This document shows, in pieces, positions 1 through 64,000 of a stretch of 64,000 bases of DNA; within the stretch, counting starts at the first letter, position 1, and the number at the start of each line of letters is the position of its first letter. The stretch lies in NCBI GenBank assembly GCA_947470805.1, contig CANIVU010000034.1, positions 1 to 64,000 of the forward strand, given 5' to 3'. The notes beneath the pieces were generated by a model. It was not told where the DNA came from. It made no database searches and worked only from the letters and a program-made list of their open reading frames with translations. Both the position numbers and the translations under genes were made by a program. This DNA is from Acidobacteriota bacterium (GTDB lineage: Bacteria; Acidobacteriota; Terriglobia; Bryobacterales; Bryobacteraceae).

Positions 1-1050
1 CGGGGCGAAGCCTTCGAAGCGGCCGTGCTCCACCATGATGATGGTGCCTTCGTGACCGCGGATGAGGCCGGGGATGTGCTGGGAATTCGCCATCGACGAG
101 CTGAGCACCAGCGAGTGGCCGGCGTTGTATTCGGCGATGAGGTGGAAGGTGTCGGGCACTTCGCGGTCGGGCTTCGACGGATCTTCCGGCAGCTTCGAGA
201 ACTCGTAGATACCGCCACCGGCCATGACCTTGTGCGGGAACTGCGGGGACGGCCAGCAGATGTTCATCGGCGCCACAACGTGGAAGAACAGATCGGTGGC
301 GATGCCGCCGGAGTAATCCCAATACTTGCGGAAGCGGAAGAAACGGTCCGGATCGAAGTCGCGCTTGGTGGCCGGGCCGAGCCAGGTCTTCCAGTCGATG
401 TAGTCTTCGCCCTTTCCGTTGGGGCCGGCGTTCTTGTCGATCGGCCAGTTCCATTCGCCTTCGATGGAGTTGCGGTGGTAGGAGCCCTGGCTAAGCAGCA
501 TCTTGCCGATGGCGCCGTCGGCGATGGCCTTCTTGGCCTGCGCCCACTGGTCGCCGGAGGTGGTCTGCGAACCAACCTGCATGACGCGCTTGGTGTCCTT
601 CACCGTCTCGATGAGCATTTTGACTTCATCGACGGTGTGGCACATCGGCTTTTCGCAGTAAACGTCTTTGCCGTTGCGCATGGCTTCGGCGGCGACGGTG
701 GCGTGCCAATGATCGGGGGTGGCGACGAGGACAGCGTCGATATCCTTGTTGTTCACCACTTCGCGCCAGTCGAGCGTGCCCTTGGCCTTGTGGCGCTCCA
801 TGTTCTGGTTGACGCGCTTCTGGTAGGTGTCGCAAACCTGAACGACTTGGCACTTGTTGGTGTCCGCGCCCACTTTGGCGAAGACATTGGCAACGTAGCT
901 GCCACGGCCGCCAACGCCGACAACACCAACGTTAATCCGGTCATTCGCGCCCAAAATACGACCCGACATCTTTGCGCCTGGCCGAGCGGCAAACGCGCTA
1001 CTGACGGCGCCGACAGTACTGGCGCCTTTCAGAAAGTCTCTACGATCCAT
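1..1050 (-). CDS. Gfo/Idh/MocA family oxidoreductase, 3' end cut by window edge
   Basis: NAD(P)-dependent oxidoreductase of the Gfo/Idh/MocA family, probably exported and acting on a sugar or cyclitol; substrate unknown. The reading frame runs off the left edge, so the C-terminus is missing; about 350 residues are visible. A Tat-like leader starts MDRRDFLKG, the Rossmann dinucleotide loop GVGGRG lies near residues 45-50, TPDHWH near 111-116, and the family EKP motif at about 133-135 (YCEKPMCH). The start ATG at 1050 is preceded by a good AAGGAG ribosome binding site. A second member of this family with the same TPDHWH and EKP motifs lies at 29045-30394. Identification of the family is firm; the reaction is not determinable. 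Confidence 0.9.
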
Positions 1051-1158
1051 ACGGGGAAACTCCTTGGTGCGGCGGCCTGGGCCGCTGGGTTGGCTGTGGA
1101 TGGGTACAGCCCATTCCATTGTACAGACAGACAACGGCTGGTTCTATGGCAAATTTGC

Positions 1159-1911
1159 CTAGTTCAGTATGTGTGTGTTCGTTCCGCTGCCGACGCCGGC
1201 GTGCTCGGCCGGTTGGGCTGCCTGGGCCGGGACGTCCGCCCGGTATTTGCTCCGTGAGAACGCTGTATGCCAGATCCCGATGGTGATCACCGCCGACAGC
1301 GACATAATGATGTTTCCGAACTCATGGATCGCCGTAGACGGCCCCATTTGACGGGCCAGGATGCGGAAAGAATGCCCGATCGCGTCTCCCGTGCATTGAA
1401 TGCCGAGGCCCGCGCAGACAGCCAGAAGCAGGAAGTCTCGCTTCCGCAACTGGATCAGGAATCGCCAAAGGATCATGTTCAGGATGGCGGCGAGAAAGGT
1501 GAGATCCCGTGTGACAGCTGTCATGAACGTATTCGGGCGATTGTCGAAGTGGGCGAATACCGAGAGTGCCGCGGCGACAATGGCGCCGAGCGTCAACATC
1601 CGGACGAGCATGGCCTGCGTCGCCAGTTCTTTGCCCACCCTGTATATCAGCTGTAAGACGAGTAGGAAGATGGTGACTTGCGAGGCAAGCGCCAGAATCC
1701 AGTACATTTTCTGAGCGCTCGATAGCGTCCAGTTGCCATTGCTCACGTAGGAAGCGATGGGTGGAACCACCCCAACCAGGAGCAGGACGAGCACCACGCC
1801 GAGCAGGTAATACTGCCTCCACCAACCGGACAGAAGCCGTTGGAGGGTTAATACCGCGAGAGACAACGTGATCGTCGTCGTCAATGCGTAGAATATTTGC
1901 TCAATATCCAA
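1159..1911 (-). CDS. Seven-helix integral membrane protein of unknown function
   Basis: About 250 residues with seven hydrophobic segments (roughly residues 3-23, 34-56, 64-89, 102-122, 129-154, 159-184 and 194-219) and a short polar C-terminal tail rich in Ala, Pro and Gly. I do not recognise the family. No ATG precedes the first helix. The best start is TTG at 1911, seven bases after a GGAGG ribosome binding site; a TTG at 1929 is less likely. That binding site is the 3' arm of a 9-bp hairpin (1919-1951), so translation may be restrained. The gene lies about 75 bases downstream of the repeat-peptide gene on the same strand, which suggests co-transcription. A receptor, transporter or processing partner for the peptide is possible, but this is inference from adjacency only. 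Confidence 0.75.
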   Translation of the reverse strand: MDIEQIFYALTTTITLSLAVLTLQRLLSGWWRQYYLLGVVLVLLLVGVVPPIASYVSNGNWTLSSAQKMYWILALASQVTIFLLVLQLIYRVGKELATQAMLVRMLTLGAIVAAALSVFAHFDNRPNTFMTAVTRDLTFLAAILNMILWRFLIQLRKRDFLLLAVCAGLGIQCTGDAIGHSFRILARQMGPSTAIHEFGNIIMSLSAVITIGIWHTAFSRSKYRADVPAQAAQPAEHAGVGSGTNTHILN

Positions 1912-1918
1912 TTGAAAA

Positions 1919-1951
1919 CCTCCACCCAACGAATATATCGACGGGTGGAGG
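1919..1951 (-). promoter_or_regulatory. Hairpin covering the ribosome binding site of the seven-helix protein gene
   Basis: In the minus-strand RNA, CCTCCACCC (1951-1943) can pair perfectly with GGGTGGAGG (1927-1919) across a 15-base AT-rich loop. The 3' arm contains the GGAGG ribosome binding site for the TTG start at 1911, and is followed by TTTTC. It can be read either as a binding-site-sequestering hairpin or as a weak intrinsic terminator/attenuator after the peptide gene. Both readings would keep membrane-protein output below peptide output. Confidence 0.6.
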
Positions 1952-1985
1952 ATTATTGTTTACAGTCTTTTGAAAATAAAGGTGA

Positions 1986-2264
1986 TTACTGGACGACGTC
2001 TTCCACTGGGGGAGGGGGCAGTGGGCCAAACTGCAGTCCGACCACATCTTCCACGGGAGGAGGAGGCAGCGGGCCGAACTGGAAGTTCACCACATCTTCC
2101 ACGGGCGGAGGAGGTAGCGGACCGAATTGGAGGTTCACCACATCTTCCACAGGGGGAGGAGGCAGCGGGCCGAAAGTGGCGTTGCGCGCAAAAGATACAC
2201 TGGAAACTCCCAGCAGCGACAACGCAAAAAGACCGATACGAACAACTTGGTTGAGGTTTTTCAT
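1986..2264 (-). CDS. Small secreted peptide with four 16-residue Pro-rich repeats
   Basis: A 92-residue precursor. Residues 1-26 look like a signal peptide (charged MKNLNQVVR start, hydrophobic core GLFALSLLGVSSVS, cleavage near SFA/RN). The mature part is almost entirely four copies of FGPLPPPPVEDVV joined by NLQ, NFQ or GLQ, a strict 16-residue period. The four 48-bp DNA units differ mostly at silent third positions in the proline, valine and glutamate codons while the peptide unit is unchanged, which suggests selection on the peptide. The start at 2264 has AAGGTG seven bases upstream; a longer in-frame start at 2285 is unlikely. The gene is followed by the hairpin and the seven-helix protein gene. 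Family not recognised; a multi-copy secreted peptide precursor or a short adhesive/structural repeat protein are both possible. Confidence 0.75.
   Translation of the reverse strand: MKNLNQVVRIGLFALSLLGVSSVSFARNATFGPLPPPPVEDVVNLQFGPLPPPPVEDVVNFQFGPLPPPPVEDVVGLQFGPLPPPPVEDVVQ
1993..2178 (-). repeat. Four 48-bp coding tandem repeats
   Basis: Units at 1993-2040, 2041-2088, 2089-2136 and 2137 to about 2178, each encoding one 16-residue repeat of the secreted peptide. Divergence between units is mainly synonymous. Confidence 0.9.
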
Positions 2265-2298
2265 TAGAACACCTTCGCCTGACAAGCTTACGGCAGAC

Positions 2299-2317
2299 CC
2301 TTAGTTTACAACTAAGG
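2299..2317. promoter_or_regulatory. Perfect inverted repeat upstream of the repeat-peptide gene
   Basis: CCTTAGTT and AACTAAGG form 8-base arms around a 3-base centre, about 35 bases upstream of the peptide start. A perfect 10-base palindrome CTCTTAAGAG follows at 2329-2338. The short centre and AT-rich arms are typical of a dimeric regulator's operator, but no regulator can be named. Confidence 0.45.
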
Positions 2318-2371
2318 AGGCCTTACGTCTCTTAAGAGGACAACTCTATTCTAAGTAAAACCAAAGTACTC

Positions 2372-2399
2372 CGTCCCTAGGATTTTTCCTATAGGGACG
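2372..2399. promoter_or_regulatory. Second inverted repeat upstream of the repeat-peptide gene
   Basis: CGTCCCTA (2372-2379) and TAGGGACG (2392-2399) are inverted copies around a T-rich centre. Together with the elements at 2299-2338 it makes the 2265-2500 intergenic stretch unusually rich in symmetric sites. No gene was seen in this stretch. Confidence 0.4.
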
Positions 2400-2503
2400 C
2401 CCGGTTATTCCGCTCGTGTGGGATAGCTCCGATTCGGGGTTTTCCCTATCGGCTCAGGACAGTCGTCTCGAATACCTGTCGCGACCGACGATCAAACGGA
2501 AAA

Positions 2504-2534
2504 ACGCCCATCGGGCACGGAGCCAGATGGGCGT
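2504..2534 (-). terminator. Intrinsic terminator of the ExeA-like ATPase gene
   Basis: On the minus strand ACGCCCAT (2534-2527) pairs with ATGGGCGT (2511-2504) and is followed by TTTTCC, about 25 bases after the stop codon of the ATPase gene. Confidence 0.75.
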
Positions 2535-2558
2535 CAGATCTTGTTTAAAAGAAAAGAG

Positions 2559-3449
2559 TTAGTCGCCGCGGTCGGTGTAGGACGTATGTTCGAGCGGCAT
2601 ATCGTATTCGCGGCGCGGCGCGCGCGAACGGCGGCCAGCCCATTCCAAGCGCATATCGTTGCTGACTTCCTCAAGCGTGTCCATCGTGACCTGATGTTGC
2701 TCAGCGGCGAAGGCGGTGAGCATACAGTTGTCACAGATCCCATTGATCAGGCGGGGAATTCCTTGTGAACGTCTATGAATTTCAGAAAGAACTGCCGGAG
2801 TGAAAACATTCTGGTTTTCCATGCCGGCGCGGGCCATGCGGGTATCGATGTATTCAATCATTTCCGCTTCGCTGAACGGCTTCAGGTTGTAGCGGAGAAC
2901 GATACGCTGTTTCAACTGCCGCAGATTTGGTGCGTCGAGTTTGCGATCGAGTTCCGGTTGGCCGGCGAGGACGATCTGCAGGAGTTTCCCTCGGCGATTC
3001 TCCAGGTTTCCCAGGAGGCGAATTTCCTCGAGGACGTCCCAATCCAGGTTATGGGCTTCGTCGACGATCAGAACGCTGGTGCGGCCTTCGTTGGCCTGCT
3101 GGATCAACAGGTTGTTCAGCGCGAAGAGGACTTCGGTCTTCGACGTACGGTCGCAGCGCAGATCGAGATCATAGGCGATCATCTCAAAGAACTGCTGCGG
3201 ATTGATCCGGCTATTGAAGAGCGAGGCGTATTCGATGTACTGCGATTCCAGATACTCACGCATGCATTCGAGCATCGTGGTCTTGCCAGTGCCGACTTCC
3301 CCGGTCAGAACAATAAACCCTTTACGACTTTGAACGCCATAAATCAGATTCGCGAGAGCCTCTTCGTGCTGCGGGCTGCGATAGAGGAACGTCGGATCTG
3401 GACTGAGACTGAAGGGGTTTTCTGAGATGCCGAAGAAGGCGTTGTACAT
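2559..3449 (-). CDS. ExeA-like AAA ATPase
   Basis: A 296-residue cytosolic P-loop ATPase of the ExeA/GspA type, which in other bacteria helps assemble secretins or acts next to exopolysaccharide machinery. The N-terminus MYNAFFGISENPF is characteristic (Y..FFG...PF). Walker A is GEVGTGKT at residues 50-57 and Walker B VLIVDEAH at 126-133. There is no C-terminal peptidoglycan-binding extension, so this is the short form. It starts 135 bases after the csm5 stop on the same strand and has its own terminator; the intergenic gap suggests its own promoter rather than membership of the csm operon. No secretin or exosortase gene is visible nearby. Confidence 0.85.
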   Translation of the reverse strand: MYNAFFGISENPFSLSPDPTFLYRSPQHEEALANLIYGVQSRKGFIVLTGEVGTGKTTMLECMREYLESQYIEYASLFNSRINPQQFFEMIAYDLDLRCDRTSKTEVLFALNNLLIQQANEGRTSVLIVDEAHNLDWDVLEEIRLLGNLENRRGKLLQIVLAGQPELDRKLDAPNLRQLKQRIVLRYNLKPFSEAEMIEYIDTRMARAGMENQNVFTPAVLSEIHRRSQGIPRLINGICDNCMLTAFAAEQHQVTMDTLEEVSNDMRLEWAGRRSRAPRREYDMPLEHTSYTDRGD

Positions 3450-3584
3450 AAAGAACCTGAGTGGCGGGATCCAGGAAGCAACTCACTGTCATCGTACCAT
3501 GAGTAAGGCTAAGGTCGCGCCTAACCTATTCATCGGCGGGCGGGAGCCGAATCTTGAACTAATCCGGGTGAATACGGCGGAATC

Positions 3585-4616
3585 CTAATCCCAATCCAGC
3601 TTTACCCATCCGCAAAGCGCCGCTCCGCCGCCCCCATCGATGGCAATTCGCCTGGTCTTGGGGAAGGGAAGGCCGGGCACGACCGATTTCCGAATGCCCG
3701 GCATGCCGCTAAGCGCCATCCGAGCTTCCGGCGTTCCGAGTTCCGGCGCCAGCGTTTTAGACCGGAATCCGGCGCCCCAGCCAACGGGAAACATGCAGGA
3801 ATCGCCCGAGAGTTTCGACTCCTCGTCCCGCAGCTTCTCCACTGTTTCGATGAGCGGTTTGAGCGCGGCGTGTTTGGCGTAGGCCGCCTGGTCGCCAATC
3901 CACCGGCGTGCCTGGACGCGTAGCGCTTCGGTGACGCCGGGCGGCAAAGCCCCGCGCCCTTCGAACACCGCGCCGGGCCGTGCCATTTCAGCGAACTGCT
4001 GTCCCGGTTTCCATTCGGAGGGTCCGGTCTTGCCCTCGTTCCGCAGAACGAGAACGCGAGTCTGGTAGACGCGGAAGGAGTCGGCCGGCGTGCGGGCATC
4101 AGTAAAGGCCAGTCCATCCAAGGCCCGGCGGCCGCCAGCGGCGTCGAGCGCCGACAAGGTCTTCCAACGCAGGCCCTCGGCGGCGCAATCGATCCACAAC
4201 TGCCGCGCTTTTTCCGGGTCGATCGCCCCGCCCAGCCAGGCCGTGCGGAACGCGCCCTTGATGGCGCTGCCGGGCAGGAGCCGCCGGCCGCCGCCGTGGG
4301 CGAAGCGCGGAATGTGCAGATCTTCCGTACGCGCCTTCTCCCAGATCGTCGCCAATCCACCGGAGGCAAACGGGATCTTCGCCGAGCTATAGCCCTGCGC
4401 GTAGCCACCCCACTGGGACCACTCCAGCCGTTCGGCTTTCCGCAGTTGATCCAGATAGCTTTCCAGCCGGGGATTGCGGGCGAGCAGTTTGAAGATGCGT
4501 TCCTGGTCGAGCACGCGCACTTCGTTCTGCCACACCATGTAGTCAATGGGCGTCAGCAGTTCACCGGAACCGGCAAGCATCGGGGACAAAACAGTCAGGC
4601 GGTAGCGGCGGTTCAT
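3585..4616 (-). CDS. csm5: Type III-A CRISPR RAMP protein Csm5
   Basis: A 343-residue Cas7-group RAMP subunit that caps the crRNA 3' side of the Csm complex. It opens with the RRM-like strand MNRRYRLTVLSPMLAGSGE, carries PGSAIKGAFR at 115-124 (Csm5 PGSSIKGAIRT-type motif), VGWGAGFRSKT at 278-288 and PFPKTRR at 317-323, and ends GWVKLDWD, all in the usual Csm5 order. The ATG at 4616 overlaps the csm4 stop as ATGA, implying translational coupling; a longer in-frame start at 4637 lies within csm4 and is unlikely. Last gene of the operon. In known systems Csm5 also recruits crRNA-trimming nucleases; no such nuclease is encoded here. Confidence 0.9.
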   Translation of the reverse strand: MNRRYRLTVLSPMLAGSGELLTPIDYMVWQNEVRVLDQERIFKLLARNPRLESYLDQLRKAERLEWSQWGGYAQGYSSAKIPFASGGLATIWEKARTEDLHIPRFAHGGGRRLLPGSAIKGAFRTAWLGGAIDPEKARQLWIDCAAEGLRWKTLSALDAAGGRRALDGLAFTDARTPADSFRVYQTRVLVLRNEGKTGPSEWKPGQQFAEMARPGAVFEGRGALPPGVTEALRVQARRWIGDQAAYAKHAALKPLIETVEKLRDEESKLSGDSCMFPVGWGAGFRSKTLAPELGTPEARMALSGMPGIRKSVVPGLPFPKTRRIAIDGGGGAALCGWVKLDWD

Positions 4617-5608
4617 ACCTGCGCCTCCTCCGGCCACGGCAGCGCCAATCCGGCTCCATACCGCAGCACCGGGTGCGCCGCGCCATCGATGGTCGATTCG
4701 CTGATCCGCCCGGCCGGTTCGGTTTCGCTTGCGAGCACCGCTCCCTCACGAACGAATCGCAGCTCCGGTTTGGCGCCGGCGCCCGGCGTCCAGCCGGAAC
4801 GCGAGAGCGTCCGATACGCGCCGCTGTCCCAGGCCACCACGTCGGCCTCGGCGGGGGCGAACAGACCGATGGTCCACCACTTGCCACCAACGGCGGCCGC
4901 GCCTTTCCATCCGGCGTTCTGCAACAGCTTACCCAACTCCCCTTCGCGATAACGCGGACGGCGGGACCGTCCCCAACCAGCGCCGCGCCAGCCGCCGATC
5001 CCTTCGTCGGCCAGCAAGCGAAATACAGCCTTTAAGCGCTGCGACCAGACGGCCGCGGTCTCCGCATTGGCGAACACGAACAGCGCCCAGGCGCCCGAGT
5101 TGTTTCCGAACTCGATGCCTTCAGTCGATACGGCGGGCGCGCCGGTCCCGTCGAAACGGTCCACGGCGGCGCGCTGGCGCTCAATCGGGCGATAGGGGCC
5201 GCCGGCGTTGGCGCGATCGGCCGATTGCAGGCAGCCGCTGGGCAGGTCGAGCAGCCAGCGATGTTCGTCGAACTTACGCGCGGCCAAGTCTTGAATCGCC
5301 CCGAGCGGAGCAAACCGAACCGCCTCCAACCGCACACGCCGCAGTCCCGGATAGGCGCGAACGGCCTCCGGCAGCGGGGCATAATACACGTCGTTCTGCA
5401 GCGGGAGCAGCGAACTCATGCGGGTGGCCGGGGCGCCCTCGGACAACCATTCCGGCAGCCAGCCGAGCAGGCCCATGGCGTTGCTGACGGCGCCAAACAG
5501 CGAGTCGCTCGGTACCAGCGAGGCGGGCTCCTCGGAGCGGCCCGCGCCGCAGCGCCAGGGGGTGATCGGCAATAGTTGCACCAGCAGGGCTGGCCGTTCA
5601 GTCGGCAT
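4613..5608 (-). CDS. csm4: Type III-A CRISPR RAMP protein Csm4
   Basis: A 331-residue Cas5-group RAMP protein, the subunit that holds the crRNA 5' tag and contacts Cas10. The N-terminal strand (ALLVQLLPITPWRCG) leads to VPSDSLFGAV near residues 32-41, the usual Csm4 'sDtlfgAl' segment. The diagnostic glycine-rich loop GIGGWRGAGWGR is at 203-214. The start lies six bases after the csm3 stop and the stop overlaps csm5, consistent with one transcript. Nothing obviously missing compared with family length. Confidence 0.9.
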   Translation of the reverse strand: MPTERPALLVQLLPITPWRCGAGRSEEPASLVPSDSLFGAVSNAMGLLGWLPEWLSEGAPATRMSSLLPLQNDVYYAPLPEAVRAYPGLRRVRLEAVRFAPLGAIQDLAARKFDEHRWLLDLPSGCLQSADRANAGGPYRPIERQRAAVDRFDGTGAPAVSTEGIEFGNNSGAWALFVFANAETAAVWSQRLKAVFRLLADEGIGGWRGAGWGRSRRPRYREGELGKLLQNAGWKGAAAVGGKWWTIGLFAPAEADVVAWDSGAYRTLSRSGWTPGAGAKPELRFVREGAVLASETEPAGRISESTIDGAAHPVLRYGAGLALPWPEEAQV

Positions 5609-5614
5609 GGGTGG

Positions 5615-6451
5615 TTATTCGCTCAGGCGGAGCGCGAACTCGTCGGCCAGAACGGCCTGCTGCAGGGCTTCGGTATTGGCCGCCTTGGCCACTTCCTCTT
5701 CCTGCGCGCCGTCGGCGTAGTAGCGCCGGCTGCGCCACACGGCGCGGATGTTCTGGAACTCCACGCGGCCGCTGCCGCGGGAGCCGCCGCCACCGAGCGC
5801 GGCGTCTTCCATCAGGCGAAGACCCTGCACCACCAGCGGCACCAGCTTCTGGTCGCCGTCCTGCAGAATGTCGATGACGATGCGCACCTTGAACCGGGCG
5901 CCGGCCGGCACGCGTTCGAGCGTGCGCGGATTGGCCTGCGCGGTGATGCGGTCGATGGCGTTTTCGCTCTTCACCTCGGTCAACTCGTCGTCGAGCTGTT
6001 CGCGCATCTGCGCGGTGATCGATTCGACCTCGAGCGGCGCGTCGTAGATCGCCAGACGGGCCGGGGTGATGTGGCGGCCTTCCACGGCGTCGCCCTTCAC
6101 GCGCTCCATACGGCCCGGGTTGCGGCCGAAGAGCAGGCAGATGGGATCGTCGTTGCGGTCGCTCTGATGAATGCGCACTTCCTGGCCGCGGCGGCGCGAG
6201 AGGTACACCATCTCGTCGGGCGCGGTGAGGCCAAGGGCGTGTTCCAACAGGCTGCGCAGGCGGCCGCGGAGCGAAGAGCCGGGCACGATGGGCCGGCCGA
6301 AGGCGTCTTTGACAACCGGGTTGTCGGCGCCGCCGATTTCAAGCGAGCCTTTGCCGGCGCCAATGTGGAGGCCGGTGAGGCAGACGAGCGAAGCGTCGAT
6401 GACCAGCTTGCCGGCGAGGCGGATTTCGGGGACTTGGGAAGAAGAGCTCAT
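5615..6451 (-). CDS. csm3: Type III-A CRISPR RAMP backbone and target-RNA slicer Csm3
   Basis: A 278-residue Cas7-type backbone subunit. In characterised Csm complexes repeated Csm3 copies cleave the bound target RNA at 6-nt intervals with a single essential Asp in the thumb-facing loop. Here that loop reads GGADNPVVKD with Asp43 in the equivalent position, so slicing is probably retained. Other hallmarks: TGLHIGAG (26-33), PGSSLRGRLR (57-66), ENAIDRITAQANPRTLER (163-180), and the C-terminal glycine loop LGGGGSRGSGRVEF (219-232). The ATG at 6451 follows AGGAAAA; the in-frame extension to 6691 would run into csm2 and reads as nonsense. It sits 22 bases after csm2 and 6 before csm4. Confidence 0.93.
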   Translation of the reverse strand: MSSSSQVPEIRLAGKLVIDASLVCLTGLHIGAGKGSLEIGGADNPVVKDAFGRPIVPGSSLRGRLRSLLEHALGLTAPDEMVYLSRRRGQEVRIHQSDRNDDPICLLFGRNPGRMERVKGDAVEGRHITPARLAIYDAPLEVESITAQMREQLDDELTEVKSENAIDRITAQANPRTLERVPAGARFKVRIVIDILQDGDQKLVPLVVQGLRLMEDAALGGGGSRGSGRVEFQNIRAVWRSRRYYADGAQEEEVAKAANTEALQQAVLADEFALRLSE

Positions 6452-6473
6452 GGTTTTCCTGGGTTCGCCGTGA

Positions 6474-7337
6474 TTATTCGTTGTACGCGATGATGGCTTC
6501 GAACAGGTCGCGGAACCGATCGTAGCCTCGGGTTTCATTGCGCCGGGTGACTTGGAGCAGCAGCTTTTCGAGCGGGTCGAGCGAGCGCAGACCGTGGCGG
6601 GCGATGGTATAGGCCAGCCGGGCGCGCAGCATGACGAACTGGTGCTGGCGGTCGGCTTCCACAGCGCGGCAGGCGCGGCGGACGGCGCCATACAGGCGGC
6701 GCAGTTGCGACCGCGTGCCGGCGTCGAGATCCCGCAGGCGGGCCACCAGCACGTGCGCCTGGTTGTCCAGGTACAGGCTGTCGCTGATCAGCTTGTCGTA
6801 TTCGATTTCAACGGGGCCTTCGGGGCGGCGCATGTCGGGACGGCGATCGCCGCCGCCACGCTGTTCGCCACCGCGACGGTCGTTGCCACCGCGATCATTG
6901 CCGCCACGCTCGTTACCAGCACCGCCGCCGCGCTGCTCCTGCCCGCGGCGTTCGTTGCCCTTGTTCGGATTCGGTTCGCGCTGGCCGCCGCCCTGCGGTT
7001 GGGCCTGGCGTTCGCGGGGAGGCCGGTCGCCTCCGCGATTTTCGCGCGGCGGACGATCTCCACGCGGCTCGCGCGGCGGGCGATCCCCACGGGGGGCGGG
7101 AGCGGGCGGAGCGGCTGCCGGCGCGGCGTCGGCGGGTGCGGCTTCTGCCGGTGTTTCCGGCGCGGCGGGCGCTGCTTCAACGGGCGCGGCTTCCACCGGC
7201 GCCGGAGCGTCAACAGGGGCTGCTGCCTCCACCGGTGCCGGCGCTTCGGGCGCGGCGGCGGCGGGTGCCGTAGTTTCTTCAGTCACCGGCGATTCCGGGG
7301 CCGGTTGTGGAGTATCCGTCTGCAATTCTTCCGACAT
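6474..7337 (-). CDS. csm2: Csm2 small subunit with a long added Pro/Ala- and RGG-rich N-terminal tail
   Basis: A 287-residue protein whose last ~112 residues (176-287) match Csm2, the helical small subunit that lines the target-RNA channel: note MLRARLAYTIARHG (236-249) and the typical C-terminal FRDLFEAIIAYNE. Ordinary Csm2 is about 120-160 residues. Residues 8-82 are low-complexity Pro/Ala/Glu, then 83-175 are Arg/Gly-rich with three RGD(R)PPRE-type units near 83-110 and many RGG/GGG runs. The frame is continuous and the tail is in frame with the domain, so this is not a mis-joined ORF. Start chosen at MSEELQ (7337); an alternative ATG at 7376 adds 13 residues. RGG tails in other proteins bind RNA and promote condensation; that role here is inference. 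The gene lies between cas10 and csm3 in the operon. Confidence 0.88.
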   Translation of the reverse strand: MSEELQTDTPQPAPESPVTEETTAPAAAAPEAPAPVEAAAPVDAPAPVEAAPVEAAPAAPETPAEAAPADAAPAAAPPAPAPRGDRPPREPRGDRPPRENRGGDRPPRERQAQPQGGGQREPNPNKGNERRGQEQRGGGAGNERGGNDRGGNDRRGGEQRGGGDRRPDMRRPEGPVEIEYDKLISDSLYLDNQAHVLVARLRDLDAGTRSQLRRLYGAVRRACRAVEADRQHQFVMLRARLAYTIARHGLRSLDPLEKLLLQVTRRNETRGYDRFRDLFEAIIAYNE

Positions 7338-7388
7338 ACGTAGGTTCGAACTCTCTTTCCCTGATCCGGCCCTCATCGGGCCCGGGCG

Positions 7389-8783
7389 TTAATCCTGCCC
7401 GCGCCAGCCGCTTTCTAGCCGCGCCCAATCCAGCGCCACTTTCCCGGCGGGCCGCAACTGCTTCTGCACCTGCCCCCGGCCAATCAAATCTCCCAAAAAC
7501 GCGCGCCACTGCCGTTCAAATTCCGATCCGCTGCGATCTCCGGCCAAACGGCGCAGGCGGCTGTGGAAGCGCCACGGCCGGTCCACGCTGCGTTCCCGGC
7601 GGCGCGCCCGCGGCGAAGCAATGCCATCGCCCACGCCACGCACACCGTAGAAATCTTCCAACTCTTCAAACACTTCCGGCGGGCAGTGATAGACGTCGCG
7701 CAGCCGGCGGATGCGGACCTTCAACGCTTCGGCATCTTTCAATGCCGGCCAATCCAGAATGCGGTCGAACAGCGCCAGCGCATTCCGGCCGGAGGAGCGC
7801 ACGGTCTCCAACTGTTCCTGATTTCGCTTCCAGAGGCTCGCCAGCGTCTCGCCCGGTTCGGCTACGGTGAGCGCCCCGGATACCGACGTGCCTTCGGTCT
7901 GTTCCTTGCCGCCCGGCAGGTCGCCGGAGAAGAGCGTGAAGACGCGGTGGAACTCGCTCGCCACGCCCAGCAGCGCGTCCCAGGCGCCGGTGACGGCAAA
8001 GTCATGCCCGCCGCTGTAGACGATCGCCACGCGGCCGGAGTGGGCGGGCATTGCCGAAACGATGCGTTGCAACTCGCCGGCCACCAAGCCTTTATAAAGC
8101 ACAGCCAGATACTGAAAATTTTCGGCCGAATCGGCCAGATTGAGCCGAGCGGCGGCCAAATCGATCTCGCAGCGCAGCAGGCCCCAGGTGCGCCGTCCGT
8201 GTGCGGTCCGGCCGTAGTCCTGCGGGGCGGCGGGCGGGATGGTCAACGACACATCGTCGGCGCCAGGGACAGGTGCCAGCGGCACGGCCTCTCCCTGCAA
8301 TGAGAACTCAGCTGTCAGGCGTGCCGCCAAGCCTTCCCAGGGCCGCTCCACTTCAGCTGCCGCCACCGGGTTCGGGTTGAACGCCGCCGCGCCCAGATGC
8401 CCGAGCGGTGTCTGCCGTTTGCGCAGAATCCCATCGCTCAATCGTTTCCAGATATTGGGCCAGGTGCCAAGATTCTCTGTGGACGTCCAGTGCAGTTCGA
8501 GCAATCCGCCGGTCGACGCGGCGATCGAGTCACGCAGCGTCGTAAAATGGGCGTCCGCCTCGGCGATCATTGGTTCGGGAAGCAGCAGCAGGAACGACCC
8601 GCCGCCGGCGTAGCCGACCAACAGCGGCGACAGTTTGCGTTCCGCCAGGAAGCCGCGCGGAGTGACTTCGGTGAGCATGGAGACCCAGAGGCTGCGGTCG
8701 GCAAAAGACGAGTTTTCGCTCGTGCCGGACACGAACCGTTCAATTCCGCGAAACTGGGCGTAGAGGAATACTTGAAGCGACAT
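7389..8783 (-). CDS. cas10: Minimal Cas10 (Csm1-like): no HD domain, GGHD in place of GGDD
   Basis: Large subunit of a type III-A-like complex, only 464 residues against the usual ~750-850. It begins directly in Palm 1 (QFRGIERFVSG; YAGGGSFLLLLPEP at 58-71), so the N-terminal HD DNase domain is absent. The linker region normally holding a CxxC-CxxC zinc site has no cysteines; the whole protein has only Cys205 and Cys367. Palm 2 is recognisable (WGLLRCEIDLAAARL at 200-214, VAIVYSGGHDFAVTGAWD at 252-269) but the cyclase GGDD reads GGHD (258-261), and the upstream metal-binding strand has Glu206 where Asp is usual. A helical D4-like C-terminus follows. It is first in the operon. The start codon overlaps the divergent pseudouridine synthase start. 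Likely a scaffold without DNase or cyclic-oligoadenylate activity (inference). Confidence 0.88.
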   Translation of the reverse strand: MSLQVFLYAQFRGIERFVSGTSENSSFADRSLWVSMLTEVTPRGFLAERKLSPLLVGYAGGGSFLLLLPEPMIAEADAHFTTLRDSIAASTGGLLELHWTSTENLGTWPNIWKRLSDGILRKRQTPLGHLGAAAFNPNPVAAAEVERPWEGLAARLTAEFSLQGEAVPLAPVPGADDVSLTIPPAAPQDYGRTAHGRRTWGLLRCEIDLAAARLNLADSAENFQYLAVLYKGLVAGELQRIVSAMPAHSGRVAIVYSGGHDFAVTGAWDALLGVASEFHRVFTLFSGDLPGGKEQTEGTSVSGALTVAEPGETLASLWKRNQEQLETVRSSGRNALALFDRILDWPALKDAEALKVRIRRLRDVYHCPPEVFEELEDFYGVRGVGDGIASPRARRRERSVDRPWRFHSRLRRLAGDRSGSEFERQWRAFLGDLIGRGQVQKQLRPAGKVALDWARLESGWRGQD

Positions 8784-9696
8784 GGGCGTATCAGATAAGT
8801 CTGCCGCGAAAACTCAATGTAGCACGGCGGAGGCCTCCAGCCGTATTTGGCAGGTGGATTCCCCGTCGCGGCTGGAGCTTTTCCTCCAAAAGTGCATGCC
8901 GGACGCCTCGCGGGAGAGCTTGCGCCGGGTGCTGGCGGCGGGGGCTTGCCGTGTCGATGGCGTTGTTCGTCCCTGGGGCTATCGCCTTGTGCCGGGCGCC
9001 GTCGTGACGGTGGACCCGGAGGTGCGAATCAGCGAGGTGGTGCCGGAGTCGATCCCGGTGGAGATCCTCTACGAGGACGACGATCTGATCGCCGTCAACA
9101 AGCCGCCCGGCATGCTGGTCCATCCAACGACACGGGTCCGCACCGGCACCATGGCCAACGCCCTGCGCGGGGCCGGCTACCGGGACATCCATTTTCTACA
9201 CCGGCTCGACCGGGAGACCTCCGGCGTCCTGGTGGCCGCCAAGCACCTGCCTCGCGGCTCACCGCTGGCACGGATGTTCGCCGAGCGTGACGTGGCCAAA
9301 CGGTATCTGGCGATGACGGCGGGCCCTGTGGAATGGGTGGAGCGCACGGTATCGCTGCCCATCGGCCGGGACCCGGATCGGATGCCGCAATGGAATGTGC
9401 AGGCCGACGGCGCGCTGGCCGAGACGCATTTCCGTTTGCTCCATCGCGGCGCAGGCGGGGACCTGCTGGAAGCCATGCCAGTCACGGGCCGAACCAACCA
9501 AATTCGCATCCATACTGCCGCCATCGGCCATCCGTTGCTAGGCGACTCCGCCTATGGCGGCGCGCCGGCGGCCCGGCTATTTCTGCACGCCTGGACCCTG
9601 GAGATACCCACGCCGGAAGAGGGGCGGCGGCTGATCGTGGCTCCCGTGCCGGAAGAGTTTCCGGGGGAGGCTTCCAATCTACTGATAAGCGTGTAA
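8782..9696 (+). CDS. RluA-family RNA pseudouridine synthase
   Basis: A 304-residue pseudouridine synthase converting uridine to pseudouridine in rRNA or tRNA. It has an N-terminal S4-like RNA-binding domain (about 24-80), the catalytic motif HRLDRETSG at 140-148 with Asp143 as the expected nucleophile, and the C-terminal RTNQIRIH element near 233-240. The position specificity (RluA/C/D) cannot be assigned by eye. The first ATG (8782) shares bases with the cas10 ATG on the opposite strand; a GTG at 8854 is the only sensible alternative but would clip the S4 domain. No strong ribosome binding site is seen at either start. Confidence 0.88.
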   Translation: MGVSDKSAAKTQCSTAEASSRIWQVDSPSRLELFLQKCMPDASRESLRRVLAAGACRVDGVVRPWGYRLVPGAVVTVDPEVRISEVVPESIPVEILYEDDDLIAVNKPPGMLVHPTTRVRTGTMANALRGAGYRDIHFLHRLDRETSGVLVAAKHLPRGSPLARMFAERDVAKRYLAMTAGPVEWVERTVSLPIGRDPDRMPQWNVQADGALAETHFRLLHRGAGGDLLEAMPVTGRTNQIRIHTAAIGHPLLGDSAYGGAPAARLFLHAWTLEIPTPEEGRRLIVAPVPEEFPGEASNLLISV

Positions 9697-9723
9697 ATAT
9701 ATGACTCAGTGAGCCTACAGCGG

Positions 9724-9741
9724 ATCGATAGAACTGTCGAT
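9724..9741. promoter_or_regulatory. Near-perfect palindrome upstream of the hybrid histidine kinase
   Basis: ATCGATAG and CTGTCGAT flank an AA centre, symmetrical except for one position, about 32 bases before the kinase start. It could be an operator; nothing further can be said. Confidence 0.35.
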
Positions 9742-9773
9742 CGATTCGCTAGAGGTACCTGCGCACGTCCGAT

Positions 9774-13357
<3,584 letters not shown>

Positions 13358-13361
<4 letters not shown>

Positions 13362-14362
13362 AATCCGCGGCTGGGCCGGTAGCCCGGACGCGCCCGGACG
13401 CGATACTTCTTGCCCGCGTCGCCCACGATTTCCACGGCGATCTTCCGGAACCCTTCGTTCGGGTTCGTTTGCGGGTAGTAGGTTACGGTGTATGAGTTGC
13501 CCAGATCCTCGCGGATCGATTCGAACGCTTCCACCTGTTTCTGCCACGTCTTGGCGAAGTAGGCCTTGCCGCCCGTCCGCGTCGCCAGGCGTTTGAACAC
13601 GCCGCTCGAAATCGCGTCTTTGCTGGCTTCGGCGGTGGAAATCACGTAGATCGGAATACCCTCATCTTCGGCCACGGCGCGCACGTCGTCCGGCGCCACC
13701 ATACTGGCGTTGTCCGGTCCGTTGGAGAAGACGATTACCACCTTGCGCCCCGGCACCTTGGCGGCGTCCCGCAGCGTCAGCAGCAGCGTGTTGTAGAGCG
13801 CCGAGTCGTCCCCGGCCACCGCTTTGCGCAGACCGAGAATCGCCTCGTTGCGGTCCTTCGTCAGGTCGGCCGCGCGCGTCAGGTTACGGCTGAAGGTATA
13901 GACGGCCACCGAGTCGGCCCGGTCCAGGCCGCGCACAAAGTCGGCAATAGCGTCAGAGGCGTACACGAACCCGCGATACATGTAGTTGCTGGTGTCGAAG
14001 AGCACGAAGACGTTGGTGCCGACGAAGGCATCCGACCGCACATCGGGCCCGGTCTTCGCCTCTTCCTTCGGCGGTTGCTGCGCCAGCGGCCGCATCGAAC
14101 CGTCGTCCAGAATCTGCATCACCGGCTTGTTGCCTTCGGCGAACGTGTTCAACTTCTGCGCAATACCGTCTTCCATAATCCGGAAGTCGGACGGCTTCAG
14201 CCCGTTCACGTACTTGCCCTTGCTATCGGTTACCGTGAAGCCCAGGACCACCATGTCGACCTTCACCCGGAAGGTGGGCCGGCTGGTCTCCTGCGCCAAG
14301 GCGCTACGCCCCGCCAACATCGCCGCGGCGCCCATGCCGAATACTTTTCGTCTCGATGTCAC
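13358..14362 (-). CDS. Secreted VWFA-related acidobacterial protein
   Basis: A 334-residue exported protein with an N-terminal leader (TSRRKVFGMGAAAMLAG, signal end near ALAQ) and a von Willebrand factor A-like domain of the acidobacterial type (TIGR03436 style): the strand VDMVVLGFTVTDSKG, then VFVLFDTSNYM and VVIVFSNGPDNAS. The metal-ion site is atypical: DTSNY replaces DxSxS, so divalent cation binding may be weakened. The start is GTG at 14362 after GAGGGAGA. Function unknown; likely protein-protein interaction at the envelope. Confidence 0.82.
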
Positions 14363-14425
14363 TCGTCTCTCCCTCGCGTGCCTATTGTAGAAAAGTGTAC
14401 AGAAATGCCAGCCGCATTTGCTGGA

Positions 14426-17400
14426 CTACTCGCCGCCGCCGGCCGCCATCGCCGACTTGTGCGCCTTCGCCCGAACCTCTTCGCCCACCTGCCGCATCGA
14501 CCGCAACAACGCCGGCCAATCTTCCAAATGCGTCGCGAAGATCCGCTCCACCGTGTGCTTCGTCCATTCCGGCACCGCCACATTCAACTGCGACGGCATC
14601 ATGTAGGCAGAATCGGCAACCGCGGCGTAATACAGCAGGCTCGACTCCCAGCTTTCCGCCATAATGCGGCTCGAATAACCCATCAATGTCGGGAAAGTTC
14701 GGATGTTCAGTAACTCCGGGCTGTAGCTGTTGGTCAGCGTCGGTTTCGACGTTCCAAAGGCCTTCGACACCGCTCCGTAGCTCGCCACCGTGGGTGCCGC
14801 CTGGGCGATCTTCCGGATCTCCTGCGCCATTCCGTCACCCGCCTCCGCCTGGGCGCCGTGCATCTCCCGGGCCATTAGGAACAGTTCCGACGGCGTCACG
14901 TTATCCAACGCCTTTTTCACCCGGCCCTCGGCCAGCCATTCGCCCACCTGCCGCGCCCGCGCCGGCGGGGCGAACAGGCCCAGCACCCGCGTCACGCGGC
15001 CGCGCAGCCCTTCGTCCATTACCGATTCGGCCAGCATCAATTCGCTCAGCCGCAGGTGCATCGCCACCCACTGCATTTGCACCGGGGACACATTCCAGAA
15101 CCGCTGAATCTTCGAGCTCTGCACAATCTGCGGCACCAGGTCGCCCCAGATAAGCGCCTGCTCCTTGCTCGGAATCAGGAAGTTCTGCTCGGCTTCGGCC
15201 AGCGCGTAGGGCAGTCCCGTCAACGAGCCCACCAGACGTCCGCCGGAACTGGCCGGCCAGCCGGAGCCAACCACCTCGGTTTGTTTCCACGTCTGCGCCG
15301 CGCCCTGCAGCCCCAGGAAGTCGTGGCTGCGGACGAACACCGGATTGGTATAGAGGATCTGTGCGCCCGGCGGGGCGTAGTGGCCGTAGTTCAGGCCCAC
15401 CAGCGTGTCGCGCAATAGCGGCGCCAACAGGCCCTTCACGTCGGCCAGCTTCAGCGGATCGGCGCCCGCTTTTTCCACTTGCGCGCGCAGGTTCAGCTTG
15501 CGCTGATTTTCAATATGCCGCTCGCTCCAGTACCCGAAGATCAGCGCGTTCTTTTCCACGCCGCTCAGCCCGGCCCGCGGCAGTTGGATCTCCGACAGCC
15601 GGCCCGAGACACGCTGCACGATCGCCGGATCCAGCTTCGCGCCCTTGCCGATCGCCTCCAAATGCACCGCCAGATCGCCCAGCGCCTTCAGCGAAACCAG
15701 CCGCTGCGCCTCGATCACGCGGATCATATCCTGCACCAACTGTGTCTGCGTCTCGACGTCTTCCGCATTCGCCGCGCCCGCCAGCAGGTCCACCATGCGG
15801 TCCTGCGGATTGGTCCCGGCCGGCGCGCCAGTCGCCTTCAGCAGCGCCTGCACGCCACTCCAGCCGGCGTCAAAGGTGTCTTTGTCGCTCTTGGACTTGG
15901 CGAAGGATCCCAGGATGCCGGCCATCACCGCATCGGCGTCTTTGTCGGCAATCGTGCCCTGGCGAACCAGAATCTGCCAGATCGAAAGTAGCCCCTGCAT
16001 CGTACCGGCGGCGTTTGACCGCACGCCCTGGTCCCGAATCGCCGCCACCGCGGCCATGGTGTCCAGATACGCCGTAATGGTCGATTCCTGCAGCGACCCC
16101 GTCTCGTTCAGTAGCGAGTACTGCGCCCCGCTGGCCCGGTATTCGCGCGCCAACCGGTCCACCGTCGCCGGCGCCATCGCCGTCGCCCGCTTCCGGTTCA
16201 TATCGCTCAGCGCCATGAAAATCTTCAGCGGTTCGTTTTCGACGGCCTTCCGGCACAGCGCGAAGAGCGCCTCCAGCAGGTCATCGGCTTCTTTCCAGTT
16301 CGCCGCGGCCTTGGTCAGCTTGCCGTCATACTTCCCGTGCGGATGCTTGATGAACAGCTGCTTCCAGATGTCGACGTTCCCCGGAATGTGGGGTTTGCCG
16401 CTTTCGTCGAAACGCAGCCGCGTGGTCAGCAACAGCAGGTCGGTGTTAGCGCGGAACACCGGCCGCGCCGGGCCGGGGCTGGTTACCTTGCCGGTCACCG
16501 CGCCGTAGAACCGCTTCAGCCGCCCGCCCTGCGTCAGGTAATCCTGCGCCGGACCGCTCACGCGCATCAGTGAGTCATAGTAGCTGGCCAACCACCCATC
16601 GTCTTTGGAGTTCAACTTGTCGAAGAACGCGGCCGGATCGGCCGGCGACGCGCCCGCCAATTCCGCCCAAATCGGCTCCGCCTTCGCTCCGCCCGGGACA
16701 ATCGCCCGGCCGTCGCGAATCGTGTACATGCCGCCGAAGAAATCCAGCACGTGGCTGAACGCCTTCAGGCGCATCACCTGCACACTCGCCTTCAGTTTGG
16801 AGGCCACTTCGCGGTCCAGCTTCGACATGCCAAGGTACAACCGGCACAACTGCGGATCGCTCAAATACTGATCGATAAATTCGCCCTGCTGCTTTTCCTT
16901 CGTCCCGCCCAACCAGTATTCCGGCCCATAAAGCACCGGCACCTGGGTCGGCTTGTAGTCATATTCAAAAGGCCGATTGGCGCGCAGCGCCTGTTCCAGT
17001 TCCGCCAGGGGAAACCCGGAGTCGATCGTCAGAAAAGCGCGCGACGCGTTCACTGTTTCCAACACGACTTCCGCGCCGCAGCCTCCGCGCATCCGGTAGC
17101 CCAGCGCGCGCAAGAGGTCGGCCGTCACCGGCGATTCGCACTGCTCCACCCGGATCTTCTTCGCCTCGCCCGAAAGCTTGTTCAATTCGCGTGCCTGGGA
17201 CAGGTAGCGCACCACCAGCTTCAGATATTCGGTGGGCTCCAGACCCTCGTTGCTGTTGGCCGCCTGATAGCCGTTGGTCACCACGTTTCGCGCCAACGCG
17301 CCCAAAATCTCTTCCCGCGGCAGGTCCGGGCTCAGCGCCGCCATGCGCGAAAAGGACCGGATCGGTCCAGGGATTTCAATGATGCTGTACTCGGCGCCCA

Positions 17401-17782
17401 ACTCGCCCTTAGGCATCGGAACCGTCGTCTGCCCCAGCGCGGAGGCATGCTTCTGCGCCGCCGCCGTGTCGCCGGCCAGCAGGTCCAGCGCCACCAGGCG
17501 CCGTGCGTATTTCGCCCGTTCCGCCGAGCCGCTCTTCTCCAGCGCCGCTACAAGTTTCTCGTAGGTGCCGCGTGCCGCCGGGTCGCCGTGGCGATCCAGA
17601 AACTCCGCCACAATCGTCAGCGTCAGCGCGTCGTTCGGCGCCTCTTTTGCCGCCGCCATTAGCAACGAACGGGCCGCTCCGGCCTGCCCTTTTTCTTCCA
17701 ATTGGCGGGCGCGGGAGGCGATCTCCTGCCCCGGCATCATCAGTCCACAACCCAAGAAACAAAGCGCTAAAAGTGGTCGCAT
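14426..17782 (-). CDS. Large secreted protein of unknown function with TPR-like N-terminus
   Basis: 1118 residues. The N-terminus MRPLLALCFLGCGLMMPGQE is a signal peptide, possibly a lipoprotein signal although the Cys context is not a clean lipobox. Residues ~20-120 are helical with a TPR-like pattern (ARQLEEKGQAGAARSLL, then LTLTIVAEFLDRHGDPAA). The rest is largely alpha-helical and has no motif I recognise. The start ATG (17782) and the full-length open frame are clear. No obvious partner; the VWFA-related gene lies 63 bases downstream on the same strand, so the two may be co-transcribed. Confidence 0.75.
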   Translation of the reverse strand: MRPLLALCFLGCGLMMPGQEIASRARQLEEKGQAGAARSLLMAAAKEAPNDALTLTIVAEFLDRHGDPAARGTYEKLVAALEKSGSAERAKYARRLVALDLLAGDTAAAQKHASALGQTTVPMPKGELGAEYSIIEIPGPIRSFSRMAALSPDLPREEILGALARNVVTNGYQAANSNEGLEPTEYLKLVVRYLSQARELNKLSGEAKKIRVEQCESPVTADLLRALGYRMRGGCGAEVVLETVNASRAFLTIDSGFPLAELEQALRANRPFEYDYKPTQVPVLYGPEYWLGGTKEKQQGEFIDQYLSDPQLCRLYLGMSKLDREVASKLKASVQVMRLKAFSHVLDFFGGMYTIRDGRAIVPGGAKAEPIWAELAGASPADPAAFFDKLNSKDDGWLASYYDSLMRVSGPAQDYLTQGGRLKRFYGAVTGKVTSPGPARPVFRANTDLLLLTTRLRFDESGKPHIPGNVDIWKQLFIKHPHGKYDGKLTKAAANWKEADDLLEALFALCRKAVENEPLKIFMALSDMNRKRATAMAPATVDRLAREYRASGAQYSLLNETGSLQESTITAYLDTMAAVAAIRDQGVRSNAAGTMQGLLSIWQILVRQGTIADKDADAVMAGILGSFAKSKSDKDTFDAGWSGVQALLKATGAPAGTNPQDRMVDLLAGAANAEDVETQTQLVQDMIRVIEAQRLVSLKALGDLAVHLEAIGKGAKLDPAIVQRVSGRLSEIQLPRAGLSGVEKNALIFGYWSERHIENQRKLNLRAQVEKAGADPLKLADVKGLLAPLLRDTLVGLNYGHYAPPGAQILYTNPVFVRSHDFLGLQGAAQTWKQTEVVGSGWPASSGGRLVGSLTGLPYALAEAEQNFLIPSKEQALIWGDLVPQIVQSSKIQRFWNVSPVQMQWVAMHLRLSELMLAESVMDEGLRGRVTRVLGLFAPPARARQVGEWLAEGRVKKALDNVTPSELFLMAREMHGAQAEAGDGMAQEIRKIAQAAPTVASYGAVSKAFGTSKPTLTNSYSPELLNIRTFPTLMGYSSRIMAESWESSLLYYAAVADSAYMMPSQLNVAVPEWTKHTVERIFATHLEDWPALLRSMRQVGEEVRAKAHKSAMAAGGGE

Positions 17783-17888
17783 CAGTGTCCGTCCCCGGAA
17801 TTCGTGCTCCTACTCTAACACTACTGAAAGGCCCAGAATCGGCCCCGCATTCCGGTCGGACGAAGTTAACAATCGTGCTCCAAATGAA

Positions 17889-17932
17889 ACAGCCGGGAAT
17901 ATGGGACCTTTTGAGCCCATATTCCCGGCTGT
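17889..17932 (-). terminator. Strong hairpin terminator
   Basis: Perfect 17-base arms (17889-17905 and 17916-17932) with a 10-base loop, 27 bases beyond the stop of the 17959-19734 gene. On the minus strand it is followed by TTTCATTT. Confidence 0.8.
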
Positions 17933-17958
17933 CGCCCGGAATTGCCTTCGCCGACGGG

Positions 17959-19734
17959 TTAGTGAATCAGCTGTTCGCCACTGCCGGCGGTGGACGTCGT
18001 CATCGGGTCGGCCAGTCGCGCCCGGTCCGGAATGACCAGCGCCTGGTAGCCCTGCGCCAGGTTCTTGCTCCCAAAGTCGCTGATGAAGGCGTAGCCGTGT
18101 GCGAACTGGAAGTCGCACCCGACCATCATGTAGCCCTGGAATCCGGCGCGCGCCCCGGACAGGGTGAACGTCCACTGCTCGCCACCGGCCAGAGTCGGCG
18201 ACGAGAGCGCCGGGAACTGAGCCTGCGTAGTCGGGTTGAATGGCGTTGAGAAGAACGTCGCCGTACACCGCCCGGTTTGTGGCGATGTCGTCAACGTATC
18301 ACGAGACGTGTTGCTGACCGCAATCCCGGTATCGAATCCGGCTTGGTTGGTGATGAACTGGAACAGCAGCGTTGTGCGGCAGACGTTCAGGGACACCATC
18401 GGAATCGGACCCGTAAGGCCGAGGTACCGCGGGATCGAATCGCCCGCCGTCGCCGTCGCCGCCGAACTCTGCGGCCCAAAACCGCCGGAGGTGGAAATCG
18501 TATTGGCCGCCGGCTGCGGGTTGTTGCCGTAGGCGATCACGACCGCGAAGGCTACTGCCTCGCCGCTGTTGACGTCGGTTTCCAGCACTTCCCAAGAGAC
18601 TTCTCCGCTGGGCGGCACCAGTTTCAATCCGCCGTCGATCTGGTTGTCAGCCGCCAGTGCCGTGAACGGCGCTCCCGGCGTGGACGTCAGCCGAGCCTTC
18701 GTCGTCGGAACCCCTGCCCCGTCCAACGTGCTCCCCGTCGCCAACTCGCGGGTGCCGACGTAAACTCGGGCCCCGGCCGGGATGTTCGTAAACACGGCGC
18801 GGAGAATGGTGCCGCTGTCACCAACACCCACCCGGTTCCAACCGTTCACCACCGGGAACGTCGCATTGTTAAACCCGCTCTCCGTGTTGTAGGAGACAAT
18901 CGGGTTGTCCTGCGAAAAAGCAATCTGTGGTTCAGCCACCGTCGTGCCCAGATTTCTGCGCTTGAACGCGTTGGCAAAGCCTTCCGTGAACTTGACGAGC
19001 ATCGTCCGGCCGCCCGGCGAATTGTAGGCGCCCGCCGCGGCGTTGCCGGCCAGGTCAATGTTGTAGGCGTTGCAGGCCGTCAGCGAAAGCGGCCCGGTCA
19101 GAGCCCCATCGGTCGCCGACCGGATTTCGTAGCTCACACCGGTCCGGACGGTGCCAAGCGTCTGCTGCGGGTTGGTCAGCGTGCTGCTCACCTGCGCCCC
19201 GGAGATCGATACGAACGCCAGCGCCGGTCCGCCGCCGGACGGGATGCTGGTCGCATTCATCCGGATATTGCGGATGCGCAGAACGCGGTCGGCATTCGGC
19301 CCCGGCGGATTGACGGGAATGTTCAGCCAGGACAAGGAGTTGAAGGAGTCATACCGGCCCTGAAAAATGTTATCGGTGTTGAGGCACGCCGCGGGCGTCA
19401 GACACGGCTTCTGGTCGGCCGACGCCGGAGTGTCCACGATCAGCACCGCCTCGGTCAACGCGGGGCCGGCGCCACTCGCTGGAACAGTTACGCGGCTGCT
19501 CACGGCGGCGTTGAAAAAGATGCTGATGTTCAGGACCGGGAATGCTCCCGCTGTCACGGGCGTGCCGCCCCGGCAAGTCAGGATGAGGTCCCCGGCCAGT
19601 TCTGTCAAACCACTGGAACGCAGTGTTGTAGGTGTCGGCGCGCTCGCCGTACACGCCATTTGCGCTTGTGCGTGCGCGGCCGGAGCAAGCATCAGGCCGG
19701 CAAAACAAAACGAGAAAAGGACGGATCTCTGCAT
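17959..19734 (-). CDS. Secreted protein of unknown function
   Basis: 591 residues with a clear signal peptide (MQRSVLFSFCFAGLMLAPAAHAQA). The mature part is Thr/Ser/Gly-rich and predicted beta-rich, with scattered cysteines (MACTAS, LILTCRGG, LNVCRTTLLF, GRCTATFF, VGCDFQF). The C-terminal ~150 residues (LLFQFITNQAGFDTGIAVSNTSRD onward, then GYMMVGCDFQFAHGYAFISD) look like a repeat seen in acidobacterial secreted proteins, but I cannot name the family. The start at 19734 follows a good GGAGG site. Possibly an extracellular or pilus-associated protein given the three Tad-like genes immediately upstream; that link is only positional. Confidence 0.75.
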   Translation of the reverse strand: MQRSVLFSFCFAGLMLAPAAHAQAQMACTASAPTPTTLRSSGLTELAGDLILTCRGGTPVTAGAFPVLNISIFFNAAVSSRVTVPASGAGPALTEAVLIVDTPASADQKPCLTPAACLNTDNIFQGRYDSFNSLSWLNIPVNPPGPNADRVLRIRNIRMNATSIPSGGGPALAFVSISGAQVSSTLTNPQQTLGTVRTGVSYEIRSATDGALTGPLSLTACNAYNIDLAGNAAAGAYNSPGGRTMLVKFTEGFANAFKRRNLGTTVAEPQIAFSQDNPIVSYNTESGFNNATFPVVNGWNRVGVGDSGTILRAVFTNIPAGARVYVGTRELATGSTLDGAGVPTTKARLTSTPGAPFTALAADNQIDGGLKLVPPSGEVSWEVLETDVNSGEAVAFAVVIAYGNNPQPAANTISTSGGFGPQSSAATATAGDSIPRYLGLTGPIPMVSLNVCRTTLLFQFITNQAGFDTGIAVSNTSRDTLTTSPQTGRCTATFFSTPFNPTTQAQFPALSSPTLAGGEQWTFTLSGARAGFQGYMMVGCDFQFAHGYAFISDFGSKNLAQGYQALVIPDRARLADPMTTSTAGSGEQLIH

Positions 19735-19827
19735 ATTTCCTCCAAGACGTGCGAACGCGGGACGCACGGATATCAACACTATACCAAAACATTTCTTGAT
19801 GAAAATGTTCTGGGAATCCGGACCCAT

Positions 19828-19873
19828 AAACACGGAAACCCCGCGCCGGCGGGGGCGCGGGGTTTCCGTGTTT
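19828..19873. terminator. Very strong bidirectional-type hairpin
   Basis: Perfect 20-base arms (19828-19847 and 19854-19873) with a 6-base loop, just after the stop of the TadG-like gene (19883) on the minus strand. It separates that operon from the next secreted-protein gene. Confidence 0.8.
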
Positions 19874-19882
19874 AGCGTTCGC

Positions 19883-21400
19883 TTATTGGGCCAGCCGAAG
19901 GATCTCGCCCGCAATGCGCGCGAACGCGCTGTTCAACTCGGCCGAATTGGGTGCATACACGTACAGCCCGTCCGGTTTGGTGTTGTTGTAAATGTTGGAG
20001 AGTGGATCGTTCGCCATCCGCTTCAGCAGGACATCGTCAACGCCCCCGTTACTCCCGAGTCCGATCGTATAGGTGATGACGCTCACCGTCGTATTCGCGC
20101 GCGCCGCGGCCGCGGCGTTGTCCGCCAGATTCATCGAGATGTTCTGGATGTTGATGGGGGTGTCGATGCGCTTCCTCCCGCTATACGACGGATTGGTGCC
20201 CGGATAGGTGGCGACGGATTGGTATCCCGCCGTCGACAGGCCGTTGATATCGGTATCCGGCACATACGCCAGATCCTGGCGTAAATAGGTCCACGAACTC
20301 GCCATCGCGCAGCCGTTCAGCACGCTGGCGCTGGCCATCACATCGCCGGAGCTCGAACTGGTGGCGGTGCGTGTCATCAGCCCCAGCGTGTAACCGGTGG
20401 CGTTGCTGGCAGGGCTGGCTGCCGCGATCGACCCGGTCTTCCCTGCGAATGTGCCCCAACTACCGCTGGAGGAACTGCGGCCGTTGTCATCGACGCAAGT
20501 ACTCTTCGGGATTGTGCACTGGCTGCCGGTGCCACAACTCAACCCGCTGGCGCCATACCGGGTGTCGGAAACCGTTTTTACGGGGAAATTCGCAGTGAAC
20601 GCCGTCGGATACCCGTCGGTGAAGAACACGATCATGTTGAGCGCGAGCGGCTCGTTGATCGTCACCAACTGGTTGTAGGCCGCCATATAGGAATCCGACG
20701 TGTTCGTGCCTCCTGAACAGGCAATCAGGTCGATCGCGCTCGTCAGCAGCGACCCCGTTGTCCGGAAGTTGTTCGACGGCGGATACGCCAGATAAACAGA
20801 GGACCCAAACGTCACCAGCCCCAACGTATCCCGGCCGTTGACGAACATATTCACGAAGGTTTTGGAAGCTGTGATCATATCGCTGCAGGGCGTACCGGCC
20901 ATAGAACCGGACCGGTCCAGTACCAGCATCAGGTTCACATCTCGCCGGGAGGCCTTGCCAATGGCGCCCGCCACCGCCGTCGTGCCGCCCAGCAGCCGCA
21001 TAAAGTAAAGAGGCGCGTTCGTCGTCGCCGTCGTCGTCACCGTCAGCGTACTCATGTTGGTCTGCGCCACAGCAATCGATTGTGACGTGCCGGTCGTACC
21101 CAGATAACTGGCCGGGAAGTTCGCGCTGAAAAACGCGTTGCCGCGCACCGTTGCCGCCGCCGTCTGCTCACTCAACGTCTGTCCCAGATTCAAATTGCGC
21201 GCCGTCGCCAGCGATGCCGCGTCGCAGGCCGCCGTCAGCCTCCCGCGAATCACGTACAGCAATCCGGCGTCGATCGCCAGCCCCATTGTCGGGATCGTAA
21301 ACAGCAGCATCAATGCGGTCAGCATCACTGCCATCCCGCCTTCGCGTGCTTCGCGCCGCCGCCGCACGCCGCCTCTAGAAGACGTTCCGTTGATAGACAT
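19883..21400 (-). CDS. TadG-like pilus-associated protein with VWA domain
   Basis: 505 residues. After a basic N-terminus comes a single membrane helix (MAVMLTALMLLFTIPTMGLAIDAG) and the TadG-type segment GRLTAACDAASLATARNL, then a von Willebrand A domain with an intact metal site DRSGSM. TadG proteins help assemble or anchor Flp/Tad pili. The start ATG (21400) is inside the end of the upstream tadE-like gene (26-base overlap), indicating translational coupling. No tadA/B/C or flp gene is present nearby, so these may be orphan minor components or part of a dispersed system. Confidence 0.85.
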   Translation of the reverse strand: MSINGTSSRGGVRRRREAREGGMAVMLTALMLLFTIPTMGLAIDAGLLYVIRGRLTAACDAASLATARNLNLGQTLSEQTAAATVRGNAFFSANFPASYLGTTGTSQSIAVAQTNMSTLTVTTTATTNAPLYFMRLLGGTTAVAGAIGKASRRDVNLMLVLDRSGSMAGTPCSDMITASKTFVNMFVNGRDTLGLVTFGSSVYLAYPPSNNFRTTGSLLTSAIDLIACSGGTNTSDSYMAAYNQLVTINEPLALNMIVFFTDGYPTAFTANFPVKTVSDTRYGASGLSCGTGSQCTIPKSTCVDDNGRSSSSGSWGTFAGKTGSIAAASPASNATGYTLGLMTRTATSSSSGDVMASASVLNGCAMASSWTYLRQDLAYVPDTDINGLSTAGYQSVATYPGTNPSYSGRKRIDTPINIQNISMNLADNAAAAARANTTVSVITYTIGLGSNGGVDDVLLKRMANDPLSNIYNNTKPDGLYVYAPNSAELNSAFARIAGEILRLAQ

Positions 21401-22004
21401 AGGTGTTATCTCGAAATCCTGGCATGTCGATTTCCGGGGTCTTGAAGTACGCCTCCGACACATAGGCATACTCGCCCGCGTTCAACGTCATCACCGCCGT
21501 AAACCCATCGGCCCGCACGCTCGTATCGTTCAGATAGTTCGTCGTCGAAATGGTTCCGTCGCTCTGAATCAGCGACGGCGTCGGGCTGCCGAACGTCGTC
21601 GTATAAAGAGCCGTGTTACCCACCGTCATCCGCTTGATCACCACCGGCCGGTTATAGTTCGGGCACGATCCGGTCGACAATCCGCCCGCCGAGCACTCGG
21701 TCGCCCCGATCATCATAATCTGCGTCATGATCACTACCCCGTTCCCGCCGCTGGTCGTCATGTTCATCCCGTTCGCCAGCCGCACAAGCAGATCCTTATT
21801 CCCTGCCAGCGAAAAATCCACATAGCGCATAAACATCGCCCCGGCATCGCGCGCCACCACGCCCGCCTGCACGCTCTTGGTCAACGTCATGCCCACCGAA
21901 AACGTACCCATCAACAGCAACGCCAGAAACGAGATCACCAATGCGAACTCGACGACCGTGTTGCCGCGTTGGCGCTCCCGGCCAGCCATATTCCGCTTCT
22001 TCAT
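21375..22004 (-). CDS. TadE-like pseudopilin-family protein
   Basis: 209 residues. The N-terminus GRERQRGNTVVEFALVISFLALLLMGTFSVG is the TadE signature: a basic stretch, a Glu in the first turn of the helix and one hydrophobic segment. The remainder is a periplasmic domain with a CSAGGLSTGSC pair of cysteines. It lies in a three-gene unit between a second TadE-like gene (7-base gap) and the TadG-like gene (overlap). Role: minor component of a Tad-type pilus, inferred from family. Confidence 0.85.
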   Translation of the reverse strand: MKKRNMAGRERQRGNTVVEFALVISFLALLLMGTFSVGMTLTKSVQAGVVARDAGAMFMRYVDFSLAGNKDLLVRLANGMNMTTSGGNGVVIMTQIMMIGATECSAGGLSTGSCPNYNRPVVIKRMTVGNTALYTTTFGSPTPSLIQSDGTISTTNYLNDTSVRADGFTAVMTLNAGEYAYVSEAYFKTPEIDMPGFRDNTYVYQRNVF

Positions 22005-22011
22005 GGCTTTC

Positions 22012-22512
22012 TTATCGGCATGGTGGTGACGATCCTCCTGGCAATCCTTCCATCCGGTCCGCCGCGTAGACGTTCACGTTAAACGGCGATGCCGTCCGCC
22101 ACAACGGCGCAATCCAGCTCCATGTGAACCCCTCCACGCCTATCTCCACCACGTTTCCCGGCGCGTTGCTCCCCGCCCCGGTCACTTCTGTGTTCAGGTT
22201 CGTCGACCCGTAATATCGCACTTTGATTTTGGAATCCTGCGAGGAGTCCGCCAAAAATCCCACCGACGATGCCTTCACCACCGCCTTGATCGACGCGTCC
22301 TGGCACAACCCGCCCGATGTCTGATACGTCACCGCGTACCGCACGCCCTCGCGCACCGCGTTCTGCATCGTCGCCCGCAGAAACAGCGCCAGCGAAAAAT
22401 CGATCAGCGCCAGCAGCAACGCCAACAGCGGCAGAAAAACGAGCGCTACCTCCAGCAGTTGGTTTCCCCGCTGGCGTTTTTTGCGCTCCACCGATACCGG
22501 ACGATTGTGCAA
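22012..22512 (-). CDS. TadE-like protein
   Basis: 166 residues with the TadE helix RQRGNQLLEVALVFLPLLALLLALIDFSL at the N-terminus, followed by AVREGVRYAVTYQ (the common 'A.R.GaR.A' segment) and a small periplasmic domain. First gene of the tadE-tadE-tadG unit. No ATG is available; TTG at 22512 is used, with a GTG at 22491 as a possible alternative start. A GGAG lies too far upstream to decide. Confidence 0.82.
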   Translation of the reverse strand: MHNRPVSVERKKRQRGNQLLEVALVFLPLLALLLALIDFSLALFLRATMQNAVREGVRYAVTYQTSGGLCQDASIKAVVKASSVGFLADSSQDSKIKVRYYGSTNLNTEVTGAGSNAPGNVVEIGVEGFTWSWIAPLWRTASPFNVNVYAADRMEGLPGGSSPPCR

Positions 22513-22604
22513 AATGCGGAGGTTCTCCTACTCCTCCCTCATTCTGCGCAACTCCCAGCCATTCACCAATCAGCAGCCCATCTCATTCCGGCCGCTATTC
22601 GTAT

Positions 22605-23402
22605 TTAACCCTTCTGCTCCACCATGGGCGTATTCCGTCCCCGGCTCTGGTGCCAGTACCACGCCCCCAAAACCACAAATCCCAGGCTCATCCACTGCGT
22701 CAGCGACAACCCCGCCACCAGCCCCTGCGCGTGGCTCCGCACAAACTCCACCCCAAATCGCACCAGCGAATACGTCACCAGATAGAAGCCAATCTGCGCT
22801 CCCGGCCCCAGCTTCCAGCCGGCGCGCTGCCACAGCAATCCAAAGATTACAAACTCCGCAAAGGCCTCATACAACTGCGTCGGATGCAGCGGAATTCCCA
22901 ACGGCACGCCCGTCAAATCCGCCGCGTCCCGGTTCCGGAACACCACCGCCCACGGCCGGTCGCACACCCCGCCCCAACAACACCCCGCCGCAAAACACCC
23001 CAACCGCCCAATCCCATGTCCGATCGCAATCCCCGGCGCCAGCAGATCGGCTGTCTCCAAAAACGGCAGCCCGTGCTTCTTCATATACCACCAGGCGAAT
23101 ACGATGGCCAGGATCAATCCGCCCTGGAATACCCCCGCCGCCTGCAGGGTGCTGATAGAGAAGATATCGTCCAGATGCTTGCTGTAGTGGCTTTCCCAAT
23201 CGAACAGGATCATCGCCACCTTCGCGCCCGCCAACCCGGCCAGCGCGCACAGCACCACCAGATTCGAAATCTTCTCCGGATCCACCCCGCGCCGCTTTGC
23301 CAGAATCGTGCTTACCTGCAATCCGGCCAATACCCCCAGCGCCACCAAAACGCCATACGCCGGCAGGAAAAAATCACCAAACTGAAACAGCTTTGGAAAC
23401 AC
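22605..23402 (-). CDS. lgt: Prolipoprotein diacylglyceryl transferase
   Basis: Inner-membrane enzyme that transfers diacylglycerol from phosphatidylglycerol to the lipobox cysteine of prolipoproteins. About 265 residues with multiple membrane helices, the Lgt segment GIAIGHGIGRLGCFAAGCCWG and HPTQLYEAF. The start is set by sequence: GTG at 23402 sits eight bases after AAGGAG and overlaps the lspA stop (TAGTG); an ATG at 23426 inside lspA would add eight residues and is less likely. It follows lspA and ileS, so lipoprotein lipidation and signal cleavage are encoded together. Confidence 0.92.
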   Translation of the reverse strand: MFPKLFQFGDFFLPAYGVLVALGVLAGLQVSTILAKRRGVDPEKISNLVVLCALAGLAGAKVAMILFDWESHYSKHLDDIFSISTLQAAGVFQGGLILAIVFAWWYMKKHGLPFLETADLLAPGIAIGHGIGRLGCFAAGCCWGGVCDRPWAVVFRNRDAADLTGVPLGIPLHPTQLYEAFAEFVIFGLLWQRAGWKLGPGAQIGFYLVTYSLVRFGVEFVRSHAQGLVAGLSLTQWMSLGFVVLGAWYWHQSRGRNTPMVEQKG

Positions 23403-23896
23403 TACGCAGTCTCCTTCTGCCGCCACAAATCAATCAGCAACAGCACCGCACCTACCGAAATCGCGCTATCGGCCACGTTGAACGCCGGCCATTGATAGTC
23501 CCGCCAGTAGACCAACAGGAAGTCCGTCACGCTGCCCCGCAGGATGCGGTCGTACAAATTCCCCAACGCCCCGCCCAGCACTAGCGCCAGCGCCAGTCGC
23601 CCGGCCGCCGTGTAGGTTTCTGGCTTCAACAGCGCGCTCCGGAACATCCACGCCACAATCAGCGTCACCACGCCCGACAGCCCGATCAACACCACGCCCC
23701 GCACCGAATCCGGCGCATCGGCCAGCAGGCTGAACGCCGCCCCGCGGTTCTGCGCATGCACAATCGAAAACAACCCCGGAATCACGACGTTCGTGTCCCA
23801 GAAAGAGACGTTCTGCTCAATCCAGCGCTTGGAGATCCAATCGAGCACAAAGATGCCCGGAATCAAACCAATCAGGGCTGCCTTCGGTAGGTTCAA
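23402..23896 (-). CDS. lspA: Lipoprotein signal peptidase II
   Basis: 164-residue integral membrane aspartyl protease that removes signal peptides from lipidated prolipoproteins. Contains NRGAAFSLLA, and the two catalytic-Asp blocks GALGNLYDRILRGSVTDF and WPAFNVADSAI. The start is TTG at 23896, overlapping the ileS stop as TTGA; no in-frame ATG exists near the N-terminus. The order ileS-lspA-lgt is seen in several phyla and supports the call. Confidence 0.93.
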   Translation of the reverse strand: MNLPKAALIGLIPGIFVLDWISKRWIEQNVSFWDTNVVIPGLFSIVHAQNRGAAFSLLADAPDSVRGVVLIGLSGVVTLIVAWMFRSALLKPETYTAAGRLALALVLGGALGNLYDRILRGSVTDFLLVYWRDYQWPAFNVADSAISVGAVLLLIDLWRQKETA

Positions 23897-26700
23897 CCGG
23901 CCACCATTTCCTTAACGGCCGCCGCGCACGGCGCGCAAACCACCGGCAAATCAGCGTCGGCGCCCACGTCGTGCGTATGCTTCCAGCACCGCTCGCACTT
24001 CACGCCCGTCGCCCGCAGCACGCTCGCCCGCAGCGCATCGCCCGAGGCCAACTCCACCTCGCTCACAATGAACAGCGCCGGCAACTGCCCGGAGTAGCTC
24101 TCAAGCAACGGCAACAACGTCGCATCGGCTTCCAGGCGGACCCGCGCCTCCAACGGCGCGCCGATGACTTTCTCCTGCCGCGCGGCTTCCAATACCTTCA
24201 GGACCTCACCGCGAACAGCGATCAGTTGATCCCACACAGCCACGCGCTCGGCATCCATCCGCCCGCTGAATTCCCCAGCGTTCGGTAACAGCGCAATGTG
24301 CACCGAAGAGGGCGCCCCGGCCGGCCGCGCAAACGACTGCCAGATCTCCTCGCACGTAAACGCCAGCACCGGCGCCAACAGCCGCGTCAATGCGTCCGTC
24401 AGCCGCCACAGCGCCGTCTGCGCGCTCCGCCGCCCGGCCGATTTCGTCGCCGTCGTATACAACCGATCTTTCAGAACATCAAAGTACACGGCGCTCAAAT
24501 CCGTCCCACAGAACGCATAGGCGGCCTGATACACACGGTGGAAAGCGTACTCATCGTAGAACCCGCGGCACTTGGCCACCAGGTCATCGGCCCGCGTCAG
24601 AATCCACTGGTCGATCTCTTCCAACTCCGAAAACGGCACCAGGTCCGTCGCCGGGTCGAACCCGTCCAGATTCCCCAACGCATACCGGAACGTGTTGCGA
24701 ATCTTCCGATACGCCTCCGTCAAACGAGTGAGAATCGTCTCCGACAACCGCACGTCTTCCCAGAATTCGACGGAGGAAACCCACAGCCGCAGAATCTCGG
24801 CGCCATACTGCTTGATGATCTTTTCTGGCTCAATCGTGTTGCCCAGCGATTTCGACATCGCCTTGCCTTCGCCATCAAGCGTCCAGCCGTTGGTCAGCGT
24901 GGCCCGATACGGCGCATCGCCCTTCAGCCCCACGCCCACCAGCAGCGAGGAGTGGAACCAGCCGCGATACTGATCGCCGCCCTCCAGGTACATATCGGAG
25001 GGCCACGGCAGCCCGTTGGCTTCGTTCAAAACAGCCAGATGGCTCGACCCGGAGTCGAACCACACGTCCAGAATGTCGCGCTCTTTTTCGAACTCCGTAC
25101 CGCCGCAATGCGCGCACGCAAAGCCCTCGCCCAGCAGTTCCGCGGCCGTCTTCTCATACCAGATATCGGCCGAATGTTCCCGGAACAAATCGACGACTTT
25201 ATCGAGCGGCGCCCGGTCCGTGACGATCTTCTCGCAGGACTTACAGGTAAAGGCGATAATCGGCACGCCCCACGTCCGCTGCCGCGAAATACACCAGTCC
25301 GGCCGCGTCGCAATCATGTTGCTGATGCGTTCCTCGCCCCAGGCCGGCCACCACTTCACACGGCCAATGGCGTCCAGCGCCTTCTGCCGCAGATCGTTGC
25401 GCTCCATGCCGATAAACCACTGCTCGGTCGCCCGGAAAATCGTCGGCTTGTGGCAGCGCCAGCAGTGCGGATAGCTGTGGTCGATCGGCGTCATCGCCAA
25501 CAGCGCCCCGGCCTCCCGCAGCAGCTCAATCACAATCGGATTGGCTTCCCAAACGTTCTTGCCAATCAGCACTTCCGGCAGCACGCCCGGCTCATTTTCG
25601 GTATGGTACAACCGCCCCGCGCCGTCCACCGGGCAGTACACCTGGATGCCGTTCTGCATCCCGGCCACGTAATCTTCCTGGCCATGCCCCGGCGCCGTAT
25701 GCACCGCGCCCGTGCCCTGTTCCAGGGTGACGTGTTCGCCCAGAATCCCCAGCGATTTCCGCGCAATAAACGGATGTTGGAAGACGCTCTGATCCAGCTT
25801 CGCTCCCGCGAACCGCACCAGCTCCGTGCCCTCCGCCCAGCCCAGCGCAGCCTTCACCGTATCCAATAAACCAGCGGCGACAATATAGACCGCCCCGCCC
25901 GTCTCATAGGCGACGTACTCAAACCGCGGATGGAACGCGATGCCCATGTTCGACGGAATCGTCCACGGCGTCGTTGTCCAGATCAGCCCGTACACTTCCT
26001 TGCCCGCCAACGCGCCGTCGATCGTCGCCGGGTCCTCGGTCAGCTTGAACCGGACGTAGATCGAAGGGCTCTTGTGGTTCTCGTATTCCACTTCGGCTTC
26101 CGCCAGCGCCGTCCGGCAACTGATGCACCAGTTCACCGGCTTCAACCCGCGGTAGACATACCCCTTGGCGAAAAAGTCGACGAATGCGCCCGCGATGACG
26201 GCCTGATACTCCGGCGCCATCGTCATATACGGCTTATCCCAACGCCCGAAAATTCCCAGCCGCTGGAACGAAGTATTCTGCAGATCCACGTACTTCTGCG
26301 CGTAGGCGCGGCACGCCTTCCGGATCTGCGACGTCGTCATCTGGGCCTTCTTCGAGCCCAACTCCCCGTCCACCTTGATCTCAATCGGCAGCCCGTGGCA
26401 ATCCCACCCCGGTACATAAGGCGAGTCCATGCCCATCATCGTCCGCGACTTGACGATGAAATCCTTCAGCAGCTTATTAAAAGCGTGGCCAAGGTGAATG
26501 TTGCCATTGGCGTACGGCGGTCCGTCGTGCAGCACATACATCGGCTGCCCGGCGCGGGCTTCTCGAATGCGGCCATACAGATTTCCGTCTTTCCATTCAG
26601 CCAGCAGACGCGTTTCCAGCGTCCCTAGATTGGCCTTCATAGAAAAATCGGTCTTCGGCAGGTTGACCGTCTTTTTGAGTTCGACTTGGCTCCAGTCCAT
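23893..26700 (-). CDS. ileS: Isoleucyl-tRNA synthetase
   Basis: 935-residue class I aminoacyl-tRNA synthetase charging tRNA-Ile. HIGH-type motif PYANGNIHLGH at 62-72, WDCHGLPIE following it, and the KMSKS loop KAMSKSLGN from residue 613. The C-terminal zinc-binding pair CERCW...CAPC is present. The start is ATG 26700 (MDWSQVELKK); the longer frame would begin with a GTG and lacks support. The stop overlaps lspA. Length and motif order match bacterial IleS. Confidence 0.96.
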   Translation of the reverse strand: MDWSQVELKKTVNLPKTDFSMKANLGTLETRLLAEWKDGNLYGRIREARAGQPMYVLHDGPPYANGNIHLGHAFNKLLKDFIVKSRTMMGMDSPYVPGWDCHGLPIEIKVDGELGSKKAQMTTSQIRKACRAYAQKYVDLQNTSFQRLGIFGRWDKPYMTMAPEYQAVIAGAFVDFFAKGYVYRGLKPVNWCISCRTALAEAEVEYENHKSPSIYVRFKLTEDPATIDGALAGKEVYGLIWTTTPWTIPSNMGIAFHPRFEYVAYETGGAVYIVAAGLLDTVKAALGWAEGTELVRFAGAKLDQSVFQHPFIARKSLGILGEHVTLEQGTGAVHTAPGHGQEDYVAGMQNGIQVYCPVDGAGRLYHTENEPGVLPEVLIGKNVWEANPIVIELLREAGALLAMTPIDHSYPHCWRCHKPTIFRATEQWFIGMERNDLRQKALDAIGRVKWWPAWGEERISNMIATRPDWCISRQRTWGVPIIAFTCKSCEKIVTDRAPLDKVVDLFREHSADIWYEKTAAELLGEGFACAHCGGTEFEKERDILDVWFDSGSSHLAVLNEANGLPWPSDMYLEGGDQYRGWFHSSLLVGVGLKGDAPYRATLTNGWTLDGEGKAMSKSLGNTIEPEKIIKQYGAEILRLWVSSVEFWEDVRLSETILTRLTEAYRKIRNTFRYALGNLDGFDPATDLVPFSELEEIDQWILTRADDLVAKCRGFYDEYAFHRVYQAAYAFCGTDLSAVYFDVLKDRLYTTATKSAGRRSAQTALWRLTDALTRLLAPVLAFTCEEIWQSFARPAGAPSSVHIALLPNAGEFSGRMDAERVAVWDQLIAVRGEVLKVLEAARQEKVIGAPLEARVRLEADATLLPLLESYSGQLPALFIVSEVELASGDALRASVLRATGVKCERCWKHTHDVGADADLPVVCAPCAAAVKEMVAG

Positions 26701-26743
26701 GGGGTACTTTCCATTATCGGGCCAACGCACCGGTTTTGCGAAA

Positions 26744-27079
26744 TCAGCCGCCCGTCAGCCACTCCCGCAACAGGTAAATCTCCCCACCAAAAAACAGCGA
26801 GCCAAAGACGATCTTGTTATACCGCGCCAGCCACAACGGCAGGTAGATGTCGAAGTTATCCGCCCGTTCTTCCGTATGCCGCGCCGCCATATCCGTCAAC
26901 GGGCAGCGGCACCGGTTCATCGCCAGCACCGCGCACTCCAGCCACACCAGCCCGCTCAGCCCAACCGCCCACTCCCACCGCCGCCCGTAGGTGGCAACCG
27001 GAATGGCCACAATACACCCCGCAAACACGCACCACACCGCCGTATGCAGCAGCTTGATCCGTGTCAGCGCGGCGTTCAC
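26744..27079 (-). CDS. Small membrane protein of unknown function
   Basis: 111 residues with about three hydrophobic segments and a conserved-looking block [20 protein letters not shown] with two cysteines. The ATG overlaps the xylonate dehydratase-like stop (ATGA), so it is translationally coupled to that gene. I do not recognise a named function; similar short proteins with a 'CPLT' motif occur in other bacteria. Confidence 0.7.
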
Positions 27080-28992
27080 CCCAACGCCTTTTTCCCCGCC
27101 GCGATGACTTTCAAAATGGCGTCGACGTCATAAACCGCCCCGCCCCACGAGCCGCCGCTCACGTCCACCAGCGCCGCCCACAGTCGCGTGTCGTCCGGCA
27201 ACAGCGGGTCCGGCCGCAAGTCCGGCCGAGCGGCCCGCTCCGCCAACAACCGCTCCCCGTCCACCAGATTGAACGACCCCTCCATCGTGTTCCGGTCAAT
27301 CACAATCTCAATCTCGTCCCCATCGAGAACCTTCCCAATCGGCCCGCCCGCCAACGCCTCCGGCGAAACGTGTCCAATACAAGCCCCCGTCGAAACGCCG
27401 CTGAACCGCGCATCGGTCACCAGCGCCACATGCTTCCCAAACGGCAAATGCTTCAGCGCTGAGGTCACCTGATAGGTCTCCTCCATCCCCGAGCCCAGCG
27501 GACCGCGCGAGCACAACACCATCACATCGCCCGCCTGAATCCGGCCCTCTTTGATCGCCGCAATCGCCGCCGCTTCGGAAACAAACACCCGCGCCGGCCC
27601 GCGCTTCCGATACACCCCATCGGCGTCCACCACCGACGGATCAATCGCCGTGGCCTTGATGACGGAGCCCTCCGGCGCCAGGTTCCCCACCGGGAAACAC
27701 ACCGTCGACGCCATCGCCTCGTCCATGGACTTAATCACGCGAGATGGCGTAATCCCCTCGCGCTCCTCCAGCTGCTTGCGCAACGAATGCCGCCGTTCGC
27801 TCGACTCCCACCAGTTCAAGACTTCGTCCAGAGTACACGCCGAAGCCGTCTTCACCGAAGTATCAAGCAACCCCGCCTTCCGCAAATGCAGCATGACCTC
27901 GGGAACGCCTCCCGCCATAAACACAACCACCGTCGGGAAGTTCTCCGGTCCGTTCGGCAGTGAATCGACAAGCCGCGGCACGGCTTTGTTCACCCGTGCC
28001 CAATCGGCCACCACCGGCCGCCGCAGCCCCGCCTGATGCGCCACCGCCGGCAGATGCAGGATCAGGTTGGTCGATCCGCCAAACGCCGCATGCAGCACCA
28101 TCGCGTTCTCGAGCGAGGCAGACGTCAAAATGTCGGACATCGTCCAACCCAGCTTCTCCATCTCCAACACCGCGCGCCCGCTCCGCCGCCCCATGTCCAG
28201 CCACAACGGATGGCCCGAAGGCGCCAGCGCCGCATGCGGCAACGTCATGCCCAGTGCCTCGGCCACCACCTGCGCCGTCGCAGCCGTGCCCAGGAACTGG
28301 CAGCCGCCGCCCGGCGAACCGCACGCCCGGCAGCCCATATCGGCGGCATATTCCAACGTGATCTGCCCATGCGCGAACCGCGCGCCGATGGTCTGTACCT
28401 TGCCCGCGTCCTCGCCATCGGACGGCATCAAGGTCACCCCGCCCGGCACCAGCACGCACGGCATATCTTTCTGTGCCGCCAGCGTCATCATCATCGCCGG
28501 CAGGCCTTTGTCGCAAGTCGCCACGCCCACCACGCCCCGCCGTGTCGGCAACGAACGGACAAGCCTTCGCATCACCATCGAAGCGTCGTTGCGGTAGGGC
28601 AGGGAATCGTACATCCCGGAGGTGCCCTGCGTGCGCCCGTCGCAAGGATCCGTACACGCCCCCGCAAACGGCACCGCGCCCAGCTTCTTCAACTCCTCGG
28701 CGGCCGCCTCCACCAACAGCCCGACTTCCCAATGCCCCGTGTGGTAGCCCAACGCCACCGGCGTCCCATCGGGCCGCCGCACGCCGCCGTGCGTCGATAG
28801 CAGCAGGATCTCTTTCCCGCGCAGCAGCGCCGGATCCCAACCCATCCCGGCGTTCTGCGTCAGCCCGAAGATATCGCCCGAAGGCCGCTTCAGCAGGTCC
28901 TCCGCCGTAATCGGCAGCGAGCCGGCCGGCCCGGCATGCTTCGGCTGCATTTCAAAAAGAGAGGGGTCTTGGTCGTTAAATACGTGCGCCAT
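27076..28992 (-). CDS. Xylonate dehydratase-like protein (YjhG/YagF group of the IlvD/Edd family)
   Basis: 638-residue Fe-S dehydratase. It follows the E. coli YjhG/YagF pattern closely rather than Ilv[80 protein letters not shown], and [18 protein letters not shown] near the C-terminus. The cysteines that hold the iron-sulfur cluster in the family are in these blocks. Expected reaction: D-xylonate to 2-keto-3-deoxy-xylonate (or a related sugar acid). Start ATG 28992; upstream in-frame codons to 29148 overlap the divergent oxidoreductase and are unlikely. The next gene overlaps its stop. Confidence 0.88.
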
Positions 28993-29044
28993 GTCGAATA
29001 TCGAAGTATATCGCCGAAGTGATAGAATTCCCGCCGAGTCTTCC

Positions 29045-30394
29045 ATGTCCAAAGAATCCACTCGCCGCCACTTCTGCCTCGCCGCCACCACCGCCCTCGC
29101 CGCCACCCGCGTCCACGGCGCCAACGACCGTGTCCAGGTCGGCTTCATCGGTTATGGTTTGATCGGAGCCCAGCACGTCTCCGACTTCAAGAACCAGAAG
29201 GACGTCGAAATGGCCGCCATGGCCGAAGCCTACCAGCCCCGGCTGGAGGAGGGCCTCCGCGCCATGGGCGGGTCGCCCAAGCCCTACAGCGACTTCCGCA
29301 AAATGCTCGAGAACAAGGACCTCCAAGCCGTCGTCGTCTCCACCCCCGACCACTGGCATGCGTTGATGACCATCATGGCCTGCGGCGCCGGCAAAGACGT
29401 CTACGTCGAAAAACCCATGACGCTCTTCCACGCCGAGGGCCAGTGGATGATCAAGGCCGCCCGCAAGTACAACCGCGTCGTCCAGGTCGGCACCCAGCAG
29501 CGCTCCGGCCTCCACTACGCCAAAGCCAAGCGCTTGCTCAACGAAGGCGCCATCGGCAAAATTCATTCGGTGCGTTCGCAATCGGCCCGCAACATCATGC
29601 CCGGCTTCAGCGTTCCCCCGGCCGGCGCCGCCCCCGCGGATTTCAATTACGACATGTGGCTCGGCCCCGCTCCGTCGCGTCCCTATCAGGCGCACCGCGG
29701 CATCTATCACTTCCGCTGGTTCTGGGACTACTCCGGAGGCCAGATGACCAACCTCGCCGCCCACTCGCTCGACATCATGTGCTGGGCGCTCAACCCCAAA
29801 GGCCCCAAATCGGTCGTCTCCGTCGGCGGCCGCTACGCCCTCCAGGACGATGGCGAAACCCCCGATACCCAGGACGCCCTCTTCGACTTCGGCACCTGGT
29901 CGGCCGCCTGGTATCACCGCGAAGCCAGCCGCGGCACCCCGCGCGGCGGATCGCTCGAATTCTTCGGCACCAAGGGCTCGATGACCGTCGATCGCAGCGG
30001 CTTTGAAATCATCTCCGACCTGAAGATCGACCCCGCCTCGGCCATCCCGCGCTTCAAAGGCCAGCCCGGCGGCGGCCCAAAGATCTCCGACGCCAAACCC
30101 GAACCCTGGACCCAGGCGATGAAGGAAAAAGGCTCCTCCGACGAACAATTCGACCTCCACGTCCGCAACTTCATCGATTGCGTCAAAACCCGCCAGCGCC
30201 CCGTCGCCGATGTCGCCGATGGCCACCAGGTCGCCACCGCCTGTCACCTGGCTAACATCAGCCTCCGCACCGGCCGCAAGCTCCAGTGGGACGCCGACAA
30301 GGAAACCATCGTGGGCGACAAAGAAGCCGCCGCCATGCTCACGCGCCCCTACCGCAAGCCCTGGAACACGGTGCTCGAAAGTTTCAAGCTGTAA
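29045..30394 (+). CDS. Gfo/Idh/MocA family oxidoreductase with export leader
   Basis: 449 residues with a Tat-type leader ([25 protein letters not shown]), a Rossmann loop GFIGYG at 33-38, TPDHWH at 100-105 and EKP at 122-124. The start at 29045 is 53 bases from the divergent xylonate dehydratase-like gene, so the two could share a control region and a sugar-acid role; that is inference. It resembles the partial oxidoreductase at the left edge. A second ATG upstream in frame (28991) would overlap the divergent gene. Confidence 0.9.
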
Positions 30395-30402
30395 AGATCA
30401 AC

Positions 30403-31377
30403 CTACTTCCAGGCCAGGTTCGAACCCACGCCGCGCGCCTGCGCGTCAATCGCCGCCGCCATCCGTTGTAGCGATACGACCTCGCAGGCCGCCTCGGCTT
30501 CGACGGCCGCGCGCGGCATGCCGAATACCACGCAACTGGCTTCGTCCTGCGCAATCGTCCAGCATCCGGCGTCGCGCATCTTGCGCAATCCGGCCGCTCC
30601 GTCCTCCCCCATTCCGGTCAACAATACGCCCACCGCGCACGGCGCCGCCTGCTCGGCCACGCTCTCAAACAGCACATCCACCGCCGGCCGCTGGTGCCAG
30701 ATCTTCGGACCGTTGTCCAGCCGCACGCGCCACCGGTCGCCGTCGAGCACCACCTGCATATGCCGGTCGCCGGGGGCCACCAGCGCCATGCCGTCGCGCA
30801 CCGTTACTCCGTCCAGCGCCTCGCGCACCTCCCAGTGCGTCACCCGGTTCAGCCGCGCCGCGAACGTGCCGCTGAACTGTCGCGGAATGTGTTGGGCAAT
30901 CACCACGCCCGGCCCATCGGCCGGCAGCGCCATCAACACCTGCTCAATCGCCTCCGTCCCGCCGGTCGAAGCGCCAATCGCCACCATCCGGTAGGAGGCC
31001 TGCTTGGCCGTCCGCTGCGACAGCAACTGCCCCAGTTCCTGCACGGCGCGCGTATCGTCGATCGGCCGCAACAATACAGCCACCTCGGTCCCGCTCAGCC
31101 CGGCCACAGGTTGCCGCGCCAGCAGAATCACCGGCATCGGATAGTACTGCAGCAGCCGTTTGACGAACTCCCCGTTCTCATTGCCCGGCATCTCGGCTTC
31201 GAGGACCAGCACCTCCGGTCGCAACAGAACGATCTTGTCCCGCGCCTCCCGGATGGTCGCTGCCGTTTCGCATTTCCATCCGCTGCCCGGTCCCAAGGCG
31301 CGCCCCACCGTCTGGCGGAACTCCGCCCCCCGGTCGGCCACCAGTACCAGTCGCGTCTTCCGATCACCCGAACTCAT
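30403..31377 (-). CDS. cheB: Chemotaxis protein-glutamate methylesterase CheB with a degenerate receiver
   Basis: 324-residue CheB that removes methyl groups from chemoreceptors. The C-terminal esterase has the expected triad Ser137 (GASTGG), His163 (QHIPRQ) and Asp259 (GMGEDGA). The N-terminal receiver is recognisable, but the phospho-Asp position reads Glu60 (VLEAEMP instead of xxDxxMP), so phosphorylation by CheA is unlikely in the usual way. ATG overlaps the cheX stop (ATGA). Last gene of the che operon. Confidence 0.92.
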   Translation of the reverse strand: MSSGDRKTRLVLVADRGAEFRQTVGRALGPGSGWKCETAATIREARDKIVLLRPEVLVLEAEMPGNENGEFVKRLLQYYPMPVILLARQPVAGLSGTEVAVLLRPIDDTRAVQELGQLLSQRTAKQASYRMVAIGASTGGTEAIEQVLMALPADGPGVVIAQHIPRQFSGTFAARLNRVTHWEVREALDGVTVRDGMALVAPGDRHMQVVLDGDRWRVRLDNGPKIWHQRPAVDVLFESVAEQAAPCAVGVLLTGMGEDGAAGLRKMRDAGCWTIAQDEASCVVFGMPRAAVEAEAACEVVSLQRMAAAIDAQARGVGSNLAWK

Positions 31378-31844
31378 TGCGGCTGCGGTTCCCAGTACAC
31401 CCGCAGATCCATGAACCCGTCCATCAGTTCCAACCCGCGGTGCACGCCCGGCAACTCGCCCTCTTCGGGACGAACCACCTCCGGCGAAGACAGCGCAAAC
31501 AGCCCCTCTTTTTCAAACCGGCTCAGGAACGCGCCGCAAATCATGTTGCCCAGCTCGCCCATCACCTGATCGGTCTCCTCCGCCGTCGGCCCTGTCACCG
31601 GATCGGTGCCCAGAAAGCTCCCGGCCAGCGACCCGGCCGCCACATCGTCGACCGCCATCCGGAACTCACCGGCCTGATCTCCGCTGAAAGAAACCCGCAC
31701 CTGCAAAGGGAACGGTTTGGGACAGGCGCACTCGTCGCCCTCCTCCAGAATGTCGGTGAAGAACATCACGTTCAAAACATCCCGTGCCGCTCCCACCAGC
31801 TCGGCCGCCATGACCTCATCGCGCTGCAGTAATTGTTCCGTCAT
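31374..31844 (-). CDS. cheX: CheX-like chemotaxis phosphatase
   Basis: 156-residue CheC/CheX-family protein that dephosphorylates CheY-P. The key helix ETDQVMGELGNMICGAFLSRFE contains the E..xN pattern used for catalysis. Single catalytic helix, consistent with CheX rather than two-helix CheC. Between cheY (23-base gap) and cheB (overlap). Confidence 0.82.
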   Translation of the reverse strand: MTEQLLQRDEVMAAELVGAARDVLNVMFFTDILEEGDECACPKPFPLQVRVSFSGDQAGEFRMAVDDVAAGSLAGSFLGTDPVTGPTAEETDQVMGELGNMICGAFLSRFEKEGLFALSSPEVVRPEEGELPGVHRGLELMDGFMDLRVYWEPQPQ

Positions 31845-31867
31845 CGCTCTTCCTCCTCAAAGAGGTA

Positions 31868-32266
31868 CTACTCTTCACCCAGAATCTGCTGCACCTTCAA
31901 CCGGATCATCTCCGGCTGGCATGGCTTGCTGATGTATCCCTGCGCGCCCAGTTCGCGCAGCCGCATCACCCGTTTTTGCGTCGCGTCGGTGGAGATAATC
32001 AGAATCGGCACCTTAGCGTCCCGTTCATCCTCCCGCAGCTTGGTGACGAACTCCTCGCCGTTCATCACCGGCATGTTCAGATCGGCGAAAATCAGGTCCA
32101 GCTTGTTCGGCTCCCGATTCTCCTTGGCCACAACTTCCAGTGCCTCCAGGCCATTGCCGGCCTCAAAGACGTTCTTCACCGGCAACGACGCCAACTGCAC
32201 CGTCCGCCGCACATACGCTCGCATCGCCGGCGAGTCGTCCACGATCAGAATTCGAAGGGATTGCAT
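31868..32266 (-). CDS. cheY: CheY-type response regulator
   Basis: 132-residue single receiver. Acidic pair IVDDS (8-12), phospho-Asp62 (FADLNMP), Thr/Ser switch IISTDA and Lys114 (GYISKP). No output domain, so it presumably acts on a motor or appendage. Located between cheD and cheX. Confidence 0.9.
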   Translation of the reverse strand: MQSLRILIVDDSPAMRAYVRRTVQLASLPVKNVFEAGNGLEALEVVAKENREPNKLDLIFADLNMPVMNGEEFVTKLREDERDAKVPILIISTDATQKRVMRLRELGAQGYISKPCQPEMIRLKVQQILGEE

Positions 32267-32295
32267 AGTCAGTTTCTCCTCTGGTTATTTCGTTG

Positions 32296-32835
32296 TTACC
32301 GGGCACCTGCCACCGGAACCCGGCGGATAGGTGTTTCGTTCGGGTGCGTACCGCCAGCGTCGTTGCCGCCGGTACCCCGCATCTGCACCCAGAACTCACC
32401 AGTCCCCACTGTGATTCCCAGGTTTCGCGACACGGTCCCACCCACTGCTTCCATCTCCACCATCACGCCCATCTGCCACAGCAGCTTTCGCGCGGCCAGA
32501 TAATTGCGTTTGCCCACTGCCAACTGGGCGTTATCTGTCAATATTTGTGCGCCACCGGCCAGCCGCACGCGGATGCGCCTCCGGTCGGCTCCCATCCGTT
32601 CCATGGCCCGGATCAATAAGGGAATACCGGTATCGGCATAGCTCGCCGGCTGGGCTTCGGCGCGCGCCGGGTCCTGCCGCGAATCGGGCAGCAGGAAGTG
32701 CAACAGGCCGGCCACGCCACTGCCTGGGTCGAAGGCGCCCACGCCAATGCATGACCCCAGCGCGTAGGTCACAATGCTCGCCTCTTTGTCGGCCGAGCAC
32801 CGGCACTCGGAAATACCAACTACAATTAAGCCCAT
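32296..32835 (-). CDS. cheD: Chemoreceptor glutamine deamidase CheD
   Basis: 179 residues. Deamidates receptor glutamines and in other species partners CheC/CheX. Catalytic pair visible: Cys29 in ALGSCIGVGAFD and His46 in GLLHFLLPDS. ATG 32835 follows GGGAGG seven bases upstream and overlaps the cheR stop by ten bases. The much longer in-frame extension runs through cheR and is a shadow. Confidence 0.9.
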   Translation of the reverse strand: MGLIVVGISECRCSADKEASIVTYALGSCIGVGAFDPGSGVAGLLHFLLPDSRQDPARAEAQPASYADTGIPLLIRAMERMGADRRRIRVRLAGGAQILTDNAQLAVGKRNYLAARKLLWQMGVMVEMEAVGGTVSRNLGITVGTGEFWVQMRGTGGNDAGGTHPNETPIRRVPVAGAR

Positions 32836-33701
32836 CGCGTCCCTCCCTGTGTCGCCGCCGTTGTCGCCGGCCGCTGCCGGTACACGGCGGGCCGGACGTA
32901 ATCGGTGTTGGCTTCCAGCCCGCTGAGTCCTTCGGCATGGCCCACCAGCAGGTAGCCGCCAGGGGTCAGTCGCTGCAGCAGCTTCTGCACGATCTGCATT
33001 CTTGTCTCCTGCGAAAAATAGATCATCACGTTCCGGCAGAATATATAAGGAAACGGCCCAATCTGCGGGAACGGGTCCACCAGGTTCAGCCAGCGGAAAT
33101 GCACCATCTGCCGGATCTCGGCCTTCACCCGGTAGTAGCCTTCCCACCGGTTCCGGCCCGCCTCGAAATACTGTTGCCGCCAGCTTTCCGGCAGCGGCTG
33201 AATCCTCTCGCGCGTATAGAGTCCGGCCTGCGCCGTCTCCAACATCCGCGTCGATACATCGGTGGCCAGAATTCGCACCTTTTCCGATGCCCCCGGTCCC
33301 AACGCCTCCCGCGCCACCATCGCCAATGTGTAGGGCTCCTCGCCGCTCGACGAGGCCGCGCACCAAATCGTCTGTCGCCCCACCGGGCCGCGCCACAGCT
33401 CGGCGATCTGCGTCTGCAGCCATTCAAAATGGCTCGCCTCGCGCCAGAAGGCCGTGTGATTGGTGGTCAACAGGTCCAGCAGCCCCTGCATCTTTTCGCC
33501 CGTCTTGTCTTCTTCCAAAAGGCGCAAATAGTCGGCCGGATCATTGACGCCCAGCTCCCGCATATGGCGCGCCGTCCGCACGCTCAGCAGCAACTCCTTG
33601 CCCGGCCGGTGCTCCAGGCCCAGCCGCGCCGTCGCCAGCTCCTGCAATCGCTGCAACGCCGCCGCCGGTAATCGTGTCTCCGGGCTACGCGGCGAGGCCA
33701 T
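32826..33701 (-). CDS. cheR: Chemotaxis methyltransferase CheR
   Basis: 291-residue SAM-dependent methyltransferase that methylates receptor glutamates. All-helical N-terminal domain, TTNHTAFWRE at 79-88, the SAM-binding block WCAASSSGEEPYTLAM at 113-128, ILATDVS, FCRNVMIYF, and GYLLVGHAEGL. Start overlaps the cheA 3' end by 17 bases. Confidence 0.94.
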   Translation of the reverse strand: MASPRSPETRLPAAALQRLQELATARLGLEHRPGKELLLSVRTARHMRELGVNDPADYLRLLEEDKTGEKMQGLLDLLTTNHTAFWREASHFEWLQTQIAELWRGPVGRQTIWCAASSSGEEPYTLAMVAREALGPGASEKVRILATDVSTRMLETAQAGLYTRERIQPLPESWRQQYFEAGRNRWEGYYRVKAEIRQMVHFRWLNLVDPFPQIGPFPYIFCRNVMIYFSQETRMQIVQKLLQRLTPGGYLLVGHAEGLSGLEANTDYVRPAVYRQRPATTAATQGGTRWA

Positions 33702-35655
33702 AACCCTCCCGTCCCATCAATCCATCCAGGTCCAGAATGATTCCCACGCTCCCGTCGCCCAGAATCGCCCCGCCCGCCACGCCTCGTACCCGGCCCATCC
33801 AGTCGCCCAGACTCTTAATCACCACTTCCTGTTTGCCGATCACTTCGTCGACGGCCAGCGCCACCCGGCGCGGTCCGGCCTCCACCACCACCAGCACCGA
33901 ATCCTCTGTCGCCCGTCCGGAAGCACTTTCTCCCAGCAGCGTCTCCATCCGCAGTACGGGCACAATCCGGTCGCGCAACAACGCCACCTCGTGCCGCCCC
34001 TCCACGGTGTTGATCTCCTGCCCGCGCGGCTTCAAAATCTCCCGCACCGTGAACAGCGGCAGGATGAACCGGTTGGCCCCATGCTTCACCACCAGCGCGT
34101 CAATAATCGCCAGCGTCAGCGGCACCCGCAGCAGGAACGTCGTTCCCTTGCCAGGCTCGCTGCGCACCTCCACCCGTCCCCGCAGCTTCTCGATTTCCTG
34201 TTTCACCACGTCCATGCCGACGCCCCGGCCGGAGATGGCCGTCACCTGTTCGGAGGTCGAAAAGCCCGGTTCGAAAATCAGATCCAGAATCTCCGCCGGC
34301 GAAAGCTGCGCCTGCTCTTTCACCAGTCCCCGCTCCACCGCCTTGCGCAGAATCCGCGCCTGGTCCAGGCCCCGGCCATCGTCGGAGACGGCAATTACCA
34401 CATGCCCCGATTGGTGCAACGCCGACAGCCGAATCCGCCCCTCAATGGGCTTGCCGGCCGCTTCCCGGTCGGCGGGCAGTTCCAGCCCGTGGTCCACCGC
34501 GTTGCGCACCATGTGCATCAACGGGTCGGCCAGCTGCTCCACGATGGTCCGGTCCAGTTCGGCGTCTTCGCCGGCCGTCTCAAGGACCGCCTGTTTCCCG
34601 GACTCCCGCACCAGATCGCGGAACACGCGCGCCATCCGTTGGAAGGTCTGCCCGATCGGAACCACGCGCAGCGACATCGCCGTCTTCTGCAACTCTGTCG
34701 TGATTCGTCCCAACTGGTTCAGATTCTTTGCCGTCTTCGGATCGCCCAGCGCCGCCAGCGCCGGGTCCAACTGCACCAGCGATTGCGCAATCACCAGCTC
34801 GCCTACCAGGTCCACCAGCTGGTCCAGCTTCGCCGTGTCTACTTTTACTGCCGACCGGCCTCCAGCGCGCGTACTCTTCGCCGCCGGTCCGGCCGCCCGC
34901 GGCGGCGGCGCAGCCGGCAAATCATCGGACAGCGGCAACGGCATGCTGTGCGTGGCGGCGTACAACTGCTCCAGCAGCGCCCCGGCATCGTCGGGAATCG
35001 CGGCCTCCTCACCCTGGTCCAACTGTTCGGCCGCCGCCACCACTTCGCCCAGGAAATCGGCGCTCGAAAGCGCCAGGTCGATCAGTGCCGAACTCACCGC
35101 GCGCGCTCCGCTCCGCACCTCGTCCAACAGGTTCTCGGTGTGGTGGGCCACTTCGCGGGCTGTCTCGACGCCGGCGATCGCCGCCAGTCCCTTAATCGTG
35201 TGAAAACTCCGGAACAGGGCGTGCACCGCCTCGGTGTCCTCCGGCGAATTCTCCAGCCGTAGCAACTCCTGTTCAATATTGGCCAGATGCTCGCGCGCCT
35301 CCAATACGAAGTCGCCCCAGGGCATTCCGGGCCCGGCTGGCGCCGGCGGCGCCGCCGCGGCCAGTCGCGCCTCCAACTCCTGCTCGGCCAGGGTATGCAA
35401 CTGCTCCACCTGATCCTGCAGCGTGGCCTCGCGCTCCTCGCCTCCGTCCTCCGGTTCGAGCAACGCCACCAGATGCCGCGCCGCCTCCGCCGTACCGCCC
35501 ATCTCCAATTGGCGCGCACAGGCCTCGGTCTCCTCGAAGTGCTGAATCAGCTCCAGCCGGCGCGTCCCCGCCTGTGTCTCGTTCGCCGCGGCCGGCGAAA
35601 ACACGCTGCCCAGAATCGCCTCCAGCAGTCGCAGCAGTTGCGCTTCCTGTCGCAT
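33685..35655 (-). CDS. cheA: Chemotaxis histidine kinase CheA lacking an obvious P2 domain
   Basis: 656 residues. A ~105-residue N-terminal stretch (helical, Glu/Ala-rich) precedes the HPT domain, where His152 sits in SFHTIKGLA. After a Pro/Ala linker the chain goes straight to the dimerisation helices (SAVKVDTAKLDQLVDLVGELV), the HATPase (HMVRNAVDHGLE, SDDGRG, GRGVGMDVVK) and a CheW-like domain at the end; no separate CheY-docking P2 domain is evident. ATG at 35655 is preferred over an upstream TTG that overlaps cheW. Central kinase for the receptor at 36815-38407. Confidence 0.94.
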   Translation of the reverse strand: MRQEAQLLRLLEAILGSVFSPAAANETQAGTRRLELIQHFEETEACARQLEMGGTAEAARHLVALLEPEDGGEEREATLQDQVEQLHTLAEQELEARLAAAAPPAPAGPGMPWGDFVLEAREHLANIEQELLRLENSPEDTEAVHALFRSFHTIKGLAAIAGVETAREVAHHTENLLDEVRSGARAVSSALIDLALSSADFLGEVVAAAEQLDQGEEAAIPDDAGALLEQLYAATHSMPLPLSDDLPAAPPPRAAGPAAKSTRAGGRSAVKVDTAKLDQLVDLVGELVIAQSLVQLDPALAALGDPKTAKNLNQLGRITTELQKTAMSLRVVPIGQTFQRMARVFRDLVRESGKQAVLETAGEDAELDRTIVEQLADPLMHMVRNAVDHGLELPADREAAGKPIEGRIRLSALHQSGHVVIAVSDDGRGLDQARILRKAVERGLVKEQAQLSPAEILDLIFEPGFSTSEQVTAISGRGVGMDVVKQEIEKLRGRVEVRSEPGKGTTFLLRVPLTLAIIDALVVKHGANRFILPLFTVREILKPRGQEINTVEGRHEVALLRDRIVPVLRMETLLGESASGRATEDSVLVVVEAGPRRVALAVDEVIGKQEVVIKSLGDWMGRVRGVAGGAILGDGSVGIILDLDGLMGREGYGLAA

Positions 35656-35663
35656 GGGTCCCG

Positions 35664-36194
35664 TCACCCTTTCCCGCAACCGGCCAACTCCGGCGTTTGC
35701 AGATCCACGGCGTCTTCCATCGGGCCCGCCAGCACGCCGTCAATTTCCAGCAGCAATTTCACCTTGCCTTTGCTCTTGGCAATCTGGTTCACGTAGCCCA
35801 TTTGCATCCAGCCGTTGGCCAGCGACGCCGTCTCTTCCACCTCGCTCGGTTGAATCTGCAGCACTTCCGACACCCCGTCCACCACCACGCCGATCGGCGA
35901 ACGCGCCCGCTTCGTATCCGGTTGCATCACCACGATGCAGGCCCGGACTCCCCGTTCCTGGAACGGCATTCCCAACCGCAGCCGCAGGTCCATGACCGGG
36001 ACGACTTTCCCACGCAGGTTAATGACGCCCAATACGTAGCCGGCCGCCTGGGGCACCGGTGTAATCTCCTGCCACGGAATGATTTCCCGAATCCGTCCCA
36101 CCGGCACCGCGAACTCCTCTTTTCCCAGCCAGAACGCCAGATACTTCCCGGCGCCCTGCAGGTCCTGTCTCATTGTGTGTGCGATTTCTTCCAT
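35664..36194 (-). CDS. cheW: Chemotaxis coupling protein CheW
   Basis: 176-residue coupling protein linking CheA to receptors: YLAFWLGKEEFAVPVGRIREI, VLGVINLRGKVVPVMDLR, and PIGVVVDGVSEVL are typical CheW strands. The start ATG 36194 has GGAGAA seven bases upstream; earlier in-frame ATG (36209) is weaker. First gene of the minus-strand che operon; nine bases before cheA. Confidence 0.92.
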   Translation of the reverse strand: MEEIAHTMRQDLQGAGKYLAFWLGKEEFAVPVGRIREIIPWQEITPVPQAAGYVLGVINLRGKVVPVMDLRLRLGMPFQERGVRACIVVMQPDTKRARSPIGVVVDGVSEVLQIQPSEVEETASLANGWMQMGYVNQIAKSKGKVKLLLEIDGVLAGPMEDAVDLQTPELAGCGKG

Positions 36195-36439
36195 GCCGCT
36201 GTTCTCCATTCGGGCTGCTGACAGCACAGGCCCTGGGTACAGACTGCTTATCGCCCATCGTCGTTTTCCCTTTAACCCGGTCTCCGTTTTCCCAATATTT
36301 CTTTTTTTCTCAAAGAACCGTCATTTGGGACGAAATGTCACTTGAAGTCGCCCTGCGCCTCCCGGTTCCCCCCGTAGCGGATCTCCGGTGCCTGGACTGT
36401 TTCGCAAGAAAATCCACGTTTTAAGGAATTCGCATCCCT

Positions 36440-36793
36440 ATGACTATCACTCGTTCCCGGATCACCACTTTCGCCGCGCTCGCCCTGGCGGCCCTGCTGC
36501 CCTGTTTCGCCGAAATGCGGGTCAACGGCCCGGACGCCATCAAGGCCGCTGTAAAGAAGGTTCAGCCCGATTACAATCCGATCGCCAAGCAGATGCGCGT
36601 GCAGGGCGATGTGGAAGTCGAAGCCCGCGTCTCCGATGCCGGCGAGGTCACCGACGTCAAAGTTCTCAGCGGCAACGCACTGCTCACTGCCCCGGTCGTC
36701 AAGGCGGTTCGCGACTGGCGCTTTCAGCCTTTCCAGGAAAATGGCAAGCCCATCCAGGCCGTCGCCACGCTCCGCTTCACCTTCAAACTCTAA
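36440..36793 (+). CDS. Exported TonB C-terminal-like protein
   Basis: 117 residues: signal peptide (ITTFAALALAALLPCFAEM) followed by a single TonB/TolA-type C-terminal domain (YNPIAKQMRVQGDVEVEARVSD..., ending LRFTFKL) with the usual 'a...g.v.v.f.v...G.v......s' layout. There is no N-terminal anchor or Pro-rich span, so it is a free periplasmic TonB-like domain. Located 21 bases before the MCP gene on the same strand and divergent from cheW, so it may be part of the chemotaxis unit. Confidence 0.8.
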   Translation: MTITRSRITTFAALALAALLPCFAEMRVNGPDAIKAAVKKVQPDYNPIAKQMRVQGDVEVEARVSDAGEVTDVKVLSGNALLTAPVVKAVRDWRFQPFQENGKPIQAVATLRFTFKL

Positions 36794-36814
36794 CTCAGGG
36801 AAATAGGGACTCTT

Positions 36815-38407
36815 ATGAATTGGTCAGCAGGCCGTAAGCTTGTCGTGTGCGCGTGGGTCACGGTCGTTCTCACGCTTCTGGTTGGCGCCAGCGCCTTATG
36901 GGTCGCCAACCATCTGGGTACCCGGTTGACTACCGCCGTCAACGGCAGCGCGCGTCACCAGATGCTCTCCGGCCGGATCGCCGCGTCCACCGAACGCCTG
37001 GAAAACCTGGAACGCCAACTGGCCATGGCCACCATGCTGCAGCAGACCGCCGTTGCCGAACAAGCCCGCCGCGACCTCGCCGCCACGCAGGAGTCCACCG
37101 ATCACCTGCTCGCCGAATTCCAGCGCTCTGGTCTTGAGGAAGATGAGTCCCGCAACGCCGAACGCATCCTCCGCACCGAGTTCGATGCCTTCCGCACGCA
37201 GCACCAGAAGATCGTCGAAAAGCTCCAAGCCCAAAAAATGGACGAGGCACTCAGTGAATTGAACGGCTCCCTCCTCCCTCGCCTCGGCGAAATGAACCGG
37301 ACCGCCGGCAAGCTCATCCAGCACGAAGAACGAGTCCTCGCCGAACTCGGCGCCGACTCCGAACGCACCCGCACTTCCGTCCTTCTCGTCCTTTCCATCC
37401 TCTGCCTCATCAGTGTCGCCGTCGGCGGCGGCGTGCTCTACAACCAGCGCTCCGTCACCCGCGTCCTGCTGCAGAGCATCCACGAACTCACGCTCAACTC
37501 CCAGCAGCTCGCCGGCACCGCCGGTCAGGTCTCCTCCTCCAGCCAGTCGGTCTCCCAGGCCGCCAGTGAACAGGCCGCCTCGCTCGAAGAGACCTCCGCC
37601 TCCGCCGAAGAGATCCACTCCATGACCGCCCGCAACGCCGAACACGCCGGCGCCGCCACCGAGTGCACCAAGGAAGCCGGCCGCATCATCAATCAGGCCA
37701 ACCTCGCCCTGCACCAGATGATGGAGTCCATGAACGAAATCAGCAGCTCCTCCGGCCGTATCTCCAAGATCATCAAGGTCATCGACGACATCGCCTTCCA
37801 AACCAATATTCTCGCCTTGAACGCCGCCGTCGAGGCCGCCCGCGCCGGTGAGGCCGGCATGGGCTTCGCCGTCGTCGCCGACGAAGTCCGCAACCTCGCC
37901 CAACGCTCCGCCCAGGCCGCTAAAGACACAACGCAGCTCATCGAAGAGTCCATCGCCCGCGCCGCCGAAGGCAAGCAGAAACTCGACGAAGTCGCCGCCT
38001 CCATCAATGGCGTCACCGGCGCCGCCAACAAAGTCAAATCCCTCGTCGAAGAGGTCCACGGCGGCAGCGAACAACAGGCCCGCGGCATCGAACAGATCGC
38101 CCGCGCCGTCTCCCGCATGGAACAGGTCACCCAGCAACTCGCCGCCACCGCCGAGGAGTCCGCCGCCTCCGGCATGGAACTCGGCGCCCACGCCCGCGGC
38201 GTCGACGAGATCGTCAACAATCTCCGCAACCTCTTCTCCGTCACCGACGCCCCTGTCGACCGTCCCAAGGCCCCGCCCGTCCGCTCCGGCAACTCCTTCT
38301 CCCCGGTCCCGGCGCGCGACAACGGCTTCAAAAAACCGGCCTTCTCCCTCTCCGGCGCCGACCCGAAATCGGTCATCCCGCTCGACCGCGATTTCGAAGG
38401 TTTCTAA
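36815..38407 (+). CDS. Methyl-accepting chemotaxis protein
   Basis: 530 residues. Membrane helices near 11-32 and 188-210 frame a helical periplasmic sensor (four-helix-bundle type); no clear HAMP follows. The signalling hairpin is intact ([18 protein letters not shown], then [10 protein letters not shown]). It ends with a flexible Pro/Ser stretch and the tail [11 protein letters not shown], a C-terminal tail type seen in several MCPs. RBS AGGGAAATAGGG upstream. Clear partner of the divergent che operon; ligand unknown. Confidence 0.95.
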
Positions 38408-38426
38408 CCAACCCCGCCACCAAAAA

Positions 38427-38448
38427 GGGCCGCCCTCGCAGGCGGCCC
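38427..38448. terminator. Bidirectional terminator between MCP and sugar isomerase-like genes
   Basis: GGGCCGCC and GGCGGCCC arms around a 6-base loop; on the minus strand followed by TTTTT, and about 20 bases after the MCP stop on the plus strand. Confidence 0.8.
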
Positions 38449-38454
38449 GGCAAT

Positions 38455-39282
38455 TTATCCGCGCAGCTTCCGGAACGCCACCAAACATTTCTCCGCCGTC
38501 TCAAACGCCGTATACCGGCTCCCCTCCTGCTCCACCAAATAGGACTCCACGCCGCCCGATTTCTCCGCCGCCGCAAAGATCTTCTTCCACGGCGAATCGC
38601 CCTCCCCAAGCAGAGCCTTAAACCCGACAGCCGCGTCCTTCGACCAGTCCTTGCAATGAATCGAAGCAAACCGCCCCGGGTTCTTCTTGATCCATTCAAT
38701 CGGATCCACGCCCGCCTCCACGCAAGTGCCCACGTCCAGCTGCAGCACAACGTTCTTCCCCGTCTCTTTCGCCAAAACCTCCATCGGTCGCGTCCCCTCA
38801 ATCGGCATAAACTCCGACTTATGATTGTGGAACCCGGCCCGCAGCCCGGCCGCCTTCATCTTCTCGGCCCCGGCGTTCAACTTCTCCGCCACGCCCTTCC
38901 ACCCGGCCAACCCCTCCACGCGCCCCGCGCTCGCCATAATAATCAGCTTCGAACCCAGAATCGTGTTCAGCTCAATGGCCTTCTCAATCGCCCCCGGCGC
39001 AAACGTCGTCCCGCTGTTATGCGTCGACAAACACTTCATCCCCAAATCATCCAGCAGCTTCCGGATGTCCTTCGCCTTAGCCACGTCCCAGCTCGTATAA
39101 GGCGAATAAAACTCCACGCCCTCGTAGCCCATCTTGGCCACCGCCTTCAGCGTGCCCACGTCGTCTTTCATCAACTCCGCCCGGACCGAATACAACTCCA
39201 GCCCCACCGGAATCTTCTTGCCCTTGGCCGAAACCGCCGCGGCCGTAGCCGCCGCCTGCATCAAAAATAAGCGTCGATTCAT
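38455..39282 (-). CDS. Secreted sugar phosphate isomerase/epimerase-like TIM barrel
   Basis: 275 residues with a Tat-like leader (MNRRLFLMQAAATAAAVSA) and a xylose-isomerase-like TIM barrel: VGLELYSVRAEL, GYEGVEFYSPY, AGFHNHKSEF, VVLQLDVGTCVEAG, and IHCKDWSKDA carry the metal-site His/Asp/Glu expected. Probably acts on a sugar or inositol in the envelope. Last of four same-strand genes (44848 to 38455). Confidence 0.85.
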   Translation of the reverse strand: MNRRLFLMQAAATAAAVSAKGKKIPVGLELYSVRAELMKDDVGTLKAVAKMGYEGVEFYSPYTSWDVAKAKDIRKLLDDLGMKCLSTHNSGTTFAPGAIEKAIELNTILGSKLIIMASAGRVEGLAGWKGVAEKLNAGAEKMKAAGLRAGFHNHKSEFMPIEGTRPMEVLAKETGKNVVLQLDVGTCVEAGVDPIEWIKKNPGRFASIHCKDWSKDAAVGFKALLGEGDSPWKKIFAAAEKSGGVESYLVEQEGSRYTAFETAEKCLVAFRKLRG

Positions 39283-39297
39283 ATCACCACGAACCTA

Positions 39298-40686
39298 TCA
39301 CAGCCCACCCCCCAACAGAAGCTGCGCCGAATTCGAAAACACCCCATCGGCCTCCACCATCACCAGCACCAGCCCCGTCATCCCCTCCGCTATCTCCACC
39401 TCCACCCGGTCCAACCCATCCACCACAGCGTCCGCCCCAAACCCCACCACCCGCGCCTCCACCCCGTCCACCCAAGCCCTAACCACCGAAGCCCCCCGCA
39501 TGCCCGACCCCCGCAACGACACTCTCCGCCCCCGTACCGCCACCGCCCAACACCGCCCCTCCTCACAACCAAATGTCGATTCCCCCGCCGCCTCCCCATC
39601 CGCCGGACCCTGCCCCATCTGCGTCGCCGTGAACAACCCCGGCGACACCCGTTCCACAATCAGAAACCCGTCATACCTCTGCCCGGCCGTCGTAATCCGT
39701 ACCTGTGCCAACCCCGCCGCCGTCCCCTCCGGCACCACATAGTTCACCTGCGAAGTCCCCACATACTGCACCGCCGCCAGCCGCCCCACCCCCGCCGCAT
39801 CGGTCACCAAAACCTCCGCCTCGCCCGCAAACCCAGCCCCATACCCAATCACCAACGCCCCCGCCGCCACCGTCCACGTCCCATGCGCCCTATGAACGCT
39901 GTCCAGCCATCCGCTCGCCGGAAACACCTGCCCCTGCCCCGCCACCGGATACCCCTTAGCCCCGGTAATATCCAACAACACCGGCTCCCGCGGCTGCTGC
40001 GCAAAGTCAAAGGCATCATACAAATCCGCCACTCCGTCAGCCGGACGCACCAACCCAAACCGCTCCTCCACCGTCCGCGCCCAACTCTGGTGCGTATACA
40101 CCCGATGATCGTTATACGCCAGCCGTGCCCACGGACTAATCACCAGCGATGGCACCCTCCCGCCCATCCCGCCCGGAGGCCGAAAATGATCCCCGTCCCC
40201 ACCCGGTTCCGCCCAGGCCACAAAAACCGCCGCCCGCCGCCACAACCGGCTCCCCGCCACCGCGTTCACGACCTTCGTCACATACCCCATCTCCGTCTCA
40301 CCGCCCAACGAAACCGGCGCCAATAAACTCACCGGCGGCAAAGCTTCGCCTCTACAATCCTCCAAAAAACCCTGCAAATCCCCCGTATACTCGCGCCCGC
40401 CAGCGCGCGCCATCGGCCCGCGCAGTAACTCCGCCGCCCCCTCCGAAGCAAAGAAGTGGTCCTGCAAAGTGTATAGATCGGCGTAAGCCCAAAGGTTCGG
40501 AACCTCCCGCGGCCCCAACCCGCCCGGCCTCCCCTCCGAATCCGGATACGCCCCAAAATACTGGTCAAAACTCGCCCGAGGCAGCAACACAAAAACGAAA
40601 TGCTGCACCCGGTCCCAATGCGGCCGCTCGCCGTATAGCGCGGCGGCCAAGGCAAACAGCACCCCGATCCGCCGCGCGAATCTCAC
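39298..40686 (-). CDS. Shortened phosphoesterase-like protein with Solibacter C-terminal domain
   Basis: 462 residues. The N-terminal half keeps only the start and end of a PF04185-type phosphoesterase/phospholipase C fold: HFVFVLLPRASFDQYFGAYPDSEG, LPPVSLLAPVSLGG, WAEPGGDGDHFRPPG and VPSLVISPWARLAYNDHRVYTH. About 150 central residues typical of the family are missing and the usual ENRSFD nucleophile-region motif reads LPRASFD, so activity is doubtful. The C-terminal half (about 250-462) is a TIGR03437-type Solibacter domain (QYVGTSQVNYVVPEGTAAG...RVSPGLFT). GTG start overlaps the DUF1501 stop. Confidence 0.8.
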   Translation of the reverse strand: MRFARRIGVLFALAAALYGERPHWDRVQHFVFVLLPRASFDQYFGAYPDSEGRPGGLGPREVPNLWAYADLYTLQDHFFASEGAAELLRGPMARAGGREYTGDLQGFLEDCRGEALPPVSLLAPVSLGGETEMGYVTKVVNAVAGSRLWRRAAVFVAWAEPGGDGDHFRPPGGMGGRVPSLVISPWARLAYNDHRVYTHQSWARTVEERFGLVRPADGVADLYDAFDFAQQPREPVLLDITGAKGYPVAGQGQVFPASGWLDSVHRAHGTWTVAAGALVIGYGAGFAGEAEVLVTDAAGVGRLAAVQYVGTSQVNYVVPEGTAAGLAQVRITTAGQRYDGFLIVERVSPGLFTATQMGQGPADGEAAGESTFGCEEGRCWAVAVRGRRVSLRGSGMRGASVVRAWVDGVEARVVGFGADAVVDGLDRVEVEIAEGMTGLVLVMVEADGVFSNSAQLLLGGGL

Positions 40687-42077
40687 GCCAGAATCTCCTT
40701 CACCACCCGCCCATGCACGTCCGTCAACCGGAAGTTCCGCCCCTGGAACGGGAACGTCAATCGCTGGTGATCAATCCCCAGCAAATGCAAAATCGTCGCC
40801 TGCAAATCGTGCACATGCACGCCCCCCTCGGCGACATTGAAACCGTACTCATCCGAAGCCCCATAACTAAACCCACGCTTCACCCCGCCCCCCGCCATCC
40901 ACATCGAAAACACCCGCCCGTGATGATCCCGGCCATAGGAATTCACCTTCGACGGCCCCTGCGCATACGGCGTCCGCCCGAACTCCCCACCCCAGATCAC
41001 CAGGGTGTCGTCCAGCATCCCCCGCTGCTTCAAATCGGTCACCAGCGCCGCCGACGCCCGGTCAATATCCCGCGCCAACACCGGCAGCTTCTCCGTCAAC
41101 CCGCCGTGATGGTCCCACCCGCGGTGGTACAGCTGAATAAACCGCACGTTCCGCTCGGCCAGCCGCCGCGCCAACAAACAATTCGCCGCAAACGTCCCCG
41201 GCTTCCGCGCGTCGTCGCCATACAGCTTAAACACACTCTCCGGCTCCTTCGACGCATCCACCAGCTCCGGCACCGAAGTCTGCATCCGGTAGGCCATCTC
41301 ATACTGCGCAATCCGAGTCTCAATCTCCGGATCGCCCACCCGTTCCTGCAGCCGTTTGTTCATCGCCGCCAACCCATCCAGCTGCCCCCGCCGCTGCTCC
41401 CGCGAAATCCCCGGCGGATTCGACAGATGCAACACCGCATCCCCGCCGCCCCGGAACTGCACGCCCTGATACCGCGACGGCAAAAAGCCCGCCCCCCACA
41501 GCCGCGCCAGCAACCCCTGGTCAGCCATCCCATTGCTCGGCGTCGAATTCAAAACCACAAACGCCGGCAGGTTCTCGTTCTCACTCCCCAACCCGTAATC
41601 GACCCACGCCCCCATCGAAGGCCGCCCCGGCAACTGGCTGCCGGTCTGAATAAACGTGATCGCCGGATCGTGATTAATGGCCTCGGTATGCAACCCCCGC
41701 AACACGCAAATGTCATCGGCAATGCCACCGGTTTCCGGCAGCAAATCGCTCACCCACTGCCCGGACTTCCCATACTGTTTGAACCCATACATCGTCGGCA
41801 TCACCGGGAACCGGTCCTGGTGCGCCACCATTCCCGTAATCCGCTGCGTGCCAAAAATCGACGGCGGAATATCCTCGTCAAACCGGCCCTTCATGTACGG
41901 TTTGTAGTCCAACAAATCCAAGTGAGAAGGCCCGCCCGCCTGGAAAAGAAAGATCACTCTCTTCGCCTTCGGAGCAAAGTTCGGAAACGCCTTCGGGGCC
42001 CCCAGCAGCGTCCCCAGCGCCGCCGTCCCCAACCCAAACCCGGTCTTCGCCAATAGATCCCGTCGTGAAATCGTCAT
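40683..42077 (-). CDS. DUF1501 family protein
   Basis: 464 residues with a Tat leader ([21 protein letters not shown]) and a DUF1501 body: AKRVIFLFQAGGPSHLDLLDYKP, LPGRPSMGAWVDYGLGS, LYHRGWDHHG, VIWGGEFGRTPYAQG, GRDHHGRVFSMWMAGGG. Related to alkaline-phosphatase/sulfatase folds; the reaction is unknown. Almost always paired with a DUF1549/DUF1553 cytochrome gene, as here, where its ATG overlaps that gene's stop. Confidence 0.92.
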   Translation of the reverse strand: MTISRRDLLAKTGFGLGTAALGTLLGAPKAFPNFAPKAKRVIFLFQAGGPSHLDLLDYKPYMKGRFDEDIPPSIFGTQRITGMVAHQDRFPVMPTMYGFKQYGKSGQWVSDLLPETGGIADDICVLRGLHTEAINHDPAITFIQTGSQLPGRPSMGAWVDYGLGSENENLPAFVVLNSTPSNGMADQGLLARLWGAGFLPSRYQGVQFRGGGDAVLHLSNPPGISREQRRGQLDGLAAMNKRLQERVGDPEIETRIAQYEMAYRMQTSVPELVDASKEPESVFKLYGDDARKPGTFAANCLLARRLAERNVRFIQLYHRGWDHHGGLTEKLPVLARDIDRASAALVTDLKQRGMLDDTLVIWGGEFGRTPYAQGPSKVNSYGRDHHGRVFSMWMAGGGVKRGFSYGASDEYGFNVAEGGVHVHDLQATILHLLGIDHQRLTFPFQGRNFRLTDVHGRVVKEILA

Positions 42078-44848
42078 TTCGTAATGACCTCGTCCAAGTT
42101 CAAAATCAAGTTCGCAACAGCCGTATAGGCCCCCAACTCCGCCGCCGGAATCGAAGCATCCACCGGTGCAGCCCCCACGCCCAACAGCGCCCGCGCCGAG
42201 TCCGCATCAGCCTTATAAACGCCCAACATCCGCTCATAAGTAGCCAACAGCGTCTTCACTTCCAAATCATCCGCCCCCCGCCCCGTCGTCAGCCGGAACG
42301 CCCACCCCACCCGAGAAGCCGGGGAAGATCCCCCCTCCTTCCAAGCCCGCTCGGCCAACTTCCGCGCCGCCTCCACATAAATCGGGTCATTCAACAGCGT
42401 CAGCGCCTGCAACGGCGTATTCGTCGTCGACCGCTTCACAATACAAAACTCCCTATCCGGCGCATCAAACACCGTAAACGTCGGATGCGGCACCGTCCGT
42501 TTCCAAAAGGTGTACAAGCTCCGCCGGTACAGCCCATCCCCCGTCGAATCTACCCACTTCGTTCCCGGATAATCCGCCGCCACCACAATGCCCTTATACA
42601 AATCCTTGGTCTGATACGGAAACACCGAAGGCCCGCCCACCTGGTTCTTCAACAACCCGGCAAACTGCAACGCCTGGTCCCGCAGCGCCTCCGCCGGCAG
42701 CCGGAACCGGGGCCCCCGAGCAAGCAGTCGGTTCTCCGGATCCTTCGCATAGCTCCCCGCCGAATCCCGCCGATAGGTCTCCGAAAGGACAATCTTCTCC
42801 ACCAGCCCCTTCACATTCCAACCCGAATCCACAAACTCCCGCGCCATCCAATCCAGCAACTCCGGATGGCTCGGAAACTCCCCCTGCAACCCAAAATTCT
42901 CACTAGTCTTCACCAACCCCAACCCAAAAAACTGCTGCCAAAACCGGTTCACCACCACCCGCGCCGTCAACGGATGATCAGGCTTGGTCAACCACTGCGC
43001 CAACCCCAACCGGTTCCGCGGCGCCCCCGCCGGCCACGCCCCCAGAATGGACTCCGGCACCCCCGGCTCCACTAAATCTCCCGGCGAATTATAAGCCCCC
43101 CGCAACAGCACATGCGTCTCGCGCGGCTTCCCCCGCAACTCCTCCATCACCATCACGGTGGAAACGTTCCGCGCCACCGCCATCCGCTCCTCGCGCAGCG
43201 CCTCATACCCGGGATCAACGCTATCCAACCCCGCCACCACCCGAATCTCCGCCGGCGTCAGCGCCCGGTTCCAAGCCGTCGCCCCGCCCACATCGCCTAC
43301 CCGAAACTTATACGCCGAAGGTTTATCCCCCTTCACATCCGGCATCGCCAACCCATCGTTCACAATCCGTGTCGCCACCTCGCGCCCATCCACAAACACC
43401 CGCACCCAAGCCGCCATCGCCCGCATCGCGTCCGGCGCGTTCTTCGCGCCCTCATAGAGCAACGTCACATGCCGCTCGCGCCCCTCCGTCAACCCGGCCC
43501 CCTCCGAAACAACCCGGATCGAATACGCCATCAACCGGTCCGCAAACCGGAACTCAATCTCGCCCCCCGCCAACCGCAAATCCACGCCCCGTCCATAGGT
43601 CGTCGCCGCCATATTCCGCGTGTAGTCAATCGAACTCACCAACTCCCGGTCCGCCCCACCCTTCACCCGGAACGCAAAGGTCACCGGATCGTGCTTGGCA
43701 ATCATGACGGTCTTGTCCGTAGCCAACGCCATCCCCTCCGGCACCGCCACCTTCTCCACCGGACGAACCCGAGGCTTCATCTTCGCAATCTTCTTATCCA
43801 ACGCCGCCAGCTTGGAAATCTCCTCCGGCGTGGGCGCCTGAATCATCGGCACCGCATTCGCCACGCGCCCGTCCTCGCCCAATTCCGGCACGTTATTGAA
43901 GAACGCAAAAAACTTGTAGTGGTCTTTCTGGGTAATCGGGTCGTACTTATGGTCGTGGCACTTGGCGCACTCCATGGTCAATCCGAGCCAAGCCATCCCC
44001 AACGTCCGAACCCGGTCGGCCACATACTCCACCCGGTACTCTTCCTCAATAATCCCGCCCTCGGAATTGATCACATGGTTCCGCCCGAACCCCGTCGCAA
44101 TCCGCTGCTCCAGCGTAGCGTTCGGCAGCAAGTCCCCCGCCAACTGCTCCGTAATAAACCGGTCATAGGGCATGTTCTCGTTGAACGCCCGGATCACCCA
44201 ATCCCGCCACCGCCACATCGATCGAGACGAGTCGTTATTGAACCCATGCGTATCGGCGTAGCGCGAAACGTCCAGCCAATCCATGGCCATCCGCTCCCCA
44301 TACCGCGGCGAAGCCAGCAGCTTCCGAACCGCCCCCCGATACGCCTCCTCCCCTTTTTTCTTCACTGAATCCACAAACAAATCCTGCTCCGCCGGCGTCG
44401 GAGGCAACCCCGTCAAATCCAGCGACACCCGCCGCAACCAAACCCCCGGCGCCGCGGCGCCATTCGCCCGAACCCCCTCCGCCTCCAACTTCGCGTTCAC
44501 AAACCCATCAATCGACCCGCCCGCCTTCCGCACCGGCGGCACAAAAGCCCAGTGCTGCGAATACGCGCCTCCCTCGGCCACCCAGCGTTTCAACACCGCC
44601 ACCTGCTCCGCGCTCAGTTTCCGATTCGACCCCGCCGGCGGCATCGACCCATTCGAAACCCTTGCCACCACCCGCTGCAACGAAGCCCCCGCCACATCCA
44701 GTCGCACCCCCGCCATTCGCTTCTTGTCATCCTGCCCGTGGCAATGAAAACAGTTCTCGGAAAGGATCGGGCGTACATCCCGCCCATAGTCCACGCGCTT
44801 GTCCTGCGCCATCAAGCCCAACGCCGCCAAAATGAACAGCCAATGCAT
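42074..44848 (-). CDS. PSCyt1/DUF1549/DUF1553 cytochrome-type protein with a LamG-like domain
   Basis: 924 residues. Signal peptide, then a class I-type haem motif CFHCHG (PSCyt1), DUF1549 ([30 protein letters not shown]), an inserted LamG/concanavalin-like region (about 440-560) and DUF1553 ([47 protein letters not shown]). Very common with DUF1501 in Planctomycetes, Verrucomicrobia and Solibacteres; redox or polysaccharide role is unproven. First gene of a four-gene minus-strand operon with consecutive four-base overlaps. Confidence 0.93.
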
Positions 44849-44867
44849 ACTGAATCATAATAGCGGG

Positions 44868-45632
44868 GTGAAGACTTGGAAGTTAACGCTTGAATATGAC
44901 GGCACCAAATACAGTGGTTGGCAGGAGCAGAACAACGCCCGCACCGTCGCTGGTTCCCTAAGAGCCGCCATCGAAGACCAACTCGGAACTCCCATCGAGC
45001 TAATGGGAGCCGGCCGCACCGACGCCGGTGTCCACGCCCTCGGCCAGGTAGCCCACGTCAAACTCCGCAAGTCCGATCGCCGCCACCCTCACTACGATCC
45101 TCAATACCTGCTAAAACAGTGGAACGAGCGCCTCCCCTCCGACATCTCGGTCACCGAGGTCGAAGAAGCCCCCGTCTCCTTCCACGCCCGCCATTCGGCG
45201 ACCGCGCGCACCTACCTCTACCAAATCACCACAAGAAAGACGGCCTTCCACAAACGCCACGTCTGGTGGATCAAAGACGACCTGAACATCAAAGCGATGC
45301 AGGTAGCAGCCGAAAAAATGGCCGGCCGCCACGACTTCGTCCGTTTCGCCCAAAAGGACCCAAGCAAACCCAACGAGTCCACCATCGTCTACGTCGACAC
45401 CGCCGAAGTCACGGCGGATGACCACTTAATCCTCTTCCGCATCGACGCCTCCCACTTCCTATGGCGCATGGTCCGCCGCCTAGTCGGCGTCACAGTAAAA
45501 GTCGGATTAGGCGAAATCACCCAATCCGATTTCGACGACCTGCTAAACGCCAAAGGCGACCCCAAACGGCTCGACGTCGCCGCGTGGACCGCCCCCTCCG
45601 CCGGCCTCTTCCTCGAATCCGTCCGCTACTAA
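44868..45632 (+). CDS. truA: tRNA pseudouridine(38-40) synthase TruA
   Basis: About 254 residues. Modifies U38-U40 in tRNA anticodon stems. Contains LTLEYDGTKYSGWQ, the catalytic MGAGRTDAGVHALGQ block, SFHARHSATARTYLY and FLWRMVRRLVGV. GTG at 44868 is taken as the start because it matches the family N-terminus (VKTWKLTLEYDG); the ORF extension upstream overlaps the divergent cytochrome gene. A terminator hairpin follows at 45657. Confidence 0.95.
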   Translation: MKTWKLTLEYDGTKYSGWQEQNNARTVAGSLRAAIEDQLGTPIELMGAGRTDAGVHALGQVAHVKLRKSDRRHPHYDPQYLLKQWNERLPSDISVTEVEEAPVSFHARHSATARTYLYQITTRKTAFHKRHVWWIKDDLNIKAMQVAAEKMAGRHDFVRFAQKDPSKPNESTIVYVDTAEVTADDHLILFRIDASHFLWRMVRRLVGVTVKVGLGEITQSDFDDLLNAKGDPKRLDVAAWTAPSAGLFLESVRY

Positions 45633-45656
45633 GATTTCCCTGGGAGCCGTGCTACC

Positions 45657-45683
45657 GGAAAACCCCTTGATTTAGGGTTTTCC
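45657..45683 (+). terminator. Terminator after truA
   Basis: GGAAAACCC (45657-45665) and GGGTTTTCC (45675-45683) arms, 25 bases after the truA stop. Confidence 0.7.
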
Positions 45684-45696
45684 CGTTCCAACAGCC

Positions 45697-45835
45697 CCCG
45701 CTCGCCAGCACGTCAACCGCCACAAATCCCGCCACCAGCCGGGGACACTCTAATCCCCAGTCCGAAAAATCTCCCCTGTCCAAGACAAAGAGTGTCCCCC
45801 TCCCCCGAGGCCCATAAACACCCGCTCGCCAGCAC
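45697..45835. repeat. Intergenic repeat element: direct repeat enclosing a long-armed inverted repeat
   Basis: The 412-base stretch 45633-46044 has no supportable gene. It holds two copies of CCCGCTCGCCAGCAC (45697-45711 and 45821-45835) which enclose an inverted repeat GGGGACACTCT / AGAGTGTCCCC (45741-45751 and 45789-45799, 37-base spacer). The GGGGACAC core is shared with the hairpin at 51650-51683, suggesting a small dispersed palindromic element. The rest of the gap is promoter-length sequence before the next gene. Confidence 0.55.
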
Positions 45836-46044
45836 CCGTGATGCCGAAACGGCCGGCTATTTAATCCCTGCCCGGAAACGCCGAAAGTGACGCCATGTTC
45901 ACGAAACGGGGCGCCTCCAACTCTCGGCGGGACAATCCCGCCAACCCCAGCATCGGACCGGGCCAGCCGCGTGTATACTGAGCGGATCCGAGAGATCCAA
46001 GATGAGAATCTCAGCCATCACTCGGATCTCCTGGAGCACACCCC

Positions 46045-46506
46045 ATGTTTACTGATCCGCCGCGCAATATCGCCGAAGCGATGCAGCAGGGCTATGAAGA
46101 ACGACTGATCCGGGAACGCATGAACGGGCCCATGGGCGGCGGCGGAGCGGTGGGCGGCGGCATCGGCAACATCGCCGGCTGGGCGCTGGTCTCCGGCATG
46201 GTCTTCGCCGTCGTGGGCTTCATCATGGGCAAGGACCTCGCCAGCGCCATCGTCGGTGGTCTGTTTGGCGCGGCGCTGCTTTGGGTACCTGCCGCGTTTC
46301 TGCGCAAGACCGATGGTGGGCCCAGCCGCTTCTCTGTGATCGCCTGGACGCTCGGTGGCCTCGCCGGCGGTGCCGCGCTCGCGATTGCCGTCGCCCTGGT
46401 CGCCGACGTGATCTTTCTCAAGGAAATGCGCGTGGGGAATATGATCGTCAACTACGCCATCCTCGGCGCGCTCGTCCTGGGCGGCTACCGCCTAAGCCGC
46501 CGCTAG
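46045..46506 (+). CDS. Membrane protein of unknown function
   Basis: 153 residues with four hydrophobic segments after a Gly-rich N-terminal stretch (MGGGGAVGGGIGNIAGW). RBS CTGGAG lies eight bases upstream of ATG 46045. No recognisable family. A strong bidirectional terminator follows. Confidence 0.7.
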   Translation: MFTDPPRNIAEAMQQGYEERLIRERMNGPMGGGGAVGGGIGNIAGWALVSGMVFAVVGFIMGKDLASAIVGGLFGAALLWVPAAFLRKTDGGPSRFSVIAWTLGGLAGGAALAIAVALVADVIFLKEMRVGNMIVNYAILGALVLGGYRLSRR

Positions 46507-46534
46507 GCAACCGGCTGAACGCTCAAAAACACAA

Positions 46535-46560
46535 AGGCCCGCGCCGTAAAGCGCGGGCCT
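46535..46560. terminator. Bidirectional terminator
   Basis: AGGCCCGCGC and GCGCGGGCCT arms with a 6-base loop; between the membrane-protein gene (+) and the lactonase-like gene (-). On the minus strand followed by TTTGTGTTTTTG. Confidence 0.85.
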
Positions 46561-46566
46561 CGGAAA

Positions 46567-47601
46567 TCAACAGAAATGCGCCCCCCGAGTCTCCACATAC
46601 ACCGCATAAAGACTCTGACTCCCGCACATAAACAGCCGGTTCCGCTTCGCCCCGCCAAACGTCAGATTCGCGCAAATCTCCGGTAACTTGATCTGCCCAA
46701 TCCGCTGACCTTCCGGCGAGAAGATATGAACCCCGTCATACCCTTCCCCCACCCAGCCCGCGCTCGACCAGATATTCCCATCCTCATCACAGCGAATCCC
46801 GTCCGGCAACCCGGCCCCCAGGCTCCCCAACTGCATATCGCAAAACACTTTCCCGTTCACTAACTTCCCGCCATTAATATCCCAAACCTTAATAACCTTC
46901 TTCGCCTCCGGATAATGCGTCGCCCCCGTATCGGCAACATACAGCTTCTTGTAATCCGGCGAGAAGCACAAACCGTTCGGCTTAAACAACTCATCCGTAA
47001 CCTTATCAATCCGCCCCGACTTATCAATCCGATAAACCGCCTCCTTCAACTCCAGCGGTCCCTTGTTCCCCTCGTACCACATCAACGACCCATACCCCGG
47101 GTCCGTAAACCAAACCGCCCCATCCGGCCCCACCACCGCATCGTTCGGCGCATTCAACGGCTTGCCATTGAACTTATCCGCCAACACCGTCATCCCGCCG
47201 TTATGCTCATACCGCACCACGCGCCGGTTGCCGTGCTCGCACGAAATCTGCCGCCCTTCCCAGTCAAACGTATTCCCATTCGAATTCCCCGCCGGATTCC
47301 GCAACGTCGAAATCGCGCCGGTCTCCTCCGTCCACCGCACCTGAATATTGTTCGGAATATCGCTGAACAGCAGATACTTGCCAACGGCGCTCCACGCCGG
47401 CCCCTCCGCCCACAGGAACCCCGTCGCCAATCGCTGAATCGGCGTGTTCCCAATCTTGTACTTCGCGAACTTCGGATCCAGAACCACCACGTCCGGCTCC
47501 GGATAGCGCGTCGGCACTTTGCCGCTCCAATCGCGCGGCTGCTGGGCCACCAGAGGCGCCGCGCCCAGGGCGGCTGTCGTCAAAAACGCTCTTCGGTTCA
47601 T
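46567..47601 (-). CDS. Secreted SMP-30/gluconolactonase-like protein
   Basis: 344 residues. Tat-type leader MNRRAFLTTAALGAAPLVAQQ, then a six-bladed SGL propeller: LWAEGPAWSAVGKYLLFSDIP, GNSNGNTFDWEGRQISCEHGNRRVVRYE, NAPNDAVVGPDGAVWFTDPGYG, KPNGLCFSPDYKKLYVADTG, and GLPDGIRCDEDGNIWSS, giving the calcium-site Glu/Asn/Asp. Probably hydrolyses a sugar lactone outside the cytoplasm. ATG 47601 chosen because GAGG is spaced nine bases upstream. Confidence 0.9.
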   Translation of the reverse strand: MNRRAFLTTAALGAAPLVAQQPRDWSGKVPTRYPEPDVVVLDPKFAKYKIGNTPIQRLATGFLWAEGPAWSAVGKYLLFSDIPNNIQVRWTEETGAISTLRNPAGNSNGNTFDWEGRQISCEHGNRRVVRYEHNGGMTVLADKFNGKPLNAPNDAVVGPDGAVWFTDPGYGSLMWYEGNKGPLELKEAVYRIDKSGRIDKVTDELFKPNGLCFSPDYKKLYVADTGATHYPEAKKVIKVWDINGGKLVNGKVFCDMQLGSLGAGLPDGIRCDEDGNIWSSAGWVGEGYDGVHIFSPEGQRIGQIKLPEICANLTFGGAKRNRLFMCGSQSLYAVYVETRGAHFC

Positions 47602-47670
47602 ATTCATCATCCTCGTGAAAACGTTTCGCAAGTATATCAATCCTGTCTCTTGATACACTTCGGTTTAATC

Positions 47671-50600
47671 ATGGACGGAACCACGACGCGCATCACTGTC
47701 TTCGCCCTGGCCGCAGCCATCGCCCTGCCCTTGCAGGCAAACGATCGCCCGGTGCTCTTTGAACAACACGCCACCGCAGCCTTCAACGCCCGTGGCAATG
47801 GCTATACCGTCGCCATCGACGCCCTCGGCCTCCGCCTCCAAACCGCCGCCGGAGCCGCCTCCCTCACCTGGCGCGGCGCCTCCCTCGTCAAGCCCCTCCC
47901 CCTCGATCCCCAGCCCACCCGCGTCAACTATTTCAACGGCGCCACCAAACGCACCAACCTCCCCACCTTCGGCCGCCTCCGCGCCGCCAAGCTCTACCCC
48001 GGCATCGACCTCGTCTACTACGGCACCGACCGCCAGCTCGAATACGACTTCATCGTCCACCCCGGCGCCAACCCCGCCAACATCCGCTTCTCCCTCCCCG
48101 CCACCCTCTCCCCCACCGGCGAACTCACCCTCGCCAACGGCCTCAAATGGCACAAACCTGTCGCCCGCCAAAACGGCCACCAAATCGCCGCTAAATTCAT
48201 CGCGTTACCCAACAACGAATTCACCATCGCCGTCGCCAACTACGACCACTCCAAAGAACTCGTTATCGATCCCGTTCTCTCCTACGGAACCTACTTGGGC
48301 GGCACCCTCGCCGATGAAGCCCGCGGCGTCACCGCCGATGCCGCCGGCAACGCCTACATCGTCGGCTCCACCGTCTCGATCGATTTCCCCGGCACCACCC
48401 GCGGCCTCACCTTCGGCGGCGCCGATGTCTACGTCGCCAAGCTGAACCCCTCCGGCCGCGCCCTCGAATGGGCCACCTACATCGGTGGCGCCGGTTCCGA
48501 CACCGGAACAGCCATCGCCCTCGATGCCACGGGCGACATCTACATCACCGGCCAAACCGCCTCCACCAATTTCCCCGTCACCGCCAGCGCCCCCCAGTCC
48601 ATCCTCGCCGGCGGCTCCGCCGTCACCGACGCCTTCGCCCTCAAGCTCTCCGCCAACGGCCAGACCATCGTCTACAGCACCTATCTCGGTGGCTCCCTCT
48701 CCGACTCCGGCAACGCCATCGCCGTCGATTCCAAAGGCGCCGCCTACATCGCCGGCCGTGCCGATTCCACCGACTTCCCCACCACCACCCGCGACACTCT
48801 CCCCGCCCGCGGCGCCGGCGATGGCTTCGTCACCAAGCTCTCTCCCGATGGCTCCACCATCGTCTACTCCGCCCTCCTCGGCGGCTTCGCCCTCGATGTC
48901 ATCAACGGCCTCGTCGTCGATCCCGCCGGCTCCGCCTACGTCACCGGCGAAACCAGATCCGATAACTTCCCCGTAACTGACAACGCCTATCAAAAGGAGC
49001 GCAAAGGCAGCTCCGACGCCTTCGTAAGTAAGCTCTCCCCCGACGGCGCCACTCTACTGTTCTCCACTTACTTCGGCGGCGACGCCCAGGAGTCCGGCCG
49101 CGGCATCGCCATCGATCGATTTGGCGCCGCTTACGTCGCCGGCGGCACCGGCTCCGCCAATCTCCCCGTCTCCTTCAACGGTGCCCAACGCGCACCCTCC
49201 CTCCTCCCCGACGCCTTCGCCGCCAAGCTCGATCCCACCGGCGCCAGCCTCGTCTACGGCACCTACATCGGTGGCGACGCCGAAGAACAAGCCAACGCCA
49301 TCTCCGTCGATAACTCCGGCGCCGCCTACATCGCCGGCCGTACCAACTCCGCCAACTTCCCCCTCTTAAATGACGGCCCCCTCGCCGCCGACGGACCCAG
49401 GGGCGGCTACGACGGCTTTGTAACTCGCCTCAGCTCCGGCGGTAACTTCCTCCAGTTCTCCACTTACTACGGCGGCGCCGGAAATGACGAAATTCTAAGT
49501 ATGACCACCGACGCCCGCGGCCGTATCTGGATCGCCGGCAATACGGACTCAACTAACCTCCCCACCCCCACCGGCTCCCTCGCCACCCGCGCCCCGGGTG
49601 CCAACGACGGCTTCGTAGCACTCCTCAGCGAAATTAACGTCCTCGTCACCCCCGGTTCGGTCACCCTCGGAGCTCGCGAATCCCAGCAGTTCTCCGCCGC
49701 CGTCTCCAACACCCCCAATACCGCCGTCCGTTGGTCCATCTTCCCCGACACCGGCACCATCTCCCAATCCGGTCTCTACACCGCCCCGGCCACCTTCGTC
49801 GGCTCCCCCTCCATCACCGTCAGCGCCATCTCCATCGCCGACGGCAGCAAGATCGGCGGCGCCTCCGTCACCCTCGTCAACCGCGTCAGCGTCGTCCTCA
49901 GCCCCGCTGACGTCACCCTCACCGCCGGCCAGTCGCAGCAGTTCACCCCCACCGTCTCCGGCACCACCAACACTGCCGTTACCTGGACCATCACTCCCGC
50001 CATCGGCACCATCTCGCCCACGGGTCTCTATGCCGCCCCGGCCACCTTCCTCAACCCCGCCACCATCACCGTCCGCGTCACCAGCGTTGCCGAAACCTCC
50101 CGTTCCGCCACAGCGACCGTCAACATTGTCCTCCCCCCGCCGCCCCCCGTCCCTGTGATCACCGCCGAAGGCTTCACCAACGCCGCCAGCTTCCGTGCCG
50201 CCAAGGACGAAGGAGGCATCTCCCCCGGTGAAATCATCACCATCTTCGGTACCAACCTCGGGCCCGCAACACCGCAAACCCTCCAACTCGATGCCCGTGG
50301 CTTCGTCGCCAATCGTCTCGGGAACACCCGCGTCCTCTTCGATGGCACGCCCGGCGCCATGATCGTCACCAGCTCCGGCCAGGTCTCCGTCGTCGTCCCC
50401 TACGGCATCGAAGGCCAGCCCAACACCGCCGTAACGGTCGAATACGAAGGCCGTGCCTCGAACCAGATCGCGCTCAACCTCCTCCCCGCCGCGCCCGGCA
50501 TCTTCACCCAAACCTCCACCGGCGCCGGCCCCGGCTCGGTCATCCGCCAAACCGGCGAACTGGTCTCTGCCGCCTCCCCAGCCGCCTCCAGTGAGGTGCT

Positions 50601-50874
50601 GACGATCTTCGCCACCGGCGAAGGCGCCACCACCCCCGCCGGCGTCGATGGCAAGCCCACCGCCCTCCCCCTCCCACTCCCCAAACTGCCAGTCAAAGTG
50701 GTGATCGACGGCACCGAAATCGAACCGCTCTATGCCGGCGGCGCCCCCGGCCTGGTCGCTGGCGTCTTGCAGGTCAACTTCACCATGCCGCCCAGCCCCA
50801 CCGGCGCCCGTCGCCTCCGTCTCAAAATCGGCGACAACCTCAGCCCCGACACCGTAACCATCAACGCCCGATGA
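47671..50874 (+). CDS. Large secreted SBBP-repeat protein with Ig-like and Solibacter C-terminal domains
   Basis: 1067 residues. After the signal peptide, a ~170-residue N-terminal domain ([28 protein letters not shown]) typical of this architecture; then about nine SBBP propeller repeats ([30 protein letters not shown].S.DFP pattern, ~200-660); two Big-type Ig domains (~660-820, each beginning [18 protein letters not shown] or [19 protein letters not shown]); and a TIGR03437 C-terminal domain (~830-1067, with [14 protein letters not shown] and [11 protein letters not shown]). A cell-surface or secreted adhesion/propeller protein; ligand unknown. Divergent from the lactonase; stop overlaps the next gene. 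Confidence 0.9.
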   Translation: [1067 protein letters not shown]

Positions 50875-51575
50875 AACTCGCAATCACCCTAATCCTCGCC
50901 CTCACCGCCGCCGCCCAAACCCCGAAGTACGAGGTCCACCGCGCCCCGTCGAAAATCATCGTCGACGGCCGCGCCACCGACCCCGCCTGGGCCGCCGCCG
51001 CCCCCGCCATCGAGTTCATCTTCCCCTGGGAAAACCAGAAAGGCGCCAAGCAAAAAACCACCGCCCGCCTCCTCTGGGACAACGACAATCTCTACGTCAT
51101 CTACCAGTGCGAAGACGCGGACGTAGTCGCCCACTACACCAACCTCGACGACCCCACCTACAAGGACGACGCCGTCGAATTCTTCGTCAATCCCAAGCCG
51201 TCCCAGAACTTCTACTACGGCCTGGAAATGAACGCCCGCGCCACCCTCTACGACTACTTCTACGCCCACCCCCATCTGCTGCTCAAACGCATCAACTTCA
51301 CCGGCGTCCAACTGGCCACCAACATCGACGGAACTCTCAACCAGACCGGCGACAAAGACCGCGGCTGGGTGCTCGAAGTGGCAATCCCCTGGAAAAACTT
51401 CGAAGAACTCGGCGCAACAGAAGCCCCCAAACCAGGCGCCATCTGGACCGCCAATCTCAACCGTTGGGACGGCGTCGAACCAGCCCGCCGCCTAAGCCTC
51501 TGGTCGGACCCGGCCATGAAAAACCCAACCCCCCACAACCCCGCCCGCTTCGGCCAACTTCACTTCGTCGACTAG
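50871..51575 (+). CDS. Secreted CBM9-like carbohydrate-binding protein
   Basis: 234 residues. Short signal peptide (MKLAITLILALTAAAQT), then a family-9-like beta-sandwich: IIVDGRATDPAWAAAAP, TTARLLWDNDNLYVIYQCEDADV, DDAVEFFVNP, GWVLEVAIPWKNFEELG, and WTANLNRWDG. It may bind sugars exposed on the surface; no catalytic domain is attached. ATG overlaps the stop of the SBBP protein, so the two are coupled. Confidence 0.85.
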   Translation: MKLAITLILALTAAAQTPKYEVHRAPSKIIVDGRATDPAWAAAAPAIEFIFPWENQKGAKQKTTARLLWDNDNLYVIYQCEDADVVAHYTNLDDPTYKDDAVEFFVNPKPSQNFYYGLEMNARATLYDYFYAHPHLLLKRINFTGVQLATNIDGTLNQTGDKDRGWVLEVAIPWKNFEELGATEAPKPGAIWTANLNRWDGVEPARRLSLWSDPAMKNPTPHNPARFGQLHFVD

Positions 51576-51576
51576 C

Positions 51577-51630
51577 CCCACTCCACCCACTCCACCCACT
51601 CCACCCACTCCACCCACTCCACTCACTCCA
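51577..51630. repeat. 9-bp microsatellite
   Basis: Six tandem copies of CCCACTCCA (the last with one change), starting two bases after the CBM9-like stop codon. Confidence 0.9.
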
Positions 51631-51649
51631 CCGCAGCGGCAACTCCCAC

Positions 51650-51683
51650 GGGGACACCCGCGGCCCGAAGGGCGGGTGTCCCC
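51650..51683. repeat. Hairpin with 12-base arms next to the 19-bp minisatellite
   Basis: GGGGACACCCGC (51650-51661) and GCGGGTGTCCCC (51672-51683) are perfect inverted copies with a 10-base loop. It could act as the terminator of the CBM9-like gene or be a REP-like palindrome; the GGGGACAC core recurs at 45741. Confidence 0.7.
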
Positions 51684-51920
51684 AGACGCGACACCTGTCC
51701 CCAGACGCGACACCTGTCCCCAGACGCGACACCCGTCCTCAGACGCGACACCTGTCCCCAGACGCGACACCCGTCCTCAGACGCGACACCCGTCCTCAGA
51801 CGCGACACCTGTCCCCAGACGCGACACCCGTCCCCAGACGCGACACCCGTCCCCAGACGCGACACCCGTCCCCAGACGCGACGCCCGTCCCCAGACGCGA
51901 CACCCGTCCCCAGACGCAAC
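51683..51920. repeat. 19-bp minisatellite, 12 full units plus a partial
   Basis: Twelve consecutive copies of CAGACGCGACACCYGTCCY (51683-51910) and a degenerate thirteenth to 51920. Variation is limited to the T/C positions and one A-to-G. There are no unique spacers, so this is not a CRISPR array. Open frames on both strands through it are a by-product of the 19-base period and have no start sites or composition of real genes. With the microsatellite and hairpin it fills the 356-base gap before the next gene. Confidence 0.92.
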
Positions 51921-51931
51921 AACCCCAAAAC

Positions 51932-52840
51932 CTACTTCCGGAACGCCTCCATCTCCCCAACCGCCGACACCCGGCACGTCCCCGTCCGGATCCGCTGTCC
52001 CCGGTCCTGCGCCTGGTAGTTAATCAAATAACTCCCATTCCCCGGGTCCACCCCGTGCTGCACCCGCACATTCTCCCGCACCACCCCCAACTGCCGCGCC
52101 GCCTCATCCTGACAAGTCTCCAACGCCTGGTTCATCGACACCCGCCCGCGATCCCCCATCCCCGCCATCTCAAACCGCACAATCTGCCCCGCTCCGGAAA
52201 CATCGCAGAACCCCGTATTCGACCGCCCCATCCCATTCGTATACGAGAAATTCACCGTCGAATCTCCCTCCCGGTCATACTTCCCCATCCGCACCGTCAC
52301 CCGATTCTTCTGCACGCCCCGCGTTTGCAACACCTGGTTCCGGCAAATGTTCATCGCCTCATTGGCCGATATCCGCTTGCCCCAATTCTCCCCCTGCTGC
52401 CCGCGCCCATTCCAATTCCCCGTCCCGCCCCAATTACTATTCCCGCCCCGCCAAGTGATGTCTCCCGTATACCCCTCCGACCCGCCCTTCGGATCGGAAA
52501 TCCGGATCACCGCCACGCCCCCGCTCTGGTTCGGATCCCGCACCAACTGCTGCCGCCCCCGCCCATCAACCCCCTGAAACCGGAAATCCGCCGGGTTATT
52601 CGGCATAGGCTGATTGCAAACCAGCCGCCGCCACCGCGCCGGCTGCCCGCTCAGCGCCCGGATCGACCCCGTGTCTCCATGAATCTCCACCTCCGCCGCC
52701 CCGTCCACCTCCACCTCAAAGGTGCACTTGCCGTCGCCCCCGCCCCCCGTCATCGTCGCCCGTATCGTCTGCGTCTGCGCAAGAGCCACCGGCCCCAGTG
52801 CCAACGCCGCCATCAATCCAACAATCATTCGCTGCTTCAT
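51932..52840 (-). CDS. Secreted protein of unknown function
   Basis: 302 residues with a signal peptide (MKQRMIVGLMAALALGPVALAQT). The middle is Gly/Asn/Trp-rich (NSNWGGTGNWNGRGQQG), followed by two ~65-residue related segments beginning ISANEAMNICRNQVLQTRG and VSMNQALETCQDEAARQLG, each ending in a strand with a Cys (TGFCDVSG; TGTCRVSA). The duplication suggests two copies of a small disulfide-containing domain. Family not recognised. Start ATG 52840. Confidence 0.75.
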   Translation of the reverse strand: MKQRMIVGLMAALALGPVALAQTQTIRATMTGGGGDGKCTFEVEVDGAAEVEIHGDTGSIRALSGQPARWRRLVCNQPMPNNPADFRFQGVDGRGRQQLVRDPNQSGGVAVIRISDPKGGSEGYTGDITWRGGNSNWGGTGNWNGRGQQGENWGKRISANEAMNICRNQVLQTRGVQKNRVTVRMGKYDREGDSTVNFSYTNGMGRSNTGFCDVSGAGQIVRFEMAGMGDRGRVSMNQALETCQDEAARQLGVVRENVRVQHGVDPGNGSYLINYQAQDRGQRIRTGTCRVSAVGEMEAFRK

Positions 52841-53024
52841 GCCAATCCCACTGCACCCGGCTAGCCAACCCAAATCCCAACAATCGCGCCTAAATCCCAA
52901 CTTCCCCAACGACCGCCCGCGGTCACTTGCCCCCCCGCAGTCAGCCCGCCCCGCCCTCACCCCAACGAACAGGCCCATTTCAATTGGCCGCCCGCTTGCT
53001 CCTCCCCAAGTAGGAGCCCAACAG

Positions 53025-53558
53025 ATGAATACCAATCTCTCTCTCGTCCTCGTCGCCGCCCTCGCCCTCGCCGGCTGCGCCGGCTCGTCCAAATCCGCCG
53101 ACGTCTCCGTCAGTGTCCGCCGCTCGCTCGACGACGCCGGCCTCAAAGACGTCTCTGTCAATCAGGACCGCGACAAAGGCATCGTCACCCTCGGTGGCCA
53201 CGTCACCAACGAACAAGACAAATCCCGCGCTGAATCCCTCGCCCGCCCCCTCGCCGCCGGCCAGGTCGTCGCCATGGAAGTTGCCGTCATCCCCGTCGGC
53301 GATGAAGCCCTCGCCAAGGCCGTCAACAAGGATCTCGACCTCGGCATCGAACACAATGTCGACGCCGCACTTCTCCGCGCGCAGATGCACGACGCCGTCA
53401 AATACGAAGTCAAAAACGCTGTCGTAACGCTAACTGGTGAAGTCCAATCCCAAACTATTCGCGCCGCCGCCGAAGACCTCACCAGTCGCGTCCCCAACGT
53501 CAAACAAGTCGTCAACACCCTGCAAATAAAGGGTCAGAAAGCCACTTCGTCCAACTAA
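53025..53558 (+). CDS. BON-domain lipoprotein
   Basis: 177 residues. Lipobox LALAGCAG gives a lipid-anchored envelope protein. Two BON domains follow (about 28-90 and 105-165), the second with the clear VKNAVVTLTGEVQSQTIRAAAEDLTSRVPNVKQVVNTL pattern. BON proteins bind phospholipids or stabilise the envelope under stress. RBS TAGGAG nine bases upstream. First gene of a small cluster with the DUF3309-like and helical membrane-anchor genes. Confidence 0.88.
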   Translation: MNTNLSLVLVAALALAGCAGSSKSADVSVSVRRSLDDAGLKDVSVNQDRDKGIVTLGGHVTNEQDKSRAESLARPLAAGQVVAMEVAVIPVGDEALAKAVNKDLDLGIEHNVDAALLRAQMHDAVKYEVKNAVVTLTGEVQSQTIRAAAEDLTSRVPNVKQVVNTLQIKGQKATSSN

Positions 53559-53568
53559 GGAACTCACC

Positions 53569-53724
53569 ATGTTACTCCTACTCTTGTTGCTCGTCTTATT
53601 ATTCGGAGGCGGCGGAGGTTACTACGGCTACAGCCGCTGGGGCAACGGTGGCGGCGCCGGCGTCGGCCTCGGCACAGTGCTGGTCATCCTCCTGGTCGCC
53701 TACGTCGCCGGAGTCATTCACTAA
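53569..53724 (+). CDS. DUF3309-like small membrane protein
   Basis: 51 residues: a Leu-rich helix (MLLLLLLLVLLFGGGGG), a Gly/Tyr/Trp turn (YYGYSRWGNGGGAGVG) and a second helix (LGTVLVILLVAYVAGVI). Size and layout resemble DUF3309 proteins common in stress-response loci. RBS AAGGAA seven bases upstream; 10 bases after the BON lipoprotein stop. Confidence 0.75.
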   Translation: MLLLLLLLVLLFGGGGGYYGYSRWGNGGGAGVGLGTVLVILLVAYVAGVIH

Positions 53725-53997
53725 CCCTCCGTCTCCCGGATCCGGGCGTCTTCCACCGCCCGGATCAACTCGTCCAGCTTCAACTGCATCGTCTTCGTAT
53801 CCCGCATCTGCGTGTTCTGGATTGTGAATCACCAGGTGCCACGTATCGGAGAAGTGAAATAACGGCCCGGTCACGATCCAAACCAGGATTACCGCCACGC
53901 CAACGACAAACGAAACCGGTGCCCCCGACGTGTCCGAACGGGGGCGGGGAAGTACCTCGACGAACTTCCCCCTGCAGCCACCAATCAAAGGAATCAC
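53721..53997 (-). pseudogene. Decayed low-affinity iron permease-like gene with internal deletion
   Basis: On the minus strand one frame reads SFVVGVAVILVWIVTGPLFHFSDTWHLVIHN, the first helix and loop of the low-affinity iron permease (PF04120) family. A few bases later the next frame reads IQNTQMRDTKTMQLKLDELIRA, the family's C-terminal segment, ending at a stop at 53721. The intervening helix (about 13 codons, usually TGTTIVTFLMVF-like) is missing and the two halves are out of frame, so the gene is broken. The junction is near 53818-53826. A GTG at 53997 could start it. It runs convergent with the DUF3309-like gene. Confidence 0.8.
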
Positions 53998-53999
53998 CC

Positions 54000-54326
54000 A
54001 TGTTACCCACCATCAAAGAAGCCGTCACCGCGGTCAACGACGCCCGCAACGCCACCGCCCAGATGCTCGACAAAACCGGCGCGGACTCCGCCGAAACCCT
54101 CCGTTCCGCTGCCGCCTCTATCGACGGCTTTGCCGATCGCACCGAACGCCGCTTCATCGCCGCCTCGGACTTCGTCGAATCCTGTGACACCGGCACCATG
54201 GTTCACGACCTCCGCCGCATCGTTCGCCGCCATCCGGGGTCTTTCCTGCTAGCCGCCGCCGCCGTCGCCGCCACCCTCGGCTACGCCGCCGGTTCCAGCA
54301 AAAAGCCCACCCGCCTGGGCAGCTAA
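54000..54326 (+). CDS. YqjD/DUF883-like membrane-anchored protein
   Basis: 108 residues. An amphipathic helical body (TIKEAVTAVNDARNATAQML, SAETLRSAAASIDGFADRTERR) is followed by a basic segment (DLRRIVRRHPG) and a single C-terminal helix (SFLLAAAAVAATLGYAAG). This is the layout of ElaB/YqjD/DUF883 proteins, which tether ribosomes or other partners to the inner membrane in stationary phase. RBS AAAGGA upstream of ATG 54000. Overlaps the convergent next gene by four bases. Confidence 0.75.
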   Translation: MLPTIKEAVTAVNDARNATAQMLDKTGADSAETLRSAAASIDGFADRTERRFIAASDFVESCDTGTMVHDLRRIVRRHPGSFLLAAAAVAATLGYAAGSSKKPTRLGS

Positions 54327-55438
54327 ACCCACAACACAGGCTGCCGCACCGGGTAGTTCCGGATCGTCTCCTCCACCGTCGGGTCCGCCCGCAACCCGCG
54401 CCAAATCGCAATGTATTCGGGCTTGTTCAATGCCAACCCGGCAAACAACAAGCTCGAATGCCGCACTGGCCATTCGTCGAAATACATCACGTCCGGCGCC
54501 AGCGTCCACTTCTTCTTATCCGCGATAAACGGCGCCATATACGCCATCGCCTTCCCCATCCCCCGCCCATCGGCCGTCGCAAACGTCCACAGGTTATCCG
54601 AATCAGTCGAAAGAATCTGCGCAATCCCCGCCATCGCGTCCAGGTTGAACAGCGAATACCCGTACGGCTTCGTCCGCCGCAGCTCCAGCGGGAAGCTCCC
54701 GTCGGGCGCAATCTGCCCCGGCACGTGCAGCGTCTTGAACCGCTCCCGGCACAGCGCCATCAGCGCCGTATTCCCCGTATACCGCGCAAACTCCGCCACC
54801 TGCATCGTCCAACAAGTGCCGTGATTATTCTTCGCGTCCCGCTCGTCCTTGCCGTACTTGTGCGTCGTCATCCACGTCAGGTACTCTGCAAACCACGGCC
54901 GCACATCCACGTTCTTCAGGAACCCCGCCGCCCGCGCCACCTCCACCAGATGCAGCGTGTCGATCACGCCAATCCCGCGCCCCGTAAACCGCCCCGAAAT
55001 CGCCTGCGCATACAGCAAATGCGGATTCATCTTCGTGGCCTCATCCACGAACCACGCCCGCAAATGCAACGCCGCATGCTCGGCGTAATGCTTCTTACCC
55101 GTAATCTTGAACGCCGCCACCAACGCCGGCACCTGTACCGACAACCGCATCATCGCCTGCCGGTGCGCCACGAAGTTCTCCGGATTCGTCATTCCGTCGC
55201 GCTGAATGTACGGCGCCTTCGGGTCTTTCGGATCCGGCCACCAGTAGTCGCCTTCGCTGAAGAAGTCGTGCTTCCCCCCCGCGCTCCGCGGGCTCGAAGA
55301 AGCCGTCACCGTCACCGGTTTCTCCTTCAAATAGCCATCAGCAGATTTCAATATCCGGCCCCGGTCAATCGCGGCCACGTCCACGGAAGGCCCCGCAAAC
55401 AGCGCGCCCGGCAGCGTAAGAAACAGTCGTCGATACAT
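54323..55438 (-). CDS. Secreted alginate lyase-family protein
   Basis: 371 residues with a leader (MYRRLFLTLPGALFAGPS) and an alpha/alpha toroid of the alginate lyase family (PF05426): DYWWPDPKDPKAPYIQRDG, NPENFVAHRQAMMRL, AEHAALHLRAWFVDEATKMNP, KNNHGTCWTMQVAEFARYTG (the NNHG catalytic-region motif) and RRTKPYGYSLFNLDAM. Likely cleaves an acidic polysaccharide by beta-elimination; substrate not determinable. Confidence 0.88.
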   Translation of the reverse strand: MYRRLFLTLPGALFAGPSVDVAAIDRGRILKSADGYLKEKPVTVTASSSPRSAGGKHDFFSEGDYWWPDPKDPKAPYIQRDGMTNPENFVAHRQAMMRLSVQVPALVAAFKITGKKHYAEHAALHLRAWFVDEATKMNPHLLYAQAISGRFTGRGIGVIDTLHLVEVARAAGFLKNVDVRPWFAEYLTWMTTHKYGKDERDAKNNHGTCWTMQVAEFARYTGNTALMALCRERFKTLHVPGQIAPDGSFPLELRRTKPYGYSLFNLDAMAGIAQILSTDSDNLWTFATADGRGMGKAMAYMAPFIADKKKWTLAPDVMYFDEWPVRHSSLLFAGLALNKPEYIAIWRGLRADPTVEETIRNYPVRQPVLWV

Positions 55439-55468
55439 GCTCTCCCCTTATTCTAAGCCCCCCTCTCC

Positions 55469-56335
55469 CTAGCCGACCCAAACTTCCGCGCCAGCGCCGG
55501 CACCAACGCCCCGCCAACATTGGCTAACGTCAAGTCCGGCAGCGCCAGCGAGCCGTCGTAAGCAAGCACCGTCCGCAGCATGCCCCCACTGCACCCGATG
55601 CTCCCGCCCCGTCGCCGTCATCGTCATCAACGTCACATCGTCCGCCGCCAAACTCCCCGGCGCCCGCCGCTCAATCTCCGCCAACACCCCCTCCACCCCG
55701 ACCTCCTGCAAAATCCCCAACAGCCCCTCCTCCCCCAACGGCTCCCCGCCAATCTCCGCCTCTATCAACGCATCGGAATAAAACACCACCCGGTCCCCCG
55801 CCCGCAGCGTCACGTCAAACGGCTCATACTCCGGATGGTCCAACAGCCCCAACGGCAAATACCCGCACCCACCCTCCAGAAACTCCCACGTGCCCGACGC
55901 CGCCCGATACAAAAACGGCCGCGGATGCCCCGCATTGCAAACCGTCAGCCGCCCCGTCGGCGCAAAGAACGTCGCCACCACCGCCGTCGCAAACGCCCCC
56001 TGCTTCTCCAGCGCCACAAACTGCCGGTTCAACATCCGCACAAACTCCCCCTGGTCCAACCGGTTCACAAACCGCCGCATCAGGTCCCGCAAATCCCCCG
56101 CCGTCCGCGCCACCGCCACCCCGTGCCCCGCCACATCGGCCAGCAACAGCCGGCTAATCCGCCCCGTCGCGCAACTCGACGCGTAGTAAACGTCACCCCC
56201 ATGCGTCGCGTCCCCGTACGGCCGGCTGAACACCCGCGCCTCCAGCCCCCCAAACTCCACCGCCGTCTCCGTCAACTGGCTCCCGCCCCAAACCTCCATG
56301 CACGCCATGTGTTGAGATGATGTGGAAGCAGTCAT
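55469..56335 (-). CDS. SpoIIE-like PP2C protein phosphatase
   Basis: 288 residues, a free-standing PPM/SpoIIE phosphatase domain: GGDVYYASSC, LLLADVAGHGVAVARTAGDL, LTVCNAGHPRPFLYR, GDRVVFYSDALIEAEIGG and AADDVTLMTMTATG carry the metal-binding Asp/Gly pattern. Probably part of an anti-sigma/anti-anti-sigma or other Ser/Thr switch; the partner is not nearby. The last ~45 residues after the domain are of low similarity to anything I know. ATG 56335 is 27 bases from the divergent oxidase start. Confidence 0.85.
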   Translation of the reverse strand: MTASTSSQHMACMEVWGGSQLTETAVEFGGLEARVFSRPYGDATHGGDVYYASSCATGRISRLLLADVAGHGVAVARTAGDLRDLMRRFVNRLDQGEFVRMLNRQFVALEKQGAFATAVVATFFAPTGRLTVCNAGHPRPFLYRAASGTWEFLEGGCGYLPLGLLDHPEYEPFDVTLRAGDRVVFYSDALIEAEIGGEPLGEEGLLGILQEVGVEGVLAEIERRAPGSLAADDVTLMTMTATGREHRVQWGHAADGACLRRLAGAAGLDVSQCWRGVGAGAGAEVWVG

Positions 56336-56362
56336 ACGCTCTTCAGTGTACGGAGTCCAACC

Positions 56363-57757
56363 ATGTCCGGATTCTCCCGCCGAACATTTCTCCTCGCCGC
56401 CGCCAACCCCGGCGAAGAGTTGAACGACGTCCACTCCCAACTCAACCCCACCCGCGTCCTCCGCGTCGCCCGCCCCACCAATCCCGATCAACTCCGCGCG
56501 CTCCTCAAATAGGGCAACAAAATCTCCCTCTCCGGCTCCCGCCACGCCATGGGCGGCCAGCAGTTCGGCGCCCACACCGTCAATCTCGACATGCGCGCCA
56601 TGAACCGCGTCCTCGGCATCGACATCGACAAGAAACTTATCCACGTCGAAGCCGGCATCGAATGGCCCGAACTCATCGCCCCCCTCGCCGCCACCCCCTT
56701 GGGTATCATCCAAAAACAAACCGGAGCCGACCGCCTCACCTTGGGCGGCGCCCTCTCCGCCAACGTCCACGGCCGCGGCCTCAAGCTAAAACCCATCATC
56801 GATAACGTCGAATCCTTCGACCTCCTAACCGCCGCGGGCGACCTGCAAACCTGCAGCCGCCAATCCAACCCCGATCTCTTCCGCCTCGCCATCGGCGGCT
56901 ACGGCCTCTTCGGCATCATCACCGCCGTCCGCCTCCGCCTCACCCCCCGCGTCAAAGTCCGCCGCATAGTAAAACTAGCCGAAACCGCCACCATCCCCGA
57001 AGCCTTCGCCGAACGCATCAAGGACGGCTACCTCTACGGCGACTTCCAATTCGCCACCGACGTCAAACGCGACAGCTTCCTCCGCCGCGGCGTCTTCTCC
57101 TGCTACCAACCCGTCGACCCCGCCACCCCTCTCACCGAAAACCCCACCCGCTTCCACCCCGCCGATTGGGAGAAACTCACTTACTACTCCCACACCCACA
57201 AGCAACTGGCCTTAAAGATATACACCGAGCGCTATCTCAAAACCTCCGGCCAGGTCTACTATCACGACTGGCAGTTATCGGCCGCCTACCAGCCCGGCTA
57301 TCATGCCGAAATCGATCGCCGCACCCACGCCAAGGTAAAGGCGACCGAAATGATCACCGAAATCTACGTCCGCCGCGCCGCCCTCCCAGCCTTGATGGAA
57401 GAGGCCCGCCGCGCCATCCGCGCCCACAAAGCCAACCTCGTCTACGGCACGGTCCGCCTGATCGAACAAGACAAAGAAAGCTTCCTCAACTGGGCCAGGG
57501 AAAGTTACGCCTGCGTCATTTTCAACTTACACGTCACGCACGATAAACAAGGAATCGAAGCCGCCGCCAAGGCCTTCCGCTCCCTCATCGACTTAAGAGA
57601 AAACTACTATCTCACCTACCACCGCTGGGCCACCCGCCAACAAGTCGAACGCTGCTATCCCCAATTCCAAGACTTCCTAAAACAAAAGGCAGCCCACGAC
57701 CCCAGCGAAACCTTCCAAAGCGAGTGGTACCGCCACCATAAATCCCTCCTCGCCTAG
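56363..57757 (+). pseudogene. FAD-binding oxidase gene interrupted by an in-frame TAG
   Basis: From ATG 56363 the frame reads MSGFSRRTFLLAAANPGEELNDVH...DQLRALLK, then TAG at 56510-56512, then continues without another stop as GNKISLSGSRHAMGGQQFGAHTVNLDM to 57757. The stop falls between the strand and the Gly-rich loop of the FAD-binding domain (family pattern 'a...gk.isvsGg.Hs.gg'), so both halves belong to one gene of the FAD-linked oxidase family (IEWPELI; TLGGALSANVHGRG). CAG (Gln) to TAG is the simplest origin. Either a recent nonsense pseudogene or amber read-through; the downstream ~400 codons remain free of other lesions. A shorter protein starting at 56549 would lack part of the FAD site. 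Confidence 0.88.
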
Positions 57758-60264
57758 CCGCCTCCCACCACCACCGTCACCCCCGCCTGCGAAACTCCCT
57801 CCCCAGCCCGAACCACAACAGGCAACACCCCGGCCGACAAATCCACAGGCAACAGCACAATCACCTCCGCTCCCCCAACCGAAACCACCTCACACACCAA
57901 ATCCCCAATAGAAACCGACACCGGCAACACCGGCACCCCGTCTTCCCCAACAACCCCCAACCCCGTCACCGCAAGCCGCAACAAATACCCCGGCAACGCC
58001 GGTGCCACCTCCCCATTCTCCGAGTCGTCCTCATTCCGCGCCACCGCCTGCCCCGTCCCCGCATTCCCCACCGTAAACACCCCCGGAGCCGCCGCCGCCA
58101 CCGGCACCAAAATGCTCGCCCCCTCCACCTCCACCTTCACCTCCGGCCCCATCAATCCACCCGGCGCCACCGCCACCACCACCCCGCTCTCCGCCGAAAC
58201 CAGTCCTCCCTCCACCCCATCAAACAAAACCCGTGAAACACCCGCCAATCCCACTCCCCGAATCTCCACCACCGAATTCGGCGCAATCGCCCCAGGCAAT
58301 CGGCTGGCCCGGTTCACCACACTGCTCAACACCACCTTCACCGCCACCATCCGCCTCACCCGTTCATTGTTCTGATCGGCAATCAAGATGGACCCATCCG
58401 CCGCCGTCGCCATCCCAATCGGCGAAGCCAGCTTCGCCAGATCCGCCGCCCCGCCATCCCCCACAAACCCCGACCCGCCAAACCCCGCCACCCGCACCAA
58501 CGTCCCATCAGCCATCAAAACCCGCACCTGGCTCGACCCCGAACAAGCAATCCACAAGTTCCCCGCCGCATCCAGCGTCAATCCCTGCGGTGACCACAAC
58601 TGCCCCTCGGCCGACCCCGCCACCCCTGTCCCCGCCACCGTGCTGATCTTCCCCTCCACATCCACCTTGCGCACCCGATGATTCACCCCATCGGAAATAT
58701 AAACATTCCCGTCTTTATCAACAACCACCCCGCGCGGTGTGTTCAACCGCGCCAACACCGCCAGCCCCCCATCCCCGCTGAACCCCGCCTCCCCATTCCC
58801 CGCAATCGTCGTAATAATCCCCCGCGTGTCCACCCGCCGCACCCGGTTGTTCGCCGAATCGGCAATGTAAACGGCGTCATTCCGCGGATCCACCGCCACC
58901 GCGAACGGTATGTTCAATCGCGCCGCCGTCGCCAACTGCCCGTCTCCGGCAAACCCCAACGTCGCCCCGCCCGCAAAAACCGACAGCACCCCAGCCGGCG
59001 TCAACTTATACACATACGCCCCCCACGTTGCCGCAATGTACAGGTTCCGGTTCCGGTCCATCGCCATCCCCCGCGGCCGCCCCAGTTCAACATTCCGCGC
59101 CACCCCGCCCGCATTCGTCCCCAACCCGCCCGTCCCCGCAACCGTGCGAATCACGCCATCCGCGCCCACCTTCCGCACAACGTTATCGATCACATCGGAA
59201 ACATAAAAACTCCCATCCGTATCCACCGCCACGCCCGACGGCTGAAACAACGTCGCCCGCTCCGCCGGCCCGTTATCCCCCGCCGCCAGCGCCGGAATCG
59301 TCCCCGCCGCCGCCGTAATCCGGTCGGTCGCCGTGTTCACCCGGAACACCCGCCGCAGCGCATCGTCCACCACCACTACCTGCTCATCCACGTCCATCGC
59401 CAACCCCACCGGCAGCCCCAACCCAAACGCCAGCGCCGACCCCGGCACCGTCTTGCTCGACCCATTCCCCGCCACAATCGCCGACGCCGTCCCCCGCACC
59501 CGCAGAATCCGCCCGTTCAACCGGTCGCAAACAAACACGTCCCCAGCCTTGTTCACCGCAACATCGGAAGGCGCATTCAACTGCGCCCCCAGCGCCGTCG
59601 TCGTCCCTCCCTGGCTCCCCGCCACACCGGTCCCCGCGACGTTTTCTACCGCGCCATCCGCCCCCACGCGCCGCACCCGGTTGTTCCCCGTATCGGCCAC
59701 GATCAGGTTCCCCTGCGCATCAAACGCCATCCCGCCCGGCGTCCGCAGCCCTGCCGTCGCGGCCACAAACGTGGTCACCACGCCCTGCCCATCCACCTTC
59801 CGGATCAAGTTGTTCAACGAGTCGCTCACAAACAAATTCCCCGCCCGGTCAAACGCTAACCCCCGCGGATTCCCCAGTCCGGACGCCATCGTGACCACCG
59901 CGCCATCCCGCGCCACCTTCCGCACCCGCCCGTTCCGCAAATCGGCAATATGCAGTTCGCCCGAAGGACTGAACGCCATCCCGGAAACGCCATTGAACCC
60001 CGCCTCCGCCCCCACGAACGTCGTTACCAATCCCCCCGGCGCGATCTTCAACACCATGTCATAGTACGAATCGGAAACATACAAATTCCCCGACGAATCC
60101 GCCGCCACCGCCGCCGGCAGAATCAGCCGCACGTCCACCGCGCTCACCCCCTGCGGCGCAATCGCCAGCCGGCTCCCGCCCGCCACGGTCGAAATCAAAT
60201 ACGGCGGCAAGCTCTGTGCAAAAACAACGGCGCTGAAAAGGAAAAGTAGCTTCACGAAAATCAC
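57754..60264 (-). CDS. Secreted NHL-repeat protein with Solibacter C-terminal domain
   Basis: 836 residues. Signal peptide (MIFVKLLFLFSAVVFAQ), then about ten to eleven NHL-type blades (repeating 'P.g.a.D..GnlyvaDt.nnrvrkv...g.v.t.aG.g', for example GNLYVSDSYYDMVLKIAPGG and DAVYIADSANNRVRRVDTRG) to about residue 640, then a TIGR03437 C-terminal domain (INSVVEIRGVGLAG-like NSVVEIRGVGLAG...). A secreted beta-propeller protein of unknown ligand. Start ATG 60264. Its 3' end overlaps the interrupted oxidase by four bases (convergent). Confidence 0.9.
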   Translation of the reverse strand: MIFVKLLFLFSAVVFAQSLPPYLISTVAGGSRLAIAPQGVSAVDVRLILPAAVAADSSGNLYVSDSYYDMVLKIAPGGLVTTFVGAEAGFNGVSGMAFSPSGELHIADLRNGRVRKVARDGAVVTMASGLGNPRGLAFDRAGNLFVSDSLNNLIRKVDGQGVVTTFVAATAGLRTPGGMAFDAQGNLIVADTGNNRVRRVGADGAVENVAGTGVAGSQGGTTTALGAQLNAPSDVAVNKAGDVFVCDRLNGRILRVRGTASAIVAGNGSSKTVPGSALAFGLGLPVGLAMDVDEQVVVVDDALRRVFRVNTATDRITAAAGTIPALAAGDNGPAERATLFQPSGVAVDTDGSFYVSDVIDNVVRKVGADGVIRTVAGTGGLGTNAGGVARNVELGRPRGMAMDRNRNLYIAATWGAYVYKLTPAGVLSVFAGGATLGFAGDGQLATAARLNIPFAVAVDPRNDAVYIADSANNRVRRVDTRGIITTIAGNGEAGFSGDGGLAVLARLNTPRGVVVDKDGNVYISDGVNHRVRKVDVEGKISTVAGTGVAGSAEGQLWSPQGLTLDAAGNLWIACSGSSQVRVLMADGTLVRVAGFGGSGFVGDGGAADLAKLASPIGMATAADGSILIADQNNERVRRMVAVKVVLSSVVNRASRLPGAIAPNSVVEIRGVGLAGVSRVLFDGVEGGLVSAESGVVVAVAPGGLMGPEVKVEVEGASILVPVAAAAPGVFTVGNAGTGQAVARNEDDSENGEVAPALPGYLLRLAVTGLGVVGEDGVPVLPVSVSIGDLVCEVVSVGGAEVIVLLPVDLSAGVLPVVVRAGEGVSQAGVTVVVGGG

Positions 60265-60322
60265 CCCTCACTCACATAGCGAGGTACCCGCGAAAACCGC
60301 GTCAAGATAAACTAACCCCAGC

Positions 60323-61702
60323 ATGTCCCACCTCACCCGCCGCCAGTTCGGAGCCCTCGCCACCGCCGCCGCCATCCCAGCCCGCAAACCCAACATCATC
60401 CTCATCCTCGCCGACGATCTCGGCGTCGGCGACCTCGGCTGCTACGGCCAGAAAATCATCCAAACTCCCAACATCGACCGCCTCGCCACCGAAGGCCTCC
60501 GCTTCACCGCCGCCTACGCCGGCGCCATGGTCTGCGCCCCCGCCCGTTGTACCCTCATGACCGGCTACCACCTCGGCCACGCCACCGTCCGCAACAACTG
60601 GGAAGTCTACCCCGAAGGCCAACACCCCCTCGCCCCCCGCGACACCACCGTGGCAACGGTCCTGAAACAGGCGGGCTACAAAACCGGCATCTGCGGCAAG
60701 TGGGGCCTCGGTGGACCGGACTCCGCCAGCACCCCCAACAAGAAGGGTTTCGATTTCTTCTACGGCTACAACTGCCAGCGCCACGCCCACCGTTTCTACG
60801 TCGATTACCTCTGGCGCAACAGCCAGAAGGAACCCATCGCCCAATCCAAGTCGAAGCCGGTCTACGCCCAGGACCTGATCGCGAGCGAAAGCCTCAACTT
60901 CATCCGCGAAAACCGCAACAACCCCTTCTTCCTCTTTTGCGCCTGGACGGTCCCCCACGGCCCCTACACCCGCAACAACGTCCCCAACCTCGGCCGTTTC
61001 GAAAACGAACCCTGGAAGGAAGGCGAAAAGATCTACGCCACCATGGTCGAGCGTCTCGACTCCGACCTCGGCCGCGTCCTGTCCCTGTTGAAGGAGCTAA
61101 ACCTCGACAACAACACGCTCGTGCTATTCGCCAGCGACAACGGCCCCGGCGGCGGCCCGGCCAACAACGCGCGGTTCGGAAGCCAAGCCAGCCTCCGCGA
61201 AGTAAAAGGAACCCTCCGCGAAGGCGGCCTCCGAGTCCCCCAAATCGCCCGCTGGCCCGGCCACGTCCCTGCAGGCCGCGTGACGAACCACCCCACCGCC
61301 TTCTGGGACTTCCTCCCCACCGCCGCCGCCCTCGCCGGAGCCCAACCCCCGAAGGGAATCGACGGCACCTCCATCCTCCCCACCCTCCTAGGCAAGAAGC
61401 AAAAGGAACCCGCCTACCTCTACTGGGAACAACTCACCCCCGATAAGCTAACCCGCGCCGTCCGCATGGGAAAGTGGAAAGCCTACCAGGCCACAAAGAC
61501 CGCAAACATCGAACTCTACGACCTCATCAAGGACCCCGCCGAGTCCACCGACATCGCCGCCAGCCACCCAAGCGTGATCCACCAAATCGAACAAATCCTA
61601 GCCAAGAGCCGCACCGAAGCCACCACCCCACCCACCGACCCCCGCATCTGGGAAAAGTACCGCGAAGACAACAAGCGTCTCGACGCGCTCCTCTCCTCCT
61701 GA
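60323..61702 (+). CDS. Arylsulfatase-family sulfatase
   Basis: 459 residues with a Tat-like leader (SHLTRRQFGALATAAAI). Sulfatase fold: KPNIILILADDLGVGDLGCYG with the metal-site Asp pair, and the modification motif C71-A-P-A-R75 (VCAPARCTLMTGYHLGH), a Cys-type formylglycine site, followed by VCGKWGLGG-like CGKWGLGG, SDNGPGGGP and TLREGGLRVP. Needs a formylglycine-generating enzyme, not seen in this window. Probably removes sulfate from a sulfated sugar. Its last ~40 codons are duplicated at 63701-63820. Confidence 0.93.
   Translation: MSHLTRRQFGALATAAAIPARKPNIILILADDLGVGDLGCYGQKIIQTPNIDRLATEGLRFTAAYAGAMVCAPARCTLMTGYHLGHATVRNNWEVYPEGQHPLAPRDTTVATVLKQAGYKTGICGKWGLGGPDSASTPNKKGFDFFYGYNCQRHAHRFYVDYLWRNSQKEPIAQSKSKPVYAQDLIASESLNFIRENRNNPFFLFCAWTVPHGPYTRNNVPNLGRFENEPWKEGEKIYATMVERLDSDLGRVLSLLKELNLDNNTLVLFASDNGPGGGPANNARFGSQASLREVKGTLREGGLRVPQIARWPGHVPAGRVTNHPTAFWDFLPTAAALAGAQPPKGIDGTSILPTLLGKKQKEPAYLYWEQLTPDKLTRAVRMGKWKAYQATKTANIELYDLIKDPAESTDIAASHPSVIHQIEQILAKSRTEATTPPTDPRIWEKYREDNKRLDALLSS
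61581..61700 (+). repeat. Copy A of a 120-bp direct repeat (sulfatase 3' end)
   Basis: Aligned without gaps to 63701-63820 (offset 2120); I count 4 mismatches in 120 bases. The identity ends at the stop codon. It brackets the glycosyltransferase and TetR genes with copy B. Confidence 0.93.
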
Positions 61703-61753
61703 GCAAAAAAACGCCCGTCGTCGTGACCTAGCCTTTCCGCAAGCGCCGCGCGA

Positions 61754-63031
61754 CTACGGCAAGAGCTTTTGCTCGATGAGTTTGACCGCCTCCGAGACAC
61801 CGTCTTCCATCGCCATCTGCCGGCCCAAATCCGCGGCGTTACGGGCCATCTCTGGGGCCGCCAGAACACTCTGGATGCCGCCAGCCAGGTCTACTGCACG
61901 GAATCCCTTTCGCCCCAACGTCTTCCCCGCGCATCCCAATCGTTCCAGTTCCGCCCCCCAGAAAAACTGATCCGCAACGTGCGCAACGATGATCATGGGT
62001 TTGCCCGCTTCCAACGCGGATTGGGTTGTTCCCGCACCGCCATGGTGGACGATCATCGAGCAATCCGGAAACACTTCGCGATAGGGTGTCCGGCGTACTT
62101 TGAAAATGCTCTCCCCGGTTTGAAAAGACGCCAGGTCTTCGTAAGGGATTTGCAGAATTGCCCGGCATCCGGCGCGCTGAACAGCCTCAATCCAAATGCC
62201 AACCGTCTCCCGGACATAGCTCGAGCTCTTCAACATCATGCTGCCGAATGTAATGTAAACCGGCGGCGGGCCCTGGGACAAGAAATCCAGCAGGCCTTCC
62301 GGAAGTCGATCGGTTCCGGTCACTGCCGGCGCTCGAAAGAACCCGCATACATGATGCTGCTCGGCCCAATCTGCGGGCCGCTGGCAAATAGCGCGGCTGA
62401 CGCCAAGCAGATTCAACCTTGGCGACGCCCACGTGTCCAACATGACATCCCTATCCGGAGCCAGCCCCTCGCGACGGCGCAGGGCATTCACGCGGGGGAG
62501 AAAAATGCGATTGACCGCGTGTCTTACAAGCCGCCATGCCAGTGGGTAGGACCACCTCCCGAGATCTGGAAAACCTGGCGGGCAAATCGTTGCCGTTGGG
62601 ATGCAGTTGTGGACCACATTTACGGTCGCAACCGGAACGCCTCGCTTTGCTGCGGCCACACGTAACGGGTAAACAAAAAAGTGACCGATCACAGCGTCGT
62701 TCTCTTCGCAAAGAGCCGTCGCGGCGCGATACATCTCTTCAACGGCGGGATCGAATCCGTACTTGAGGACAACTTCGGCTTGCCGAATCGGATTCCCTAA
62801 TTCGATGATCGTCTGCCAGATCCGCTCCACCTCGGCTTCACCAGGCGGCTGCGGCAAGGGAGCGGTGATGATTCGATACCCATACTTCCGTCCCAGTTCA
62901 CCGTAATCGCGCCCCACATTGTCGGTGATCGCGAGCGTTACGTCATGACCCGCCTTTACGAGACCGGCAGCGAGAGCCGTGAACGGCTGAACGTCGCCTT
63001 CGCTTCCCCATGTCTGCAGCCCGATCTTCAT
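61754..63031 (-). CDS. MGT/UGT-type glycosyltransferase (GT1-like)
   Basis: 425 residues, GT-B fold of the family that glycosylates macrolides, sterols and other small hydrophobic molecules. N-terminus GLQTWGSEGDVQPFTALAAGL and, in the C-terminal donor-binding half, PVYITFGSM and HHGGAGT at 329-335 with AGKPMIIV. Acceptor unknown. ATG 63031 overlaps the TetR stop, so the regulator and enzyme form a two-gene operon; a drug-modifying or exporter-independent resistance role is plausible but inferred. Base composition is visibly less GC-rich than neighbours. Confidence 0.88.
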   Translation of the reverse strand: MKIGLQTWGSEGDVQPFTALAAGLVKAGHDVTLAITDNVGRDYGELGRKYGYRIITAPLPQPPGEAEVERIWQTIIELGNPIRQAEVVLKYGFDPAVEEMYRAATALCEENDAVIGHFFVYPLRVAAAKRGVPVATVNVVHNCIPTATICPPGFPDLGRWSYPLAWRLVRHAVNRIFLPRVNALRRREGLAPDRDVMLDTWASPRLNLLGVSRAICQRPADWAEQHHVCGFFRAPAVTGTDRLPEGLLDFLSQGPPPVYITFGSMMLKSSSYVRETVGIWIEAVQRAGCRAILQIPYEDLASFQTGESIFKVRRTPYREVFPDCSMIVHHGGAGTTQSALEAGKPMIIVAHVADQFFWGAELERLGCAGKTLGRKGFRAVDLAGGIQSVLAAPEMARNAADLGRQMAMEDGVSEAVKLIEQKLLP

Positions 63032-63645
63032 TCGGAGACTCTCCCGGTTCTTGCACCATTGAGGAACAGCCGCAGCATCTGATCGAACTCCTCTTTGGGA
63101 CTGGCAACCGAACTCTGTAACCATTGCAAGGTTGCGGCGAGATACTGATATTCCAGGGCCCGGGATAACGTATCGCAAGGCCATTCCGACGAAACTTCCC
63201 CGCGAAGCTGTCCTTGCCGGAGAATTGACTCAAACGCGAGCCCTAACTTGGAACGTTTCGGCGTCTCGCCGCCAGCCGAATGGGCGGACAGGGAGTGTTT
63301 CAACGCCAAAGGGAGGTACGCCCGCCGCTTCTGCGCCCAGCTGGCGAATTCGCCAAACATCCTGAACAGTTGGCTTTCTACGTCAGGAAGTTCCTGAAGG
63401 CGGCTTTCTAATGCCGGCCACCCGCGCTCGAATTCAACCCCAATAAAGTGGGCCACCAGCGCTTCTTTGCTTGCAAAGTGGTTATAGAGCGTCGCTCGTG
63501 AAATGTCCACGCTCTGCGCAACTTCTTCCATCGACACCCTGTCGATACCAACCTTCTCGATGAATGCGAACGCCTCGATTGCCAGCCGATCAGCGGTCTT
63601 CAGCCGTCTCCGCTCGCGACGGTCACGAGGTTCATTAGTAGACAC
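63028..63645 (-). CDS. TetR-family transcriptional regulator
   Basis: 205 residues with an N-terminal TetR HTH (DRVSMEEVAQSVDISRATLYNHFASKEAL, about 36-64) and a variable ligand domain. The frame opens with GTG at 63645; no ATG or ribosome binding site is seen upstream, and a -10-like TATACT ends seven bases before it, so the message may be leaderless. Overlaps the glycosyltransferase gene (ATGA), which it probably controls together with itself. Confidence 0.9.
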   Translation of the reverse strand: MSTNEPRDRRERRRLKTADRLAIEAFAFIEKVGIDRVSMEEVAQSVDISRATLYNHFASKEALVAHFIGVEFERGWPALESRLQELPDVESQLFRMFGEFASWAQKRRAYLPLALKHSLSAHSAGGETPKRSKLGLAFESILRQGQLRGEVSSEWPCDTLSRALEYQYLAATLQWLQSSVASPKEEFDQMLRLFLNGARTGRVSE

Positions 63646-63682
63646 TGTCTAAAGTATAGACACTGTCTTAAAGCCCCTGCAA
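63640..63682 (-). promoter_or_regulatory. Putative promoter/operator of the tetR-glycosyltransferase operon
   Basis: Two AGACACTGTCT near-palindromes (63640-63650 and 63658-63668), 18 bases centre to centre, overlap a -10-like TATACT (63658-63653 on the minus strand) and lie 18 bases from a weak -35-like TTGCAG (63682-63677). The TATACT is seven bases from the GTG start. Fits autoregulation by the TetR protein; not proven. Confidence 0.55.
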
Positions 63683-63825
63683 GAGCCCCAAGCTCCATCT
63701 CCCAAATCGAACAAATCCTAGCCAAGAGCCGCACCGAAGGCACCACCCCACCCACCGACCCCCGCATCTGGGAAAAGTACCGCGAAGACACCAAGCGCCT
63801 CGACGCGCTCCTCTCCTCCTCCTAA
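63676..63825 (+). pseudogene. Remnant of a second sulfatase gene (C-terminal end only)
   Basis: In one frame reads PSSISQIEQILAKSRTEG...DPRIWEKYREDTKRLDALLSSS to a TAA at 63823, nearly identical to the C-terminus of the sulfatase at 60323. All upstream sulfatase sequence is absent and replaced by the TetR/glycosyltransferase module. Contains copy B of the 120-bp direct repeat. Confidence 0.85.
63701..63820 (+). repeat. Copy B of the 120-bp direct repeat
   Basis: See copy A (61581-61700). Two of the four differences are in the segment ACAAGCGTCT versus CCAAGCGCCT. Confidence 0.93.
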
Positions 63826-63846
63826 CCGATCGCCTATCATGACGTC

Positions 63847-64000
63847 GTGCGATTGCTCATCACACTCGAACGGGACGAAACCGCCCGCATTATCACAGAG
63901 TGCCCGTCTCTGCCCGGATGTGTTTCCCAAGGGGAGACCGAGAGCGCCGCAATTGAAAACATACGCGAGGCGATCCAAGGATGCTTGGCGGCCCGCAAAG
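63847..64000 (+). CDS. HicB-like antitoxin, cut by the window end
   Basis: A GTG-started frame reads VRLLITLERDETARIITECPSLPGCVSQGETESAAIENIREAIQGCL and runs off the right edge. This is the HicB-type partial RNase H-like domain (pattern 'i.eCPelPGCvsqGdT.eEAl.NireAi'). HicB normally pairs with a HicA RNase; hicA would lie outside this window. An ATG at 63839 is in another frame. Likely part of a toxin-antitoxin pair next to the rearranged sulfatase region. Confidence 0.75.
   Translation, partial: MRLLITLERDETARIITECPSLPGCVSQGETESAAIENIREAIQGCLAARK

Follow-up and report, generated by a model that had tools for sequence, protein, structure and literature searches.

CRISPR effectors are typically mobile immune genes of patchy occurrence, and types III-C, III-G, III-H and III-I are defined by subunit sets other than that of the type III-A (Csm) complex. 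Loss of Cas10 signalling is known in these types (PMC12669027). Csm particles of solved structure contain the small subunit Csm2 in two or three copies, and target-RNA contacts have been described for the Csm2 of T. onnurineus (both in PMC10289348). Ca. Solibacter usitatus Ellin6076 is recorded in PMC3174227 as having three cas genes and no CRISPR, the genes being read there as leftovers of a past CRISPR. Outside CRISPR biology, the Rho factor of B. thetaiotaomicron carries a disordered region whose short charged motifs control RNA-dependent condensation, with autoinhibition (PMC13269538).

The csm operon described here (Table 1) lies in a window of 64,000 nucleotides, the whole stretch of DNA that was analysed, from a genome of the family Bryobacteraceae. 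It resembles type III-A in having the same five subunits, with Csm2 to Csm5 above their NCBIfam cut-offs, in the fold of Csm2, and in keeping both the Csm3 slicer aspartate and the RNA-contact residues of Csm2. It differs in its Cas10, which is shortened, lacks the HD region, falls below the Csm1 cut-off and in this family often has an altered GGDD motif; in that no adjoining array was found; in its core inheritance; and in its Csm2, which surpasses the other subunits in conservation and has an Arg-rich tail. The altered GGDD recalls the lost or inactivated Cas10 polymerase of III-C, III-G, III-H and III-I, but the subunits are those of III-A. No description of an Arg-tailed Csm2, or of a family-wide csm operon, was found in the open-licence PMC literature, in line with the original prediction, which knew of no described Csm2 of this kind; the tail is a new form of Csm2, the five-subunit Csm complex itself being known. 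At the level of sequence, the comparisons below show that the type III-A-derived Csm operon of Bryobacteraceae is an inherited core locus and that the Csm2 tail is under selection wherever it can be read.

Table 1. Features of the csm region in the 64,000-nucleotide window
Feature	Position	Strand	Remarks
small signal-peptide-like ORF	1986..2285	(-)	four GPLPPPPVEDVV repeats (48-nt units)
AAA_22/ExeA-type ATPase	2559..3449	(-)	frequent syntenic neighbour of csm5
csm5	3585..4637	(-)	NCBIfam Csm5 53.3 bits, cut-off 38.3
csm4	4613..5608	(-)	NCBIfam Csm4 84.7 bits, cut-off 55
csm3	5615..6451	(-)	278 aa; NCBIfam Csm3 193 bits, cut-off 90
csm3 slicer aspartate D43	codon 6323-6325	(-)	GGADNPV aligns with GGTDNPV/GGIDNPV of solved Csm3
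csm2	6474..7337	(-)	287 aa, start ATG at 7337; ORF calls and Pfam/NCBIfam matches
Csm2 core, residues 176-287	6477..6812	(-)	helical; fits solved Csm2; 85% mean identity between genera
csm2 tail block 2, residues 83-175	6813..7091	(-)	Arg/Gly-rich, 6 RGG, 3 RPPR, net charge +8
csm2 tail block 1, residues 1-82	7092..7337	(-)	Pro/Ala/Glu, 0 Arg, net charge -14
candidate ribosome-binding site, weak, purine-rich GAAAGAGAG	7351..7359	(-)	precedes tail start; inferred
cas10/csm1	7389..8783	(-)	464 aa, HD region missing; Cas10 palm2 Pfam match; NCBIfam Csm1 84.9 bits, below cut-off of 170
GGHD replacing the Cas10 GGDD motif	8001..8012	(-)	aligned to GGDD of 8wfx

We fetched 80 csm loci, hand-picked among the matches listed and favouring long contigs and a spread of genera, which with the window make 81 loci from 48 genera. 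The gene order cas10-csm2-csm3-csm4-csm5 is constant over all 81 as far as the contigs reach: Csm2, Csm3 and Csm4 are present in every locus, Cas10 in 78 and Csm5 in 80, the absentees lying at contig ends. Around the operon, the start of cas10 overlaps by 2 nt (8782-8783) that of a divergent gene for an RluA-type pseudouridine synthase, and the ATPase beyond csm5 comes near the XrtA/PEP-CTERM ATPase model, with 293.8 bits for a cut-off of 324.5. Of 80 loci, 35 show matches to other genera in the DNA that directly follows csm5. A conserved RNA was considered on both sides and rejected, the cross-genus similarity beside cas10 being coding sequence of a neighbouring gene and that downstream of csm5 being the ATPase gene.

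The window Csm2 joins a tail of 175 residues to a core of 112 residues in a single frame. The original prediction of such an in-frame fusion was right in its ORF and coordinates, and residue counts agree with the composition it gave, Pro/Ala/Glu to about residue 82 and then Arg/Gly-rich sequence with RGG and RPPRE; the second block (residues 83-175) contains 23 Arg in RG, RGG and RPPRE units. The Pfam Csm2 match is confined to residues 190-285, and NCBIfam model TIGR01870 scores 38.1 bits against a cut-off of 30.6. In the AlphaFold2 model residues 1-179 form neither helix nor strand, with pLDDT (10-residue means) of 44-62 as far as about residue 170, while the core is predicted as helices with pLDDT mainly 87-97 and has the small-subunit fold of solved Csm2 (6iqw, 6mur). 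The low pLDDT of the tail fits disorder, of which it is no proof. The charge-hydropathy test likewise classes block 2 as disordered; block 1 is scored as ordered by that test but given no structure by AlphaFold2. When the solved T. onnurineus Csm2 is set against window residues 169-287 (6iqw/6mur), it too has about 50 residues ahead of the common core, which means that a Csm2 extended at its N-terminus is not in itself peculiar to Bryobacteraceae.

The csm2 frame remains open upstream of 7337 and reaches an ATG at 7376, but this upstream start is absent from most genus relatives and was ruled out; the ATG at 7337 (MSEE/MSDE) is common to them, the sequence upstream of it being mostly divergent. 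Across the family the start of the tail lies no more than 30 bases from the cas10 stop in 62 of 78 loci and more than 80 bases past it in three (L065, L105, L117), and no purine-rich motif precedes the chosen start in 4 of 79 loci (the window entry there being the ATG at 7376). These starts were picked as the first candidate after cas10, which alone is no proof that translation begins with the tail, and internal starts were therefore tested separately. Relatives beginning Csm2 near residue 175 with a ribosome-binding site of their own, which the original prediction had named as the sign of an unreal or unused fusion, did not emerge: in the stretch reaching from 12 codons ahead of the core start to 5 codons past it, 63 of 79 loci have no ATG, GTG or TTG, and among the 16 with a start codon near the core a Shine-Dalgarno-like sequence is present in one (L110, a TTG within the core). 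A short, internally started Csm2 as the functional form is thus extremely unlikely, even though an in-frame ATG precedes the core by seven codons in the window and in four genus relatives, and by five codons in two further relatives.

Substitution patterns point the same way. Of 11 pairs hand-chosen among close relatives, ten have a tail dN/dS between 0 and 0.32 and the remaining one has 0.76 (18 changes), and the core of the same pairs gives 0 to 0.08. Tail substitutions by codon position 1/2/3 number 52/62/226 over five pairs, in one of which (L035-L036) the third-position excess is absent. Judged by these patterns, purifying selection on the tail shows that it is translated. A plus-strand gene over the tail was ruled out by the third-position bias in the minus frame.

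A search of homologues for N-terminal extensions, the check attached to the original prediction, found the tail throughout the family. Setting aside L100 and L102, where the contig ends within the tail, an Arg-rich Csm2 tail of 36-175 residues (median 61) is present in all 79 readable loci, from 48 genera. Overall the 79 tails consist of 17.6% Arg, 18.4% Gly, 15.3% Pro and 4.8% hydrophobic residues, the Arg share of individual tails ranging from 10 to 34%. Short motifs far exceed their frequency in shuffled tails: RPPR occurs 65 times (4.1 in shuffles), GDR 191 times (18.2), DRG 154 times (18.2) and RGG 110 times (46.1). Because the tails are related, this enrichment reflects shared or maintained order and not 79 independent samples. 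RG is found in 70 of the tails and RGG in 45. All 53 tails shorter than 100 residues are net positive, with a median of +2, and some short tails may bind RNA poorly because they are so weakly charged; all 26 longer tails have an acidic N-terminal and a basic C-terminal half. Long tails occupy several separate clades of the Csm2+Csm3 tree, and the acidic block was therefore probably gained more than once. Aromatic residues are few (median one per tail), and the classic RGG condensers have more of them than these tails do.

Comparison with other Csm2 proteins delimits what is particular here. The ordinary, higher-scoring Csm2 of Bryobacteraceae (n=15) carry 34-55 residues ahead of the profile match; these N-termini are often Pro/Gly-rich and average 8.5% Arg (13 of the 15 used; L015 and L019 left out), and no comparable tail was seen in Csm2 from other families of the phylum in 14 readable loci of 15 (L261 unreadable). 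These controls indicate that a short low-complexity N-terminus is ordinary and that what sets this Bryobacteraceae lineage apart is Arg enrichment together with lengthening. They also give a starting point for the proposal that GC-rich repeat slippage has expanded such a Pro/Gly-rich N-terminus into a near-neutral, low-complexity tail, a proposal that gains from the differing tail lengths of close relatives and from the one pair with a dN/dS of 0.76. It is nevertheless improbable in view of dN/dS values of at most 0.32 in the other ten pairs, the third-position bias, the single charge pattern in 79 of 79 tails and the motif counts far above shuffles.

A different function for the tail would be that of a protein-docking arm, an RPPRE-type linear motif tying the complex to, for example, a ribonuclease, RNA polymerase or the ribosome. 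RPPR[ED] occurs in 35 of 79 tails with its first copy at median residue 13, unusually fixed for a drifting tail, and the eight-residue RPPRExRG pattern, searched as DNA and restricted to CGN codons, has two occurrences in the 8.7 Mb window genome, both inside csm2. As the remaining 44 tails have no RPPR[ED], and charge and Arg content are the common property, we regard docking as an unlikely main role.

The distribution of the operon is that of an inherited gene set. The Pfam Csm2 model matches 210 of 257 genomes of the order, all in Bryobacteraceae (210 of 237 family genomes), once in 193 and twice in 17, a count of matches whatever their type, partial or weak ones (such as G050) included. 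A Csm2-core profile run against 399 genomes of the class gave 97 matches, again all in Bryobacteraceae, the family of the nearest named records of the csm operon, those of Candidatus Sulfopaludibacter sp. SbA3. In the Csm2+Csm3 tree 15 of the 16 genera with at least two loci are monophyletic, which fits vertical descent. A mobile-element origin was considered and rejected, no relative being confirmed in viral contigs. Mean identity between genera, from 150 random pairs in 47 genera, is 85% for the Csm2 core and 74% for Csm3, as against 54% for Csm5, 53% for Cas10 and 52% for Csm4. In ordinary III-A pairs, a small control of two loci of genus g48 against one of genus g18, Csm2 is 38-43%, Cas10 43-45% and Csm3 56-57% identical. 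On these identities constraint falls on the Csm2-Csm3 filament, the RNA-holding part, and the ends drift. Operon dN/dS is 0.03-0.20 in the pairs tested, and 0.03 to 0.18 in genus members that have neither Cas1 nor the searched array pattern (WIN-L121, L122-L124 and L122-L123).

Cas10 of these loci has a median length of 484.5 residues (n=78), compared with 831-834 in three ordinary III-A loci of Bryobacteraceae. Residue 11 of the window protein aligns, weakly, with residue 254 of the full-length Cas10 6xn3, from which we take the HD region to be absent; Pfam gave no HD match in the window Cas10. GGDD is kept in 52 of 78 loci and altered in 26, so that cyclic-nucleotide signalling would be optional or lost, with the motif changed in a third of loci. 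In both loci fetched from each of two genera, g54 (L066, L101) and g8 (L051, L056), we noted Cas10 without GGDD beside an otherwise kept operon. GGxDNPV with the slicer aspartate of Csm3 is found in 80 of 81 loci, the exception being a 170-residue fragment, and 44 sequences show no variation at R213, Y243 and R247 of the window Csm2, the positions aligned with the residues by which T. onnurineus Csm2 contacts target RNA. It had been suggested that the tail might compensate for the degraded Cas10; as an account of one odd protein this is not supported, since tails occur in 79 of 79 loci, including all 52 with a GGDD-bearing Cas10.

How such a complex would obtain guides bears directly on its function. 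Cas1 was matched in 112 of the 210 Csm2-positive genomes and undetected in 98, and the array pattern searched for turned up in 42 of the former and 7 of the latter (p = 9e-8); the hand-copied genome lists behind these co-occurrence counts have sizes of 210, 199, 129 and 52, in agreement with the tallies. Array absence is only suggestive, because the one pattern searched, found in 52 of 257 genomes, misses most array types. The fetched flanks of 81 csm loci contain no spaced repeat array, nor do those of 40 cas6 loci, picked among the matches listed and away from Cas1 matches; of 20 Cas1-bearing loci run through a comparable script, 13 yielded arrays. Candidate CRISPR arrays in seven csm loci (L053, L087, L095, L096, L098, L103, L108) were rejected as tandem repeats lacking unique spacers, those of L095, L096, L103 and L108, from other genera than the window's, having units of 45 or 48 nt. 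No guide RNA for the Csm complex was found in the flanks of the csm and cas6 loci or in an Rfam search of six csm loci, which returned no match.

A conventional explanation is immunity from split loci, in which Cas6 would process crRNAs from arrays at other sites of the genome and the tail would just help the complex to find phage RNA. According to PMC12669027, Cas6 apparently acts in trans in the majority of type III systems. Cas6 (PF10040) is present in 199 of 257 genomes and accompanies Csm2 in 183 of 237 family genomes, above expectation (p = 2e-4, with genome completeness uncorrected). By eye, about 20 of some 150 Cas6 places among the matches listed lie within about 10 kb of Cas1, and of nine Cas6 proteins encoded in Cas1-bearing loci four cluster with the stand-alone ones, for which reason a Cas6 dedicated to the Csm complex is unsupported. 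Such family-clade Cas6 were seen in the Cas1-bearing loci L311, L312 and L295, the first of them a type I locus with Cas7 (DevR), a Cas3-like helicase, Cas4, Cas1 and an array. Around the 40 cas6 loci no neighbouring gene family recurs in more than six, overlapping ORFs aside. With arrays in 52 of 257 genomes and Cas1 in 112 of 210, ordinary crRNAs could be supplied in trans.

Against this stand the 98 Csm2 genomes without Cas1 and their scarcity of arrays, the array-free csm and cas6 flanks, and the report of cas genes with no CRISPR in Ca. Solibacter usitatus (PMC3174227). The window genome itself has no Cas1 match and no array of the searched pattern, and its Cas6-like ORF (G000:C2:28589-29311, L284), found with a profile built from relatives, has lost the conserved His and the Gly loop. 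This ORF and a similarly degenerate one in a relative (L285) show a mutual dN/dS of about 0.22 despite that loss. Split-locus immunity thus appears rather unlikely, and the many genomes that keep the complex without detectable CRISPR memory genes suggest, as far as gene content goes, that its task may be other than classical CRISPR immunity. The three cas genes of Ca. Solibacter usitatus may be the csm operon of Bryobacteraceae; if so, the data fit maintained genes better than leftovers.

We favour, with a probability of about 0.5, a Csm-derived RNA-binding complex that is core to the family and whose tails act as a multivalent RNA-capturing brush. The five proteins would form a Csm-like ribonucleoprotein in which the Csm2-Csm3 filament, its most conserved part, holds the RNA duplex, and Csm3, with D43 kept, could cut bound target RNA; DNA cutting by Cas10 would have been lost with the HD region. 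The guide RNA would probably come from a Cas6-processed precursor outside the csm locus. With two or three Csm2 per particle, the number in solved Csm structures, each complex would display several tails. The basic block of RG, RPPR and GDR units may then serve as a flexible brush that binds RNA without sequence preference and raises its local concentration, and the multivalency of this brush could condense complexes with RNA. In long-tail lineages the acidic Pro/Ala/Glu block would compete with RNA for the basic block, tuning capture.

By analogy, Rho of B. thetaiotaomicron is the nearest tested precedent for this model of the tail. In both cases a conserved RNA-handling machine has gained a charged region with short motifs, disordered in Rho and predicted to be so here, for which we propose opposing effects on condensation like those described for Rho (PMC13269538 and PMC10284900). 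Rho differs in being a termination factor with KE-rich motifs and demonstrated condensation, whereas the RG-rich tail sits on a predicted Csm filament and its role is proposed from sequence.

A broader reading is that a type III-A effector has turned into a core cellular ribonucleoprotein without CRISPR adaptation, with a Csm2-Csm3 filament, a dedicated or non-CRISPR guide, Cas10 as a cap and Arg-rich tails forming RNA condensates; we offer this tentatively, at a little under even odds. In contrast to the patchy and mobile immune genes that CRISPR effectors usually are, the csm operon of Bryobacteraceae looks inherited like a housekeeping locus, and the subunit lining its RNA channel is now the most conserved and carries an Arg-rich tail. 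Were the reading as a core ribonucleoprotein true, the complex would be an RNA-guided RNA regulator or an RNA-decay particle in the physiology of these bacteria. If exapted in this way, it would be a natural case of an RNA-guided machine serving cell physiology and would offer a direct test of what a disordered tail contributes to a defined RNA filament.
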